Source: Candidatus Zhuqueibacterota bacterium
GTDB taxonomy: Bacteria; Zhuqueibacterota; Zhuqueibacteria; Oceanimicrobiales; Oceanimicrobiaceae
DNA: 64,000 nt
Direction of reading: 5' to 3'
Assembly (NCBI GenBank): GCA_029262055.1
Contig: JAJDAD010000062.1
Coordinates: 1-64,000, forward strand
The notes under the pieces were generated by a model. The model was not told where the DNA came from and did no database searches. It saw only the letters and a program-made list of their open reading frames with translations. Made by a program: the position numbers and the translations under genes. Shown piece by piece: positions 1-64,000 of this stretch. The number at the start of each line of letters is the position of its first letter. Position 1 is the first letter of the stretch.

Positions 1-357
1 AAAGCAAGCGCCCCTTCCCCGGACGGCACCTGAGTCCTACCCTGCTATCGCTTTACTTTAGCGAAACCTCACAATCCGCTGTTCCTGTACAACCGTACAT
101 GGAGTGCGGGAACTGTGTTACCGCATGCTCTGCCACCATCCAGGCACTCACCATCTTCATCCTCAGCAACCCGAAGTCAACCCATCTCGCTTGTCACTGG
201 CCACTCAAGCTCCCTAGCCGATTGGTAAGTCTCATTAACCTTGCAGTCGACCAACCCGTAATCTACACGCTTCCCGGAATCGAAGCTTGCTTTTGAGGAA
301 CGTTCACCGTAGATTTCAGCAAACGATGAACAAAAAGGACCTATTGAACCACCGGAT

Positions 358-2103
358 ATGGCTGATACGATCAGAGTAGCTCTGGCTCAAACCAACACGA
401 TTGTTGGCGACTTCGACAGCAACCGAGACAAAACCCTGCAAGCGATGAAGAAAGCAGAGGCCGCTGCCGCGGATTTCGTGCTTTTTCCCGAATTGACGGT
501 AACCAGCTACTTTCCCGAAGATCTCCTGCTCAAAAAGACCTTCATTGAAGACAACCAGAGATACCTGCGCGAAATAGCTGGCCAAAGTGGCGAGACCATC
601 GCCGTGGTCGGTTTCGTCGATCCTGGCCCTGCAGGTGACAAAATTTACAGCGCAGCTGCCCTCTTGCAGCGCGGCAAAGTAGTGGCAAAGTATCACAAGA
701 TCTGCCTGCCAAACTACAGCGTTTTTGACGAAAAGCGCTACTTTGCCGCCGGCAATCGTCCCCTGGTATTCGAGTATAAGGACGTTAAGTTCGGCTTGAA
801 TATCTGCGAGGATATCTGGGTGCCGGACGGTGTCGCTGAAAGCCAGGGCCTGGGCGCAGGCGCTGAGATTATTTTCTGCATTTCCGCGTCCCCCTACCAC
901 ATGGAAAAACGCAGAGTCCGTCTCGATGTCGGTATCAATTGTGCCAAACGGACACGTTCCGCCGTTGTCTACTTGAACCTGGTCGGTGGCCAGGACGAGC
1001 TGGTTTTTGACGGCACCAGCTATGTGGTAAACGAACAGGGCGAGGTCACGGCGCAATGCAGCGCGTTCGAGGAAGATTTTCTGGTGACCGACATTAGCGT
1101 GGCCGCGCTTCGTGCTTTCCGTGCGCAGGATCCGGGATACGAGCAGGAGCTTGCCGGCTTCAAGTCGTTGTACCTCCCAGAAGTCATTACAATTCCGGAT
1201 GCTTCGCCCACAAGGGAAAAACCGGAACTGCAGGCAAGGGTAGTGAAGAAACTTCAACCCTACGATGAAATCTACGCAGCTTTGGTGTTGGGCACGAAGG
1301 ATTATGTCGGCAAGAACAACTTCAGGAAGGTGGTGATTGGATTGAGCGGTGGTATCGACTCGGCCCTGACTGCAGCCATCGCCGTTGACGCTCTCGGGGC
1401 GCAGAACGTGATAGGAGTGCTCATGCCGAGTGCAATCACCTCCGCCGAGAGCATGGAAGATGCACACCTGCTCGCACGCAATCTTGGCATCGAGACAAAG
1501 ACGGTCGCGATCAATGCTGTTTTTGATGCCTACCGTGAATCGTTGCGGACGGTGTTTGGCGATCTGCCTCCGGACACAACGGAGGAAAACCTGCAGGCCC
1601 GGACCCGTGGCAATATCCTCATGGCATTATCGAACAAATTCGGGTGGATGGTCCTGACCACGGGTAATAAGAGCGAGCTGAGCGTCGGCTACGCTACTTT
1701 GTACGGGGACATGGCCGGCGGTTTTGCAGTTATCAAGGACGTCCCCAAGACTCTGGTTTACAAGCTCTGCGAACAAAAAAATGCAACGGTAGGCCGGGAA
1801 GTAATACCCCAGACTGTTATCAGCAAGGAACCGACTGCCGAGCTTAGACCAAATCAGAAAGACCGCGACTCTCTGCCGCCCTATGAATTGCTTGATGCGA
1901 TCCTGGAACAGTTTGTCGAGAAGGATCAGACGGTAAAGGAGATCATTGCCCGCGGCTTTCCACGCGAGGTTGTGAAGGAGGTCGCGCGCCTGGTAGACGT
2001 CAATGAATACAAACGGCGCCAGGCCGCACCCGGAATCAAAATTACGGACAAAGCATTCGGAAAAGATCGCCGAATGCCAATCACCAACAAATATCACACA
2101 TGA
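358..2103 (+). CDS. nadE: Glutamine-dependent NAD+ synthetase (N-terminal nitrilase/CN-hydrolase domain plus C-terminal NAD synthase)
   Basis: 581 aa ORF; nitrilase-like N-terminus (VALAQTNTIVGDF, FPELTVTSYFPEDLL, GLNICEDIWVPDG) and NAD synthase P-loop-like SGGIDSALTAAIA, TTGNKSELSVGYATLYGDMAGGFAVIKDVPKT. Confidence 0.95.
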   Translation: MADTIRVALAQTNTIVGDFDSNRDKTLQAMKKAEAAAADFVLFPELTVTSYFPEDLLLKKTFIEDNQRYLREIAGQSGETIAVVGFVDPGPAGDKIYSAAALLQRGKVVAKYHKICLPNYSVFDEKRYFAAGNRPLVFEYKDVKFGLNICEDIWVPDGVAESQGLGAGAEIIFCISASPYHMEKRRVRLDVGINCAKRTRSAVVYLNLVGGQDELVFDGTSYVVNEQGEVTAQCSAFEEDFLVTDISVAALRAFRAQDPGYEQELAGFKSLYLPEVITIPDASPTREKPELQARVVKKLQPYDEIYAALVLGTKDYVGKNNFRKVVIGLSGGIDSALTAAIAVDALGAQNVIGVLMPSAITSAESMEDAHLLARNLGIETKTVAINAVFDAYRESLRTVFGDLPPDTTEENLQARTRGNILMALSNKFGWMVLTTGNKSELSVGYATLYGDMAGGFAVIKDVPKTLVYKLCEQKNATVGREVIPQTVISKEPTAELRPNQKDRDSLPPYELLDAILEQFVEKDQTVKEIIARGFPREVVKEVARLVDVNEYKRRQAAPGIKITDKAFGKDRRMPITNKYHT

Positions 2104-3344
2104 GAAAAACAATGGATTGGCGAAAAGAACCAGCAATCATCAGTCTTCTACTATTCTGTGTCCTGGCGTGCAGCAGTTGTACGGACACCAGACCATTTCT
2201 GCGCTACCGCGACCCGGTGTTGCGCGGCAATCCCACAGGCCGTCCTGACGGCGCCGATGTCTTGACATTTTATGTTTTGGGTGACTGGGGTACTGGCAAT
2301 GCGAACCAACAGGCGGTGGCTGACGCGCTCAGCAAGAATCTTCGGACAGTGCCGCCGGGCCGTCAGGTTCGCCCGTTCGTGCTCGAGCTAGGCGACAATG
2401 CTTACCAACACGGCCTGGCGACCGGCTGGGACAATCCCGAAGTGGTCGAGCGGCTCAGGGCAACTTTCGGCGACGTCTATAGCGAGGTCAAGTACCAGGA
2501 CAAGGACGTCACCTTCCATGTCGTCGCTGGCAATCATGACCACGCAGGCAAAGCCGGCGGCAAAAAAGCGCACGGTGATGTCATTCATCAGGAAACGACT
2601 GCGGAGAGAATCTATCCGAACTGGGAGTACTACCCGATCGATCCTGCCAGAAACTCCGACACGGACGATCAGAAAAACTACGACGACCTGCTCAATGAAA
2701 ACATCTTGGATGTTACCATACCGCAAGTGATTTCCATCGACGGCGGCGACAAGCTGCTGGATGTGTTTGCCATCGACAGCCAGGTCTTTCTGGATTTGTA
2801 TGACAGGAAAGAGACCGCACTGATATCCAAGCACTGGCAGCACCTGCAACAATTGGTTTCCCGCAGCACCGCGCCATGGAAAATGCTGATCGGCCACCAT
2901 CCGGTAAAGAGCCATGGCAAACACGGCGGCTTTCGCAAAGCATTCTGGTGGATTCCGCCAATGGTGCTTGCGACCCTGGTGGACAAATTCTTTTATAAGA
3001 GAATCCAGGACCTGGACAATCCGGCGTACGGGAGATTTCGGAAAGAAATGACTGCCTTTATGCAGCGCAACAAAATCCCGTTCTATCTTGCCGGGCATGA
3101 ACACAACCTGCAAATGATCGAGATCGAACCGGACCACTACCAGGTGGTCTCCGGCAGTGCAGGAAAACTGTCTGCCGTATCACATGGCGATGACTCGTTT
3201 TTTTCGCAGACCGCTTTTGGCTTCGCTCGTTTTGACATGACTGAGACGGAGGTCTGGATTGAATTCCTCAAGGTCGCAACTGAGAGTGGCGAGATGTCGT
3301 CGTCGGGGCTGTTCAAAGTTGCAATGCCCGAGGGGTCGAAATGA
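2100..3344 (+). CDS. Metallophosphoesterase (calcineurin-like), putative lipoprotein
   Basis: Lipobox-like LLLFCVLACSS; motifs LGDWGTGN, LELGDNAYQHG, VVAGNHDHAG, IGHHPVKSHGKHG, LAGHEHNLQ. Confidence 0.88.
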   Translation: MRKTMDWRKEPAIISLLLFCVLACSSCTDTRPFLRYRDPVLRGNPTGRPDGADVLTFYVLGDWGTGNANQQAVADALSKNLRTVPPGRQVRPFVLELGDNAYQHGLATGWDNPEVVERLRATFGDVYSEVKYQDKDVTFHVVAGNHDHAGKAGGKKAHGDVIHQETTAERIYPNWEYYPIDPARNSDTDDQKNYDDLLNENILDVTIPQVISIDGGDKLLDVFAIDSQVFLDLYDRKETALISKHWQHLQQLVSRSTAPWKMLIGHHPVKSHGKHGGFRKAFWWIPPMVLATLVDKFFYKRIQDLDNPAYGRFRKEMTAFMQRNKIPFYLAGHEHNLQMIEIEPDHYQVVSGSAGKLSAVSHGDDSFFSQTAFGFARFDMTETEVWIEFLKVATESGEMSSSGLFKVAMPEGSK

Positions 3345-3895
3345 GGTTTTGGTTCGGCAACACTCCCGTGCGTTCCAGTGTGTTGAGACGCTCACTACTT
3401 GCTTTGTAAATGATACCAGGTAAACCCACTGTATCTGACGAAGCAAAACTCGTCATTGGCAATCCTGAGACGCGGCACCGGCGGTTCAGGTCATTTACAA
3501 AGTCCTGGAGACGAGGACCTAGGACCAATCCTCCCCGCTGCAATCGGTTGATTTGCCAGGAATGACAGCGCCGCTTGCGCAGATCGTTCGCTTCATCAGA
3601 TGAGATGCGGACGATGCTAGTACGGTGGAAGTCGCCCGTAGTCCGAAACCCGGGATTACCACTCCGGCAGCGTCAGGCATCGTTTCTCTTGCATCTTATC
3701 TCGATTTTCCGTATCTTTATCGTTGTCTTGGTTTCGCTGTTGTCTCTGCACTCCGCGAAGCCAGATTTCAATTAGATTAAACCGTGCATCCCGGCCTTTT
3801 TGAGCAGGGCTGCCTAATCGCCGCGCTCATTGCGGTCTTTCTTTTCCACGCGTCCGGGCTGGTAGAGATTTGTAGAACCCCGGACCAGGAAAAAT

Positions 3896-5230
3896 ATGAA
3901 AGACCAAACACTTACGCGTGCGCAACGCGCGCGCAACGATCGTTCCATCTCCCAACCACAACCCCAGCTTGCACAAGGTGTCTTTGGCGCCCTGCTCCCG
4001 AAAATCCAACGGGCCGTTGCAGCCGAGGGATACGTCACTCCCACACCGATCCAGGAGCAGTGCATTCCCCACCTGTTGCAGGGACGGGATCTGCTCGGCA
4101 GCGCCCAGACCGGCACCGGCAAGACCGCTGCCTTTACGCTGCCACTCCTGCAGCGGCTTTCCGGCAACTCCGTCCAGCCCAGGAAAAGAAGCCCACGTGC
4201 CCTCATTCTCGCTCCCACGCGCGAACTTGCGGCGCAGATCGGGGCCAGCATTCATACATATGGGCGGTTTCTACCCCTAAGCCACACCGTCGTCTTCGGC
4301 GGGGTCAGTCAATCGCCACAGGTCACTGCTCTGAACCGCGGAGTGGACATTCTGGTGGCCACCCCGGGTCGTCTCCTTGACCTGATGCAGCAGGGATTTA
4401 TCCGCCTGAATGAGGTGGAGTTCTTCGTTCTCGACGAGGTGGATCGCATGCTCGACATGGGCTTCATTCACGACATCAGACGGGTCTTGTCCCACATTCC
4501 GGCTGAGCGCCAGACGCTGTTCTTCTCGGCCACCATGCCGCCGAAAATGGCAGAACTGGCCAACACCATGGTCCGCAATCCGGTACGGGTAACCATCGCG
4601 CCCGACAAACCAGCGGTGGAGCGCATCGGTCAGAAAGTGTTGTTTGTGGGAAAGAAGAGCAAGGACGCCCTGCTCATTTCGCTGCTAAACGACCCCCAGG
4701 TCAGTAAGGCCCTCATCTTCACCCAGATGAAGCACGCTGCCAACCGTGTGGTGAAAAAATTATCCGCAGCGGGCATTCACGGCACCGCCATCCACGGCAA
4801 CAAAAGCCAGGCCGCCCGCACCAAGGCGCTGGACGGCTTTAGGCGCGGCAATTTCCCGGTACTGGTCGCCACCGATGTGGCGGCACGCGGATTGGATGTA
4901 GACGACATCACCCACGTCATCAACTACGACCTGCCCACTGAGGCCGAAACTTACGTACACCGCATCGGACGCACCGCCCGCGCGGGGACGAATGGTGACG
5001 CCATTTCGTTCTGCTGCGCTGAGGATCGGGCATATCTCCGCGATATCGAACGCCTGTTAGGAAAGCCGGTGCCCGCCGAGACACAACACGCCTTTCATTG
5101 TGAGAACGCCTTCCGGTCTACCCAACCGGCCCCCAAACCTGGTGGTGGTGGCGGCACACGTCGGGGTGGGCGCCCCAAGGGCAACCTCCCCGGGCAGCGC
5201 AGCCGAAACCGCAACCGGGGCAGACGGTAA
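3896..5230 (+). CDS. rhlE: DEAD-box ATP-dependent RNA helicase (RhlE-like)
   Basis: [31 protein letters not shown] (DEVD variant of DEAD), [34 protein letters not shown]; Gly/Arg-rich tail. Confidence 0.92.
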
Positions 5231-5489
5231 GGCAAAGACCCTGCGCCTGACCCATTCTCACGCTCCGGACTCCCCGAAAGGGCTTCCCGCCCCCAAGTGT
5301 ATGATCCCAGGGGACGAGTTCGCAGGAACCGCTCCAGGGAAATAGAGCGTGCTGACCGGAGATCAATTGACTTATTAAGAATACTTTCGTTACTATAAGA
5401 TACTCGAATTTGTGAAGGCCCTGCCTGAGGGCCTCACTCATTTCGTCTCTATTAACAAGAAAGGTAACTTACCTAAGGAGGATGACAAG

Positions 5490-5642
5490 GTGGCGAAGCC
5501 TAATTATCGATTTGAAAAACGCAAAAAAGAATTGGCAAAGATAAAAAAGAAGGAAGAAAAGCGGCAAAACAAACTGGCCAAGAAGAATGCAGAGTCCAAA
5601 ACGGAGCATGATCAACCTCCGGATGAAGGGGAAAACACATAA
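5490..5642 (+). CDS. Small Lys/Arg-rich protein (50 aa, GTG start)
   Basis: AAGGAGG at 5475-5481, 8 nt before GTG at 5490; MAKPNYRFEKRKKELAKIKKKEEKRQNKLAKKN...; the ORF track starts earlier at 5412 (GTG). Confidence 0.6.
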   Translation: MAKPNYRFEKRKKELAKIKKKEEKRQNKLAKKNAESKTEHDQPPDEGENT

Positions 5643-5763
5643 CTAGCGGACGCAGGATGCTTACACCTTGTCGTTTAAAACCACCCATCCCGGCGTGGCC
5701 GGCATTGCTATTCCCTCCAGATCCTTCAGCCATAATCACGTCTAAGACACATCTGGACCTGAC

Positions 5764-6204
5764 ATGGAAAAGGAACTGAAATTTCTCAAAAAACCCGGAT
5801 GGCGCTATGAAAGATTCAGACCACCGGACAGACTGCCGGAAGCGGTCATTCAGGCTGAAGTCTACAGACGGTTACTCGAAAAGAATATCCAATGTACCGT
5901 TGGTTGTCCGATTTTCTGCGTGGCATACGGTGGAGAGTTGTCGCCTGACGTCGCCATCCTGAACCGGGGATGCGTAATCGGACTCATAGAAATAAAATCC
6001 TTCAAGAAGGTCAAGTCCGTATCAAATCAAATTATCAACAACCTCGACAGTGCTGGGATAAAGAGCAAGCAGTTGCGGCGATATTTGTTGTATGATTTGC
6101 CTCTATATTATTGCACGACATGGGATGACATTCCTCGTGCTGTAGAATTCGCGCAGTTATGTATTCAGGAGTTCAGACAGCACGCAGCTAAAAAGACACA
6201 ATGA
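5764..6204 (+). CDS. Hypothetical protein with PD-(D/E)xK-like motif
   Basis: 146 aa; ...GELSPDVAILNRGCVIGLIEIKSFKKVK... fits a PD-(D/E)xK core (PD ... ExK). Confidence 0.6.
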   Translation: MEKELKFLKKPGWRYERFRPPDRLPEAVIQAEVYRRLLEKNIQCTVGCPIFCVAYGGELSPDVAILNRGCVIGLIEIKSFKKVKSVSNQIINNLDSAGIKSKQLRRYLLYDLPLYYCTTWDDIPRAVEFAQLCIQEFRQHAAKKTQ

Positions 6205-6223
6205 TCCCTTCTGCCCTTGAGCA

Positions 6224-7375
6224 GTGAGGCAGGCTCCGTACCAGACTTCTTCGCAACAGATGCCAACGAAATTCACCATATCGGATGAAGCCAGAAAACT
6301 CCACCGGGAGAGCCTGGTAGTCGACCTGCACGTCGATCCAATCCTGCAGAAGCTCCTCTTCGATTACGAAATTGATGAACACCATGACAGGGACTGGCAA
6401 CCCTCAAAACGGCGCAGGCTGTTCAAGTCACTCACAACATTCGCTCAAAACCGCGAGTTCCATTCTCCTTTCTTTAATCACATCGACGTACCGCGAATGC
6501 TGGCGGGTGGGTACAGCCTGGGGGCTTTTGGTATTCACCACTGGCCAAGGGCAGGTGAACGCGGTTGGCAGAACGTCCTCAACCAACTGAACTACCTGGA
6601 ACGGGTTGTTAAACGGCAATCGGACCTTGTGTTTGCCACCGACCCGGATGCTCTGCTGCAGGCGCACGCCAGCGGGCAGATCGGCTGTTTTGCCGGAGTT
6701 GAGGGTACGCACTGCCTGGGTGCCGCAGGTGCGAAAAACCAGCAAAGGAGGCTGGACCGCATCCAGGTATTGTTCGAAAAACATCATGTACGTTATCTCA
6801 CCCTGACCCACTTTTCCCGCAATGATGCAGCCGCACCAACCATGGGATTGGGCGCTGATGCAAACCTGGGCCTGACCCGCTTCGGAACCGCTCTGGCGGA
6901 AAAACTGAACGAGACCGGTATGCTGGTGGACGTGGCCCATGTCAGCCATCAGGGCGTTCTCGACGCCTGCAGCTGTAGTAAGGTGCCGGTCATCGCCAGC
7001 CATGCGGGTGTACGAAGTGTGCGGAAACATCCACGAAACCTGAACGACGAAGCGCTGCGGGCCATTGTCGAATCCGGAGGCCTGGTCGGAATCATGTTTG
7101 CGACCAATTTTCTCAGCAGCGCTGCGACGAATCCTACTTCGGAAGTCGTCCTGCAGCACATCGACTATATCGTGCGCAACTACGGCGATGATCATGTGGC
7201 GCTCGGCACGGACTTTGATGGCTGGATTCCGCGCATCCCCTCTGACATGGAAGATGCTGCAGACCTGCCACTCCTGACGCAACACATGCTGAACCACGGT
7301 TATTCAGAGGATCGAATCAGGAAAATACTGGGGATGAATTTTCTTAGGGTCTGGCGGGCGGCATTGGCGGTTTAA
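6224..7375 (+). CDS. Membrane dipeptidase (renal dipeptidase, M19 family)
   Basis: VVDLHVDPIL, GIHHWP, GVEGTHCLG, RYLTLTHFSRNDAA, VDVAHVSHQGVLD, VIASHAGVRSVRKHPRNLNDEALRAI, ALGTDFDGW; start may be internal (MPTKFTISDEARKL). Confidence 0.88.
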   Translation: MRQAPYQTSSQQMPTKFTISDEARKLHRESLVVDLHVDPILQKLLFDYEIDEHHDRDWQPSKRRRLFKSLTTFAQNREFHSPFFNHIDVPRMLAGGYSLGAFGIHHWPRAGERGWQNVLNQLNYLERVVKRQSDLVFATDPDALLQAHASGQIGCFAGVEGTHCLGAAGAKNQQRRLDRIQVLFEKHHVRYLTLTHFSRNDAAAPTMGLGADANLGLTRFGTALAEKLNETGMLVDVAHVSHQGVLDACSCSKVPVIASHAGVRSVRKHPRNLNDEALRAIVESGGLVGIMFATNFLSSAATNPTSEVVLQHIDYIVRNYGDDHVALGTDFDGWIPRIPSDMEDAADLPLLTQHMLNHGYSEDRIRKILGMNFLRVWRAALAV

Positions 7376-7755
7376 GTGAACAGCCGTCTGTCAAGTACAC
7401 GGAATATCTGAGGCACCCTCAGAAAAAAGTACAAGCCAAACGCGACCCCAAACGTGTCTGCGACTACATCGCTCACAGTAGGATACCTGCCCGGTACAAA
7501 CATCTGGTGTACTTCATCTGAAACCCCAAACGCGACTCCAATAATTACCGCAACGGCCACGTTTACTCTGGAGTTTTTGTGTCGCAAGAGAGCGATCGCG
7601 ATGCAGTAGCCAAGTACTGAATAGAAGACAAAGTGTGCCACCAGGTCCTCAAACTTGATGCCAAGAGAAGGGAGCGAGTACGAAGGAAGCGCGGACAGAT
7701 AGAAGAGCAAACCAGCCCACAGGCAAACAGGAATGTAGTATCTAAATGAATTCAA
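7372..7755 (-). CDS. VanZ-like family membrane protein
   Basis: 127 aa, several TM segments; GVAFGVSDEVHQMFVPGRYPTVSDVVADTFGVAFG typical of VanZ-like proteins. Confidence 0.85.
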   Translation of the reverse strand: MNSFRYYIPVCLWAGLLFYLSALPSYSLPSLGIKFEDLVAHFVFYSVLGYCIAIALLRHKNSRVNVAVAVIIGVAFGVSDEVHQMFVPGRYPTVSDVVADTFGVAFGLYFFLRVPQIFRVLDRRLFT

Positions 7756-9334
7756 TGTCAGGTATTAGCTCAGTAAAGTCACCATCCATGGCTGCCGGCA
7801 ATTGCGCGACCACGTCGCTCGCTATCAGTCCGGCCTGCCCCACCTTTTTCGCCACAATGTCGCCGGCCATGCCGTGCACAAACACTCCGGCAACCGCAGC
7901 ATCTATTGGCTGTAAGCCCTGCGCGAGCAAACTCGCGATTACTCCGGTCAAGACATCGCCTGTACCCCCCGTCGCCATACCCGGATTACCAGTTGAATTG
8001 ATAAAGACATCGCCGTCCGGCGAACCAACGACAGTCGGAGCACCCTTTAAAACCAAAATGCACGACAACTCTTGCGATACCTGGCGTACGGTAGAGACCG
8101 GGTCCGCGAGGAGATCTTCCCGCTTTCGGCCTACAAGCCGCGCCAGTTCCCCGGCATGGGGCGTCAGGATGACTGACGCCTTTGCTGACTGTAGCAGTTC
8201 AGCTTCACCCGCAAGACAGTTGAGCGCATCTGCATCCAGGACGAGCGCTGTCCGGGAATGCTTTACGAGCCACTTCACCAGCCTGGTGGTGTCTGAGGTG
8301 ACAGCCAGTCCGGGCCCGGCAGCGACGGCATCCGCCCACTCGATCTTTTCTGCGATGATCTTCTTCGCCGCAAACGAAACCGACCCGTGCGCTGTTTCCG
8401 GAAGTGGCGTGGTCATCACCTCGGTCAGTTTTTGTTCCATGACGGCATTTAACCCGGCCGGTATACCCAAAACAGCCAACCCGGCGCCACTGCGAATAGT
8501 GGCCTCGGAGCACAAGCTCGCAGCTCCGGACAAACCCGGTGACCCAGCCAGGACAAACACCTGCCCGCTACGATTCTTGTATAATGTCTTGTTGCGTTTC
8601 GGGAGCACGTTTCTGTAATAATCGGACGTAACATAGAACGTTCCTGGTTCGATACCTGCAATAACTGTTTCCGGAAAACCAATATCGGCAACACGAACCT
8701 GGCCAGCGTGCTCCCGAGCAGGAGAAAACAGCAACCCTTGCTTTATCGCGCCGACCGTGACAGTTACATCCGCACTGATACCTGGGCGGTATACTTGACC
8801 CGTATTTGAGTTAATGCCGGTCGGGAGGTCAACAGCAAGCACGGGAGCACCAAACTTGTTTGCAGCCTCCACCAACAGATCGACAGGAGGCTTGGGAGCG
8901 CCCGTCACGCCTGTCCCCAAAATGGCATCAACCACCAAGTCGGGCTTCGAAAAGGCGGAGAGATGCTCCCTTTTTTTCACCTGGAGCACATCGATTCCCA
9001 GTTGGGTCAGAATGTCGAAATTCGTCTTTGCGTCACCTCTTAGGGCTGCGGCGTCACCCGCAAGAACGACGCGGACATCCGCTCCGGAACTTGCCAGGTA
9101 CCTGGCAACAACATAACCATCGCCGCCGTTGTTGCCCTTGCCGCAAAGAACCATTATTTGCTTCCCGTGAACGGTCCCAATCATCCGGTTGACGCACTCC
9201 ACTATTTTTCGGCCGGCATTCTCCATCAATACAATGCCGGCAATGCCGATATCATCAATGGTGATACGGTCCACTGCGGACATCTGCTCTGCTGTCAGGA
9301 CCGGCTTAAGGTATTTTCTCTGTTTAGGCAACAT
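7742..9334 (-). CDS. nnr: Bifunctional NAD(P)H-hydrate epimerase / ADP-dependent NAD(P)H-hydrate dehydratase
   Basis: NGGDGYVVARYLA (epimerase domain) and LTPHAGELARLVG, NPGMATGGTGDVLTGVIASLLAQG (carbohydrate-kinase-like dehydratase domain). Confidence 0.93.
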   Translation of the reverse strand: MLPKQRKYLKPVLTAEQMSAVDRITIDDIGIAGIVLMENAGRKIVECVNRMIGTVHGKQIMVLCGKGNNGGDGYVVARYLASSGADVRVVLAGDAAALRGDAKTNFDILTQLGIDVLQVKKREHLSAFSKPDLVVDAILGTGVTGAPKPPVDLLVEAANKFGAPVLAVDLPTGINSNTGQVYRPGISADVTVTVGAIKQGLLFSPAREHAGQVRVADIGFPETVIAGIEPGTFYVTSDYYRNVLPKRNKTLYKNRSGQVFVLAGSPGLSGAASLCSEATIRSGAGLAVLGIPAGLNAVMEQKLTEVMTTPLPETAHGSVSFAAKKIIAEKIEWADAVAAGPGLAVTSDTTRLVKWLVKHSRTALVLDADALNCLAGEAELLQSAKASVILTPHAGELARLVGRKREDLLADPVSTVRQVSQELSCILVLKGAPTVVGSPDGDVFINSTGNPGMATGGTGDVLTGVIASLLAQGLQPIDAAVAGVFVHGMAGDIVAKKVGQAGLIASDVVAQLPAAMDGDFTELIPDIEFI

Positions 9335-9411
9335 TGACGCTAATCATAAAGAAGAGTACGACAAACGTTAAAAGATAAACTGTTCTGGCTGGAGTTGCAA
9401 ATAGTTTCTCC

Positions 9412-10047
9412 TTGACTGTTTACCTGTTTTCGGTTAATTTGCTTGCCTTAATGGTGGATAAACAAAAATCTTCGAAAAGCAATTCTGAGCTGATCCAACG
9501 TGCTATAGACGGTGATGAAACTGCCTACCGGCAACTGCTCGAGAATTACCGCGGGGCCATTTTCAATCTCCTGTTTAAAATGGTTCGCAATAAGGAGGAG
9601 ACCGAAGATTTGGTTCAGGAGGCCTTTATAAAGGCGTTTAAGGCTTTGCCCTCCTTCAACGAAGAGTACGCTTTTTCAACGTGGTTGTACAAGATTGCCA
9701 TCAACAACTGTATCGACCACATGCGCAAGAAGCGGCTCAAGACTTATTCCATCAATAAGCCCGTCCGATCAAAGGACGGAGAGCTGGACCGGGAATTTCC
9801 GGACACATCCATGAGCCCGGACAAGGAATTACTCCACGACGAACGCACCCGCTTGATCGAAACCGCTATCGATGAATTACCTGAAAACTACAAAACCGCC
9901 ATTCTCCTGCGGCACCGGGACGAGAAATCATACGAAGAAATTGCACAGCTCCTCGACATTCCCTTAGGCACAGTCAAGGCCAGAATTTTCCGGGCGCGTG
10001 AAATGTTGAAAAAACGCCTGAAGGGCAAGCTCACCCGCGGAGTCTAA
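9412..10047 (+). CDS. ECF-type RNA polymerase sigma-70 factor
   Basis: Sigma2 (NLLFKMVRNKEETEDLVQEAFIKAFKALPSF) and sigma4 (LRHRDEKSYEEIAQLLDIPLGTVKARIFRAREMLKKRL); start may be at the internal MVDKQKSS. Confidence 0.92.
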   Translation: MTVYLFSVNLLALMVDKQKSSKSNSELIQRAIDGDETAYRQLLENYRGAIFNLLFKMVRNKEETEDLVQEAFIKAFKALPSFNEEYAFSTWLYKIAINNCIDHMRKKRLKTYSINKPVRSKDGELDREFPDTSMSPDKELLHDERTRLIETAIDELPENYKTAILLRHRDEKSYEEIAQLLDIPLGTVKARIFRAREMLKKRLKGKLTRGV

Positions 10048-10979
10048 TCGGAGCCACCGGCGCCGAACCTGGACAACAGGGTTCCGTGCCGCAACCCCCA
10101 ATCGCTTACCACAGTCTCTTCAAGCCCAAAGAACCGCATCACCTCCAACAGCAACACGACCCCGGCCACCATGACAGGGGCACGCTGTGGAACAATCCCC
10201 GGCAGGCCCGAAATCTCATCTACTCTCAGCTCCTGAAGCTCTGCGTAAATACTCTCGACGGCGTCGCGCTGCAGGCTTTTGCCGTCAAGCAGTGCCGGGT
10301 CATAGGTTGTCAGCCGGAGCAGCATCGCGGCCACCGTTGTTGCCGTACCCGCGCCGGCGACCATTTGGTGCAAAGGACACCTTTTCCAGGAAACGAGCGC
10401 CGCCTCCATTTCCGCCTGGCAGTTTTCTATTATGGCTGCAATCTCGGACGGGAGGGGTGGATCGTGTTTAATAAACCGCTCCGTCAGTCTCACCGAGCCC
10501 AGGTGCAGGCTGGCGCAGTGCTCAACTGAATGCCGGTCTCCCAAAACAAATTCCGTACTCCCGCCACCGATGTCTACGGTCAAGCTCTGGCCGTGGACGA
10601 AGATCTTGTTGGACAGCGCGCCAAAATGCATGCGTGTTGCTTCTTCCTTACCGGTCAACACCTCCATCTCAAGCCCACTCTCGCTGGCGATCCTGCTCAA
10701 CAGGTCTGCTTGATTCAAGGCATCCCTGACAGCGCTGGTCCCGGTCAAATAGATGGTCTCAGCCTGCCACTCTTCGCAGATTTCCCGATACTCCTGCAGC
10801 GTGTGAACGGCACGGGATATCGCCGAATCGAGCAGTCGCCTGCTCTCATCCACACCTTCGCCCAGGCGGATGATTTTCTCCTGCTCAAAAAGCGGTGTGA
10901 TCTGATGGTCATCCGACACATTGGCAACCAGAAGCAGCGCGCAGTTGGTCCCGACATCGATTGCCGCAACCGTCTTCAT
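10044..10979 (-). CDS. Ppx/GppA family exopolyphosphatase/phosphatase
   Basis: MKTVAAIDVGTNCALLLVA, LTVDIGGGSTEFVLG; likely start at 10979 overlaps the prmA stop (ATGA); ORF track extends to 11015. Confidence 0.88.
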   Translation of the reverse strand: MKTVAAIDVGTNCALLLVANVSDDHQITPLFEQEKIIRLGEGVDESRRLLDSAISRAVHTLQEYREICEEWQAETIYLTGTSAVRDALNQADLLSRIASESGLEMEVLTGKEEATRMHFGALSNKIFVHGQSLTVDIGGGSTEFVLGDRHSVEHCASLHLGSVRLTERFIKHDPPLPSEIAAIIENCQAEMEAALVSWKRCPLHQMVAGAGTATTVAAMLLRLTTYDPALLDGKSLQRDAVESIYAELQELRVDEISGLPGIVPQRAPVMVAGVVLLLEVMRFFGLEETVVSDWGLRHGTLLSRFGAGGSD

Positions 10980-11860
10980 GCCGGCATTTGTTTTTGTAAG
11001 TGTAGAGCGGCCCATTCACCCAGATGCTCCTCATTCATGACGGCAAGATCGGTGGTTGCGAGCCTGTCTTTTACTTCGTCTACTTCAGTGCCCAAAATGC
11101 CGGAAGCGAGCAAGTATCCGCCCTGAACAAGGGGTGCCACGATGTCGGCCAGGCAAGCAAAGATAACGTTCTTGGTTATGTTAGCCAAAACAAAATCGAA
11201 GCGCGCCTGCCGGGACAGGGCTACCCCACTCCCAACAAATAGTTGAACAGCACCTTCCCCGGTGTTAGCCTCCGTGTTCTCCCGGGCTGCCTCGATGGCG
11301 ACCGGGTCGATATCGCAAGCCGTGATCTTGCCCGCGCCCAGCTTATGTCCTGCAATCGCAAGAATGCCGGTACCGGTACCTACGTCCAGGATGCGCTTGT
11401 CTTTGACCGGCAGCTCTTCCAAGAGGCGAAGAACCAGTTGCGTGGTAGCGTGGGCGCCGGTGCCAAACGCCTGTTTTGGGTCGATCTCGATGACAAATTG
11501 CTCTACCGGCTCATCGAGTGCCACCCAGGTCGGCTTCACGAGAAATCGCCTGGACACTGACAGCGGCCGTAACTGCTTTTTCCATTCAGCATTCCAGTCA
11601 CGATTCTCACAGGACAAAATAGTGGCCGCCTCTTCAGACGATAAATACCCCAGCGCTTTCAGTCCAGCCCGGTACTTCTCTATCTCAGCGAGGAGTTTTT
11701 GTTTGGAGGCCTCCGCGGGAAAGTAAGCTACCAGCTCAACCTCGGATTCCTGCACGCCGCTGCAGCCCAGCTCGAAAAGGAAATTGCTCAGAGCTTCCGC
11801 AACGTCAGGTGATACCGGCACGCGGACCTCACGCCAGGCTTTTTCTCTTTTAATTAGCAC
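10976..11860 (-). CDS. prmA: Ribosomal protein L11 methyltransferase
   Basis: DPKQAFGTGAHATTQLVLRLLEE, ILDVGTGTGILAIAGHKLGA, FDFVLANITKNVI. Confidence 0.92.
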   Translation of the reverse strand: MLIKREKAWREVRVPVSPDVAEALSNFLFELGCSGVQESEVELVAYFPAEASKQKLLAEIEKYRAGLKALGYLSSEEAATILSCENRDWNAEWKKQLRPLSVSRRFLVKPTWVALDEPVEQFVIEIDPKQAFGTGAHATTQLVLRLLEELPVKDKRILDVGTGTGILAIAGHKLGAGKITACDIDPVAIEAARENTEANTGEGAVQLFVGSGVALSRQARFDFVLANITKNVIFACLADIVAPLVQGGYLLASGILGTEVDEVKDRLATTDLAVMNEEHLGEWAALHLQKQMPA

Positions 11861-11988
11861 TCGTCTTGTCTATGGATGATGATGGGTCTCACAGTCTGTT
11901 AGGCAGCTATAAAAATGCGATTGGCAAATTGTTCGGAGGGAAACGCCACACAGGCCTTGCCGTCGGGCTTATGGATGCAGAGGATACG

Positions 11989-14900
11989 TTAGTTGCCTCT
12001 GATGGCGATGTTGATGTCGATACCGAATTCCTGTACCGATGTGGTGCCGACTCTTTTGCTGTCGGTCTTTCCGACCTCGACGAACGCGCCGCCGCGAACG
12101 GTGGTGCTGAATGAGTAGGTCAACTGCGGCCGTACGGACCAGCGGGTGGTTTTGTTTGCCTCCACAAAGTCTCCATCTGCGACCTGGCGATTTTCTTGTA
12201 CCTGGTTGCTTGCCGTAAAAGAGAAGGAAAAGTCGATGGAGTTTTTCAATTCAGCTTTATTGAACGGCCAAAAGGGCAACCGGAAACCGGAACGCTTGGA
12301 ATAGTTCGCGGTGATCGACAGATCCTCATTTGTACCCCGGCTGGCGCCGAGCTCCTGTCCATTGGAGAAGGTGGTCGTCAGTGTTTTTGATCGGTTTATC
12401 TGTACGTTGCCGGTGAAGCCGTTTTTGAACGACAAGTCCAGTTTTCCGAGGGGACGGAAGTTGTTTGAAAAGCTCTCATTAGTCTTGTTGTCCGGGTTGC
12501 CTATCCAGTTTGAATCTTTTTTTCCAGTGAAAGCGTGACTCAAACTCACGGTCTTAAACACCTTGTTGAAAAGCGGAAGACTCTGCAGACCGGTGACCCG
12601 GACGTTCCACTCGGGAAACGGCATGTCAAAACCCTTTTCTGACAACCAGCTATTCGAGGTACTGCCGTTGATCTGGCGCGATTCGTTGCGTTGATTAGCG
12701 TGCTGAAAACGCAGGCCAACATCAAATGCGCGCCCGAAAGCAATCCCGGAACCTAGAGCCAGATTCTGACTCTCATTCCTCGAAATCGGGTTCGTGCTCA
12801 AATTTGCGACAGTGGCAACCCCGGTCGTGTCGGACAAACCGAACTGAAATTTTGTGGTCGGTTTGAAGAGTGAATCCAAACCGCTGTGCGAGTTGTCTTC
12901 GCGCTCACTATAGTTGAAGGTGATGTCCTTGAAGTTTGAGAAAAAGCCACCTACGAGTCTAAGCGGATTGAAGGAAGTCCCGCCTTCCTTTTTCTCCTGG
13001 AATACGGTTAGTTTTGCCCCTTCCTCAGGCTTAGGCTCTTCCCTGGTTCGGCCACGATTTCCGGGACGGCTACGGCGACCACCCGTACGGCTCGGAGTCC
13101 TGGATTTTTTGTCGCCGAAAATGGAAGAGACCAATTGCTTCCAGCGAAAGGTGGCGTCAGCCGACCTGGTGATATTGTTGCTGGCGCTACGGCCCGTTGT
13201 CTTATTCTGCAAATTATTGTTAAAACGGTAGTTGGCGCTGTAGCTGACATTGTTGGTCAACCAACTGAAAACTTGCGGCGAGTAGCGAGCGGTAAATGCC
13301 TGGGTTTGGTTGATATCTTCAAAATTGAAACTTAAGAAATCCTGAAATGTCCGGTCGCGCATCTGCGACTTATGCGCCCTGCTGAAATCTACGGACAGGT
13401 TCTCGAAGATCTTCATACTGGTCCGGATGCTGCGGTCAAAAATAAAATCTTCAGTCTCCGTCGCCTCAGCCAGAGCATCGGAGTTCGCAATGCGATTTTG
13501 CCGGAGCGAGGTGCGCCGGTTGCCATTCAGCTTAAGCGAAACCTGCTGCGGTGTATAGTACAATTTGGTCGCCTTAGCCTTGCCGATCAACGGCAGGTTG
13601 GGCAACCACGCCAACGGGGAAAAGTAATTGTTCCTGCCAAAATTGAGCTGATAGTCGAAACTGCCGTTCCAGGTCGTGGTCCTGGACTCCGCGATGGTTG
13701 GGCTACGCTGTACATTGTCCGATCGGCCCACACTCATGGACATGCCGTCAAAAGTATTCTTGATGAAAAAATTCTTTGACTTGGCTTGCCGCCGCAAAGA
13801 AAGATTGAAGCCGGTCTGGTTGGAAGTGGTTTGGACCCGCCTGAGCAGGTCCGGGTCTTTCAGGTCGCTGCTGGTCACTTTGCGATCCAGTCCCGGGAAC
13901 CACTTGGGGTCGCTCTTGCTGTCGCGAAAACTCAAGCTGAGCGGCATTGCGACTCCCAGCCAGCGCGGCAGGACTTTGTCGATACTGATATTGGCGTTGA
14001 GGTTGCTGCTACGGCTATTGTTGCCGGTACCGAAACGAGTGGCCACATTGTGGAAGTCCGCATCCTTGCGTTCGACCTCGATATTGAAGGATCCAAAGTC
14101 ACCGACCTTAAGGTCGGCGCGCGCGCGCATGGCCACACCCTTGTCCTGCTCTACATCGGACAAACGCAGTTCGTTGAACCAGATTTCTCCGACAAACGGT
14201 GTGTTCGGCAGTCTGTTGCGCAGGCCGAGGGTGAGAATCCTTACATTTGTAAAAGAAGGTCGGCCCTTGACTCTTATGGATTTTTCTGGGCCAAGAATTC
14301 TCACAAACGTTCCTGTCGAATCTTCGAAAAATACGTTTGGATCGTCGACCTGAGAGGTGTCCTGGCGATCGATTGTGGTGAAGTCCAGGATGGGCACGTC
14401 CATGTGATTACGGTCGTCCCATTCTTCGTAAACGGTCGAGCGGTATTCATAATAGTTGTCACGGTTTGCCCCGAAACGGACGAAATACTCCAGGTTGCTA
14501 CGGGCGGTGGTGTCGCCTTCGGTCATAAAGGCGAAATGCGTCATCCCCTCATCGATACCGTGGACAAACATTTTGATGCGGTCGTAGTGGATGTAACTCT
14601 CGCCCTGAAACAGACTCTTTTGAGCGACCGCGGCAAAGTTTCCATCCAGGCGGTTTGCCTTGAGCACGAGGGATTGTTCGCGCGCGCGTACCCTACTGAC
14701 CCGGTCTTCCTCACCCTGCACACCGATTTGAGTAAGGGAGTCAAAATATTCGGTGCTTTCATGCGTGTTGATTTGCGTGACTGCGAACGCTTCTCCCGCA
14801 TCCTCCGGGGAGATCAGGCCGACGGCCAGGTCGTGCTCGTTTTGGGTCAGGCCAACCTCTTTCCATTCGCTGCCGACCAGATTGATCTCCGCGATGCTGA

Positions 14901-17900
14901 CGCGCGCAAAATCAGGCAAATTCGCATCGAAGGGCTGGCGGTTATACTCCAGAGAATCAAACCAGATCCGCACGTACTCTATCTGGCTGGTTGTAGGGTT
15001 ACCGATTATTGTGTCGGCGGCCTCGGTGCTGAAGGGAATCCGGTACAACTTCCAGGACGGATTAATATCCGGATTACCACCCACGATCAGAGCAGTATCG
15101 GGATGGGTTAGCGCCAGTGAAAATGAATAAGAAAAATATTGGTCCGCCCGATCCACTATGCCGTTACCGTTGATGTCTTCCGTGTCCGGGATGCGGCCGC
15201 CCTGGTCGTTTTCGCTGCCTTCTGTGCCATTGATGGTACCGGTACCGGCAGTCGCATAACGATCGCTTAGCTCAGGGTAGAACCAGTCGTCATAACTCCA
15301 CGGTTCATCGTGATTCTTGAAGCCGTCCCGGTTCACATCCCAAAAATCGAATTGCACTGCGGCCGCCGAGCTGTCCTGACCTATCGGTATTCTGCGCGGA
15401 TGGTTGAAAACCGGCGGGTCCGGCTTGGCTACGCCGTCCAGTCCCACATCTTCGCCGGGATCGAGAACACCGTTCCTGGTACCAGCCCGCAAGATGTCTT
15501 CAGTATTGAAGTCGTTCGGAATGACATCTTCGGAAATGCTGCCGAAATCCATATGCACGCGCCCGAGATCGCCCTGGACCATAATCTCGATGAACTTGGT
15601 CTGCGACTGGTCGAACAATCCCGGCGAAAGGGCGCGCATGATACCCGCCCAGCGGCTGGTGTCGCGCTCGGCCTCACCCGGGTCAAACAGGTCCAGGGTC
15701 AGAACATGCGTACCGGTTTCGGTGCGGCCGACATTGACCTCACGATTTGGGAAAATGTCAGTTATCGGAACCAGATTCGCCGGGTTGTACCAGACGAAGT
15801 TGTTGAGACGATTGCGAAAGCTATGTACCCCGTCCCGGGGCTGTGAACCGAATTGCCAGTTGTTTTTCAGAATGCCCAGATTGGTGGTTTTCTTAGCAGC
15901 CTCGAAGTCATCGACATAAGCAACACCACGGTTGTCGCCGGTATCCGCGCTGTTAAGTGTATTCGGAGTCGGCAAAACCTGAGCAATTTCACCTTCAAAA
16001 CTCAACGTGGTCTCGCCCTTGGAACGAATCATCGGCAGATAATCCAGTGCCCTTCCAATGAAATTAGGCCGAAAACGCAAGCGGGTATTGAAATCCCAAA
16101 CCAGGTTCTGCATCGGTCCCCGGCCGACGCGGACCTTGCGGTCAAGCGTGCTTTCGCTCAAATACAGCAGCGTTCCACCAAAAAATGAGTCTCGGCCGAG
16201 CGTGTACTCTGCACGCATGCCCAGGATGGTCTTTTTTTCGAGCTGAAACAGTTGGTTACGTTCGTAGGTTACATCCAGTTGCGCGGAAGGGTTGCTAGCC
16301 CTCTCGTCCAGCAAAATGAGCTGGCCGGAGAAGTAGTCGATGGTATAATCCCGGCCGCGCTGCAGGTTTGAACCATCAAGGGTAACCACTTCCGAGCCTT
16401 CGATGACGTTGAAGCCCAGACTGTACTCCGTGCCGCGATTCTGCGTCTCCACTTCCAGGTAGAATTTGCTGGCGCCGCGGATGATGCTCTGGTCTGTTTC
16501 CCTATAGATCTGCGGCGTGCGATCGGCATCAGCGACTTCAAGCACCAGGTTGTTGTTGACAAAGTAGCCAACCGGGTCGAAAGGCCGCAAGTCTCTAAAA
16601 TGAAGTTCACCTCTTGCCAGGTTCACGATGTTCTCATCGTTATCCACGACACGATCAGGTATTGCGGCGCCGCTTTGGTCCTTGGCATCGAGGCCAAATA
16701 TGTTCAACCAGGACCGCCCGGGAGCGTCTGTTTCCTGCGGAGAACCGGAGGAAGGCTTGTTGAACATTCTGACCGTAAAGCCTTCCTCGTTAATATTGCG
16801 GCTGCCCAACGAGTAGACATGTTTCCAGGCCAGATCGAATGTCGGCGTGTCCGGTAATGGGTTCCGGTCTCGGAGCAACTTGAGTTTGATAGAGTTTACG
16901 TTTAGCGAATCACCACGTACAAAATTGAGATCTCCGATTGTCCGGCCATCTTCGGTTTTGTACGCGATGGCGAGTATCTCGGAATCCGTAAGCGGGATAT
17001 TGAGTCGAATAAATCCGAGCTGGGTCTCAAGAAAATATTCTGTTTTTTCAAGGCGAATGAATTGTTGTTGTGTGCTCGCCCCGGGAATTGTATCAAAATT
17101 ATTCTCGTCAGTGACTGTGCCATCCAGCGTCGCGAACCCCGGAATTACCTTATCTGGGAATTGCTCCTGGTACCCGGCTGCGGCTTTGTAGACCTCAAAT
17201 GAATCGGGGATGACTGCTACGGCAAGCCCTGAGAGATGGACACCATCGGCATCGAAATGACGATATTGCTCAACATAGGTGCTGTCCAGGAAGAAGTAAA
17301 CACCTTCAACAAAGCGGTAATCCTCGATGCGACTCTTGCCGGCCTTGGCGCCGCCGGACAGACTGAGTTTTTGACTCTCTCCTTTTTCCTGGCTGGCGAT
17401 GGTGGTGAGGTTCAGGTTGCCGAGCACCATTTCACTTTTCAGACCGAACAGGCCGGAATTCTTGCCGCTAAAAGTCACATAGCGCGTGCCCGGCAAGGAC
17501 AGCGAGATGTTACCCGCTTCGAAGCGCTGCACGACTTCATCTTCAAAACCCTGGTAAACAAGACGCACGTTGTTGTCAAAATCAAAGGCGCGCTCACTGT
17601 CTTGATCCACGTTGACCGTAACTTTTTCGCCGATTTTCCCGGTCACGGAAAATCGCTGTGTTTGCTGCATTTTGAAATTGGTAGTGGAACCACGAGTCAA
17701 GGCGCTCCTGACTTCACTGCGATCCTCGCGCCGTAACCCGGCCTGGATGCGAATATCGCCCGTGACGATCAGGCCCACCGAACCACTACCGAAGATTTTT
17801 TGGAACGTCTTGCTCTTGATTTTTACCGGGATCTCGAGATTAATCCCGCCCCGCCCCTTACCGGCAATAACGTCCTCATTTACATGTGCAACGACATACT

Positions 17901-18288
17901 GCCTCCAGGAATCCCGTATGCTCGATTGGCGCAGCGCGGAAACGTATTGGTTGAAAGTGAGTACAATGGGCGGACGAACGGCGTCGTCTTGCCGCAGGGT
18001 GCGAATCAGAACCGGGTCGTCGGTTGAGGCGATCTCAACCTCGTAATTCGCTCCGAAATAATTGGAGAAGGAGCCCGGGAAGTAACCGTGGATTGAAAAC
18101 ACGCTAGGCCGTGTCAACGCGAATGGACCGCCCGCCCTGATACCAAGATTAGAGACCCTGAGTCCTATCGGACTCTGGCCCACATCCGGCGACTGCGCCA
18201 ATAATGGCTGGGAAGATAAAGAAAGGAAGCTCAACGAGGCAGCGAAGAAGAAAAAATCGCGCTTCCTAAGTAGGCTAGCAAAAACCAT
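11989..18288 (-). CDS. sprA: SprA-like giant outer-membrane protein (T9SS translocon SprA family)
   Basis: 2099 aa with signal peptide; GSGSVGLIVTGDIRIQAGLRREDRSEVRSALTRGSTTNFKMQQTQRFSVTGKIGEKVTVNVDQDSERAFDFDNNVRLVYQGFEDEVVQRFEAGNISLSLPGTRY; VAYVDDFEAAKKTTNLG; long beta-rich C-terminal half. Confidence 0.88.
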   Translation of the reverse strand: MVFASLLRKRDFFFFAASLSFLSLSSQPLLAQSPDVGQSPIGLRVSNLGIRAGGPFALTRPSVFSIHGYFPGSFSNYFGANYEVEIASTDDPVLIRTLRQDDAVRPPIVLTFNQYVSALRQSSIRDSWRQYVVAHVNEDVIAGKGRGGINLEIPVKIKSKTFQKIFGSGSVGLIVTGDIRIQAGLRREDRSEVRSALTRGSTTNFKMQQTQRFSVTGKIGEKVTVNVDQDSERAFDFDNNVRLVYQGFEDEVVQRFEAGNISLSLPGTRYVTFSGKNSGLFGLKSEMVLGNLNLTTIASQEKGESQKLSLSGGAKAGKSRIEDYRFVEGVYFFLDSTYVEQYRHFDADGVHLSGLAVAVIPDSFEVYKAAAGYQEQFPDKVIPGFATLDGTVTDENNFDTIPGASTQQQFIRLEKTEYFLETQLGFIRLNIPLTDSEILAIAYKTEDGRTIGDLNFVRGDSLNVNSIKLKLLRDRNPLPDTPTFDLAWKHVYSLGSRNINEEGFTVRMFNKPSSGSPQETDAPGRSWLNIFGLDAKDQSGAAIPDRVVDNDENIVNLARGELHFRDLRPFDPVGYFVNNNLVLEVADADRTPQIYRETDQSIIRGASKFYLEVETQNRGTEYSLGFNVIEGSEVVTLDGSNLQRGRDYTIDYFSGQLILLDERASNPSAQLDVTYERNQLFQLEKKTILGMRAEYTLGRDSFFGGTLLYLSESTLDRKVRVGRGPMQNLVWDFNTRLRFRPNFIGRALDYLPMIRSKGETTLSFEGEIAQVLPTPNTLNSADTGDNRGVAYVDDFEAAKKTTNLGILKNNWQFGSQPRDGVHSFRNRLNNFVWYNPANLVPITDIFPNREVNVGRTETGTHVLTLDLFDPGEAERDTSRWAGIMRALSPGLFDQSQTKFIEIMVQGDLGRVHMDFGSISEDVIPNDFNTEDILRAGTRNGVLDPGEDVGLDGVAKPDPPVFNHPRRIPIGQDSSAAAVQFDFWDVNRDGFKNHDEPWSYDDWFYPELSDRYATAGTGTINGTEGSENDQGGRIPDTEDINGNGIVDRADQYFSYSFSLALTHPDTALIVGGNPDINPSWKLYRIPFSTEAADTIIGNPTTSQIEYVRIWFDSLEYNRQPFDANLPDFARVSIAEINLVGSEWKEVGLTQNEHDLAVGLISPEDAGEAFAVTQINTHESTEYFDSLTQIGVQGEEDRVSRVRAREQSLVLKANRLDGNFAAVAQKSLFQGESYIHYDRIKMFVHGIDEGMTHFAFMTEGDTTARSNLEYFVRFGANRDNYYEYRSTVYEEWDDRNHMDVPILDFTTIDRQDTSQVDDPNVFFEDSTGTFVRILGPEKSIRVKGRPSFTNVRILTLGLRNRLPNTPFVGEIWFNELRLSDVEQDKGVAMRARADLKVGDFGSFNIEVERKDADFHNVATRFGTGNNSRSSNLNANISIDKVLPRWLGVAMPLSLSFRDSKSDPKWFPGLDRKVTSSDLKDPDLLRRVQTTSNQTGFNLSLRRQAKSKNFFIKNTFDGMSMSVGRSDNVQRSPTIAESRTTTWNGSFDYQLNFGRNNYFSPLAWLPNLPLIGKAKATKLYYTPQQVSLKLNGNRRTSLRQNRIANSDALAEATETEDFIFDRSIRTSMKIFENLSVDFSRAHKSQMRDRTFQDFLSFNFEDINQTQAFTARYSPQVFSWLTNNVSYSANYRFNNNLQNKTTGRSASNNITRSADATFRWKQLVSSIFGDKKSRTPSRTGGRRSRPGNRGRTREEPKPEEGAKLTVFQEKKEGGTSFNPLRLVGGFFSNFKDITFNYSEREDNSHSGLDSLFKPTTKFQFGLSDTTGVATVANLSTNPISRNESQNLALGSGIAFGRAFDVGLRFQHANQRNESRQINGSTSNSWLSEKGFDMPFPEWNVRVTGLQSLPLFNKVFKTVSLSHAFTGKKDSNWIGNPDNKTNESFSNNFRPLGKLDLSFKNGFTGNVQINRSKTLTTTFSNGQELGASRGTNEDLSITANYSKRSGFRLPFWPFNKAELKNSIDFSFSFTASNQVQENRQVADGDFVEANKTTRWSVRPQLTYSFSTTVRGGAFVEVGKTDSKRVGTTSVQEFGIDINIAIRGN

Positions 18289-18679
18289 TTCTCGAGAGTA
18301 GTAGCAACTTTCGTTTCGGGTAAAACGAGATCAAGACACTCTTGTCTCGGTTTGCCGCTGTCTAAAGATAAGCGATAACAACTACTCTATAATGCCTCCG
18401 GGTGAAATGGCTTTTGAAAAGTGAAGAAAAATACGTAACGGTCAGCAGAAATGCAAGCAAAAAACTGTGCCGGGCGGTCGGCAAGATCCGGTGCAAAAAC
18501 AGCAATTAAACTGCTTTGCGATACCTGAGTTTCAAAAAATAATACCTTGCTAAAAAACCTGTTTGCGACTATATTTTCGCTTCGTGTAGCCTGCAAATTT
18601 CGAGCCGATATCATGAACAGCGCTGCAGCCTACGAACGGTCGAGCTTCAGAGTAATCTTGGCGGTATGAATCCGGTACA

Positions 18680-20020
18680 ATGATCAGAATTTTACCTAAA
18701 TATGTGGTTCGCGAGCATATCGGTCCATTTTTCTTTGCGCTAGCCATCATTAATGCCTTCTTCGTTCTCAATTTGCTGTTCAGGCAGTTTGAGAAATTTC
18801 TCAGCAAGGGAATTTCTTTTGTGATTGTATCGGAATTCTTGTTTTTGAATCTTGCCTGGATGATTGCGCTTTCCGTGCCCTGCGCTGTCCTGACCGCGAC
18901 CATCTGGGCTTTCGGACGCCTGTCCGCCGAGAACGAAATGACTGCTGCACGCGCCAGCGGTATAGGACTGCACCAGATACTTCCGCCAATGCTGCTATTA
19001 TCGACCGGCTTGACAATCGGCTTGATTTGGTTTAACAATCACGTACTGCCCGACTTTAATCACCGCACCAGGCTTCTGGCAGTTGATATTGCGCGCAAAA
19101 AGCCGACACTCGATTTAGATGAAGGCGTTCTGTACACGGAAATCCCTGACTTTGGTATCCTGGCGCAGACAGTGCGGGAAGAGGGCAAAACCAGCTACCT
19201 GGGCGATGTTGTCATCGACGACCAATCGAATGCAAACAGCATAAAAACTATCGCTGCGGAGCAGGGCGTACTTTCCATGGATGACCAGACCGGCGTTTTG
19301 GACCTGGCGCTGCATCGGGGTGAACTCCATGAAATCGATTTAAGCAATAGCCAGTCATTTAAACGCGTCTACTTTGACAAACACGTGATCAGAATCCCGA
19401 TGGGCGAAACGATCTTGCGCCGGACACAATCGGGGTATCGCGGCGACCGGGAAAAGAGCGCTTCGGATCTACTGGAGAATGTGCACCAGAACCAGGAACG
19501 CGTTCGTGAGCGCCAAATGAAGGTCCAGGAACTGATCCAAAAACAGGTGACTAAATACAGCCAGGCTGTTCCCGCCGACAAGCGGTCGGTCGCCTATGTT
19601 TTCAAGGAGCACCAGCGCGTGAAGCGTCAAATTCAGACCGAACTGAATATGATAAAGAGCTACGAGAAATATGTTAACGTCTACCTGGTGGAGGTACACA
19701 AGAAGTACTCAATACCGGTTGCCTGCATCGCCTTTGTTCTTGTGGGAGCACCACTCGGCATACTTGTCCGAAGACAGGGTTGGGCGGTCGCAGCCCTCCT
19801 CAGCCTCGGCTTCTTCATCCTCTATTGGGCCTTTCTGATCGGTGGCGAGATACTGGCGGACCGCCAAAAAATCACCCCCTTTACGGCGATGTGGAGCCCT
19901 AATATTCTGATAATTGGCATTGGGATTCTGCTCAATATCCGCGTGATGCACGGAGCCTCCGGCCTGCGAAGCCTCCTTCAGCTGCGCCGGAACCGGACTG
20001 CTAAGAACGGGGCGGGATGA
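18680..20020 (+). CDS. LptF/LptG family LPS export permease
   Basis: 446 aa, N-terminal TMs, C-terminal TMs with KKYSIPVACIAFVLVGAPLGILVRRQG typical of YjgP/YjgQ. Confidence 0.9.
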   Translation: MIRILPKYVVREHIGPFFFALAIINAFFVLNLLFRQFEKFLSKGISFVIVSEFLFLNLAWMIALSVPCAVLTATIWAFGRLSAENEMTAARASGIGLHQILPPMLLLSTGLTIGLIWFNNHVLPDFNHRTRLLAVDIARKKPTLDLDEGVLYTEIPDFGILAQTVREEGKTSYLGDVVIDDQSNANSIKTIAAEQGVLSMDDQTGVLDLALHRGELHEIDLSNSQSFKRVYFDKHVIRIPMGETILRRTQSGYRGDREKSASDLLENVHQNQERVRERQMKVQELIQKQVTKYSQAVPADKRSVAYVFKEHQRVKRQIQTELNMIKSYEKYVNVYLVEVHKKYSIPVACIAFVLVGAPLGILVRRQGWAVAALLSLGFFILYWAFLIGGEILADRQKITPFTAMWSPNILIIGIGILLNIRVMHGASGLRSLLQLRRNRTAKNGAG

Positions 20021-21093
20021 TACTTCTCGACCGCTATATTCTGAGACGCTTTTTTTTCATTTTAGGCGTTTCCCTCTCCTTCGTCATCCTGCTGGTAGTT
20101 TTCGTCGACATGGTGGGAAACCTGGGAAAGTTCATCGACAAGGATGTTCCCGGTGATGTAATTGCAGAATACTATCTCCTCTACATCCCTTTTATCGTTG
20201 CGCAGGGCTTGCCGGTGGCGATGTTGTTGAGCAGCATGTTTGGCCTTGGCCAGATGTCACGCTTCAACGAACTGGTCGCTATCAAATCGTCAGGCAGATC
20301 TGGCTTCCGAATCATTGTGCCCCTGCTGGCGACCAGCATTATCGTCAGCGCACTGGCGTTCGTATTTAATGAAGGAATCGTGCCCTGGTCAAATCAGCAA
20401 AAGTCAGCGATTGAAGAGCGGCACCTGGGCTCAAACAAACCTTCACGAGAAATGCGGTTGACCAACATTGCGTTGGCCGATAATCTCGGCCGCTGGGTCT
20501 TCATTGGCACTTATGACACGCAAAACAAGAAGGCCGAACGCATCACCGTGCAGACGCACAAAGACAATCAGATCATCGAACGTATCGACGCGGACGCCAT
20601 GGTGTGGGACGACAGCAGTTGGGTACTAACCAGCGGATTCCAGCGTACATTTACCCGGGACGGCGAAGAGGCACGCATATTCGAGAACCTGAAGGAAGAA
20701 TCGCTTGGCTTTGGGCCCGAACGTCTTTTGCGGGTACAGGTAAAGCCGGAGGACATGTCCCATTCAGAGCTGCACAGATACACTCAGGAAGTCCTCCGCA
20801 ACGGCGGAGATCCCAAACGGTGGCTGGTTGATCTTGAGTTCAAATTAGCGATGCCCTGCGCGAGCATTATTTTGGTGTTGTTCGGGGCGACAATTGCATC
20901 GCAAAAAAACAGGAGCGGTGCCGTCTTTGGCTTGATAATCAGTATCGTGATTTACCTGCTCTATTTCGGCATGACTCGCCTGTTTCAAACGCTGGGACAG
21001 GTGGGTACTTTGTCTCCTCTTATGAGTGCCTGGTTCACCAATACACTCTTCTTATTTGCCGGATTGGGGACAAGCATTTTGTTACGCAAATGA
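20017..21093 (+). CDS. LptF/LptG family LPS export permease
   Basis: 358 aa; MILLDRYILRRFFFILGVSLSFVILLVVFVDMVGNLGKFID; ATGA overlap with the upstream paralogue. Confidence 0.9.
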   Translation: MILLDRYILRRFFFILGVSLSFVILLVVFVDMVGNLGKFIDKDVPGDVIAEYYLLYIPFIVAQGLPVAMLLSSMFGLGQMSRFNELVAIKSSGRSGFRIIVPLLATSIIVSALAFVFNEGIVPWSNQQKSAIEERHLGSNKPSREMRLTNIALADNLGRWVFIGTYDTQNKKAERITVQTHKDNQIIERIDADAMVWDDSSWVLTSGFQRTFTRDGEEARIFENLKEESLGFGPERLLRVQVKPEDMSHSELHRYTQEVLRNGGDPKRWLVDLEFKLAMPCASIILVLFGATIASQKNRSGAVFGLIISIVIYLLYFGMTRLFQTLGQVGTLSPLMSAWFTNTLFLFAGLGTSILLRK

Positions 21094-21127
21094 TGGTAGG
21101 GCGGCGGCAACTCTAATGGACGAAAAC

Positions 21128-21165
21128 GGCACCGGGTCCGCAAACAAACGGACCCCGGTGCTGCC
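21128..21165. terminator. Strong GC-rich hairpin between convergent genes
   Basis: GGCACCGGGTCCG-caaacaaa-CGGACCCCGGTGC(tgcc); no clear T-tract. Confidence 0.5.
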
Positions 21166-21178
21166 TCCTGTTAAATAC

Positions 21179-22447
21179 TTAGAATCTGAACATCCAGTCG
21201 AACGCCATTCCAAGGCCTTTCCCACCGAAAGCCCCACTCCTGCTCAACACTGCAAAGTCCCATGAAAACACCGAAAAGTCGAGACCAAACCCGGCGGATC
21301 CGGAAAAGCCATCACCACCACCCAGGGCCGCACCCAGTCGCATTGGGAAAAAGCCGATCAGCCTGAACTCCGTACCCAGCGCAAAGCGGGGACTGGTGGA
21401 CACGCCGGCTCCCCTTTCCATGCCTTGCTGCATGTCGAGTCCAACCGTCAGTTTATCGCTGGTGTGGCCGAGACCGAACCTGAGTTCCGACGGCAAGCGC
21501 GACTTGAATGGATCGATGTCTACTGTTTCATCGGAGTCGATGAAGACAGAATCGATGTCCGTATCGTCAATGAGTTCCACTGAGGCAGAATCGGCACTGA
21601 ATTCGTAGGTAAAACGTTCGGTATCTGTTGACCAGTTGATCTCATTGAACAGATTGCTGACTCCGAGACTCCAGGACCAGCCTTTCTGCAACTGTGCCGC
21701 GGCACCCAAATCAAAACTGTACCCGCTACCGCCAAGCGCCTGGTCGACGACCAGGCGACCGTTGGTGTTCAAGCCATCGATATCTGTGTTGATGCTTGTC
21801 CGCGCTTCAATGACTTTAGCGTAAGCGAAACCCCTTAGATATTTCACCGACAGTCCGACGGCAAATTGCTCGGTACCGGCTACGTCCAGCCTGAAAGCGG
21901 AAGAAAATGCAAAGCTGGAAACGCCCCAGGCTTCACCGTCGCTGTCACGTATATCATAAGCGCGGCCAAATTCATTGCCGTTGAGCACCAGCTCTGCAAC
22001 ATCCTTCGATACGGAAATATCAGACGCGCCGAGCCCCGTGGCAGTAAACGCAAACGTTCCGAAGCTGAAGCCCAACGCCTGCACTTCGCTGCCGGCATCC
22101 AGAAAAAGCCCTTCAGCAGGAATCGAACTCAGGATATCTTCTTTGTCCGTGTCTGTCAGATACTCTCCGTTGTAGCGGTCGTAGTCATTCATGGTGAAGC
22201 TGTTGTTGTTCAGCCCTACCCCAAATGAAATGAGATTGAAATGATATTTTCTCTTTCCGGAAAGCCCGAGGTTAGCCGGGTTCCAGGAAGGTGACTCCAC
22301 GCCGCGGGCAAGTGCGGTGTAGGCCCCTGCCATGCCCACGCTTCTGGCATTTGAAGATCCTGCCTGCGCCAACACAGTATCGGAGCCACAAACGAGCAGG
22401 CACAGGACCAGGCCGGCGAAAACGAATTTTTCTAAAAAGCTGTTCAT
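21179..22447 (-). CDS. Putative outer-membrane beta-barrel protein (PorV/DUF5723-like)
   Basis: Signal peptide; ARSVGMAGAYTALARGVESPSWNPANLGLSGKR; ends in aromatic residue F (WMFRF). Confidence 0.6.
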   Translation of the reverse strand: MNSFLEKFVFAGLVLCLLVCGSDTVLAQAGSSNARSVGMAGAYTALARGVESPSWNPANLGLSGKRKYHFNLISFGVGLNNNSFTMNDYDRYNGEYLTDTDKEDILSSIPAEGLFLDAGSEVQALGFSFGTFAFTATGLGASDISVSKDVAELVLNGNEFGRAYDIRDSDGEAWGVSSFAFSSAFRLDVAGTEQFAVGLSVKYLRGFAYAKVIEARTSINTDIDGLNTNGRLVVDQALGGSGYSFDLGAAAQLQKGWSWSLGVSNLFNEINWSTDTERFTYEFSADSASVELIDDTDIDSVFIDSDETVDIDPFKSRLPSELRFGLGHTSDKLTVGLDMQQGMERGAGVSTSPRFALGTEFRLIGFFPMRLGAALGGGDGFSGSAGFGLDFSVFSWDFAVLSRSGAFGGKGLGMAFDWMFRF

Positions 22448-22463
22448 CGGATTACTCCCCTTA

Positions 22464-24554
22464 TTAGTCCTGGTTGACCTTGACCTTAACTTTCGTGTAG
22501 GACTTGATTTGAATGAAGTCCGAGCTTCTCACTTTGACGAACTGGTCACCTGTTCCGTCGAGGAGGACCCGAACGCCGGAATACAGCGAGTCGCTCAGGA
22601 AAGTCCTCAGTTGGGCCTCGGTCAGGGAGAAAGTCAAGTCCGTTTTTTCAGCGGCTAGTACATAACCGGATGCATCGACCGCTGCACCATCAGTCCGCAA
22701 TGGTCCGATCTGCAGGATGGGATTTTCAAAAACAGATCCCCTGGTCTGAGCAAATACTACCTCGAAGCTCGCCCCGACGGGCAGGTGATTCGAGATCTCG
22801 GCAAAAAATTCACCGTTGGCCAGATTGTCGATCACATCGTCTTTGACATCGTCATCGATGTTGAGGTCATTGACCTCGGAATCGATGCTCTGCGTTGGCA
22901 GCCGTAATGAGAATGGAGCGGACACTTTCACCTGCCCGTCGACGAAATCATCTTGTGAGATGGTCCCGACCCAATTGGGGTCACCCAGTTTCACATTTCC
23001 TGCGACGCGTATCAGGTTCGGCAAGATGCTGATGAAGTCAGTGATGTTGCTGTTCTCGCGATTCAGAACGATCTTGGTCTGCACTGGAACGCCCGGTTCG
23101 GTAGCAGGCTGAATGACATCGTCGACCTGCAGGTAGGTCACGGACCCGGCGTCGTTCCGTCCTTCGATTTCAAAGACGACCCGCGCCGGAAAATTAACGC
23201 GGTTGTTCACCTGCAGCTCAAGTTCTGCTGTTTCAAAAAAGATGCTGTCGAGGTCGGCAGGGATGTCGAACTCGATGTCGTCCTGCGTCACTTCTATTCT
23301 CTGCTCGCCGATCTTTCCGGTTACCTCAGAAAAACGCAGTCCGGTGAGGTCGAATCCAGCGTCCATGCCATCGACACTTCTGACCCTGACTTGCTGGACA
23401 CCGGTATCGATTGTCCGTATCGACCAATTAAACCGGACTCTCTGAGCAGCAAAGTCAGCCATCTGTGGCTGCAACGAAAAACCCTGCAGGTTAATGGTAC
23501 TTTCGGTGCTGCTATTATTCGCGATAAAAAGTGAGTCAATAAACGTATCGCCGGCAGGTGTCAGAAAGTCAGGAAACTCATAAATCAACCAGATATCCAA
23601 CGGGATGGTGCCTGCCAGGGCCAGACTTATCGTGCCGTCCTGGATTTCGGCATCTACAACCACCAGCGAGTCTGAAATGGTAACGTAGTCGCTGCTGGAA
23701 ACACTCTGTGCGGGAATCGCCGCCATGGCTTCACTTACTTCGAGGTCAGTAACCTCTCCTCCCATCTGAAATCTGCTGTTGGCCCGGACCGTAACCAGTT
23801 CACCGCTGCTTCCGGGAGAATTGGCTAGCATGCGTAACGAAAGCCTGCTCGAAAAGCTCAGGCCTGCCAGGTCTGCGGACATGCTGCTGCTGGTGCCGGG
23901 GTCGATCTGGCGATTCTCAGAAACCGAGACCACCAGCGTATCAGTCGCTGTATCCCAGACTTCGAGCGTTATCGGGCTGCCCAGGGGTACGGCCAGATCA
24001 TTATTGATGGCAATGTTCAGGAAGCCGCTATCGATGATCACGTATGAAAAGTCATCAAACGCTTCTAGTTGCTTCTTTTCTGTTGTAAAGGAAAACGAGG
24101 GCACCACCGCCTGCAGTCCATCGAGGGCCTGCGCGTCCGCAAATATTTCACGTAACTCCACAGCAGTAAACTCTTCCCCAGGTGAATCTATGGAGAAGAC
24201 GCCCAGCGTTTGATTAAATCCTTCATGCTGGTCATCGACGTCTAACTCGTCACCGACATAGTATGCGTCAAGCTCGGATGTCTCCTGAAAACTCAGTATG
24301 CCGGTACTGTCCACAGAAATGGCATCTTCATCATCCGCGATTTCTTCCATGGTATAGGTCTTGCTGATCAACGGAATCGCAACATCCACATCCCAGGAGG
24401 GAGCGCTGGGTTTTTCAAGCGCGCAATGAAATGAAGTGAAAAGAATCATGATCAGCATGGCAGAGAGCACCGCCGGGCCAAATCGCAGGCCGCCCGTGCC
24501 ATCATGATACGCTCTATTTGAGCGTGAGCGATTTTGCTTCTTTCTGTTGTTCAC
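22464..24554 (-). CDS. Hypothetical large secreted/lipoprotein-like beta-rich protein
   Basis: 696 aa; hydrophobic N-terminal segment followed by a Cys (LFTSFHCALEKPSAPSWDVDVAIPLISKTYTMEEI); 17 bp upstream of the barrel gene on the same strand. Confidence 0.55.
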   Translation of the reverse strand: MNNRKKQNRSRSNRAYHDGTGGLRFGPAVLSAMLIMILFTSFHCALEKPSAPSWDVDVAIPLISKTYTMEEIADDEDAISVDSTGILSFQETSELDAYYVGDELDVDDQHEGFNQTLGVFSIDSPGEEFTAVELREIFADAQALDGLQAVVPSFSFTTEKKQLEAFDDFSYVIIDSGFLNIAINNDLAVPLGSPITLEVWDTATDTLVVSVSENRQIDPGTSSSMSADLAGLSFSSRLSLRMLANSPGSSGELVTVRANSRFQMGGEVTDLEVSEAMAAIPAQSVSSSDYVTISDSLVVVDAEIQDGTISLALAGTIPLDIWLIYEFPDFLTPAGDTFIDSLFIANNSSTESTINLQGFSLQPQMADFAAQRVRFNWSIRTIDTGVQQVRVRSVDGMDAGFDLTGLRFSEVTGKIGEQRIEVTQDDIEFDIPADLDSIFFETAELELQVNNRVNFPARVVFEIEGRNDAGSVTYLQVDDVIQPATEPGVPVQTKIVLNRENSNITDFISILPNLIRVAGNVKLGDPNWVGTISQDDFVDGQVKVSAPFSLRLPTQSIDSEVNDLNIDDDVKDDVIDNLANGEFFAEISNHLPVGASFEVVFAQTRGSVFENPILQIGPLRTDGAAVDASGYVLAAEKTDLTFSLTEAQLRTFLSDSLYSGVRVLLDGTGDQFVKVRSSDFIQIKSYTKVKVKVNQD

Positions 24555-24977
24555 AGCCTAACCTCATGTTAAGTCGATAAATCTCTTCAACCCCTGACAG
24601 CCAGGGGCGTTGTGACGAACCTGTAACAGCAGGCTTAACTGTTAATTCGGTCACAAGCAGTTTGCACTTTAGAGAAATGTTATGGCATTGTAAGATGAAG
24701 AAGGGCGATCGGAAGCACCTGCAGGACAAGGCAATTCCGGCAGAATGACGCAGGGATTTCCCGGACGGTGTACAGGGCTGGCACGAATTCACAACTCAAC
24801 CAGGTCGTCCTCGGCGAGGTCGGCTTGCATGCGGCGGCCCCGGGTTGCGCCCGCCAGATCGGTGCCGAAACAGAAGCGGGGTTGACTTCAGGCATCAAAA
24901 TATTTACATTGAACCTGTGTCTATGCGAAGAAACTCCTCCTCCCGCGAATCAGTGCGATGAAACCAGGCTCCCGGCG

Positions 24978-25919
24978 ATGACCACCTCTATTTGTTTGCA
25001 AACGCCGAAGGAGTTTAGTTTTGAAGAGTGTCTGGTTTATTTGAATCGCTCGCCTCTGGAACGCTGCCACGCGGTGGCCCGCTCCAGGGTCAGAAAGCTC
25101 CTTGATTTGGGAGGCCAGGACTGTCTGATCGAAGTGGCGGAGGCACCGAAGCAGACTTTGAAAGTCGATTTTTTGTATGGCACACCGTTGCGTCGTGCGG
25201 AACGCTACGGAGACTATGTGCGGGAATGGTTCGATCTCGATAGAGACCTGCAGCCATTCTATACCAGGGCTGCGGGAGATGAGCTGTTGCAGTATCTGAC
25301 GCGGCGTTTCTTCGGCCTGCGCATCGTAAAGATCGTGGACTTGTTTGCCGCCCTTTGCTGGGCTATATTAGGCCAACAGGTCAACATAAGATTTGCCTAT
25401 ACTTTGTACAATCGCTTCATTGCGGCCTACGGCCGTTCGGTTGAATACGAAGGTGTGGCGTACTGGCTTTTCCCCAGACCTGAGGATATTGCCTCGCTAC
25501 CCGTGAAGGCACTGCGGGCTTTGCAGTTCACCGGCAGAAAGGCGGAGTATATCCTGGGGCTGGCGCAAGAATTCGACAGAGGATCAATATCCAGAAAACA
25601 GTTGTTGGCCGCCGGCGATTTTGAAAAAGCCAGACAAACGCTAACCAGCATTCGAGGCATTGGGCCGTGGACTGCCGACTATGTTCTGATGCGGTGTCTC
25701 GGTGATCCGGATGCATTCCCGGTCGCGGACGCTGGTCTGCACAATGCCTTAAGAAACGCGCTCAGCCGCGAGGATAAACCCACCATTGCGGAAGTGGAAG
25801 GTTTGGTTGCACGTTGGGCCGGATGGGGATCGTACGCGGCGTTCTACTTGTATCGTTCATTGATACAGGTGGGCAAAGAGATGGATTCAGGATTTTCTTC
25901 TGAAGAGAATGAGAGTTAA
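24978..25919 (+). CDS. alkA: DNA-3-methyladenine glycosylase II (AlkA-like, HhH-GPD)
   Basis: ALCWAILGQQVNIRFAYTLYNRFI, LTSIRGIGPWTADYVLMRCLGDPDAFPVADAGL; start chosen at ATG 24978 (ORF track 24768). Confidence 0.87.
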   Translation: MTTSICLQTPKEFSFEECLVYLNRSPLERCHAVARSRVRKLLDLGGQDCLIEVAEAPKQTLKVDFLYGTPLRRAERYGDYVREWFDLDRDLQPFYTRAAGDELLQYLTRRFFGLRIVKIVDLFAALCWAILGQQVNIRFAYTLYNRFIAAYGRSVEYEGVAYWLFPRPEDIASLPVKALRALQFTGRKAEYILGLAQEFDRGSISRKQLLAAGDFEKARQTLTSIRGIGPWTADYVLMRCLGDPDAFPVADAGLHNALRNALSREDKPTIAEVEGLVARWAGWGSYAAFYLYRSLIQVGKEMDSGFSSEENES

Positions 25920-25946
25920 CCTAACGACAGGCGCCAGGTTTTTCTT

Positions 25947-26459
25947 ATGATTACAATCAAGGAAAACGGGCCAGTCCACGGCAAAACCCAGGCGCATCTT
26001 TTTACGGCTTATTGCAAGACGCCAATCGGCTACCTTCGAATCAGTGGCAACGACGAGGGTATCCGTAAAATTGACTTCACGGAATTGCAGGCGGCGCCGC
26101 ATTCAAACGTACATCCGTGCCTGCGGCCATGCCTGCGCCAGCTAAGTGAATACTTCGCCGGTTCCCGGGAAGAGTTTAGTTTGGAACTAAACCCGGCAGG
26201 CACGCGGTTTCAGAAAGCTGTTTGGATGCAACTGCTGAACATCCCTTACGGGCAGACCAGCACTTATCTCGCTATCGCCCGCCAGTTAGGAAACGAGAAA
26301 TCACTGCGGGCGGTGGGAGCCGCGAATGGGAAAAACCCAATTCCCATTGTCATTCCGTGTCACCGCGTCATCGGCAGCAATGGCGCGCTAATCGGATTCG
26401 GGGGTGGGATCTGGCGCAAGGAGTTTCTTCTGCGCCACGAAAATGTTGTCCTGGTCTGA
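25947..26459 (+). CDS. ogt: Methylated-DNA--[protein]-cysteine S-methyltransferase
   Basis: PYGQTSTYLAIARQLGNEKSLRAVGAANGKNPIPIVIPCHRVIGSNGALIGFGGGIWRKEFLLRHE (PCHRV active site). Confidence 0.94.
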   Translation: MITIKENGPVHGKTQAHLFTAYCKTPIGYLRISGNDEGIRKIDFTELQAAPHSNVHPCLRPCLRQLSEYFAGSREEFSLELNPAGTRFQKAVWMQLLNIPYGQTSTYLAIARQLGNEKSLRAVGAANGKNPIPIVIPCHRVIGSNGALIGFGGGIWRKEFLLRHENVVLV

Positions 26460-26560
26460 GCCAGATTTATGAGCACCGACAGGGGTAAGCATCGTGTAAC
26501 CTTACCCGGCTGCCTGTCCTGCGTTAGGCACGGGCAACGAAAACAGAGAAGGATTTTGTC

Positions 26561-26950
26561 ATGAAAAAGACTGAGGCCGAATGGCGGAAACAGCTCACTT
26601 CGGAGCAGTATAGTGTCACACGCAAGAAAGGGACGGAGGCGCCTTTTTCCGGAGAATTGCTCAATAATAAGGATAAAGGCGTCTACACCTGCGTCTGTTG
26701 TGGAGAGGAATTGTTTGACTCGGGACAGAAGTTCGATTCCGGTTCCGGTTGGCCTAGTTTCACCGCCCCGGTCAAGCCCGGCAATGTCAGCCAGGAGAGC
26801 GATGCCAGCCATGGTATGCTCAGGACCGAAGTTCTGTGCGGACGGTGCGATGCACACCTGGGACATGTTTTCGACGATGGCCCGGCTCCGACCGGGCAGC
26901 GGTACTGTGTTAATTCCCTGGCGCTGAAATTCAAGAAAGAGCAGTCCTGA
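26561..26950 (+). CDS. msrB: Peptide-methionine (R)-S-oxide reductase
   Basis: GVYTCVCCGEELFDSGQKFDSGSGWPSFTAPV, EVLCGRCDAHLGHVFDDGPAPTGQRYCVNSLAL. Confidence 0.94.
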   Translation: MKKTEAEWRKQLTSEQYSVTRKKGTEAPFSGELLNNKDKGVYTCVCCGEELFDSGQKFDSGSGWPSFTAPVKPGNVSQESDASHGMLRTEVLCGRCDAHLGHVFDDGPAPTGQRYCVNSLALKFKKEQS

Positions 26951-26980
26951 ACTCCGTTCACAAACTGCCATTTTGAGAAA

Positions 26981-27703
26981 ATGCTCTGCAAAAAGGAAGG
27001 TGAATCTCTGGAGTCAAACAAACCGTTGCACACGGATCCCAAAACCTCACAGCACCCCCGGGCATTCCCCACGCTAGGGGACAAAGTCCCAAGAGGTGGG
27101 AATCTTCTTTCCTGCGCGATCGGAAAACTAGTGGTTCGATTGACCGGCTGGCGTGTAGATCCCGGGCCACCCAATCTGAGTAAGTTTCTGGTTGTCGTAG
27201 CACCGCACACATCAAACTGGGATGCAATCTATGGATTGTGCGCGATTTCCGGCATGCGACTGCGCATCAATTGGATGGTAAAAGACAGCGTGTTTGTTCC
27301 TGTCCTCCGGGGATTTTTGAAAGCATTGGGAGGGATTCCGGTCGATCGCTCTTCTCGGCACGGAATCGTCGAACAGACTGCAGCACAGTTTGCTAAGCAC
27401 GATCAGTTCATTCTGGCGCTGACCCCGGAAGGCACACGCAAGCGAGTTGAAAAATGGAAGACCGGTTTCTACCACATGGCTGTGCTGGCGAAAGTGCCGA
27501 TGGTCACCGCGTTCTTTGACTACGAACGCAGAGTGATGGGCTTTGGCCAGATCATAGAGCCCAGCGGCGATCTGGCTGCCGACCTTGGACGGTTACAGGA
27601 TTTCTTTGCGACCATCAAAGGCAAGCACCCCGAGAATTTTAATCCGGAATTCCGTGCAAAAAGCGTGGCCGATTCTCCGGAAAGTCCGCCAAATGAACAT
27701 TGA
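26981..27703 (+). CDS. Lysophospholipid acyltransferase (PlsC-like) family protein
   Basis: LVVVAPHTSNWDAIYGL, GGIPVDRSSRHGIVEQ, ALTPEGTRKRVEKWKTGFYHMA; start may be internal. Confidence 0.82.
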   Translation: MLCKKEGESLESNKPLHTDPKTSQHPRAFPTLGDKVPRGGNLLSCAIGKLVVRLTGWRVDPGPPNLSKFLVVVAPHTSNWDAIYGLCAISGMRLRINWMVKDSVFVPVLRGFLKALGGIPVDRSSRHGIVEQTAAQFAKHDQFILALTPEGTRKRVEKWKTGFYHMAVLAKVPMVTAFFDYERRVMGFGQIIEPSGDLAADLGRLQDFFATIKGKHPENFNPEFRAKSVADSPESPPNEH

Positions 27704-28028
27704 AAAGGGCAATATTTTCGGTGGAATTCCTGATGGTTTTGATGCAGAGATTTTCGAAGACCTGGTTGAAACCGCCCCTCTGAAACTGGAGCGCATCCTT
27801 TCCGATGGCCAAGCAACGCCGGCAGGAGAATGGTATGATCAGGAGCGCCATGAATGGGTTATATTGCTGCAAGGCAGCGCCGGCCTGAGATTCAAAGGCC
27901 TCGCTGACATCGTAGAACTTACGGCAGGGGATTTCGTCCACATCCCTGCGCATCAAAAACATCGCGTCGAATGGACTGACCGATCAATAAAATGTGTCTG
28001 GTTGGCACTGCACTACAGTCCGGAGTAA
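27693..28028 (+). CDS. Cupin-domain protein
   Basis: MNIEKGNIFGGIPDG...TPAGEWYDQERHEWVILLQGSAGLRFKGLADIVELTAGDFVHIPAHQKHRVEWTD; start chosen at 27693. Confidence 0.85.
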   Translation: MNIEKGNIFGGIPDGFDAEIFEDLVETAPLKLERILSDGQATPAGEWYDQERHEWVILLQGSAGLRFKGLADIVELTAGDFVHIPAHQKHRVEWTDRSIKCVWLALHYSPE

Positions 28029-28031
28029 AAG

Positions 28032-29030
28032 ATGCTGCATGTTTTGAATGGCGATTCCCTGGCTGACATTTTTCAGAAAACCGGCCTGGCAGGCGATATT
28101 TTACCGTGGCGCGAAGCGATCGCGGTGGGTCCAAACCCGGCCTGCTCAGCGCCCGGCGAACGCCTGGAAATCAGGGCGCAACACCTGACCCAGGCATACG
28201 GCAAGGACCTGGAGACCGTGCGCGAGAGCCTTGCGGCTCAGGAAAGCCGTCTGACTTCCCTGGAGGAAGATGACGAGATAGTATTGTGGTTTGACCACGA
28301 TCTCTTCTGCCAGGCAAACTTGCTTTTCGTATTCAACACCCTGGATAGTGAACGCCCGGAAGAAACAAAGGTGTCACTGGTCTGTCCCACTGAGATCTCC
28401 GCGGACGGGAAGTTCCATGGCCTGGCCTCCAAAACATCCGAAGAAATCCGGACGCTCTTCGGAAAACGCGAAGCTATTGCGGATGAAGGCTTCAGTTTAG
28501 TCAGCCAGGCCTGGCAGATGTTTACCGATGGGAGCCCACAGCCACTCCAGACGTTGCTTTCTGATTGTTCGTACGCCATGCCTGCGATGAACAACGCTTT
28601 ACAGGCTCACCTGGAGAGACTGCCTTCGACCAAGAACGGGCTGGGCCGAATCCAGGGCCTGCTGCTCGACTTCATTGCCGGCGGAGTCGATGAGTTCACT
28701 CCGCTCTTCCACCTGACAGACGAAATTGTGCCGCTTTATGGTTTTGGCGACCATCAAATCTGGAATGAATTGCTTTACCTGAGCCGCTTACTCAATCCGT
28801 TGGTAACGATTCACAATGTCAAAATCCGCGGCGCCGGACTACCAAATCCGGACCAACTTGAGGCAGCATATTTCAGGCTCACAGATCAGGGCAGGGCAGT
28901 CTGCGTGGGAAACAGCGATATGCTCAACATCAACCGCATAGATTACTGGATCGGCGGCGTCCACCTAAACGACGAAAATCCGCTTTGGCGTTGGGATGAT
29001 GAACAGGACAATGTGATTCTCGACGAATAG
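28032..29030 (+). CDS. DUF1835 domain-containing protein
   Basis: MLHVLNGDSLADIFQKTGLAGDILPWREAIAVGP, EDDEIVLWFDHDLFCQANLLFVFNTL. Confidence 0.8.
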   Translation: MLHVLNGDSLADIFQKTGLAGDILPWREAIAVGPNPACSAPGERLEIRAQHLTQAYGKDLETVRESLAAQESRLTSLEEDDEIVLWFDHDLFCQANLLFVFNTLDSERPEETKVSLVCPTEISADGKFHGLASKTSEEIRTLFGKREAIADEGFSLVSQAWQMFTDGSPQPLQTLLSDCSYAMPAMNNALQAHLERLPSTKNGLGRIQGLLLDFIAGGVDEFTPLFHLTDEIVPLYGFGDHQIWNELLYLSRLLNPLVTIHNVKIRGAGLPNPDQLEAAYFRLTDQGRAVCVGNSDMLNINRIDYWIGGVHLNDENPLWRWDDEQDNVILDE

Positions 29031-29228
29031 ACGCCGGCACAGTTTTCACATTCTTGTAACATCCCGGAAAAGATGCTCACCCGTTTCTGCAGAATCCGCC
29101 CAAATCAAGTAGACTAACGTAGTTTAGAATCAACGAACCAGGACGATATTAATAATGTTTTTCGTCCGGTCGTTTTTCATTCTGCCGAAGATGCAAGCGA
29201 ATCCATAGCAAAGAAACTGGAGAGTTAG

Positions 29229-29807
29229 ATGAATCAGGAAACCGTTACAATTGTCTCAGGCCTGCCGCGTTCCGGCACCTCGATGATGATGAAGATGCTT
29301 GAAGCAGGTGGGATTGCACCCTTGGTCGACAATATTCGCACCGCGGATGAGGACAATCCCAAGGGCTATTACGAGTTAGAAAAAGTCAAGCAACTGGACA
29401 AGAGTGATGACAAAGCCTGGATTGCCGAGGCGCAAGGCAAGGTGGTTAAGATCATCTCCCAGCTTCTAAAAGACTTGCCGAACAACCAAACCTACAAGAT
29501 CCTGTTTATGCGGCGCAAGATGGGTGAAATCCTGGCTTCACAAAAACAAATGCTTGTACGCCGTGGCCAAGCGACAGATAACATTAGCGACGAAGAACTG
29601 AGTCAGCTGTTTGCCAAACACCTGGAACAACTGGAAAGCTGGCTGGCGAGCCAACCGAACTTTGACGTACTCTACGTTCCATATAATGATGTATTAGCAG
29701 AGCCTGCGAAACATGTCGGAGAGATAAATTCTTTTCTGGGAGGTACGCTCGATACCGACGCGATGGCTGGTGTGGTAGACAAATCGCTGCACCGTCAACG
29801 GACTTGA
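29229..29807 (+). CDS. Sulfotransferase-family protein
   Basis: VTIVSGLPRSGTSMMMKMLEAGGIAPLVDN (PAPS 5'-phosphosulfate-binding-like PRSGTS), VLYVPYNDVLAEPAKH. Confidence 0.8.
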   Translation: MNQETVTIVSGLPRSGTSMMMKMLEAGGIAPLVDNIRTADEDNPKGYYELEKVKQLDKSDDKAWIAEAQGKVVKIISQLLKDLPNNQTYKILFMRRKMGEILASQKQMLVRRGQATDNISDEELSQLFAKHLEQLESWLASQPNFDVLYVPYNDVLAEPAKHVGEINSFLGGTLDTDAMAGVVDKSLHRQRT

Positions 29808-29811
29808 TCAT

Positions 29812-29859
29812 CAAAGGGCTGCCGCAAAAACCATAGCACGTTTTTGTGACAGCCCTTTG
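29812..29859. terminator. Bidirectional terminator hairpin between convergent genes
   Basis: CAAAGGGCTG(29812-29821)...CAGCCCTTTG(29850-29859) with an additional inner GCAAAAAC/GTTTTTG pairing. Confidence 0.75.
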
Positions 29860-29871
29860 CTCAGAATCTTG

Positions 29872-31245
29872 CTATCCCTTCAATACCTGCGCAATTTCCG
29901 TCACCATCTTTTTGGCATCCCCGAACAGCATCATCGTCTTTTCATCGTAGAATAGCGGATTATCCTCTCCAGCAAAGCCCACTGACAAACTGCGCTTCAC
30001 AATCATTACACTGCGCGCGTGATCAACATTGAGAATGGGCATGCCGTAAAGTGCGCTGTCCTTCTTATCGCGCGCTACCGGATTGGTGACATCGTTGGCG
30101 CCGATGACCAGAACCACATCCGTGTTCTTGAAGTCGTCATTTATAGCGTCCATTTCGAAGAGCAGGTCATAGGAGACATTCGCTTCGGCGAGTAGTACAT
30201 TCATGTGCCCGGGCATCCGACCGGCGACCGGGTGGATCGCATACTTGACATCCATGCCGCGGTCCATGAGGATCTGGGCCACTTCCTGCAAGACGTGCTG
30301 GGCCTGAGCCACGGCAAGACCGTAACCCGGGACGATGATTACCGACTGGGCGTTGTCCAGCATCACGCCTGCGTCCTGGGCCGTGTAGCGCGTGACCTGT
30401 TTTTGCTCGCCGGAGCCGCCGCTTGCCGCACCTCCGTCACTGCCGACGGCCGCAAACAGAACATTTGCCAGGGAGCGGTTCATGGCGACGCACATGATAT
30501 TTGTCAGGATAATGCCAGAAGCGCCGACCAGTGCACCGCTGATAATGAGAACATTATTCGAGATCACGAAACCGGTTGCGGCCGCAGCCAGACCTGAATA
30601 CGAATTCAGCAAGGATATAACCACTGGCATATCGGCACCGCCAATGGGAATAACCGACGTGATGCCCAGCACTCCGGCCAGGACAATGATGCCCAGCAAT
30701 AGCATCCAGTTGGTCGGATCCATGATGAGGAGTGCCCCCAGGCCAATGGCTGTCAGAATAAGCAGAGCATTGACAAATTGCTGTCCGGCAAACGTAATGG
30801 GAGCGCCCTTCATGATCCCTTGCAGTTTCGCGAAAGCCACAACACTTCCGGTCAGGGTTATGGTGCCGATCAGGACACTAACACCGATGGTGCCGAGAAC
30901 CGACCCTTCTAAATGTCCGCCCAGCTGAAAATATTCGGAGCTGGCCACCAGCGCAGAAGCAACGCCGCCAAAGCCATTAAACAAGGCGACCATCTGTGGC
31001 ATGGCAGTCATCTGTACGCGCTTCGATGCAACGGCTCCGATGGCGGCGCCCACCACCAAACCAACGATGATGTAGGTAAAATCAAGAATCTTCTGATCCA
31101 ACAGGGTGATGAGAACTGCGACTAGCATGGCAAGCATTGCCAGCAGGTTTCCGCGGCGTGCAGTCTTGGGAGAGCCTAGATTCTTCAGGCCAAAATAAAA
31201 CAGCACGGCAGAGAACAAGTATACGAGATTAGTGATAGTTGACAT
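29872..31245 (-). CDS. pntB: NAD(P) transhydrogenase subunit beta
   Basis: IIVPGYGLAVAQAQHVLQEVAQILMDRGMDVKYAIHPVAGRMPGHMNVLLAEANVSYD, VLVIGANDVTNPVARD, GMPILNVDHARSVMIVKRSLSVGFAGEDNPLFY. Confidence 0.95.
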   Translation of the reverse strand: MSTITNLVYLFSAVLFYFGLKNLGSPKTARRGNLLAMLAMLVAVLITLLDQKILDFTYIIVGLVVGAAIGAVASKRVQMTAMPQMVALFNGFGGVASALVASSEYFQLGGHLEGSVLGTIGVSVLIGTITLTGSVVAFAKLQGIMKGAPITFAGQQFVNALLILTAIGLGALLIMDPTNWMLLLGIIVLAGVLGITSVIPIGGADMPVVISLLNSYSGLAAAATGFVISNNVLIISGALVGASGIILTNIMCVAMNRSLANVLFAAVGSDGGAASGGSGEQKQVTRYTAQDAGVMLDNAQSVIIVPGYGLAVAQAQHVLQEVAQILMDRGMDVKYAIHPVAGRMPGHMNVLLAEANVSYDLLFEMDAINDDFKNTDVVLVIGANDVTNPVARDKKDSALYGMPILNVDHARSVMIVKRSLSVGFAGEDNPLFYDEKTMMLFGDAKKMVTEIAQVLKG

Positions 31246-31266
31246 TCTATTTAGTTTCCTTCCTCA

Positions 31267-31557
31267 CTATTTGCCTTTGTCTTTTCGGAACATTTCGAGC
31301 ATGCGATCTGTCACCATGAAGCCGCCGACAACATTGATAGTAGCAAAAATAACTGCGAATAAACCGAGCATCGTGGCCAGCCAGGCTTGGCCCGCGCCAG
31401 TGCTTAACAGCGCCCCGACCAGCGTGATTCCCGAGATGGCGTTAGAGCCGGACATGAGGGGCGTGTGCAACAGGGGTGGTACTTTCGTAATCACTTCCAT
31501 GCCGATAAATATGGCAAGGACAAAGATATAAATTGACATCAAAATTGCATCTGACAT
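31267..31557 (-). CDS. pntAB: NAD(P) transhydrogenase subunit alpha, part 2 (membrane)
   Basis: 96 aa; VPPLLHTPLMSGSNAISGITLVGALL. Confidence 0.93.
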   Translation of the reverse strand: MSDAILMSIYIFVLAIFIGMEVITKVPPLLHTPLMSGSNAISGITLVGALLSTGAGQAWLATMLGLFAVIFATINVVGGFMVTDRMLEMFRKDKGK

Positions 31558-31570
31558 CGAGAGTTTTCTC

Positions 31571-32722
31571 CTATTTCAGGGTCTGTTTTACCATGTCGTT
31601 GACGACCTCGCCGTTACGGGTTATAAGCATACCCTTCACGATCTCGTCGTCATAATCAATTCCGTCGTCACTACTGGTGAAAATGTATTTAAACAAAGTC
31701 GCCAAATTCTTGGAATGCATCTGGCTGGCATGTACCGGTAAAGAGCTGGCGATGTTGGCCGCACCGAAAATGGTAACACCGTATTTCTCGACCGTCTCTC
31801 CGGGTCTGGCCAATTCACAGTTGCCGCCATCCGCGACCGCCAGATCAACGATTACCGAACCCGGATGCATCAGCTTCACCATCTCTTCCGTGATCAGGAC
31901 GGGAGCAGGTTTGCCGAAGATCTGAGCAGTGGTCACCACGGCATCGACATTCGGCAGGCGCGCTGCAATCACCTCCTGTTCCTGCTTCAAGAAAGCGTCA
32001 GACTGCGCCTTTGCGTATCCCCCGGACGTTTCCACATCCTCCTGCATGGGCATGGCAATAAACCTGGCGCCAAGACTCTCTATCTGTTCCTGCACGACCG
32101 GGCGCGGATCGAAGGCCTCGACCTTCGCGCCGAGACGTTTGGCTGTTGCGATTGCTTGCAGGCCGGCCACACCGGCACCCAGAATCAAGGCCGTGACCGG
32201 TGGAATGGTGCCGGCGGCGGTCATAAGCAACGGGAAGAATTTGCCCAGGTGGTAAGCCGCAACCAGGACCGCTTTGTAACCCGCCACAGTCGACATCGAA
32301 CTCAGCACATCCATGCTCTGCGCCTTGGTGATGCGCGGTAGGTACTCCATTGCAAATGTTGTAATGTTTCTTTTCAGAAGCTTCGGAATCAGCTCCGCGT
32401 GGGTTCTGGGTGGCAGTGAACTGACAAGAATGGCAGCGTCTTTCATCAAATCGATTTCGTGCTTACCCAGGTCAGTGTTCTCGATTGGAGCCTGGAACTT
32501 AATGACAATATCCGATTCGCCATAAAGCTCTGCCGCGCCCTTGACTACGGTAGCCCCCGCACTTTCGTACTCAGAATCGAAGAAAGACGCCTCGTCGCCG
32601 GCGCCTGATTGTACCAGAACTTCGTGTTCGTCTTTGGTGAAGACCGAAATCATTGCCGGGATGACTGCGACTCGTGTCTCTCCTACTGTGATCTCTTTGG
32701 GAATTCCTATTTTCAATTTCAT
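31571..32722 (-). CDS. pntAA: NAD(P) transhydrogenase subunit alpha, part 1
   Basis: KIGIPKEITVGETRVAVIPAM, TAAGTIPPVTALILGAGVAGLQAIATAKRLGAKVEAFDPRP. Confidence 0.94.
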   Translation of the reverse strand: MKLKIGIPKEITVGETRVAVIPAMISVFTKDEHEVLVQSGAGDEASFFDSEYESAGATVVKGAAELYGESDIVIKFQAPIENTDLGKHEIDLMKDAAILVSSLPPRTHAELIPKLLKRNITTFAMEYLPRITKAQSMDVLSSMSTVAGYKAVLVAAYHLGKFFPLLMTAAGTIPPVTALILGAGVAGLQAIATAKRLGAKVEAFDPRPVVQEQIESLGARFIAMPMQEDVETSGGYAKAQSDAFLKQEQEVIAARLPNVDAVVTTAQIFGKPAPVLITEEMVKLMHPGSVIVDLAVADGGNCELARPGETVEKYGVTIFGAANIASSLPVHASQMHSKNLATLFKYIFTSSDDGIDYDDEIVKGMLITRNGEVVNDMVKQTLK

Positions 32723-33140
32723 CCTCCAATTTTATCTGGCAGCAAAGATCCTTAAAAACTAAGACTTTACGAACCGAAAAAAAATACGCCGCGCCCCCCA
32801 TTCTCAGACCTCAATTTTGCGCGCCGGAATATACTAAACAAGCTCCCGAAACACAACAAAAGTAAATGGCTTTTTACAAGAAAATGTCAGCTTCCGACCA
32901 ATATTCTTTCTGCCGGGAACAGTGGCAAGAGATTGTATGATCTCAAAGTCAGATGAAACGTCTCGTATGCGAAAAATCCTGCGCGCCCGTCCGGCGCTCC
33001 GGCACGACAAATGGAACCCTTTCCCGGTGAAAGTAGCTGCTGCAATGCCGGCGGTTTTGCGGTGCGGAGGTCAATCAGGGTGTCCGGCAGGGCAGGCAAG
33101 ATGATTGGGGGTTGAGGAATTCGCCCGTCTCAGGTTGGGG

Positions 33141-33428
33141 TCAACCCCTGATCTCGACAACCAGCTGGATTTCACGCAGGACGCCGGCGACGCGGTGGCA
33201 CTCGGCAAAATCACCGCTGAACGCGACAGCCTTGCCGGTGTTGTGGGCTTCAAGCGTAATGCGCGTCGCCTCAATAAGCGTGCAAGCCGTTGCTTTCTGC
33301 ACCTGAATAATGACATCGTCGAAGGAATGAATATCGTCATTAAAAAGGATGACGCGCCACGGCTCCGTGATTTTTGGCGCATTGTCCGCCTGCTGCTCCT
33401 TTTGCGGAATTGTGCTTGTGTCAGACAT
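33141..33428 (-). CDS. clpS: ATP-dependent Clp protease adaptor ClpS
   Basis: EPWRVILFNDDIHSFDDVIIQVQKATACTLIEATRITLEAHNTGKAVAFSGDFAECHRVAGVLREIQLVVEI; start MSDTSTIP at 33428 overlaps the mutY stop. Confidence 0.9.
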   Translation of the reverse strand: MSDTSTIPQKEQQADNAPKITEPWRVILFNDDIHSFDDVIIQVQKATACTLIEATRITLEAHNTGKAVAFSGDFAECHRVAGVLREIQLVVEIRG

Positions 33429-34509
33429 CAGGATTGGCCAGTGTCTCCAGGATTTTTTGATTAGATCTGGCAAAGGCGAGACGCTCGGCTTCCGCCGCTG
33501 TCACCCACCTGACCACGACGTGTTCTGGCGGGCGCGCTTGCTCAGACAAAAACGTGCACTGAAAGGCATACAGCGTGATCTTGAAATGCGTGTAACCATG
33601 CTGTATGACGGCTAGCTGCTCCTGCACACGAACCGCGATCTTGAACTTCTCTTCGATTTTTCTCTTTGCGCAGGTCTGTGCGGTTTCGCCGGGCCTTCGC
33701 TCCCCGCCAGGAAATTCCCACAGACCGCCAAGCAGACCTCGGGCGGGCCGGCGGTGGACGAGGAACCGGCCGGCGCGCCAAACTACGCCCACCACAATGT
33801 CGTGGTGCGGTCGCTCTTTTTTCTTCACCTTCGGCGGCAACACAGCCGGGTCAGGCAAAGTCAGGTGGGCCTTGCACACAGCTTGCGCCGGGCATCGACG
33901 GCATTGCGGTGCCACGGGCGTACAGATTAGCGCCCCAAGCTCCATCAGGGCCTGATTGTAGTCACCGGCCCGTTCTTGCGGCAAAAGTTCGTCGGCAGCG
34001 TTGCCGTAGATCGCTTTCGCGCCTTTCTCAGAATAAGGCAAGTTGATTCCGAGGAGGCGTGCCAGCACACGAACGACATTTCCGTCGACCACTGCGCAGG
34101 CCTCGTCATAGGCTATGCTGGCGACCGCTGCAGCGGTGTACGGCCCAATCCCGGGTATATCGAGAAGCCCGCGGTACGTGTCCGGCAGTAAACCATCACG
34201 GTCTTGCACAATGGCCCTGGCGGCTCCATGCAGATTGCGCGCCCGTGCATAATATCCAAGCCCTTCCCACAGTTTTAGGACATCATCCAGTGACGCCTGT
34301 GCCAGCGTGGCTAAATCTGGGAACCTTTTAAGAAAGCGGTGGTAATATGGTATCACTATCCTGACCTGAGTTTGCTGCAGCATAATCTCAGAAACCCAGA
34401 TCGCGTAAGGGTCGCGGTTGTTTCGCCAGGGCAGGTCGCGTTTGTGACGGGAATACCACTGCAAGAGCCTTTCAGAAAATACAGATATTAACTTTGGTTC
34501 GAAATTCAT
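33421..34509 (-). CDS. mutY: A/G-specific adenine glycosylase with NUDIX-like C-terminal domain
   Basis: WYSRHKRDLPWRNNRDPYAIWVSEIMLQQTQV, LLDIPGIGPYTAAAVASIAYDE, C-x6-C-x2-C-x5-C Fe-S motif CTPVAPQCRRCPAQAVC, GLWEFPGGERRPGE. Confidence 0.95.
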   Translation of the reverse strand: MNFEPKLISVFSERLLQWYSRHKRDLPWRNNRDPYAIWVSEIMLQQTQVRIVIPYYHRFLKRFPDLATLAQASLDDVLKLWEGLGYYARARNLHGAARAIVQDRDGLLPDTYRGLLDIPGIGPYTAAAVASIAYDEACAVVDGNVVRVLARLLGINLPYSEKGAKAIYGNAADELLPQERAGDYNQALMELGALICTPVAPQCRRCPAQAVCKAHLTLPDPAVLPPKVKKKERPHHDIVVGVVWRAGRFLVHRRPARGLLGGLWEFPGGERRPGETAQTCAKRKIEEKFKIAVRVQEQLAVIQHGYTHFKITLYAFQCTFLSEQARPPEHVVVRWVTAAEAERLAFARSNQKILETLANPDV

Positions 34510-34587
34510 CCTTTGCTTGATTCTTTTTTGAATCTTAGTAGATTACTACTGCAATTTATTAAGGAACATGAGGTTTAGGAGCATTTT

Positions 34588-35064
34588 ATGAAACAGTACT
34601 ATTTTACCGAGGTCGGCTATGAAAAGCTGCGTAAGGAAATCGACCACCTGGAAAGATATATCAAAAAAGATATAGCCAAAGAAATAGGTACTGCCCGTGA
34701 ACATGGCGACCTGCGGGAAAATGCCGAGTATGAAGCAGCCAAGGATAAGCAGGCCAACTACATGGCCAAGCTCGGACAGTTGCAGCAACGATTCGCAAAT
34801 GCCAGAATTATCCGCAAACAAGACCTGCCGGAAGACACCATAACCCTGGGCAAAAAAGTCACGATTCAAGATATGAGCTCCGGCGATGAAGAATGTTATA
34901 CGATTCTTGGCGAAGGAGAAACCGATATAGATCTGGGTATTATCAGCTATCAATCGCCCATAGCCAAAGCGCTTATCAATCACAAGCAGGATGATGAAGT
35001 CGAAGTCCAGCTTCCGCGCGGCGTAAAAAAGTACAAAGTTATTTCAGTCGATTTCTTTGAATAA
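34588..35064 (+). CDS. greA: Transcription elongation factor GreA
   Basis: YEKLRKEIDHLERYIKKDIAKEIGTAREHGDLRENAEYEAAKDKQANYMAKLGQL. Confidence 0.96.
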   Translation: MKQYYFTEVGYEKLRKEIDHLERYIKKDIAKEIGTAREHGDLRENAEYEAAKDKQANYMAKLGQLQQRFANARIIRKQDLPEDTITLGKKVTIQDMSSGDEECYTILGEGETDIDLGIISYQSPIAKALINHKQDDEVEVQLPRGVKKYKVISVDFFE

Positions 35065-35085
35065 ATCCATCGCCCGGGAAACAAA

Positions 35086-35658
35086 CTAGAACCCACGCTT
35101 TAGTTTTCTCTCTTTCCTTTTTCTCTTAATTCGGGACAAAGCTTGCTGCATGGCGTAGACCAGATCTGTACATGGTTCATGCAGCATTCTTTCCTCAAGG
35201 TACTTTGTTGCCGCATCACCTCCGAAATACCCGAGGATAAACACCCCTTCCCAGCGGTCGAACCAGTTGTCGCGCTCTACCAGCATGATCAAGCTGCGAT
35301 CGGAGTGCTCTTTGTAGGAATTCAAGTAGTCGTGTCGCAATTTGTAGATTTTGCGCGCAAGCAGTTTGCGGGTAAAGCCCTCTCCGGCCCGCGCATACAA
35401 TCTTTCCAACAAAACAACTGATTGGGTACTCAACCGTTGCGAGCAAACTCGCAGGATTTGTTGCTCCTGCCGCCTCCCGCGCTCATCCTCATCCCAAAAC
35501 ACGTCCAATTGTCCAAAGATTTCAGAGTAGTAATCCGTGATATTCGGAACAGGCTTTTGTTTGCGCCTGGCTCGCTGCGGGGTTGGCGGGAACATACTTC
35601 CCCATACCTCTGTTTTGTTTATTTGTCCTTTCAAGCCCTTAGCCGGAAATATAGTCAT
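35086..35658 (-). CDS. Hypothetical protein
   Basis: 190 aa ORF filling the greA-sfsA interval; RWEGVFILGYFGGDAATKYLEERM. Confidence 0.5.
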   Translation of the reverse strand: MTIFPAKGLKGQINKTEVWGSMFPPTPQRARRKQKPVPNITDYYSEIFGQLDVFWDEDERGRRQEQQILRVCSQRLSTQSVVLLERLYARAGEGFTRKLLARKIYKLRHDYLNSYKEHSDRSLIMLVERDNWFDRWEGVFILGYFGGDAATKYLEERMLHEPCTDLVYAMQQALSRIKRKRKERKLKRGF

Positions 35659-35751
35659 TCACCGAGAAACACGAACCAAACTGGTTTTGCTGCCCTGCGG
35701 CCACTTGATTTAGCAAGGCGACCATGAGCGTGCTTAACAAAAACAGGCATC

Positions 35752-36459
35752 TTAGTCGCTCTCCCGAGAGCCAAAATCGAGACGACCTGCGATGGTGATT
35801 TCCGGTGGTTCGAGCGCGCATCTGTAGACCACGACTTCCACACCTGCGCTGTGCGCGTGCTCTAAAGCCAGGCTATAAGCCGGATCTATGTCAGCGGCAG
35901 GCGCAAAACAATCACAATCTGAACGCCCGACCAGAAAAAGCATGACGGCCCGGTGTCCCGCTTGTCGCACCTGCTCCAGCTCGCGCAAGTGCTTGCGGCC
36001 GCGCTCGGTTACGGCATCTGGAAACTGCGCGACCCTGTTGCGCGCCAACGTCACGCTTTTCACCTCAAGAAAGCACTTTTCGGTGGGATTTTCCAGAAGA
36101 AAATCGAACCTGCAATTCTGCGCCCAGACCGGCTCAGGCTTGAGTGAGTCATATCCGGAAAACTCCGCCAGTCGGTTTTGCTTCAGCGCCTCGCGCACCA
36201 ACCGATTCGGCACCAGCGTGTTTACCAAAACCCAACTTCCTGCAACCCGCACCAGTTCCCAGGTATAGGCCAACTTCCGCTTCGGATTCGTGCTGCGCGA
36301 CAGCAAGACCTGATTGCCGGTCTGGTCCAGCCCGAGCATGCTACCCGAGTTAGCACAATGCACCGTAACACGTTCGCCTGTGTCAAGTTCTACATCCGCA
36401 AGAAAGCGTTTGTAGCGTTTGATCAGCTTGCCGGCGAGGAGAGGACTGCTCAAATACAC
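35752..36459 (-). CDS. sfsA: Sugar fermentation stimulation protein homolog
   Basis: FLADVELDTGERVTVHCANSGSMLGL, FLEVKSVTLARNRVAQFPDAVTERGRKHLREL. Confidence 0.93.
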   Translation of the reverse strand: MYLSSPLLAGKLIKRYKRFLADVELDTGERVTVHCANSGSMLGLDQTGNQVLLSRSTNPKRKLAYTWELVRVAGSWVLVNTLVPNRLVREALKQNRLAEFSGYDSLKPEPVWAQNCRFDFLLENPTEKCFLEVKSVTLARNRVAQFPDAVTERGRKHLRELEQVRQAGHRAVMLFLVGRSDCDCFAPAADIDPAYSLALEHAHSAGVEVVVYRCALEPPEITIAGRLDFGSRESD

Positions 36460-36466
36460 CGGGGTC

Positions 36467-37219
36467 TCAAATCTGGGTTAGAAACGTCAGGGCCTTGAGG
36501 TCGTGCAACCCCTCGACATTGTATCGCAGAAAGTCGTGCAGGAAGTCGCCCACCCGGCACCGCGTTGTACGTTTGAAGTCAAGCTCACCGAGGCGCGTCA
36601 TATGCACAGTTTGCAGTGCGCGCAGCGCGTGGGCGGTGTCGCTGTCGAGAATGAAGCTTGTCGTCTTGTCTTCCCGGCAATTCCGGCACCTCATACCACC
36701 GGAACCAAGCTCGAACGGCGCCGGAAAAGACAAAGAGCCGCCACAGTCTATGCAGCACTGGAAGGTCGGTCTGAATCCCATCAGGTCGCTGATGTGTAGT
36801 TCGAAGGCGTAAAACGTGTTCATTTCATCGCCGGTGCCGGCATCAAGGCCGGTCAAGGCCGTCAGCAACAGCCTGAACAAAAGCGGATTTGCTTCCTGGC
36901 CGACTTCCAGGCGATTCAACAATTCGCACAGGGCCAGGGCGACGGCGGTGCGTTTCAGGTCCGCTCTGATGTTTGCAAAAGAGTGCTGGATTTCGGCCTG
37001 GCTCAGGAACTGGATGTCCCTGCCCTCCTTCTCATAGATCAGCGTCGAAATGTGATTCAGTACTTCCAACGTCCCTCCAAATCTGCTGCGATTGCTTCGC
37101 GCCCCCTTTGCCATCACAGTCATCTTGCCGGAAGACCTGGTATAAAACGTGAGGATCTTGCTGGTTTCGCTGTGGTCGAGACTACGGAGGATGACAGCAT
37201 CAGTTTTTTGCAGAGGCAT
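36467..37219 (-). CDS. recO: DNA repair protein RecO
   Basis: TDAVILRSLDHSETSKILTFYTRSSGKMTVMAKGARSNRSRFGGTLEVLNHI; CIDCGG/CRNC zinc motif. Confidence 0.9.
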   Translation of the reverse strand: MPLQKTDAVILRSLDHSETSKILTFYTRSSGKMTVMAKGARSNRSRFGGTLEVLNHISTLIYEKEGRDIQFLSQAEIQHSFANIRADLKRTAVALALCELLNRLEVGQEANPLLFRLLLTALTGLDAGTGDEMNTFYAFELHISDLMGFRPTFQCCIDCGGSLSFPAPFELGSGGMRCRNCREDKTTSFILDSDTAHALRALQTVHMTRLGELDFKRTTRCRVGDFLHDFLRYNVEGLHDLKALTFLTQI

Positions 37220-37255
37220 ACGTCAATGCTCAAAAGGACTTAAAAAAGGGACCGG

Positions 37256-37603
37256 TCACGGACCATCTAAACCTTGTTCCGGATTTTCCACTCTGATAAG
37301 CCGGTACTTAAGCAGAACGACGATGAGGGTTGGAAAAAACAGCGTGTTGAGGATATCGTGTAGACTGGCGTGCCACCTGAAATGACCGAACGCCACCAGA
37401 TCGTCACGCAGGTCGAGAATCTCCATCACAAAACTAACCAGAAGAACCGGAATGAGCGACTTCAGCGACCGTATCGACTTCTTGAACAGACCAACCCAGG
37501 CCAGAAAACAGAGCAAGCCAACATAGATGTGCGCAGCATCTTTTGACAAAGAAAAAATTGACAAAAACCTGAGTTTGAAAAGCTGATAAACTGAAGAATC
37601 CAT
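37256..37603 (-). CDS. Hypothetical integral membrane protein
   Basis: 115 aa with about three hydrophobic segments. Confidence 0.5.
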   Translation of the reverse strand: MDSSVYQLFKLRFLSIFSLSKDAAHIYVGLLCFLAWVGLFKKSIRSLKSLIPVLLVSFVMEILDLRDDLVAFGHFRWHASLHDILNTLFFPTLIVVLLKYRLIRVENPEQGLDGP

Positions 37604-37611
37604 TCAAGTCC

Positions 37612-38970
37612 CTATTTCAGCATGAACCGCAGCATCAGGGTCACCAGACCTAAATAAATGGACAAGCCGACAATATCATTGAACGTTGTAATCAACGGGC
37701 CGGTGGCAATCGCCGGATCGATTTTGAAGCGACGCAAAACAAAGGGAATGCATGCACCAAAAAATGAAGCGTTGAGCACGACCGCAACCATAGACAACCC
37801 CAGAACTGAGCCGAAGGTTGGTCCATAGATCATACCCGCAACGCCAAATAACAGGACCGCGCACAGGCTGCCGTTAAAGAGCGACACCTTGACCTCTCTG
37901 CTCAATCGGGCTGCAGTTTCGCCGGGGCTTAACTCACCTAGTGCAATGCCCCGCACCACGATAGTCGCCGCCTGGATGCCGGCATTGCCGCCCATGGCCA
38001 TCATCAGTGGAATAAAAAGCGTGAGCGCGATGATCTCTTTCAAGGAAACTTCGAAAAGACCGAGGACAAACGCCGCGACTAACTGGCCGACGAAACCGAC
38101 CAGAAGCCAGGGCAGCCGGCCGATCGAGATTTTCACCACCGATGTTTCCCGAATTTCCTCTTCGTCGGCAATACCGGCCATTTTTTGAATATCTTCAGAA
38201 GCTTCTTCTTCCATCACGTCGACGATATCATCAACTGTGATGCGTCCGACCAGTTTCCCCACATCATCGACAACCGGCAACGAAACCAGGTTGTAGCGCC
38301 GAAAAATATTCGCGACCTCTTCCTGATCCACATCCGTCTGAACGCTGATGACATCGGTGACCATAACATTGTTGACCTTCTGCCGCGATTTCGCCAGAAT
38401 GAGCTTCTTGAGCGGAAGAAAGCCAACCAGGTGGCCCTCGTTGTCGACCGCATAAACGTTGTAAACTTCTTCTACTTCATCTGCCTTGCTGCGTATTTCC
38501 CGGATGGCATGATCCACTGATGAGTTTTCGGAAACCGACACAAACTCCAGCGCCATGATGCCGCCGGCCGTATCTTCCTCGTGCTGCAGTAACTCCTTGA
38601 CCTCTTTGGAGTCTTCCGTATCGATGGATTCCAGGACTTTTTCAGCAACCTCTTCCGGGAGATCCGAAACCAGATCAGTCGCATCGTCCGAATCCATTTC
38701 GTCGACGATTTCTGACAGGCGCTCGTGCCGCAGCTCCGACACCAGGCGGTCACGCGTAACATCGTCGAACTCCACCAGGACATCTGACGCCATGTCCGCA
38801 TCGATGCGACTGAAGACATAGCGCGCACTTTCCTCGGATAGTCCCCGCACCAACATGGCGATATCCGCCGGATGAGTGCCGACCAGGATATTCAGGATCA
38901 AACCGCTGTTCTTTTCAGCGGCAAGGTACTCCAGGTCTTCAGTGATGTTTGCTATGTCTTGTTTGTCCAT
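37612..38970 (-). CDS. mgtE: Magnesium transporter MgtE
   Basis: N-terminal MgtE repeat domain, CBS pair, MAMGGNAGIQAATIVVRGIALGEL, FNDIVGLSIYLGLVTL. Confidence 0.95.
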   Translation of the reverse strand: MDKQDIANITEDLEYLAAEKNSGLILNILVGTHPADIAMLVRGLSEESARYVFSRIDADMASDVLVEFDDVTRDRLVSELRHERLSEIVDEMDSDDATDLVSDLPEEVAEKVLESIDTEDSKEVKELLQHEEDTAGGIMALEFVSVSENSSVDHAIREIRSKADEVEEVYNVYAVDNEGHLVGFLPLKKLILAKSRQKVNNVMVTDVISVQTDVDQEEVANIFRRYNLVSLPVVDDVGKLVGRITVDDIVDVMEEEASEDIQKMAGIADEEEIRETSVVKISIGRLPWLLVGFVGQLVAAFVLGLFEVSLKEIIALTLFIPLMMAMGGNAGIQAATIVVRGIALGELSPGETAARLSREVKVSLFNGSLCAVLLFGVAGMIYGPTFGSVLGLSMVAVVLNASFFGACIPFVLRRFKIDPAIATGPLITTFNDIVGLSIYLGLVTLMLRFMLK

Positions 38971-39758
38971 AACCTGGCGACTTGATTGCTTAAGTCCACG
39001 AACTCTGTGACATCTAATTCCTCGGGACGCCGAGTCAGGTCAAAATCCAGACCGGGTCCATTTTCCTGATAGCAGGACAAACGCTGCAACGAGTTCCGCA
39101 GCATCTTGCGGCGTTGGTTGAAGGTCGTCCGAACCACCTCGACCAAAAGTTCCGGCGAGTGCGGCGACACGACCGGCGCCTTTGAAAAATCCCACACGAC
39201 CACAGCCGAATCGACTTCCGGGCGTGGCTTGAAGACATTGCGCGACACCTGAAACGCAATGCTCGGCTCAGAGTAGAGACGACTAAAAACGGACATGATG
39301 CCATAAGCCTTTGTGCGCGGGACGGCCACAATTCTGTCAGCGACCTCTTTCTGAATCATCATGACAGTCTTCGACACGAGCTGCCGATAGTCAAAAACCT
39401 TGAATAAGGCAGGACTGGTTATCTGATATGGTATGTTGCCAACAACCTTGGCAGTCCCCTGCGGTATCAATTGCTGCAAATCAACTTTCAGAAAATCCGC
39501 ATGCACCAAAGTCAGATTCTGCACCTGGCGCATCTGTTCTTGTAAACGCGCGTGCAAATGACGATCGATCTCGACAGCGGTAACGTGCCCCGCCTGTTGC
39601 ACCAGGTATTTGGTTAGTACGCCGTAACCCGGACCGATTTCAATCAGGGCATCGCCGGCTTGCGGGTCGACTGCTGCGACGATCTTACGGGCGACGTTCT
39701 CGTCCAGGAGAAAATTCTGCCCAAGGCTCTGCTTCGGACGAAAAGCGAGCCTGGTCAC
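38952..39758 (-). CDS. rsmA: 16S rRNA (adenine1518/1519-N6) dimethyltransferase
   Basis: PKQSLGQNFLLDENVARKIV, LIEIGPGYGVLTKYL, VVGNIPYQITSPALFK. Confidence 0.95.
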   Translation of the reverse strand: MTRLAFRPKQSLGQNFLLDENVARKIVAAVDPQAGDALIEIGPGYGVLTKYLVQQAGHVTAVEIDRHLHARLQEQMRQVQNLTLVHADFLKVDLQQLIPQGTAKVVGNIPYQITSPALFKVFDYRQLVSKTVMMIQKEVADRIVAVPRTKAYGIMSVFSRLYSEPSIAFQVSRNVFKPRPEVDSAVVVWDFSKAPVVSPHSPELLVEVVRTTFNQRRKMLRNSLQRLSCYQENGPGLDFDLTRRPEELDVTEFVDLSNQVARLWTNKT

Positions 39759-40531
39759 GCAAACGCCTTTTCGTGCAGCCTGAACAACGCCTCTGCATTG
39801 GCGCTCGTCGTTGCAACCAGCGTTGCCAATTCAATCCCCTTTATCTCGGCTATTTTCCGTGCGATGTGCACCACGTGCGCCGGTTCGTTGCGCTTGCCGC
39901 GTTTAGGTTCCGGTGACAAAAACGGACAGTCGGTCTCCAGCAAGAGCCTTTCGGTGGGAATTGCCGCAGCTACTTCCGGTAGCATGGATTTCTTAAATGT
40001 AAGATTGCCGGTAAATGAAATGTGAAATCCCAGTTGCAATGCCTGCTCAGCTATCTCTGCATTCTCTGAAAAGCAGTGAAATACGCCGGAGAGGCCGTCC
40101 GTGCCTGCACTGTCCAGAAGCTCCAGGATTTCAGGTCCAGCCTCGCGGTTGTGGATGACGATGGGTAACCCGACATCTTTGGCCAGGCGGATCTGCTGGT
40201 GAAATGCCTGTTTCTGCACGTCGACCGGGCACGTGTCCCAGTGGAAGTCGAGCCCTATTTCGCCGATGGCCACGACCTTTTCATGCCGGCTCAGTTCCCG
40301 CAATTGCGCTAGGGACTTGTCATCCAGCTTCATCGAGTCATTGGGGTGAATGCCAACGGTCGCGAAAAGGCCGGTATGACGCTCGGCCAGTTCGATGCAC
40401 GCCAGACTGGTGTCAATATCGATGCCGATGTTGATAATCTTCCGCACACCCGCGTCAAAAGCCCGCTGGATGACCTGGTCGCGGTCTGCGTCGAATCGGT
40501 CAAAATAGAGATGTGCGTGGGTTTCAATCAT
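39755..40531 (-). CDS. tatD: TatD-family deoxyribonuclease
   Basis: MIETHAHLYFDRFDADRDQVI, AIGEIGLDFHWDTCP, LLLETDCPFLSPEPKRGKRNEPAHV. Confidence 0.93.
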   Translation of the reverse strand: MIETHAHLYFDRFDADRDQVIQRAFDAGVRKIINIGIDIDTSLACIELAERHTGLFATVGIHPNDSMKLDDKSLAQLRELSRHEKVVAIGEIGLDFHWDTCPVDVQKQAFHQQIRLAKDVGLPIVIHNREAGPEILELLDSAGTDGLSGVFHCFSENAEIAEQALQLGFHISFTGNLTFKKSMLPEVAAAIPTERLLLETDCPFLSPEPKRGKRNEPAHVVHIARKIAEIKGIELATLVATTSANAEALFRLHEKAFA

Positions 40532-40570
40532 CTTTTTTCTTGCCAGAGAAACTCAAAACCAGTCATGGCG

Positions 40571-42619
40571 CTATCTTATTTTCGTGCCGGAGGAAATGTC
40601 TTTTTCCACCGTCAGCAAACTGAACTCGCCGGACTCGCTTTCAGCGGCCAGGAGCATGCCTTGCGACTCCAGGCCACGGATTTTTGCCGGCTGCAGATTT
40701 GCCACCACAACCACCTTTTTGCCGACCAGATCTTCCGGGGCAAGAAACTCCGCCATGCCGGCGATGATTTGCCGCTGCTCGGTTCCTAATTCAACTTCCA
40801 GGCGCAGGAGCTTGTCGGTTTTTTCTACTTTTTCGGCGGTAAGCACTTTTGCGATGCGCAGGTCGACATCCTTAAACTGATCAAATGAAATCAAGGTACG
40901 CTCCTCTTTTTCGGCGGTTTTGTTTGAACCTGGCTTTGCTTTCGACTTTAAACGGTTAGTCTCTTCCGAAATGACATCGTTCTCAATTTTGCTAAACAGA
41001 ACCTCCGGCGGGTTGAGAACATGGCCGGCGGCAAGCGCAGCTTCACCGGACTGTCCCCAATTTTGCTCGTGTACGTTACCGGGCAGGTTCAGAAGTTTCC
41101 ACAGCTTGACAGCCGAAAAAGGTAGAAACGGAGCCATGAGGACGGCCAGGGCTCGCGAGACCTGCGCACAGATGTTAAGCGTAGTGGCGCAGACGTCGCG
41201 ATCGTCGTGCACACGGCGCCACGGCTCTTTATCGTTGAAGTACTTGTTGGCGTTGCGGGCCACGTCCATCAGTGCTTTCAGCGCGCGCCTCACTTCGTAT
41301 TTTTCCAGAGAATCTCCGATGGCGCCCGGGGCTTCGGCCATGCATTTCAGCATCCACTGGTCAAGCTCGTCGGGTGGCTGCGCGGCGGGGACTTTGCCGT
41401 CAAAGTGCTTCTGGATGAAAGTCAGCGACCGGTTGACAAAATTGCCCAGAATACCGACCAGCTCACTGTTGTTACGCGTTTGAAAATCCTTCCAGGAAAA
41501 ATCCGAGTCCTTGGTCTCCGGTGCGATGGCTGCCAGGCAGTAGCGCAATGGATCCGGCTGAAATCTCTCCAGGTAGTCATCGACCCAGACCGCATGGTCG
41601 CGGCTGGTGCTGAACTTCGCGCCCTCCAGATTCAGGAACTCGTTGGCGGGCACATCGTGCGGCAGGACATAGCCGCCCCTGGCCATCAGGAATGACGGAA
41701 ACATGACCGCGTGGAAGACGATGTTGTCCTTGCCGACAAAGTGCACCAGTTTGCAGTTTTCGTCCTGCCAGTAATCTTTCCAGCGTTCAGGTTCTCCCCT
41801 TTTTTGCGCCCATTCTTTGGTGGAAGAAATGTACCCGAGCACGGCCTCGAACCAGACATACATGACCTTATCTCCCGCGTCCTCCAGCGGCACCTTGATT
41901 CCCCAGGTCAAATCCCGCGTTATTGCCCGGTCCTGCAGCCCCTGCTTGATCCAGCCGTAGCAGTAGTTGCGCACATTCTCCTTCCAGTTCGGCCGGGCAT
42001 CGAAAAAGGCCCGCAGGCGCTCCTGAAAATCCCCGAGCGGAAAATACCAGTGAAAGGTATCGCGTAGGACCGGCGTTTCACCGGACAGCTTGCTTACCGG
42101 GTTTTTCAGGTCGGTCTGATTCAGATCGCTGCCGCAAAGCTCGCACTGGTCGCCACGCGCTTCCTCGAACGCGCAAACCGGACACGTGCCCTCAACGTAG
42201 CGGTCGGGCAAAAACATCTTTGCCTTTTCATCATAAAACTGCTTTTCCTGCTTCTTCTTCAGGATGCCTTTGCTGTACAGATCGCTAAAAAACTCCTGTC
42301 CCGTTTCGTGGTGGATCGGCAGGGACGTACGCGAATAATTGTCAAAGCTGACCCCCAGGCGCTCGAAGCTGTTCTTTATTTGCGGGTGGTAGCGATCGAT
42401 AATGTCACGCGGGCTGACGCCCTCGCGTTCAGCCCTGATGGTAATGGCAACGCCATGCTCATCCGAACCGCACATGTAGACGATGTCGCTGCCTTTGAGT
42501 CGGTGATAACGCACAAAAATATCTGCCGGGAGGTATGCGCCTGCGACGTGCCCGATGTGGACGGGACCGTTGGTGTACGGCAGCGCACTGGTGACCAGCA
42601 GCTTTTCCTTCTTGCTCAA
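40571..42619 (-). CDS. metG: Methionyl-tRNA synthetase with C-terminal tRNA-binding domain
   Basis: LVTSALPYTNGPVHIGHVAGAYLPADIFVRYHRLKG, NLEGAKFSTSRDHAVWV, OB-fold DLRIAKVLTAEKVEKTDKLLRLEVELG. Confidence 0.95.
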   Translation of the reverse strand: MSKKEKLLVTSALPYTNGPVHIGHVAGAYLPADIFVRYHRLKGSDIVYMCGSDEHGVAITIRAEREGVSPRDIIDRYHPQIKNSFERLGVSFDNYSRTSLPIHHETGQEFFSDLYSKGILKKKQEKQFYDEKAKMFLPDRYVEGTCPVCAFEEARGDQCELCGSDLNQTDLKNPVSKLSGETPVLRDTFHWYFPLGDFQERLRAFFDARPNWKENVRNYCYGWIKQGLQDRAITRDLTWGIKVPLEDAGDKVMYVWFEAVLGYISSTKEWAQKRGEPERWKDYWQDENCKLVHFVGKDNIVFHAVMFPSFLMARGGYVLPHDVPANEFLNLEGAKFSTSRDHAVWVDDYLERFQPDPLRYCLAAIAPETKDSDFSWKDFQTRNNSELVGILGNFVNRSLTFIQKHFDGKVPAAQPPDELDQWMLKCMAEAPGAIGDSLEKYEVRRALKALMDVARNANKYFNDKEPWRRVHDDRDVCATTLNICAQVSRALAVLMAPFLPFSAVKLWKLLNLPGNVHEQNWGQSGEAALAAGHVLNPPEVLFSKIENDVISEETNRLKSKAKPGSNKTAEKEERTLISFDQFKDVDLRIAKVLTAEKVEKTDKLLRLEVELGTEQRQIIAGMAEFLAPEDLVGKKVVVVANLQPAKIRGLESQGMLLAAESESGEFSLLTVEKDISSGTKIR

Positions 42620-42845
42620 GAGCTTTCCTTCCTTGTCATGATCCCGGGCATTATACCCACAAGAAAGCCCATGTCCGAATCGTGTTCAGCATGAGCTTTA
42701 AGTTTCTCCATTATGTTTGGGCAGAGCGGCCGCGAGTCTTTACACGGCTCCGCATCCGTCGGCTTTGGTTAACACTGTCGGCACTTTGGTTTTGCCGTAA
42801 GAAATGGCCCAACTGTACTGCACCAGTGGCACGAAAGTCGGTGCG

Positions 42846-43712
42846 TTAGTTCGGGTTTCCAAGGTCATCCAGATCACCATTTTCGTGTCCGCAACCGTGA
42901 TCGCACTTGTAGAGACTGCCCTTAACATAGTCCAGTGCAAAAGTCTCCGTGGTGTCATCGGGGTAAAGCACAATCACACGCTCAGCAAAAATATCGATAT
43001 TGCTGACAATGCCTTCTCCTTTTTCCGTTTTGATCGGCTTGGCCAGTTTCGGGTACTTCTTGATGGCTTCGTTATAGAAACCTCTCTCGTACATTAGACA
43101 ACACTTGAGCCTGCCACAAACACCGGCGAGCTTGGTCGGATTCAGTGGCAGGTTCTGATCACGCGCCGCCTGCGTGGTGACCGGTGCGAAATCACGAATC
43201 CAGGTCGAGCAGCACAAATCGCGGCCGCAGATGCCGAACCCACCCAACTTGCGCGCTTCATCGCGTACGCCGATCTGGCGGAATTCTATCCGCGTGCGGT
43301 AAACCGCTGCCACGTCCTTGACCAATTTGCGAAAGTCAACCCGGTTTTCCGAAGTAAAGTGAAAAGTGATCTTCTTGCCGTCCAACTGAAATTCACAGTC
43401 TACCAGCTTCATTTTCAGATTGTGCCTGGTCAGCTTTTCCTTGCAGGTTCGCAGCGCCGCCTTTTCCTTTCCCCGGTTCTCCTCATGTTTTTTGAAATCC
43501 TGATGAGTGCACCTACGGATGATTTCTTTCAGCTTCTTTTCATCAGCGGCCTTTTTCATCAGACTGCCAAGATGGCCAACCTGGCCGATGTCGATGCCCT
43601 TATCCGCTTGTACGACGGCAAAGTCACCGACGCGAAAAGCGATCTTCTTGGGGTTTTTGTAAATCACCCGGCGTTGTCCCTTAAACTTCAGTTCTATTGT
43701 TTCACTTTCCAT
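42846..43712 (-). CDS. PSP1/RicT-like (YaaT family) protein
   Basis: CEFQLDGKKITFHFTSENRVDFRKLVKDVAAVYRTRIEFRQIGVRDEARKLGGFGICGRDLCCSTWIRDF...LAGVCGRLKCCLMYE (conserved Cys motifs). Confidence 0.9.
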   Translation of the reverse strand: MESETIELKFKGQRRVIYKNPKKIAFRVGDFAVVQADKGIDIGQVGHLGSLMKKAADEKKLKEIIRRCTHQDFKKHEENRGKEKAALRTCKEKLTRHNLKMKLVDCEFQLDGKKITFHFTSENRVDFRKLVKDVAAVYRTRIEFRQIGVRDEARKLGGFGICGRDLCCSTWIRDFAPVTTQAARDQNLPLNPTKLAGVCGRLKCCLMYERGFYNEAIKKYPKLAKPIKTEKGEGIVSNIDIFAERVIVLYPDDTTETFALDYVKGSLYKCDHGCGHENGDLDDLGNPN

Positions 43713-43716
43713 GCTC

Positions 43717-44787
43717 TCAACCCTTGATAAGTTTTCTGAGTCGGTTCAGGAGGACGATCAATATCAAGTTGATCTGCACGTTCCGCTCCATTAATTCGAA
43801 TGCCTGTTCAAGCTCCCTGGCAACCGCGTGCAAGTCAGCTTGCGGGAAACCCTCAATAAACTTTTTCAGGACTTCTGTTTGTTCCGAGTGGATGAGATGG
43901 CGTTTCTCCAGCGTATCTTGTTCACGATAGACCAGCACATCTCTCACCCAAATCAAGACATGTGAAAGCAGGTGCCGTAACGATTTCAGGTCGCGCTGAA
44001 AAGTACTGAGCAGTTGATCGACGTACAGCAATTGTTTGAAATCATTCTGCACACTCTGACGAAAAAAACCGAGGGCCAGCTCCTGCATTTTGGTGAGCTC
44101 TTCGTCCATGAGCTGCAAGGCTTGCCGGTAGCTGCCATCAGCAAGTTGGGCCAACAAGCGGGCGCGCGCAGCCTCCACTGATTTACGAGTGATCAGCGCC
44201 TGTTCGATATCAGTCGCCGGCAGGGGACCAAACTTCACAAGCTGGCACCGGGAGGTGATGGTCGGCAGCAACATGCTTGGCTTCGAACTTGTCATGATCA
44301 GGTACATTTTATCCGGCGGCTCTTCCAGAATTTTCAACAGTGAATTCGACGCCTCTATGGTCAGCCGGTCGCAATCATATAGTAGAAAAACGCGGCCCTG
44401 ACCTTCATACGATTTGAAGGAAGCAGTTCGGCGTATCTCCCGGATTCTATCAATTGAAATCGTTGGTTTCGCCCATGGCTCAAGCCGCTGGTAAGGGTCC
44501 GCGACGATACTGTTTATGACGCTGGTGCGCTCTTCCTCTTTCAGTTTGGCCGGGGACGGAAAGACAACATGCACATCGGGATGGCTAAGGTTGCGAACCC
44601 TGGGGTCATCTTTGTGCTCAGTATCGCCGGCTTGCAGCATGAGCCGGCAAAGTTCGAGTGCCGCTGCCTCCTTACCAACCCCATGCGGCCCGACAAACAA
44701 ATAGGCGTGCGACAGGCGGCCGTTTTTGACGGCAGACTCAAAGAGCTTCTTGATGCGGCTTTGTCCGATTATCTCTTCAAAAGGCAT
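43717..44787 (-). CDS. holB: DNA polymerase III subunit delta' (HolB-like)
   Basis: MPFEEIIGQSRIKKLFESAVKNGRLSHAYLFVGPHGVGKEAAALEL, ASNSLLKILEEPPDKMYLIMTSSKPSMLLPTITSRC; start at internal M. Confidence 0.9.
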   Translation of the reverse strand: MPFEEIIGQSRIKKLFESAVKNGRLSHAYLFVGPHGVGKEAAALELCRLMLQAGDTEHKDDPRVRNLSHPDVHVVFPSPAKLKEEERTSVINSIVADPYQRLEPWAKPTISIDRIREIRRTASFKSYEGQGRVFLLYDCDRLTIEASNSLLKILEEPPDKMYLIMTSSKPSMLLPTITSRCQLVKFGPLPATDIEQALITRKSVEAARARLLAQLADGSYRQALQLMDEELTKMQELALGFFRQSVQNDFKQLLYVDQLLSTFQRDLKSLRHLLSHVLIWVRDVLVYREQDTLEKRHLIHSEQTEVLKKFIEGFPQADLHAVARELEQAFELMERNVQINLILIVLLNRLRKLIKG

Positions 44788-44838
44788 AATACAATCAAGT
44801 AGTTGCGTCAACAAGTATGCCTGGTGTGGCGCGATAGA

Positions 44839-46029
44839 TTATTTCCCGAGCCAACTTTCGGGATTGAGTTTTTCAGTGCCTTGCCAAATCTCGAAATGTA
44901 GCAGCGGACCATCTACTGATCCTGATTCGCCCACCAAGCCCAGAACATGCCCCATATCTACGTTCTGCATGAGGTCGACGCGCACTTCCTCAAGGTGCGT
45001 ATAGACCGAATAGTATCCGCCGTAGTGGCTGACGATAACGATGGTGCCACGGCCGCCCTGCCAGGTGATGGCCGTGACCTGACCGCTGGCCACTACCTGT
45101 ACGGGTCTTCCTGCCGGTGCGGCAATGTCGATACCGATGTTCTCTGTTACGGTTTTCAACTCCGGGTGCCGGTACTTGCCAAAGCGGGCGACAATACGGC
45201 CGGAGACCGGCCAGATCATGCTTCCCCGCAGCTCCGCAAAAGGCGTGTCAGGCCGGACCATCGGTATCCGGTCGGGCCTCTTCTCAAGCTCAACAATCAG
45301 ACGCTTGATCTCGGCGGCAGCCATTTCCTTGGCGGATAGCTGGTCGCGCAACAAGTTAGTGCTCTTGCGAACCTTATAAAGAATCTTCTGCTGCTGTTTC
45401 TTCTTGACACTTAGCTTGTTTTCCTCTTTGCGCTTCTTCGTCAGGATATTGCTGCTTTCTCTCAGGTCGCGTGCCAACCGGTCCCGGTCCCTGGCGATTT
45501 GGCCTGATTTTTCCTGAATCTTACGAAGTGTCCGCAGGTCGTGCTCCGCCATTCGGCTCTGGTACTCCATCCAGACCAAACCGTCGGTCAACGATTTGGA
45601 TGCCAGCAACACCTCCACGTCCTTCGCACGTCCATACTTATACATATAAACGACCCGTTTTGCAAGCAGATCTTTCAACCGGACAAGTTCTGCTTCACTT
45701 TCTTTAAGCTGCTTTTCGCGCTTATTTATTTCCCTCTTCTTCTTTGTCAGCGTACTTGCCTGGTCCTGGATCACCGCGTTGGCTAAATCGATATCCAGCT
45801 CAAGCAGGTTGAGTTGCCCCAGCACGGTCGCTTCTTTTTTCTTGCTGGCATTGATCTCCTTTTCCATACTGAGAATGTCGTCCCGGATCCGGCGCAAACG
45901 CTCATGGTTTTTCTCAATTCTATCCTGAGCCTGTACGGAAAGCGCAACAACGACAGCGCAAAAAAATGTCAATAAGGACTTGGAAAACATGGAGTAAAAG
46001 ATAACAGTCCCAGACAAAAAAGCAAACAA
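44839..46029 (-). CDS. Murein hydrolase activator EnvC-like, coiled coil plus M23 peptidase domain
   Basis: N-terminal signal peptide and coiled coil; IGIDIAAPAGRPVQVVASGQVTAITWQGGRGTIVIVSHYGGYYSVYTHLEEVRV; start probably MFSKSLLTFF. Confidence 0.9.
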   Translation of the reverse strand: MFAFLSGTVIFYSMFSKSLLTFFCAVVVALSVQAQDRIEKNHERLRRIRDDILSMEKEINASKKKEATVLGQLNLLELDIDLANAVIQDQASTLTKKKREINKREKQLKESEAELVRLKDLLAKRVVYMYKYGRAKDVEVLLASKSLTDGLVWMEYQSRMAEHDLRTLRKIQEKSGQIARDRDRLARDLRESSNILTKKRKEENKLSVKKKQQQKILYKVRKSTNLLRDQLSAKEMAAAEIKRLIVELEKRPDRIPMVRPDTPFAELRGSMIWPVSGRIVARFGKYRHPELKTVTENIGIDIAAPAGRPVQVVASGQVTAITWQGGRGTIVIVSHYGGYYSVYTHLEEVRVDLMQNVDMGHVLGLVGESGSVDGPLLHFEIWQGTEKLNPESWLGK

Positions 46030-46160
46030 AAAAAGCCGTTCCCGGCCCGGCTCGCGGACCAGCCCATCAAAAGGAACGTGTTGCGGTTTAGAGATGGTTT
46101 TAATATTTTGCAGACTTATCCGGCAGCCGCATCACGATTTAAGAGAATACCAATCACTTC

Positions 46161-47396
46161 ATGTTGAATAGTCGCTTACTAACCCCACAGCTCACCCTCA
46201 ATTGGCTGACCCGGATTCTCTTTTTCACGAGCCTTGCCTCGCTTTTGCCGATCACTACCTATATCGAAGCCATCGGGGGCAACAAATCTCAAATCGGCAT
46301 CGTCATGAGCGCCTTTGCGCTGGGGGTGTTGGTTTTCAGGCCTTTGGTGGGCAGGACGATTGACAATGTCGGCCGCAAACTGGTCTTGATCGGCGGTGCA
46401 GCCATTTTTGTCATTTCTCCACTGATCTACATCTTTACTCAATCGGTGCCGGCGTTGCTGCCGGTGCGCGTCTTTCACGGCCTGGGATTGGCCGCTTTCG
46501 GAACGGCATCTATCACGCTCATCACCGATGCGGCACCCCCGCATGACCGGGTCAACGTCATCAGTTACACGGGCATGGTCAATACCATAGCCTTTGCGAT
46601 CGGGCCGACGCTAGGATTTTTTCTCTTGGATAAGTGGGGATACAATACCCTCTTTACCTTCGCATCTGCCACATCCCTTCTGTGCCTGCTGGCATCTTTT
46701 TTCCTGCGTGAGACCAGACGTGCATCTCATGCCGAAAGCAGAATCAACTACAGGCAGACAATCAGTCAAAGAAAGATCGTCATCCCTTCAATCGTGGTTT
46801 TGTTGGTGGGCCTGGTGCACGGCGGAGTCATGTTCTACCTGCCGCTTTTCTTAAAAGGCATCGCGATGAATAAGGGTCTCTTCTTTTCGGTCTACGGCCT
46901 GACCGCGTTTGCGATTCGCACCGTGGTCGGACCGGTGTCGCGCAAGATCGGGCGCGGTACCGTTCTGATCATATCTATTTTGCTCCTGACCGCCGGCGTT
47001 CTGGTGTTAAGCCAGACCACCACCGGCTTCCTCATGTTGCTGGCGGCAGTAGTTTACGGAATGGGCTTCGGGGCGCACCAGCCCACGCTTACCTCGATGG
47101 TTGCAGACAACACCACTGAAGAGACCCGCGGCAAAGTCTTCTCCTTTTACTATGGCGGTTTCGACCTCGGCATCTCACTGGCCGGCCTGGTTCTGGGCGC
47201 TATCGCTGAAAGTTACGGCATCAAGAATATGTTTGTAGTCTGCGGCGGCCTGACTTTTGTTGCCATGCTTGTTTTCCTATTGCGCCTGGAAAAGAACGTG
47301 GTCCGTTCCATCCGGACCGCACTGGCCGTTAATGAGCCGGAGTACAAACATGAGCCCCAAGGCAGGGTGGCCAAAACCCCGATTGAGGCCGGATAG
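46161..47396 (+). CDS. MFS transporter
   Basis: 411 aa, 12-TM-like hydrophobicity; ALGVLVFRPLVGRTIDNVGRKLVLIGG. Confidence 0.88.
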   Translation: MLNSRLLTPQLTLNWLTRILFFTSLASLLPITTYIEAIGGNKSQIGIVMSAFALGVLVFRPLVGRTIDNVGRKLVLIGGAAIFVISPLIYIFTQSVPALLPVRVFHGLGLAAFGTASITLITDAAPPHDRVNVISYTGMVNTIAFAIGPTLGFFLLDKWGYNTLFTFASATSLLCLLASFFLRETRRASHAESRINYRQTISQRKIVIPSIVVLLVGLVHGGVMFYLPLFLKGIAMNKGLFFSVYGLTAFAIRTVVGPVSRKIGRGTVLIISILLLTAGVLVLSQTTTGFLMLLAAVVYGMGFGAHQPTLTSMVADNTTEETRGKVFSFYYGGFDLGISLAGLVLGAIAESYGIKNMFVVCGGLTFVAMLVFLLRLEKNVVRSIRTALAVNEPEYKHEPQGRVAKTPIEAG

Positions 47397-47637
47397 CTAT
47401 TCGCAACCCACCGATATGTCATCCCATTATGTAAGAACGCAGTGTAAGCAGTGTCAGATTTACTTTGCCAAAACGCGGCCCACCTGAGGTTCCGAACATC
47501 CATAAAAACTTTCACACATCTATTTTTTAAAAGGTTAGTTACAAAAACAGTATTGGTTCGCCGGCATACGGCATGCATGGTACGGTTGTTGTGAATACCC
47601 TCTCGTCACATTATTAGGAACAACCAGGCGCATTGTC

Positions 47638-47742
47638 ATGCAAGTGTCAAAAAGAAGAAACAGTTTTTCGCTCATTGCATTTTGGGTCTGCTTTGCCTAC
47701 CTGCTCATATTCTTGTTGATGGACAAGATGCTCATCAAGTGA
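47638..47742 (+). CDS. Putative 34-aa single-TM small membrane protein
   Basis: MQVSKRRNSFSLIAFWVCFAYLLIFLLMDKMLIK*: positive N-terminus plus one hydrophobic helix, followed by a hairpin terminator; no strong RBS seen. Confidence 0.35.
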   Translation: MQVSKRRNSFSLIAFWVCFAYLLIFLLMDKMLIK

Positions 47743-47779
47743 ACATTCGTGTCCCAAGATTAGGACCGGATCACCCCTC

Positions 47780-47810
47780 AAAAACCGGGAGCAGGCCGCT
47801 CCTGGTTTTT
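47780..47810 (+). terminator. Rho-independent-like terminator
   Basis: aAAAACCGGGAGCaggccGCTCCTGGTTTTT. Confidence 0.75.
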
Positions 47811-47932
47811 GCACCAGATTGACACGCGGCACGCGCCAACCCACCGCCACACCTCCCGTGCATTGAATGCTTGCTTCCAACCTGATCGAAGCGTATTTTG
47901 CCTCTGATACAGTCAATATGTAGAGGAACAAA

Positions 47933-49444
47933 ATGGCAACCGAAGCAGGCACAAGGCAATATTTCAAACGCTTGCAACACAAAGGTATTCCCGCGCATGC
48001 CGTCCGGACCTTGGGGAAAACAGGCTTTCGTGTCGGCAGCATCGGGTTTGGCGGGTACCGGGTTCACCATGACTCAGCCCAGCACGCAAAAGCGTTACGC
48101 TACGCCCTTTTGAACGGCGTCAACCTGATCGACACATCGAGCAATTACACGGACGGCGGCAGCGAAATGCTGGTGGGCAACCTCCTGGCCGAGATGTTTG
48201 AGCGCGAAGAACTGGAGCGCGACGAGATTGTGGTCGTTTCAAAAGTCGGCTACGTTCAGGGCCAGAACCTGCAGTTGGCGCGGCAGAGCGAGGCGGACGG
48301 CACACCGTTCCCGGAAATGGTCAAGTATGTGGACGATTGCTGGCACTGCATTCATCCTGACTATCTCGAAGACCAACTGAGCAGGTCGCTGGAGCGACTT
48401 CATCTGTCGCATCTGGATGTGTATCTGTTGCACAACCCCGAGTACTACCTCTCTGACCGCAAGAAGCACAACGGCGCGGACCGCACTTCGGTTGAGGCCG
48501 AATACTACCGCCGCATCAAAGCCGCGTTCGAGTGGATGGAAGAAAAAGTGGCAGAAGGCCGGATCAAGGCCTATGGCGTTTCGTCAAATACCTTCGTAAA
48601 TCCGACAACAGACTTCGAGTTCAGCTCATTGGAAAAGATGATCGCCGTTGCCAATTCCGTGCGTGCCGAGAATTTTTTCCAGGTCGTCCAGTTTCCATTT
48701 AATTTGATGGAGACAGGCGCTTATCTGGAAAAGAACCAGGCCGAAGGCACGAAAACACTGCTGGAACTTGCACGTGATTGCGGTTTTGGTACGATGGCCA
48801 ACCGGCCCCTGAACTGCGTGTTTGGGGAACGGATGATCCGTATGGCCAATTTTGCCACTGCCGACCCGAAGGAGCTTATCGACACATTTCACACAAAGCT
48901 AACCTCGGTGCAACGGCTGGAGAAACAATTCCGCGACCGGTTTCTCGACCACGTGCCCGAAAAGATCTCGAAAGAGAATGTAGCCAAAGTCTTCTCGCTC
49001 GCCAGGCAGCTTGACAACGGCTTGTCCGCATTTACAGATTTGGAGCACTGGGACCACATAAAGCAAAGCTATCTGCTGCCGCAGCTTTTCTCCTACCTGA
49101 ACTACCTGCAGCAGGAAATGCAAAGCATTCCAAATTGGCAAGAATGGGGAGAAAAATACGCCACCACGGCCCTGGAATTCGTGGAAGCGATTTCTCAAAA
49201 ATATCAAAATCAGGCCGAGGAGCGCTCCGCAAAGCTATCAGGAAAACTAAAGAGCCTCGAACCGGAATTAGCCATGTCGGAAACGCTGTCGCAGCAGGCG
49301 TTGCGCGTGCTGACCGCCGTGTCAGGGATCGACTCCGTTCTCCTGGGAATGCGCCGGACGGCCTATGTCGAAGATGCCACCAGCGCCATGAAAGCAGATC
49401 TGGTGGTTTCGGCGGATAACCTGCTTGGCAAATTCAGCGCATGA
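47933..49444 (+). CDS. Aldo/keto reductase family protein
   Basis: RTLGKTGFRVGSIGFGGYRVHHDS, NLIDTSSNYTDGGSEMLVGNLL, SLERLHLSHLDVYLLHNPEYYL, AYGVSSNTF. Confidence 0.88.
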   Translation: MATEAGTRQYFKRLQHKGIPAHAVRTLGKTGFRVGSIGFGGYRVHHDSAQHAKALRYALLNGVNLIDTSSNYTDGGSEMLVGNLLAEMFEREELERDEIVVVSKVGYVQGQNLQLARQSEADGTPFPEMVKYVDDCWHCIHPDYLEDQLSRSLERLHLSHLDVYLLHNPEYYLSDRKKHNGADRTSVEAEYYRRIKAAFEWMEEKVAEGRIKAYGVSSNTFVNPTTDFEFSSLEKMIAVANSVRAENFFQVVQFPFNLMETGAYLEKNQAEGTKTLLELARDCGFGTMANRPLNCVFGERMIRMANFATADPKELIDTFHTKLTSVQRLEKQFRDRFLDHVPEKISKENVAKVFSLARQLDNGLSAFTDLEHWDHIKQSYLLPQLFSYLNYLQQEMQSIPNWQEWGEKYATTALEFVEAISQKYQNQAEERSAKLSGKLKSLEPELAMSETLSQQALRVLTAVSGIDSVLLGMRRTAYVEDATSAMKADLVVSADNLLGKFSA

Positions 49445-49498
49445 CTGGCGCCGCTTGCCCGCAGCGCTCAGTCTGAAGAAGTAGTATGTGCGGTCGGG

Positions 49499-51691
49499 TT
49501 AGCGCACCAGGACCATCTTGCGGTGCCGCACTTGGGTTCCTAGCGCGAGTTCATAAAGATAAATGCCGCTGGCGACACGCTGGCCATCGTGATCGTTTTT
49601 CCCATCCCATGTCACCCGATGTTCGCCGGCCGACTGCCACCCATCGACCAGGGTCGCTATGGACTGACCCAACAGATTGTAAATGGTCAGGAATGTCACT
49701 CCCGCATCCGGCAGCATGTACGCAATCGTTGTTTCAGGGTTAAATGGATTGGGATAGTTCTGGCCAAGTGAAAATGTCGCCGGGATTGGTTGCAGGTCTG
49801 TGCCAACAAAAACGGTAAAGTCATTTTGGTAGTAAAACAACTCTCCCCTGTCGTTGCCCACAATCAGGTCCGCCCTGCCATCGCCACTTAAGTCGCCAAA
49901 CGAAGGGCGTGCGGGGCTGCCAACATCGATTCCGCTGAAGACGCTTTCGTCAGCCTGCCAACGCGGCGCTTTGGAAGTACCCACATTTTCATAGTACATC
50001 AAAGTGCCAAGCTCTGTGCCAAATGCCAGATCTGGATCGTTATCCCGGTCGAGGTCCACGAAGTTGCTGTGATGTAGAATCCTTGTATCCAGTCCCGGCA
50101 GCCAGTCTGTGCGTTCTACCCACGTAACTGTATTTCCGACCAACTCGTTTTCAAAGAAGATGTACTTTCCCGCGCTGGTATCTGCCTGGCCGAAAATTCT
50201 TTGAACCAGGAGCAAATCCTGGTCGCCGTCATCATCTACGTCCGTGAAACTCGGGTCTGAATAAGTGGTATCCTGCCGGCTCCCGTCAGAAAGAAAGGGG
50301 ACTATCAGTTCATTCTTGGCATTCCAACTTTGGAAGCTGCTGTCGCTCGAACTTTCAAAGGCAAGGAAAGACGAACCGAATTGAGATTGGCCGTTTAGCG
50401 AAATGACAAGATCGGAGAACTTATTGCCGTCGAGATCACCAAGTTGTGCCTTAAATTGGAAGGCATCAGAAAAGTCCCTTGGTGGCTCGAACCAGCCTGT
50501 CGTTCGCCACAATTCTCGCTGCGAAAGGGTTTTCTTTTCGTACGCCTGCACTGTCGTAAGATCGGCGGTGAACCCAAAAATCTGGCCAAAGGTGAGAAGC
50601 TCAACTTTGGAGTCATTGTCGTGGTCAAGGAGGATAGCTGAAGAGCGCAGGGGAAATCGAGGCGGACCAAAGCGGAAAAAACCGGCGCGCTCAAGACTAT
50701 GAGTCGATTCACGAAAAGGATAGACTCTACCTGTTGCATATTCCAGGAGCAATAAGTCATCATGGCCATCCGCGGTAACGTCATAAGGCAAGAGCTTTTG
50801 GATAGATGCATCAAAACTGCGATCAAACAACCCTTGAAAACTGTCCAACCAAAAGAGGCCAGTCGTATCCTCTGCGCCCGGATAAAAGCTCGCGCCTTGA
50901 AAACCTTCAATGTCAAAGGCAACTGCCAAATCTATTAGAGAATCATCATTCAGGTGCATTAATGCAGGCGATCCTACATTGAATCCGGGAGGGTTATGGA
51001 GAACGAGGCGCAGGCGGGTCGAATCCTCCTGCCAAAGTGGCGAGACCTCGGTGCCGATGTTTTCGAAAAACTGAACGTTGAATCTGCCATTTTCGGGAGT
51101 CGAACCGATCAGCATGTCCAAATCCCCATCTCCGTCGACGTCGGCGAAGGACGGATCATTGGCGCGAAAATCATTGCTGGTTATTTGAATCGAATCAAAG
51201 ACATTCGAATCAGATTCCCACTTCCCATCTGCATCCTCTTTCCAGAATAATGGGTGGATGAAGTTCTCTGACTGTTCCCTAACCATCGTGATTAGATTCA
51301 GCCTGCCGTTACCATCCAGATCGGCTATGGATATGCCGATGAGCTCGGGGTCATCAGAAATGCCGGAGAGGAGATCTCCAGATTCCAGCCAGTATGGCGG
51401 CTCTGTCGTGTCCTGTCCGCGAAACGAAATCAGGCGTCCAGGCCCATTGTCGGCCCGTCTGACGATTACGATATCCGGCCAGCCATCCTGATCCAAATCT
51501 CCCCATGCCCAACTTCTCGCATCTTGCAAATCGAGACCGGATGGATTCAAGGCCAGATCGTCTCTTTGCCAGTACGAGTTCTGGGAGCACAGTGCGGCAG
51601 GAAAAAGCAATGCCAGGCACAGGCTCCGCAGAATCATTGTGACCGAATTCTCTACTCTCACTTTCGCCTCCCAAGACATGTCGTGAAGCAA
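49499..51691 (-). CDS. FG-GAP/VCBS-repeat secreted protein with T9SS-type (FlgD-Ig-like) C-terminal sorting domain
   Basis: Repeated DLDQDGWPDIVIV, DLDGNGRLNLITM, DVDGDGDLDMLIG, DVDDDGDQDLLLV; C-terminus FSLGQNYPNPFNPETTIAYMLPDAGVTFLTIYNLLGQSIATLVDG...GIYLYELALGTQVRHRKMVLVR. Confidence 0.88.
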   Translation of the reverse strand: MLHDMSWEAKVRVENSVTMILRSLCLALLFPAALCSQNSYWQRDDLALNPSGLDLQDARSWAWGDLDQDGWPDIVIVRRADNGPGRLISFRGQDTTEPPYWLESGDLLSGISDDPELIGISIADLDGNGRLNLITMVREQSENFIHPLFWKEDADGKWESDSNVFDSIQITSNDFRANDPSFADVDGDGDLDMLIGSTPENGRFNVQFFENIGTEVSPLWQEDSTRLRLVLHNPPGFNVGSPALMHLNDDSLIDLAVAFDIEGFQGASFYPGAEDTTGLFWLDSFQGLFDRSFDASIQKLLPYDVTADGHDDLLLLEYATGRVYPFRESTHSLERAGFFRFGPPRFPLRSSAILLDHDNDSKVELLTFGQIFGFTADLTTVQAYEKKTLSQRELWRTTGWFEPPRDFSDAFQFKAQLGDLDGNKFSDLVISLNGQSQFGSSFLAFESSSDSSFQSWNAKNELIVPFLSDGSRQDTTYSDPSFTDVDDDGDQDLLLVQRIFGQADTSAGKYIFFENELVGNTVTWVERTDWLPGLDTRILHHSNFVDLDRDNDPDLAFGTELGTLMYYENVGTSKAPRWQADESVFSGIDVGSPARPSFGDLSGDGRADLIVGNDRGELFYYQNDFTVFVGTDLQPIPATFSLGQNYPNPFNPETTIAYMLPDAGVTFLTIYNLLGQSIATLVDGWQSAGEHRVTWDGKNDHDGQRVASGIYLYELALGTQVRHRKMVLVR

Positions 51692-52190
51692 ACGGGAAGG
51701 TAACTCCCCTAGCCTGCACTATTCACAAATTACCTTTCTTGTCATCGTGGAAGGACCTTTTTTGGCAAAATCTGTGCCCGTCGATTGCCGCCGGACCCGC
51801 TCCAAAAGGATTCCTCCTGAATGACGATGTTTGCTTGATTTGTGCGCAATACGCTGATTCATGATCTATCCAGGTTAGAAGAGTCGATCAGAAATAGTGA
51901 GGACACTTGCATCTGCGGTGTCACATTAGGAGTTCCGGTGTGCAGCGAATGCGGTGCAACCATCCACATCGTTCTCGCGTAGTTCTGTGTTGCAGCAGGT
52001 GGACTCTGCAGAGAACACCATGATCGTCATACCCTGGAAATACTTCTACCGGACACGACCTGCACGGAGTAGAGTGAGCGTCTCTGTGCCAGGTTTTCCG
52101 AGCCGAGGTCTGATGGGGAAGCGAGGCTCTGTCCTTCCCGGGGTAAACCTATCGGAAATCATGCTACAAAAACCAAGCGACGGAGGTAGA

Positions 52191-52925
52191 ATGCGTATTT
52201 TCAGCACGCTATTGTTACTGATCATGAGTACGAATATTTTTGCGCAAGTTGAGGTGAGACAAGTGTCGATTGCCAGCAATGACAGATTTCAGCTCCAGGC
52301 CAAATACTATTTCGGCGCTACTGGAGGTCCGGGAATTCTGCTGCTACACCAGTGTGACCGGGAAGGACCGCTGACAGGCTACGAGAAGTTAGCTGGCAAG
52401 TTGGCAGGAGCAGGTTTCAATGTTTTGGTGCCGGACAGAAGAGGTTATGGTGAAAGCAGAGACGAACACTATCGAGACTTTCACTCGCAAATGTCACTCA
52501 TCGAGCCGACAGTTGCCGGAGATATGGAAGCAATATTCGGATTCTTGAGCTCGCAAAGTGAAATCGATAAGACCCGGATCGGTGTAACCGGGGCGAGCTG
52601 CGGGGTCAGGCACGCTATCCGCCTGGCTGCCAACCACCCGGAAATCAGGGCCATGGTGTTTGTTTCCGGCGCTTATAATCCCAAGGGTAGGCTGGCGGAT
52701 GATTATGTCAAGCTTGCAAATATTCCTGTTCTCAGTATGTATAGTGAGCGTGACCGATATGGCACGCCGGCGGCAATGCGCCACGCATTCGAAAACTCGA
52801 ACAATGAATACAGCAAGCTGCTTGTCTATAAAGGCAACAAGCACGGAACGCCGCTTTTTGAGCAGGATGTCAACCTGGAAAATGAGATTTCAATGTGGCT
52901 TGTGACAAACCTGCAGGAAAAGTGA
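52191..52925 (+). CDS. Secreted alpha/beta hydrolase (dienelactone hydrolase-like)
   Basis: MRIFSTLLLLIMSTNIFAQ signal; GPGILLLHQCDREGPLTGYEKLAGKLAGAGFNVLVPDRRGYGES; GVTGASCGVRHAIRLAANHPEIRAMVFVSGAY; start chosen at 52191. Confidence 0.82.
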   Translation: MRIFSTLLLLIMSTNIFAQVEVRQVSIASNDRFQLQAKYYFGATGGPGILLLHQCDREGPLTGYEKLAGKLAGAGFNVLVPDRRGYGESRDEHYRDFHSQMSLIEPTVAGDMEAIFGFLSSQSEIDKTRIGVTGASCGVRHAIRLAANHPEIRAMVFVSGAYNPKGRLADDYVKLANIPVLSMYSERDRYGTPAAMRHAFENSNNEYSKLLVYKGNKHGTPLFEQDVNLENEISMWLVTNLQEK

Positions 52926-53467
52926 GAGCGAGCCGGACTAATGACACAAGCCTCTCTGGTTGGTGTGCGACCGCCCGTTCCTGTGGCGCCTGTTGCAAAG
53001 TCCACATCAGTACGATTGCCGGCACCGCGGAGGAGCCAGGCTTTGATGGCGACGGAGGGCCAGCAGGCCATGCTCGTCTCAACAGGCCGCACCATGTTGC
53101 AATCGACCCGGAAGGCAACATGGTTATCGGTGACAGCGAGAACCAGCGTATTCGTCGCGTAAATCAGACCACGAATCATATTGCGACGCTTTGCGGCACC
53201 TGGAAGCAAGGCGCAACCAGGGACGGCATCCCGGCCCGGGAGGCATCCTTTTCCTATTTCGGATCACTTGTCGTTGATTACGAGGGCAATCTTCTGATTG
53301 CAGGGTGGTCGACAACCGCATCCGCCGTGTTGCTGCCGGTACCGTTGAACCCCGGAACCTCACGCGAGAACTTCCGCACAACAAGCATGGAGTTCGAAAC
53401 TGCAAACGTGCTGTTCCCAAATGCGTATGCCAACCTTTTAATCACCCAAAGCACCCTTTCATACTGA
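52895..53467 (+). pseudogene. Decayed/truncated NHL-repeat protein
   Basis: HISTIAGTAEEPGFDGDGGPAGHARLNRPHHVAIDPEGNMVIGDSENQRIRRV...VVDYEGNLLIAG continues as VDNRIRRVAAGTVE in another frame (ORF 53305..53724); frame break near 53300. Confidence 0.65.
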
Positions 53468-53608
53468 CGCAAAGACCATCCGCTAAGCCAATCTACGAAG
53501 AGCTGTTAACCGCATTGAATTTAGACATATTTGTCCTATATTCTCTGCTATACGAAGCACCTATTACAACCAATGTCTTCCTTGACTCTGAATCCGAGGC
53601 GTGGGAAA

Positions 53609-54826
53609 ATGATAAACTCAAAATTTACTTCGGTTCTAGTTACACTGGTCGCTTTACCGGTATTTTTTTCAAACACTCTATTCGGGCAAAGCAAGCAGTT
53701 CAAAACAAAAGTATGGAAATTTGACACGAACGGGAAAATATTCACGACGCCAGTCATTTATGATCGGGTGATCTATTTCGGCAGCAGCGATAAATCATTT
53801 TATGCGGTCGACGCTGACACCGGCACCCTCATTTGGCGTTTCGCAACCGGAGGCGCGGTAAATTCCGGTGCAGCAATCGACGGAGATTTGATATGCTTCG
53901 GCAGCACGGATGGCTTTTATTATGCACTAAATTATGAAGATGGCTCGCCGGTTTGGAAATTTAAAACCGGAGGCGAAAATGTTTACGACTCATGGGATTA
54001 CTATTTATCAACGCCCGTATTTTCAGAGGAGCTTGTTTATTTTGGCTCCGGTGATAAAAATATTTATGCGCTTAATAAAAAGAGCGGTGAAGCCGTATGG
54101 ACATATGAAACAGAAGGCATTATTCATACACGAGGAGAAGTCGTCGGCGGGAATATATGTTTCGGGTCGTTCGACGGCAACATGTACTGCCTGGACAAAG
54201 TCACGGGTCAACTGAAATGGAAATTCGACACCGTTGGTACCCGGCATTTCCCCAAAGGAGAGATACAAAGCTCAGCCACGTTGCACGATGGCGTATTATA
54301 TTTTGGCAGCCGCGACTACGTGCTCTATGCGCTCGATGCCGAAACCGGCACCGGTATTTGGATTGAACCGACGCCGAGTTGGGTAATTGCAAAACCGATT
54401 GTAAAAGATGGCAACGTATATGTCGGTAATTCCGACGGTCCGCGCTGTTATGCCTACGATGCAGAGCATGGGCAAAAGCTTTGGGAATACAGACTTTTTT
54501 TGAATATCTTTGGCTCAGCTCTGGTAAGCGAGAGCGAAGTATTCTACCCGAGTTTTGATGGTAAGATTTATGCTTTGGACCGAGAAAGCGGCAAGTTGAA
54601 TTATACAATCAAATCGGATTTGGCAGAAGTCAATTTCGCCAATATCTTTACAGAAGAACGCAAAATCAAAAAACCTATTTTGGACGAGGCCAGGGCAATC
54701 GGACATTATGGAAAATTATACGACTTATTGCATACACTAGGCTCTGTTTTATCGGCGCCGGTTCAGGTAGAGGATAGACTTTATTTCACCAGCACCGACG
54801 GTGCGCTTTATGCGTATGGGTACTAA
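53609..54826 (+). CDS. PQQ-like beta-propeller (BamB-like) secreted protein
   Basis: Signal peptide MINSKFTSVLVTLVALPVFFSNTLFGQ; repeats such as VIYFGSSDKSFYAVDADTGTLIWRFATGG; start chosen at 53609. Confidence 0.85.
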   Translation: MINSKFTSVLVTLVALPVFFSNTLFGQSKQFKTKVWKFDTNGKIFTTPVIYDRVIYFGSSDKSFYAVDADTGTLIWRFATGGAVNSGAAIDGDLICFGSTDGFYYALNYEDGSPVWKFKTGGENVYDSWDYYLSTPVFSEELVYFGSGDKNIYALNKKSGEAVWTYETEGIIHTRGEVVGGNICFGSFDGNMYCLDKVTGQLKWKFDTVGTRHFPKGEIQSSATLHDGVLYFGSRDYVLYALDAETGTGIWIEPTPSWVIAKPIVKDGNVYVGNSDGPRCYAYDAEHGQKLWEYRLFLNIFGSALVSESEVFYPSFDGKIYALDRESGKLNYTIKSDLAEVNFANIFTEERKIKKPILDEARAIGHYGKLYDLLHTLGSVLSAPVQVEDRLYFTSTDGALYAYGY

Positions 54827-54968
54827 GATAGGCGAGATCTGTACTGGCATTACGTGGTAATACGTTGAGTACAATATCTTAAAAACGGACAATACGACAT
54901 GGCTTGGAGTTCGACCCGGGATGAGTCCATGTTTAACGCTGAGGTTTGCCGAGAATAGATGTGCGCCC

Positions 54969-55073
54969 AAGGCGTACCCTACGGGACTTGCAGAAACCGG
55001 GGCTGATCTGTGGATCGGGCACGACCTCGCCCAAATTGAACGACTGAAGAAGCCACCGCAGTATCATGACTAA
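54969..55073 (+). pseudogene. C-terminal remnant, probably of a metallo-beta-lactamase-fold (N-acyl homoserine lactonase-like) protein
   Basis: Open frame KAYPTGLAETGADLWIGHDLAQIERLKKPPQYHD*, reminiscent of the LWI(N/G)HD...LK.AP..Y(D/E) tail of some MBL-fold lactonases; no intact ORF upstream. Confidence 0.35.
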
Positions 55074-55482
55074 GCGATGATTCTCGGGTTAATCGCCAGT
55101 AAAGAGCAATCCCCCCTGCAAGACGCTCCCGCTACCTGGCAGCCTAGCTTTGGAGCTCCAACCCAGGCTCGAGAATTTTTCCTTGTTTCACATCCGCAGA
55201 ATTTTTAGTTTGTACTAACTTCACCACCCCAATTAACGGACAAGGCCGGGAGGACGTGATTGACCCCAATTCCAAATATCTTTCTTGCTCGATAATAAGG
55301 AGGTGCCATTGCCTGGCATGGGATACTTCTATGCAGTTTCCGACCATTACCTTCTTAAGTCATATTATGCAGTTAGGTTTTTTTCGTGATCAGCCATGTG
55401 CGACGATAAAAGGATTGTGATTCCGGGGAGTTATGCAGAAACGATAGAATAAGGTGTTACGGGAGAAGATCAAAGAGCCGTC

Positions 55483-55980
55483 ATGATGGATCTAGTAGCT
55501 GGAGGATTAATTGGTGCCGTTTTTAGCATCCTATTGACACTAGGATGGGCTTGGCTTGTTCAATTAAGAACTCCAGTTGAGTTGTATCGTACGTGGTATT
55601 CAACATGGCAACCCACATCGCTTAGGGACTGGAGTTGGGTTACTGAAAAAGTCACAATTAAAAAGGGCCTTATGGGTATTCGACTTTCTAGTTCGGAGAA
55701 TTCTGCCGGGCATCGGTGGCAGGGGCATGGAAAACTCGTTGGGAACACATATTTGATTGGCGAGTGGCGTTCTGTTCTTCCCGGGTCTAATGCGGAAGGA
55801 GTTTTCGCTCTCACAATGACAGTGGAGGGAAACGGAATGATTGGGTATTTTTTTACGCGCGATTTAGATCGGAAGAAGGTTGCAAGTGGATTCGTCCTTG
55901 GCAGGTCAGAAGGGGAAATGATCGAAGCCAAAAAGAAGTTGATCGCTTCGCGTGTAAGGTTTCCGAAAGATGTCGCCTAA
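55483..55980 (+). CDS. Small protein with N-terminal TM helix and beta-rich C-terminal domain
   Basis: 165 aa: LVAGGLIGAVFSILLTLGWAWLVQL TM, then WYSTWQPTSLRDWSWVTEKVTIKKGLMGIRLSSSENSAGHRWQGHGKLVGNTYLIGEWRSVLPGSNAEGVFALTMTVEGNGMIGYFFTRD. Confidence 0.75.
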   Translation: MMDLVAGGLIGAVFSILLTLGWAWLVQLRTPVELYRTWYSTWQPTSLRDWSWVTEKVTIKKGLMGIRLSSSENSAGHRWQGHGKLVGNTYLIGEWRSVLPGSNAEGVFALTMTVEGNGMIGYFFTRDLDRKKVASGFVLGRSEGEMIEAKKKLIASRVRFPKDVA

Positions 55981-55993
55981 CGAGGAAAGGCAA

Positions 55994-56836
55994 ATGAAAC
56001 TTCGTACATATATGTTCTTGATCGTTTTTACGACTGTCACGGTGTATCTACTAATCTATTGGCAAAAACGCCTTGAGATAAACGATACTCTTGTTGTTTA
56101 CTTTGGTCGCCCATCAGATATTTGGTCTTATGTTACGCAACATTGGTCACAAATTCTTGAAGGTTCCATACTTAGCACCGGGGTCGCCCTTGTATCTCTT
56201 CTTATTTCTGCAGGACTGGCAGTCATCTTTCTTGTGCTTGGTCTTTCCTCAGAAGGATGGCTTCGAAGTGTCGAGCGATTCGCAGCCATATCGCAGACCA
56301 TTCCTATACTGGTAATTGTAACAATCTCATTCATAGTGGAGAAAAGCTTGTTGAAGAAGTTTGGCTTGGACTTGGGACTTGCTTGGTATTGTTTCATACC
56401 TGTCAGCATTGCCCTCTTTTTCCCACCTCTAGTCTATGGAATCAAGGGCGTTCGAGATATTGATTCGAATATGAAAGCTCTGCTCAGAATCTGGGATGCA
56501 CCTCAATCCTGGCGTATTAAGAGAATCTACCTACCTCAAGTCCTACCTCATATTCTAACAGGTTTACGTGTTAGTTCCACTTGGGCAGTTGTTGCGACAT
56601 TAATAACCGAGGGCCTCATATACGGAGTCGGTGGTAATCAGTATTCGATTGGCAAAGGCTTGATGAGACCTTTCTCTGGATCGTTGGTTGCTGGACAAAC
56701 CCCAACATTAGTAGTTGTTGCAACGTTACTAGGCTTTTTAGTTTACTATATTGTTGGGGGTGTTCAGGTCTTAGTCCAAAAGAAGGTGTTTGGTTTAGCG
56801 GTTGAACAGGAAAAGAACTATCCAATCACAGGTTAA
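55994..56836 (+). CDS. ABC transporter permease (NitT/TauT, SsuC/TauC-like)
   Basis: Multiple TMs; RIWDAPQSWRIKRIYLPQVLPHILTGLRVSSTWAVVATLITEGLI (EAA-loop like); GAGGAAAGG RBS before ATG 55994; ORF track start 55970. Confidence 0.87.
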   Translation: MKLRTYMFLIVFTTVTVYLLIYWQKRLEINDTLVVYFGRPSDIWSYVTQHWSQILEGSILSTGVALVSLLISAGLAVIFLVLGLSSEGWLRSVERFAAISQTIPILVIVTISFIVEKSLLKKFGLDLGLAWYCFIPVSIALFFPPLVYGIKGVRDIDSNMKALLRIWDAPQSWRIKRIYLPQVLPHILTGLRVSSTWAVVATLITEGLIYGVGGNQYSIGKGLMRPFSGSLVAGQTPTLVVVATLLGFLVYYIVGGVQVLVQKKVFGLAVEQEKNYPITG

Positions 56837-56886
56837 TTGGTGAATATTCGACGTAAAATAGGCCTGACAACTAAGGAGATCGTATC

Positions 56887-57885
56887 ATGAACGTACTTTC
56901 CGCTACCATGAAACTCGCGGTTTTTAGTTTCATGTTAAGCTCTTGGACTCTAAACTGTTCTGACTCAGTTGAGACCCTTGTTCTGCAAAGAGAATGGACA
57001 GCCAATGCTGAATATGCTGGAGATATTTGGGCCTCTAAACTTGCGAGAGAAAAGGGATTCCATCTTGTAGTCCATGAAGGCTCAGAATTGCTTGATCCCG
57101 TCCGCTTGGTCAGATCTGGTGATGTACAGTTCGGGGTTGCTAGCGCAGACAGGATCCTTCAAGAAAATGAGGGAGGTGCCCGACTAGTCATAATAGCATC
57201 CGCAACCTTCAAAACACCCGTAGTATTCCTATCAAAGAAAGGATCGGGTATCAAAACTCCTCAAGACTTCATCAATAAGATAGTTGGAATTCAGGCTGGC
57301 ACCAATACAGAACTCGTGTTCAAGGCACTTGTTAGTGCAACCAATATTATTGAAGAAGAAAGAATTAGGGTTGTTGAATCAGGATGGGGTATTCAAACAT
57401 TTGTAAATGGTGATATTGATGTACTTGGAGCATTTGACTACGATGAACCCGTACAACTAGAGTTCCGAGGCATAGAATACAATGTTATTTCTCCTGAAGA
57501 CTATGGTGTGGATTATGTAGGTACAGTTTATTTCACTCGGGAAGATTTCATTGATAACAACCCTCGAGTTGTCCAAGATGTTTTGAACTGTCTTGTCCTA
57601 GGATGGCATCGGGCCTTACAAAACCCTGAAAAAGCTCTAAATCTGCTCGTCGAATACAGCTCCGAGATTAATGCGGATAAGGAAAAGCGATCACTTATGC
57701 GAGGTAAGGAATACTTTCAAGGTGAAAATCAATGGCCCCTATATTCTTCAGATGATAGGTGGGAATCTATGTCCAGAAGTCTTATGAGCTTGGGTCGCTT
57801 AAGAACGTTTGACTACAGAAACAACATAGATTACAGCTATTTACAAATAGCTCTTGCCGAATTAAAGAAAAATTATGATGATTAG
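56887..57885 (+). CDS. ABC transporter substrate-binding protein (NMT1/THI5-like)
   Basis: Signal/lipobox-like MLSSWTLNCSDS; REWTANAEYAGDIWASKLAREKGFHLVVHEG...VQFGVASADRIL...GSGIKTPQDFINKIVGIQAGTNTE; AAGGAG RBS. Confidence 0.85.
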   Translation: MNVLSATMKLAVFSFMLSSWTLNCSDSVETLVLQREWTANAEYAGDIWASKLAREKGFHLVVHEGSELLDPVRLVRSGDVQFGVASADRILQENEGGARLVIIASATFKTPVVFLSKKGSGIKTPQDFINKIVGIQAGTNTELVFKALVSATNIIEEERIRVVESGWGIQTFVNGDIDVLGAFDYDEPVQLEFRGIEYNVISPEDYGVDYVGTVYFTREDFIDNNPRVVQDVLNCLVLGWHRALQNPEKALNLLVEYSSEINADKEKRSLMRGKEYFQGENQWPLYSSDDRWESMSRSLMSLGRLRTFDYRNNIDYSYLQIALAELKKNYDD

Positions 57886-58660
57886 ATCATTGAAAAACCG
57901 AAATGCCTACCGAAAGAGGTCTCGACTCTGCTGGAGCAAAAACTCGACCTATTGGCTTTCCAATCCTCTTCGTCATGTAGTCGACGTTGGTGATTATATT
58001 GCTGACACGGTGATTAGGATTTGCTCTCGGTCCCGTAGCTCAAAGCCAACAATTGTGGATATGGGATTTGGCAGTGCGTGGCTATACCAAGCTCTCAGCC
58101 GAAAAGGATTCTCATGCTACTATATTGGCTTTGACTCAAACGAAGATTTCATTAATTATTCTCTACAGCAATTCGCCACTGATAAGTCATGCAGATTTGA
58201 TTTGGTCGACTTGGAAGAACCCATCGATGTTAACATTCGAGCTGATTTGGTGGTTAGTGCGTTTTCACTTTTCGAACTTTCGGATCTTCGACAGCCAATG
58301 ACCAACGCATTTAATCTTTTGTTGCCCAATGGTCATTTCCTAATTTCAACCATCGACCCTACCTATCTTATTCTTGCTGTCAGTGATTCATGGCCAGAAT
58401 TCCTTGAGAATCTGGCCAGATATGAGACACTCCCAGGAACCAAATACGCGTTCCAGCCAATTGACCTTGGCGACAAGGCTTCAAATACATTGGAATATCC
58501 CAGTGTTCTTTATTCTCGATATGATTATCTTTCCATCTCAAGAAATGTTGGATTCCACTTTGGTTCTTATAAAGAACATATTCTCACTGCCAAACCAATA
58601 CCTAAAATCTATTTTCATCTAGAGTTGGTCAAAGGAGCCAACCATGCTTCTTCGACCTAG
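57875..58660 (+). CDS. Class I SAM-dependent methyltransferase
   Basis: TIVDMGFGSAWLYQALSRKGFSCYYIGFDSNEDFINYS, RADLVVSAFSLFELSDL, LLLPNGHFLISTIDPTYL; start overlaps the SBP stop. Confidence 0.82.
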   Translation: MMIRSLKNRNAYRKRSRLCWSKNSTYWLSNPLRHVVDVGDYIADTVIRICSRSRSSKPTIVDMGFGSAWLYQALSRKGFSCYYIGFDSNEDFINYSLQQFATDKSCRFDLVDLEEPIDVNIRADLVVSAFSLFELSDLRQPMTNAFNLLLPNGHFLISTIDPTYLILAVSDSWPEFLENLARYETLPGTKYAFQPIDLGDKASNTLEYPSVLYSRYDYLSISRNVGFHFGSYKEHILTAKPIPKIYFHLELVKGANHASST

Positions 58661-59666
58661 AGATATAGAACATTCATCTTTTTCCCAAATAGTATCTTTT
58701 ATCGCCTCACTGGTCACTGTTGTGAGCATTGCAGTTTCTGCTTTCTTCTACCTTAAAGACAGGCCAGCCAGAGCAAGGGATACTGTGTATGCGGCATGGC
58801 AAATCGTAGCTAACATGGAAGGGAAGAAGGGAAGCGGAGGAAGGGAAGCAGCGATTGCTCAATTGCGTGATCATGACGAAGATCTCACAGGCATTGCTTT
58901 AGATTCAGGCTTCCTAAATGGTGTAGATTTGTCTCACGCCGATTTGTTGAAGTCTTCTTTCATTTATTCGAGCCTTTCGAACAGCACGTTTAATCATTCT
59001 CGCCTTTCGTTCGCCAGTTTCCGTGGCGCTAGGCTGCACAAGGCTCAGTTCATAAATACATCGTTGGATTCTGTCGATTTTTATGCTGCCACGATTACAG
59101 ATGCCAATTTCAACCAAGGGGAAATGGTTCGATGTGTTGGAGACTCAATCACAACTTTCAATGGCTCGACATTTAATAAGGTGAAGATAACCTACTCTGA
59201 ATTCCAAAATGCTAATTTTGATAATACACTTTTTGAGAACAGTCATTTTGTTGAGGTTGTCTTAACTGGTTCACGAATGCGTCGCAGTAGGCTGAATGAT
59301 TCGGTTTGGAGACATGTTGAGGCGCCTTCTGTCGACCTGCTACTTTCTGAGGCAACTAATATCTACATAGGTGCATGGAGTAACCTGAGAGGTTCACGTT
59401 TCGACCGCGCGATTTTGCACTCCGCTAAATTTGAACAAGCAATCTTATCCAAAGCAAGCTTTTTCAATTCAGACCTCTCTAAGGCTGAATTTGTTGATTC
59501 AGATCTAAGTTTTGCTGATTTTTCATCTTCTATTCTAAAAAATGTTGAAATCACCAGGTGCAACATTGAGAGTACGCTCTTTTCTGGTGCTGACCAAACG
59601 GGTCTCACTGTAATGGGTTGCTATGGTAAACCAATAGACCTACGTGTTGGCTACGAGCTGAAATGA
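58644..59666 (+). CDS. TM-anchored pentapeptide-repeat protein
   Basis: TM near N-terminus (IVSFIASLVTVVSIAVSAFFYL), AAWQIVANMEGKKGSGGREAAIAQL linker, then A(D/N)LxxS/F-type repeats (LDSGFLNGVDLSHADLLKSSFIYSSLSNSTFNHSRLSFASFRGARL); start overlaps MTase stop by 17 bp. Confidence 0.88.
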   Translation: MLLRPRDIEHSSFSQIVSFIASLVTVVSIAVSAFFYLKDRPARARDTVYAAWQIVANMEGKKGSGGREAAIAQLRDHDEDLTGIALDSGFLNGVDLSHADLLKSSFIYSSLSNSTFNHSRLSFASFRGARLHKAQFINTSLDSVDFYAATITDANFNQGEMVRCVGDSITTFNGSTFNKVKITYSEFQNANFDNTLFENSHFVEVVLTGSRMRRSRLNDSVWRHVEAPSVDLLLSEATNIYIGAWSNLRGSRFDRAILHSAKFEQAILSKASFFNSDLSKAEFVDSDLSFADFSSSILKNVEITRCNIESTLFSGADQTGLTVMGCYGKPIDLRVGYELK

Positions 59667-59729
59667 GTATTTATTTGGAGTAGCAAGTTGGCAGATCGTT
59701 GAATCGTTTTAGGAGTTGGATCATCAAAT

Positions 59730-60533
59730 TTGGATATGTCTATGACTAATATGATTGAAATACGCAACGTTACTTTCCGCTATCGGCGGGAAATAGAGCC
59801 GTCCCTTTGCAGCTTAAGTTGTGACATACAATGCGGTCAGATTGTAGCGATAATCGGGAAATCCGGTATAGGAAAGTCAACGCTCTTACGTCTTATTTCG
59901 GGTGTTTATAGAAAATTTGACAGCTGGAATGGTGAATACGAGGGCGAGATACGCATATTGGGGAGACAGCCTCAGGAACTTAAGGGACCTGAGCAAGTTT
60001 CTTTGATGACTCAAGACCCGTTTCTCCTTACTCACCTCTCTGTTAAGCAAAACATTCTTCTCCCTTGCCACCTCCTCTCTGAGGAGGCAACAAAAGAGGC
60101 GGACACCTACTACGGTGATCTTATTAATTGTCTTGGGCTTTCCGGTCAAGAAGATAAGAAGCCTATGGACCTCAGCGGCGGGATGAAAACTCGGGTAGCC
60201 TTCGCTAGAGCAATGATAAGCTGTCCCGCCTACCTATTTCTCGATGAACCATTTACGAGTCTTGACATAGTAAGACGTTGGGGTATGTACAAAGCCATTC
60301 GTAGGGCAAGATCATACGACAGATTTACCACTGTCCTGACAACGCATGATCTTTGGGAGGCCCTTGTCCTTGCAAATTGGATTCTTGTTTTGGATAAGAA
60401 AGATGGTATTAGTGATGTAGCTTATTATGAAAATCCACTACCAGAAATTGATGATTGCTCAATAACAGAATGTTTGCGGATTATCCAACCAAATATGGAA
60501 CATGTTTCTCAACTACTAGAAATGCGTGCATAG
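59730..60533 (+). CDS. ABC transporter ATP-binding protein (SsuB/TauB-like)
   Basis: Walker A GKSGIGKST, Q-loop MTQDPFLL, signature LSGGMKTRVAFARAM, Walker B AYLFLDEPF. Confidence 0.92.
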   Translation: MDMSMTNMIEIRNVTFRYRREIEPSLCSLSCDIQCGQIVAIIGKSGIGKSTLLRLISGVYRKFDSWNGEYEGEIRILGRQPQELKGPEQVSLMTQDPFLLTHLSVKQNILLPCHLLSEEATKEADTYYGDLINCLGLSGQEDKKPMDLSGGMKTRVAFARAMISCPAYLFLDEPFTSLDIVRRWGMYKAIRRARSYDRFTTVLTTHDLWEALVLANWILVLDKKDGISDVAYYENPLPEIDDCSITECLRIIQPNMEHVSQLLEMRA

Positions 60534-60578
60534 CACATGCACCTAATCGGGTAAGCGGAGGGTTTCTCCATGCTCGGG

Positions 60579-60647
60579 AGGTGTGACAGCTCACCGTCAC
60601 ACCTTTGAGTAATCCCCCGCGGAACGATAGATAGGGATTGTATTCCC
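60579..60647. repeat. Palindromic intergenic repeat, copy 1
   Basis: Perfect 9-bp arms AGGTGTGAC (60579-60587)/GTCACACCT (60596-60604), then AATCCCCCGCGGAAC...ATAGGGATTGTATTCCC, matching copy 2. Confidence 0.75.
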
Positions 60648-60733
60648 AAACGGTTCGGAGTTGTTTAGAAATGCTTAGTTTGAGGGGGAATAAAATTCCC
60701 GGTTCATTGGCTCCGCAGGAGATATGATGCGCT

Positions 60734-60810
60734 CGCGGGGGATTTAACAGCTCACCGTCACGCCTTCTGATTAATCCCCCGCGGAACAAATGGATGGGGA
60801 TTGCATCCCC
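60734..60810. repeat. Palindromic intergenic repeat, copy 2
   Basis: Perfect 11-bp arms CGCGGGGGATT (60734-60744)/AATCCCCCGCG (60773-60783) around ACAGCTCACCGTCACGCC; then GGGGAT-TGC-ATCCCC at 60796-60810. Confidence 0.8.
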
Positions 60811-60978
60811 CTAAGAAGGTTCCAAATTTGGGTGGCACACGATAGCTTGGCACGGCACCCCTCGTTAGCTATACCCCACTATTGTAAGATTCCTTATAAG
60901 GACATCATTGATTTACAGTCATGATATTCGTAAATTAGTCCTTGAAAGTTATATATGAAAATACAGAGGCAATATGAT

Positions 60979-61266
60979 ATGCTTGTAAAGCCTATAGAAG
61001 TCAAAGCACTTGATGACTACAGAATCTGGCTAAAATATGCCGACGGTGTCGATGGAGAAGTAGATTTATCGAATTTAGCTGGCAAAGGCGTCTTTTCGAA
61101 ATGGAATAATTACTCAGAATTTCAGAAAGTCCACGTAGGCAGCCATGGAGCGATTACTTGGTGCGACGAAATCGACTTATGCCCCGACTCGATATATTTA
61201 AAACTAACTGGAAAAGCGCCACAAGATCTATTTCCCGCTCTACATCCAAAACCAATCGATGCCTGA
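60979..61266 (+). CDS. DUF2442 domain-containing protein
   Basis: MLVKPIEVKALDDYRIWLKYADGVDGEVDLSNLAGKGVFSKWNNYSEFQKVHVGSHGAITWCDEIDLCPDSIYLKLTG; ORF track start 60955. Confidence 0.85.
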   Translation: MLVKPIEVKALDDYRIWLKYADGVDGEVDLSNLAGKGVFSKWNNYSEFQKVHVGSHGAITWCDEIDLCPDSIYLKLTGKAPQDLFPALHPKPIDA

Positions 61267-61520
61267 GATAAGCCGATTCTATGGTATAGTCATCAAAATG
61301 TACTTTGGTGACCATGTCCCGCCTCATTTCCATGCGGGAATATGGAGAGCACGAAGCTTTGATAGATATAGACCTGCTTGCTGTATTTGCGGGGAAACTA
61401 CCACCCAGAGCCCTGGGTCTCGTGATGGAGTGGGTATCACTCCACCAGAGTGAGTTGCAGAAACTCTGGCATAAGGCGGCAAATCTGGAGCCGCTCGGCC
61501 ATGTTGCTCCATTGGAATAA
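61259..61520 (+). pseudogene. DUF4160 domain gene with a +1 frameshift
   Basis: MPEISRFYGIVIKMYFGDHVPPHFHA (frame of 61259) continues as EYGEHEALIDIDLLAVFAGKLPPRALGLVMEWVSLHQSELQKLW (frame of 61305); one extra G in GGG at 61336-61338 explains the break. Confidence 0.8.
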
Positions 61521-61603
61521 GCTCGTTGTTGGCAGGTCGGGATGGCTTTTCAGAGTTATTCAGACGGAGCTACAATATTTCAACGTAGATAATTTAATTT
61601 GCC

Positions 61604-61696
61604 ATAACCTGCGTTTGCAGCGGATGCTCCGCACATCCGCTGGTACGACTTACGAACAAGAAACGTTCGCGCCGCGGCGCTGAAACTGAGCGTTAT
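61604..61696 (+). other. attC-like integron recombination site candidate
   Basis: ATAAC (61604-61608)...GTTAT (61692-61696); inner arms GTTTGCAGCG (61613-61622) vs CGCTGAAAC (61678-61686), complementary except for one extrahelical G; internal hairpin CAGCGGATG/CATCCGCTG. Confidence 0.45.
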
Positions 61697-61791
61697 TGTA
61701 CCCAAGCATGATGTTGGAGATACTTTAAGAAAGAATTGTGTTGTGCCTCTGGAGACAGAAAGTAGAACCGCCTACTTAAGCTGAACGCTGA

Positions 61792-62547
61792 TCAATTCTC
61801 AGCCTTGACCTTCTCGTCACCAGGCACCCCAAACCCAAACCTGGCCTCTTCCGGCTCACCCACGCGAATCCCATCTCCCAGAATCAACGTATCGCTCACC
61901 GTTTTGTAAATGTAGATGAGGTCGTACATGGTGGTGTCTGCCCGGATGAGGGTGTCTGATTTGATGACGTGCACCAGATCGTAGGTGGTGATCGAGTCCG
62001 GCACCGGCGGTGGTGGTGGCGTGTAGCTCAGGGAGTTCTGATCGAAGCCCCACATTTCAAAGGTCACTCCGCCGGCGTCGCGTTCAAACCAGATACTCAC
62101 CGGTTCGTCGCCATAGTTGCGGTTCAGGCCGCGCAGGATGGAGGCAAAGATGCCGTTCTCCGCACGCTGCTTCGTAACCTTTTCAAAGGCTTCGGGCGGG
62201 CGACTCTCCGTGACAATCTGGAAGTTTGCGGTAAACTTCCAACTGTTCATAATCTTCTGTGCGGAATCTGACGGCACCGGAAAATAGATGGCCTCGGACG
62301 GATAGGTTTTCACCAGATCGTCTTCACCGAAGCCATTGCCGGTGGCGTCGATAATGTCCATTTTGGTCACCAGGGTTTCCGGGATAAAAAACTCGAACGT
62401 GAAGAAGTTGATCAGCTCCCGGTCGGCGACCGAAACCACCGGTACACTGATTTTGTCCACGGAGATGTCGCCGCTGCTCTGTCCGTGCGCGGCGGCACTC
62501 AACATTCCCAACAGGACGATAGATGGGATTTGCATGATTCGTTTCAT
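61792..62547 (-). CDS. Hypothetical secreted protein
   Basis: Signal peptide MKRIMQIPSIVLLGMLSAAAHGQ; 251 aa with a PPPPPVP linker. Confidence 0.6.
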   Translation of the reverse strand: MKRIMQIPSIVLLGMLSAAAHGQSSGDISVDKISVPVVSVADRELINFFTFEFFIPETLVTKMDIIDATGNGFGEDDLVKTYPSEAIYFPVPSDSAQKIMNSWKFTANFQIVTESRPPEAFEKVTKQRAENGIFASILRGLNRNYGDEPVSIWFERDAGGVTFEMWGFDQNSLSYTPPPPPVPDSITTYDLVHVIKSDTLIRADTTMYDLIYIYKTVSDTLILGDGIRVGEPEEARFGFGVPGDEKVKAEN

Positions 62548-64000
62548 CGACGCGCGCTCCGGTTAGCATTTTGTAAAGCGACCCAGCGGCCGTAGTAGGT
62601 GCGCGCTTCATCAAACCTGCCGCTGCGCTTGAGCGCCTCCACCAGAAGCTGGTAGGCCTGAGTTTGTTCGACCGCTTCCAGTTGCCCGGGGTTGTTCAAA
62701 GCAGCCAGGCAGCTCGCGATCACGGCGCGCGGATCGTTGCGCGACAGCTTGGCGATTTCGAGGTGGCTTTTGGCCCGGTTCTCCCAGGCGATGGCCACGG
62801 CTTGCTTAAAATAAGCAAATGCAACCTTGCGGTTCTTCTTCACATTCTCTAGCCCGAGGTTGTGGCACATGACGCCGTAGCTGTCAAAATAAGGAATATA
62901 CGTGCTGTCTGCCGGTGCACCGTCCGTGCTCTTGACGGCCATCTGCACCACGTCCTGCAACCGGGCGATGCCTGCGTTCTGCCGCTGCAAAAACTGGAAC
63001 TCGGTGACCGCCAGCCGCCAGAGGATCTCATCAATGGACTTGCGGGTTTTCAGTTGCGGCAGCAGCTTCTCAAACCCTTTGGCCGCGTCTTTGTGTTCGC
63101 CCTCTTCCTGCAGCGCAATATACTTATCGCGCAGCTCGACCGCACGCGTGTTGCCATCGTCCCAGTTGACCCAATCGATGTAGCTTTGAATGTCCTGGCG
63201 CTCCTTGTCGCTGGCGGCGTAGGTGCGCGCCCGCCGCAAGGTGGCCAAACCGCGCGCTGCTTCGTGCATCTTAAGCTCGCAGTCAGCCTGGTAGTAAACG
63301 TAGTAGAAGATGGTGGCGCTGTCCGGTGGCGCGCTTTGTCCGGCGGTTTGCGGGTCGAGTTCAAGACCGGCCCCGTCGCGCATGACGGATTCAGCCATGG
63401 CGAAATTGTGGTACGCCTCCTGCCACTCCTCGGTCGCGAAATACGCCTCCGCCAGGCGGGCGTACAGGGCATGTTCCCCGCGCTCGATGCGCAGCAGGTT
63501 TTCCAGAACATTGACGGCACGCTCGTAGTTCTGCTCATCCAGGTAGCGGATGGCAAGGGTCTGGTACACACGCGCCAGCCAACTCTTGCTTTCCAGGTCG
63601 AACGGGTTGAGCACCACGGCACTTTCAAAACTCTTTCGGGCTTCCAGCAGCAGGTTCCTGGCAGTGGCCTGGTCGCGGTCGGCCTGCTGCTCCAGGGCGG
63701 CCAGCTCCTGCAGGCTGCGCGCTCCGGCATTGAAGGCTTCTACCGACCGCACTGAGTCCTGGCCGCTCGCCTGCAATGCCGGGTCCGGGGTGGCGGCGAG
63801 GTATTTCCACAGCGTATCGCTTTGGGTTGTACGGCTCTTGCCGGCCAGCTTGAACCGGTCAGCCTGTTCTTCCTGTTCGATTGAAACAAACAGGCGGCCG
63901 GCGATGGTATCGGCCTGAATCGCCACCGTTGAGTCCACACCGGGCGGCACGACCAGGGTGAAACCGTCCTTCCTGACTTTTAAGCCGCTGCTGCAGCCGG
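62544..64000 (-). CDS. TPR-type repeat lipoprotein, 5' end outside the window
   Basis: TPR-like helices (YLDEQNYERAVNVLENLLRIERGEHALYARLAEAYFATEEWQEAYHNFAMAE); frame stays open from 63950 to the window edge, reading ...GCSSGLKVRKDGFTLVVPPGVDST, so the annotated start is internal. Confidence 0.75.
   Translation of the reverse strand, partial: GCSSGLKVRKDGFTLVVPPGVDSTVAIQADTIAGRLFVSIEQEEQADRFKLAGKSRTTQSDTLWKYLAATPDPALQASGQDSVRSVEAFNAGARSLQELAALEQQADRDQATARNLLLEARKSFESAVVLNPFDLESKSWLARVYQTLAIRYLDEQNYERAVNVLENLLRIERGEHALYARLAEAYFATEEWQEAYHNFAMAESVMRDGAGLELDPQTAGQSAPPDSATIFYYVYYQADCELKMHEAARGLATLRRARTYAASDKERQDIQSYIDWVNWDDGNTRAVELRDKYIALQEEGEHKDAAKGFEKLLPQLKTRKSIDEILWRLAVTEFQFLQRQNAGIARLQDVVQMAVKSTDGAPADSTYIPYFDSYGVMCHNLGLENVKKNRKVAFAYFKQAVAIAWENRAKSHLEIAKLSRNDPRAVIASCLAALNNPGQLEAVEQTQAYQLLVEALKRSGRFDEARTYYGRWVALQNANRSARR

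Follow-up and report, generated by a model that had tools for sequence, protein, structure and literature searches.

The question raised by this locus is why the genes of an ABC importer should share one compact block with a methyltransferase gene and the genes of two membrane-anchored proteins, and what such a block might do. Within the window (the whole 64,000-nucleotide stretch analyzed here, from contig JAJDAD010000062.1), a complete NMT1/THI5-type ABC importer and a SAM methyltransferase are encoded in one operon-like cluster:

55483..55980, + strand: TM-beta protein, 165 aa (ORF call; no Pfam family, no PADLOC match)
55994..56836, frame from 55970, + strand: ABC importer permease (BPD_transp_1; Pfam 5.7e-10)
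56887..57885, + strand: substrate-binding protein (SBP), NMT1/THI5-like (Pfam NMT1 3.8e-34)
57875..58660, + strand: class I SAM-dependent methyltransferase (MTase; Pfam Methyltransf_23 9e-8)
58644..59666, + strand: TM-anchored pentapeptide-repeat protein (Pfam Pentapeptide_4 2e-27; hydropathy)
59730..60533, + strand: ABC importer ATPase (Pfam ABC_tran 1.3e-26)
60575..60787, no strand: paired direct repeats of 31 nt and 20 nt, just 3' of the operon (repeat search)

The six genes are co-directional and tightly packed, as the original prediction had it, and the two stop/start overlaps it named are exact: SBP and MTase share 11 bp (57875/57885), and MTase and TM-pentapeptide protein 17 bp (58644/58660). 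Its 14-bp gap at 55980/55994 needs correction to 13 bp. The permease frame already opens upstream of that point, with an ATG at 55970 and an overlap with the stop of TM-beta; the start at 55994 has GAGGAAAGG before it and is the likelier of the two. The ATPase frame starts with TTG at 59730, and ATG codons at 59736 or 59742 could serve instead. None of the six frames is interrupted, every protein except TM-beta has a recognized domain, and the cluster has a GC of 0.428 and a GC3 of 0.35–0.43, compared with a GC3 of 0.62 ± 0.045 in 34 other ORFs of the window. With its open frames, domains and sharply deviating composition, the cluster is a real signal, beyond chance. To judge from its sequence, the block is a horizontally acquired operon, foreign in composition, and its acquisition would be recent. 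The accessory character that had been predicted for the flanks is apparent on the 60.5–62 kb side alone (paired repeats, DUF2442, DUF4160); elsewhere the flanking genes are mostly ordinary.

The importer assignment follows from the SBP, permease and ATPase all scoring above their Pfam gathering cut-offs. The SBP has a likely signal/lipoprotein start (Cys24), and the ATPase carries a Walker A motif (GKSGIGKST), the signature LSGGM, LDEP and an H-loop. An earlier label of SsuABC/TauABC type holds broadly, but the solved structures nearest to the SBP are an unassigned SBP (4nmy) and ThiY (3ix1), both ahead of SsuA. The likeness to ThiXYZ, SsuABC and NMT1/THI5-type importers lies in three subunits with intact family domains and in an SBP homologous to ThiY and SsuA. 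Unlike in those systems, the MTase and pentapeptide genes here part the ATPase from the permease and SBP, and the cluster has no metabolic partner genes; no riboswitch was found upstream at E ≤ 1, and permease, SBP and ATPase all fall below the NCBIfam equivalog/subfamily cut-offs that would assign a substrate such as nitrate, sulfonate, taurine or a thiamine precursor. Residues following the ATPase signature (MKTR/MRTR/MKSR) might have marked the clade, but were discarded because the unrelated locus L045 has the same change.

Exact peptide patterns gave no close relatives, either in 85,462 genomes (permease) or in viral contigs (permease, MTase, TM-beta). Because natural alignments were too diverged for scanning, we made degenerate patterns from search-only alignments with artificial rows bearing conservative substitutions, and the SBP version found Kordia jejudonensis. 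There the genes of an NMT1/THI5-type SBP, a permease, an ATPase and a class I SAM MTase stand together in one operon in the order ATPase–permease–SBP–MTase, all four homologous to the window genes (identities of 38% over 295 aa for SBP, 34% for ATPase, 25% for permease and 23% for MTase); the MTase at this place is homologous to that of the window over 237 aa (68.9 bits). In a second Bacteroidia genome (G790, locus L147) the core runs ATPase–permease–MTase–SBP in overlapping genes, with a permease 27% identical to that of the window and ATPases, in Kordia and G790, at 34%–36%. A Flavobacteriaceae genome (G547) has the window's own core order, permease–SBP–MTase–ATPase, and a more distant SBP. 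The MTases of G790 and G547 show generic relatedness only to the window MTase. The SBPs of the window, Kordia, G790 and locus L059 form one clade (SH-aLRT 99), with which permease and ATPase similarities agree; at L059 core genes are missing, and a permease search of that genome returned a generic transporter.

At least three other genomes carry the four-gene core (SBP, permease, ATPase, MTase) as well, but the genes that accompany it differ at each locus. Because the MTase keeps company with the importer genes in Kordia, G790 and G547 too, its place among them is no accident of insertion, which bears out the view of an unusual arrangement with the MTase as part of the unit. The proposed check on co-occurrence of all six genes went the other way: we found no locus homologous to the whole set, TM-beta and TM-pentapeptide homologues turned up neither at the Kordia, G790 and G547 loci nor in 387 genomes (nor, for TM-beta, in 72,556 plasmids), and a conserved six-gene unit is unsupported. 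Scored against the SBP of Kordia, 11 loci reach 140 bits or more, and 7 of these have an MTase-motif gene next to their SBP; ordinary relatives, the 85 loci below that value, mostly lack one, with 2 exceptions (Fisher p 9e-7, for a cut-off chosen post hoc and a statistic that ignores kinship of loci). The core is patchily distributed among genomes. In a separate SBP clade a TM-anchored methyltransferase fusion comes next, and many relatives are plain ATPase–permease–SBP transporters near metabolic genes. The plasmid matches to the SBP that were inspected are metabolic transporters, and UbiG beside the SBP at L067 and L136 (2 of ~70 Desulfobacterales-type loci) was taken as coincidence.

The changing partners are of several kinds. 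The Kordia core is accompanied by a SLOG-like/kinase-like protein (604 aa) and a response regulator, in an island with integrases, a T4SS coupling protein, a relaxase and a KAP NTPase. G790 has SIR2 (PADLOC 5.7e-153) and HerA (1.9e-136) directly upstream of the core, a kinase-like protein in the operon and receiver proteins downstream, and G547 a histidine-kinase-like protein (HATPase 2.5e-5), a receiver (1.1e-7) and a channel-like protein. Within the SBP clade with the MTase fusion, ABC-3C CTD10 and DUF2326 genes lie upstream at L064, and type III restriction-modification genes follow at L040. The surroundings of the G547 locus and of the L040 type III genes are otherwise ordinary. The kinase-like label of the Kordia and G790 proteins comes from motifs picked out by eye; hhalign between the kinase-like regions gave no support, a PDB search with the G790 protein gave no match, and the AF2 model of the 604-aa Kordia protein was unusable. 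Kinase-like and receiver genes inside three operons recall two-component modules, from which the window cluster differs in having no adjoining kinase or receiver gene.

SIR2-HerA is a phage-resistance pair (PMC11514479). In G790 the pair (GAO_19) stands directly upstream of the same core, and no such ORF was recognized by sight among the listed ORFs of the window. SIR2-HerA functions alone elsewhere, we know of no need on its part for a transporter or a methyltransferase, and it may be a mere neighbor. Against PADLOC-listed systems the six window proteins match only a generic ATPase, a generic MTase and, weakly, one pentapeptide protein. The sensing or immunity module suggested originally is worth considering from the neighborhoods of the relatives, but no known defense gene lies beside the window cluster.

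By hydropathy the TM-beta protein has a single N-terminal TM helix, and in its AF2 single-sequence model (pLDDT 60) a helix at residues 2–29 is followed by some eight beta strands, with a further helix at the C-terminus; no PADLOC family matches at E ≤ 1. Cap15/2TM-beta effectors of CBASS and Panoptes combine a membrane anchor with a small beta-barrel (PMC12657230), a plan that the modeled TM-beta protein would share. As modeled, it would differ from them in having one TM helix rather than two; no nucleotide cyclase lies nearby, and Foldseek places the low-confidence model with lipocalin-like barrels (E 0.02). The TM-pentapeptide protein has a TM segment at residues ~16–35 and repeats at ~80–330. 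It scores far below the NCBIfam cut-offs for Hailong HalA (NF051894; 31.2 bits versus 250), Qnr (51 versus 240) and MfpA (33 versus 360), and its N-terminal TM segment sets it apart from Qnr and MfpA.

Our preferred reading, with a probability of about 0.4, is a rare, horizontally spread importer–methyltransferase cassette with exchangeable signaling and effector genes, a small-molecule-gated device used most likely in biological conflict. Such a device is suggested over an ordinary nutrient transporter because the core adjoins signaling, mobile-element and anti-phage genes in unrelated bacteria, and a conflict role is plausible on this genomic context. The SBP would capture a small molecule, perhaps a flat heteroaromatic, a guess made because its nearest characterized relatives, ThiY/THI5, bind thiamine-pyrimidine precursors. 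Permease and ATPase would import the molecule or report its binding, and the cytosolic MTase would modify it or a partner protein. The molecule's presence, absence or modification could then set the state of a locus-specific output: histidine-kinase-like/receiver proteins, SIR2-HerA or the channel-like protein in the relatives, and in the window two membrane-anchored proteins, the TM-pentapeptide protein and a TM-beta-barrel that would bind a ligand or form a pore. The opponent may be a phage, a mobile element or a competitor. Core conservation, the well-supported SBP clade and the conflict, mobile and signaling neighbors of the relatives count for the cassette, and its patchy spread and foreign composition fit an accessory module. 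Against it count the missing kinase, receiver or known defense gene in the window, TM-beta and TM-pentapeptide proteins without detected relatives in other loci, the few instances, the generic MTases of G790 and G547 and the kinase-like labels. The stronger proposal of an unrecognized class of conflict system is somewhat unlikely; importer and MTase would there form a sensory input (a molecule captured, imported, methylated, or its supply monitored) driving exchangeable outputs that include kinase–receiver relays, SIR2-HerA, ABC-3C, channels and, here, the membrane-anchored beta-barrel and pentapeptide proteins.

An SBP clearly of the NMT1/THI5 family, with ThiY and SsuA among its solved relatives, and the many plain transporters near metabolic genes would suit a specialized importer of a nutrient or cofactor precursor, with an MTase that methylates the substrate for metabolism and TM proteins that are accessory or unrelated. 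We hold this unlikely: the MTase is the sole metabolic enzyme in any core locus, the upstream region lacks a detectable riboswitch, the partners are signaling, SIR2-HerA and membrane proteins, and the context is mobile or foreign. Chance could also have brought a transporter–MTase pair and two unrelated membrane genes together in one acquired island, as the lack of conservation of the TM proteins with the core and the few instances of that core would allow. Overlapping frames that tie SBP, MTase and pentapeptide genes, an ATPase gene beyond the pentapeptide gene, a foreign composition common to all six and a core synteny that recurs across phyla make this a decidedly doubtful account. MTases often tailor or detoxify metabolites, the SBP fixes the direction of transport as import, and the island is horizontally acquired, all in keeping with uptake of, or self-protection from, a specialized metabolite or antibiotic that the MTase inactivates or shields against. 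This seems improbable, as biosynthetic genes are absent near the window cluster and its relatives, and the kinase/receiver and SIR2-HerA partners are left unexplained.

We found no description of the importer–methyltransferase–signaling combination in the open-access papers searched. If the conflict reading is true, the sensory parts of bacterial immune-like systems would include ABC importers of the nutrient type that work with periplasmic binding proteins, and the trigger could be a membrane-crossing small molecule, not a phage protein or nucleic acid. Even if the cassette does not serve defense, a binding-protein importer wired to an MTase and signaling genes is an unexplained recurring unit whose ligand is directly testable. 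Just outside the operon, the second copy of the paired direct repeats sits inside an inverted repeat.

A complete importer (substrate-binding protein [SBP], permease and ATPase) and a SAM methyltransferase (MTase) recur together as a core whose partners vary, and the cluster carrying this core in the window is foreign there in composition. The six co-directional ORFs described at 55483-60533 were recovered by ORF calling on the window; they encode, in order:

TM-beta protein, no Pfam domain
Permease, BPD_transp_1 (Pfam)
SBP, NMT1 (Pfam)
MTase, class I, Methyltransf_23/31/11 (Pfam)
TM-pentapeptide protein, pentapeptide domain (Pfam)
ATPase, ABC_tran (Pfam)

The MTase and SBP ORFs share 11 bp, the pentapeptide and MTase ORFs share 17 bp, and the remaining intergenic gaps are 13, 50 and 63 bp, a packing that suggests co-transcription. 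The cluster is AT-rich (GC 0.428 versus 0.528; GC3 0.35–0.43 versus 0.62 ± 0.045 in the 34 other window ORFs), and hence was probably acquired recently. Genes on its 5' side look ordinary, as judged by sight. The closest 3' features are paired direct repeats (31 nt at 84%, 20 nt at 95%) with an inverted repeat at 60575-60787, possibly an intergenic or mobile element remnant, and then, at 60955-61520, two neighbouring genes for small domains whose function is unknown, DUF2442 and DUF4160.

In 85,462 species genomes, a scan with degenerate patterns picked up 238 relatives of the SBP, of which 80 were kept; such whole-database scans are pattern-based and can miss members. By far the top relative is from Kordia jejudonensis (38%, 1e-68), where the order is ATPase-permease-SBP-MTase and each gene is homologous to its window counterpart (34%, 25%, 38% and 23% identity, respectively). 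The MTase homology spans 237 aa, extending past the SAM-binding motifs into the C-terminal part. Two mutually overlapping genes start 2 bp 3' of the Kordia MTase. The product of the first has 604 aa and an N-terminus that weakly resembles SLOG/LOG (Pfam 4e-4, under cut-off); that of the second is a receiver-domain protein (3.5e-7). The surrounding island holds two phage-type integrases, a type IV coupling protein, a MobA-like relaxase and a KAP NTPase; a SMEK-domain protein lies 3' of it (L144:11956-13458).

Sampling 351 genomes of the Kordia family added one locus (G547), with, in order, a HATPase protein, a receiver, a 229-aa membrane protein (2-TM channel-like by eye) and permease-SBP-MTase-ATPase, the window's own core order. 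A class-level sample of 198 genomes added G790 (Bacteroidia), whose genes run on a single strand with overlaps or short gaps (L147:1488-15657): SIR2 and HerA (PADLOC, 5.7e-153 and 1.9e-136), then ATPase, permease, MTase and SBP. Next come a 1001-aa protein whose motifs look kinase-like by eye and which has no Pfam match, one of 229 aa, and finally two long proteins, of which the first has a Pfam receiver domain and the second is receiver-like by eye. Samples of 45 genomes of G790's family, and of 98 from the phylum of L059 (a Bryobacterales SBP locus), returned the starting locus only. Among 387 relatives of the window's genome, only generic SBPs were found, and the divergent permease matched only itself at 1e-12. 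The core is patchily distributed, with few instances.

In the SBP tree, the window (on a long branch), Kordia, G790 and L059 form one clade (SH-aLRT 99), with G547 near it yet outside; the L059 contig is too short to judge. A separate clade comprises L040, L064 (Bacteroidales) and L073 (Opitutia), where ATPase-permease-SBP is followed by a ~600-aa protein that has a TM segment at its N-terminus, an unknown middle and, at its C-terminus, a class I MTase domain bearing a DLPF/Y motif (judged by eye and from weak Pfam matches). These proteins are mutually homologous (30–36%), and their genes lie directly 3' of an NMT1-type SBP at all three loci:

L040:6493-8439, TM-MTase gene
L064:5762-7552, TM-MTase gene
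L073:8820-10625, TM-MTase gene

Hence, NMT1-type importers appear to have become linked to MTases on at least two separate occasions. An ABC-3C-like conflict system (L064:271-3189; CTD10 9e-12, DUF2326 1e-31) lies directly 5' of the importer-MTase genes of L064, and type III restriction Mod/Res genes and an SDH-type protease lie near those of L040.

We suggest that the importer and MTase would serve as input and the locus-specific partners as outputs. A possible role in conflict is argued from what lies nearby: the SIR2-HerA pair, whose part in phage resistance is established (PMC11514479), together with ABC-3C, type III restriction-modification and mobile-element genes. The only candidate outputs in the window are its two membrane-anchored proteins. 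The predicted TM-beta architecture recalls effectors of the Cap15/2TM-beta kind, which act by collapsing the inner membrane (PMC12657230). The TM-beta sequence, however, does not place the protein among them, and the window locus is therefore assigned to no defence system. Searches found no TM-beta relatives; a single-sequence AF2 model of low confidence (pLDDT 60) shows a single TM helix with eight strands, and its Foldseek likeness to lipocalin-type barrels (E 0.02) is no more than suggestive. The pentapeptide protein carries a TM anchor and falls below the cut-off of every named pentapeptide family tested; its repeat domain should be cytosolic by the positive-inside rule (LKDRPARAR after the helix).

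The cluster may instead be a metabolic importer, a specialised-metabolite resistance unit or a chance assembly. The best solved matches of the SBP are an unassigned SBP (4nmy, 4.7e-15) and ThiY (3ix1, 5.7e-11), with SsuA after those; the MTase has only generic relatives in the PDB and no plasmid match at 1e-3. By a uniform motif criterion, an MTase adjoins 7 of the 11 loci whose SBP is Kordia-like (≥140 bits) versus 2 of the 85 others (p 9e-7); this is descriptive because the cut-off was picked post hoc and the sequences are related. In two Desulfobacteraceae, UbiG-like (and UbiE-like) genes lie directly 3' of an ABC NMT1 transporter (L067:6664-7371 and L136:6534-8170).
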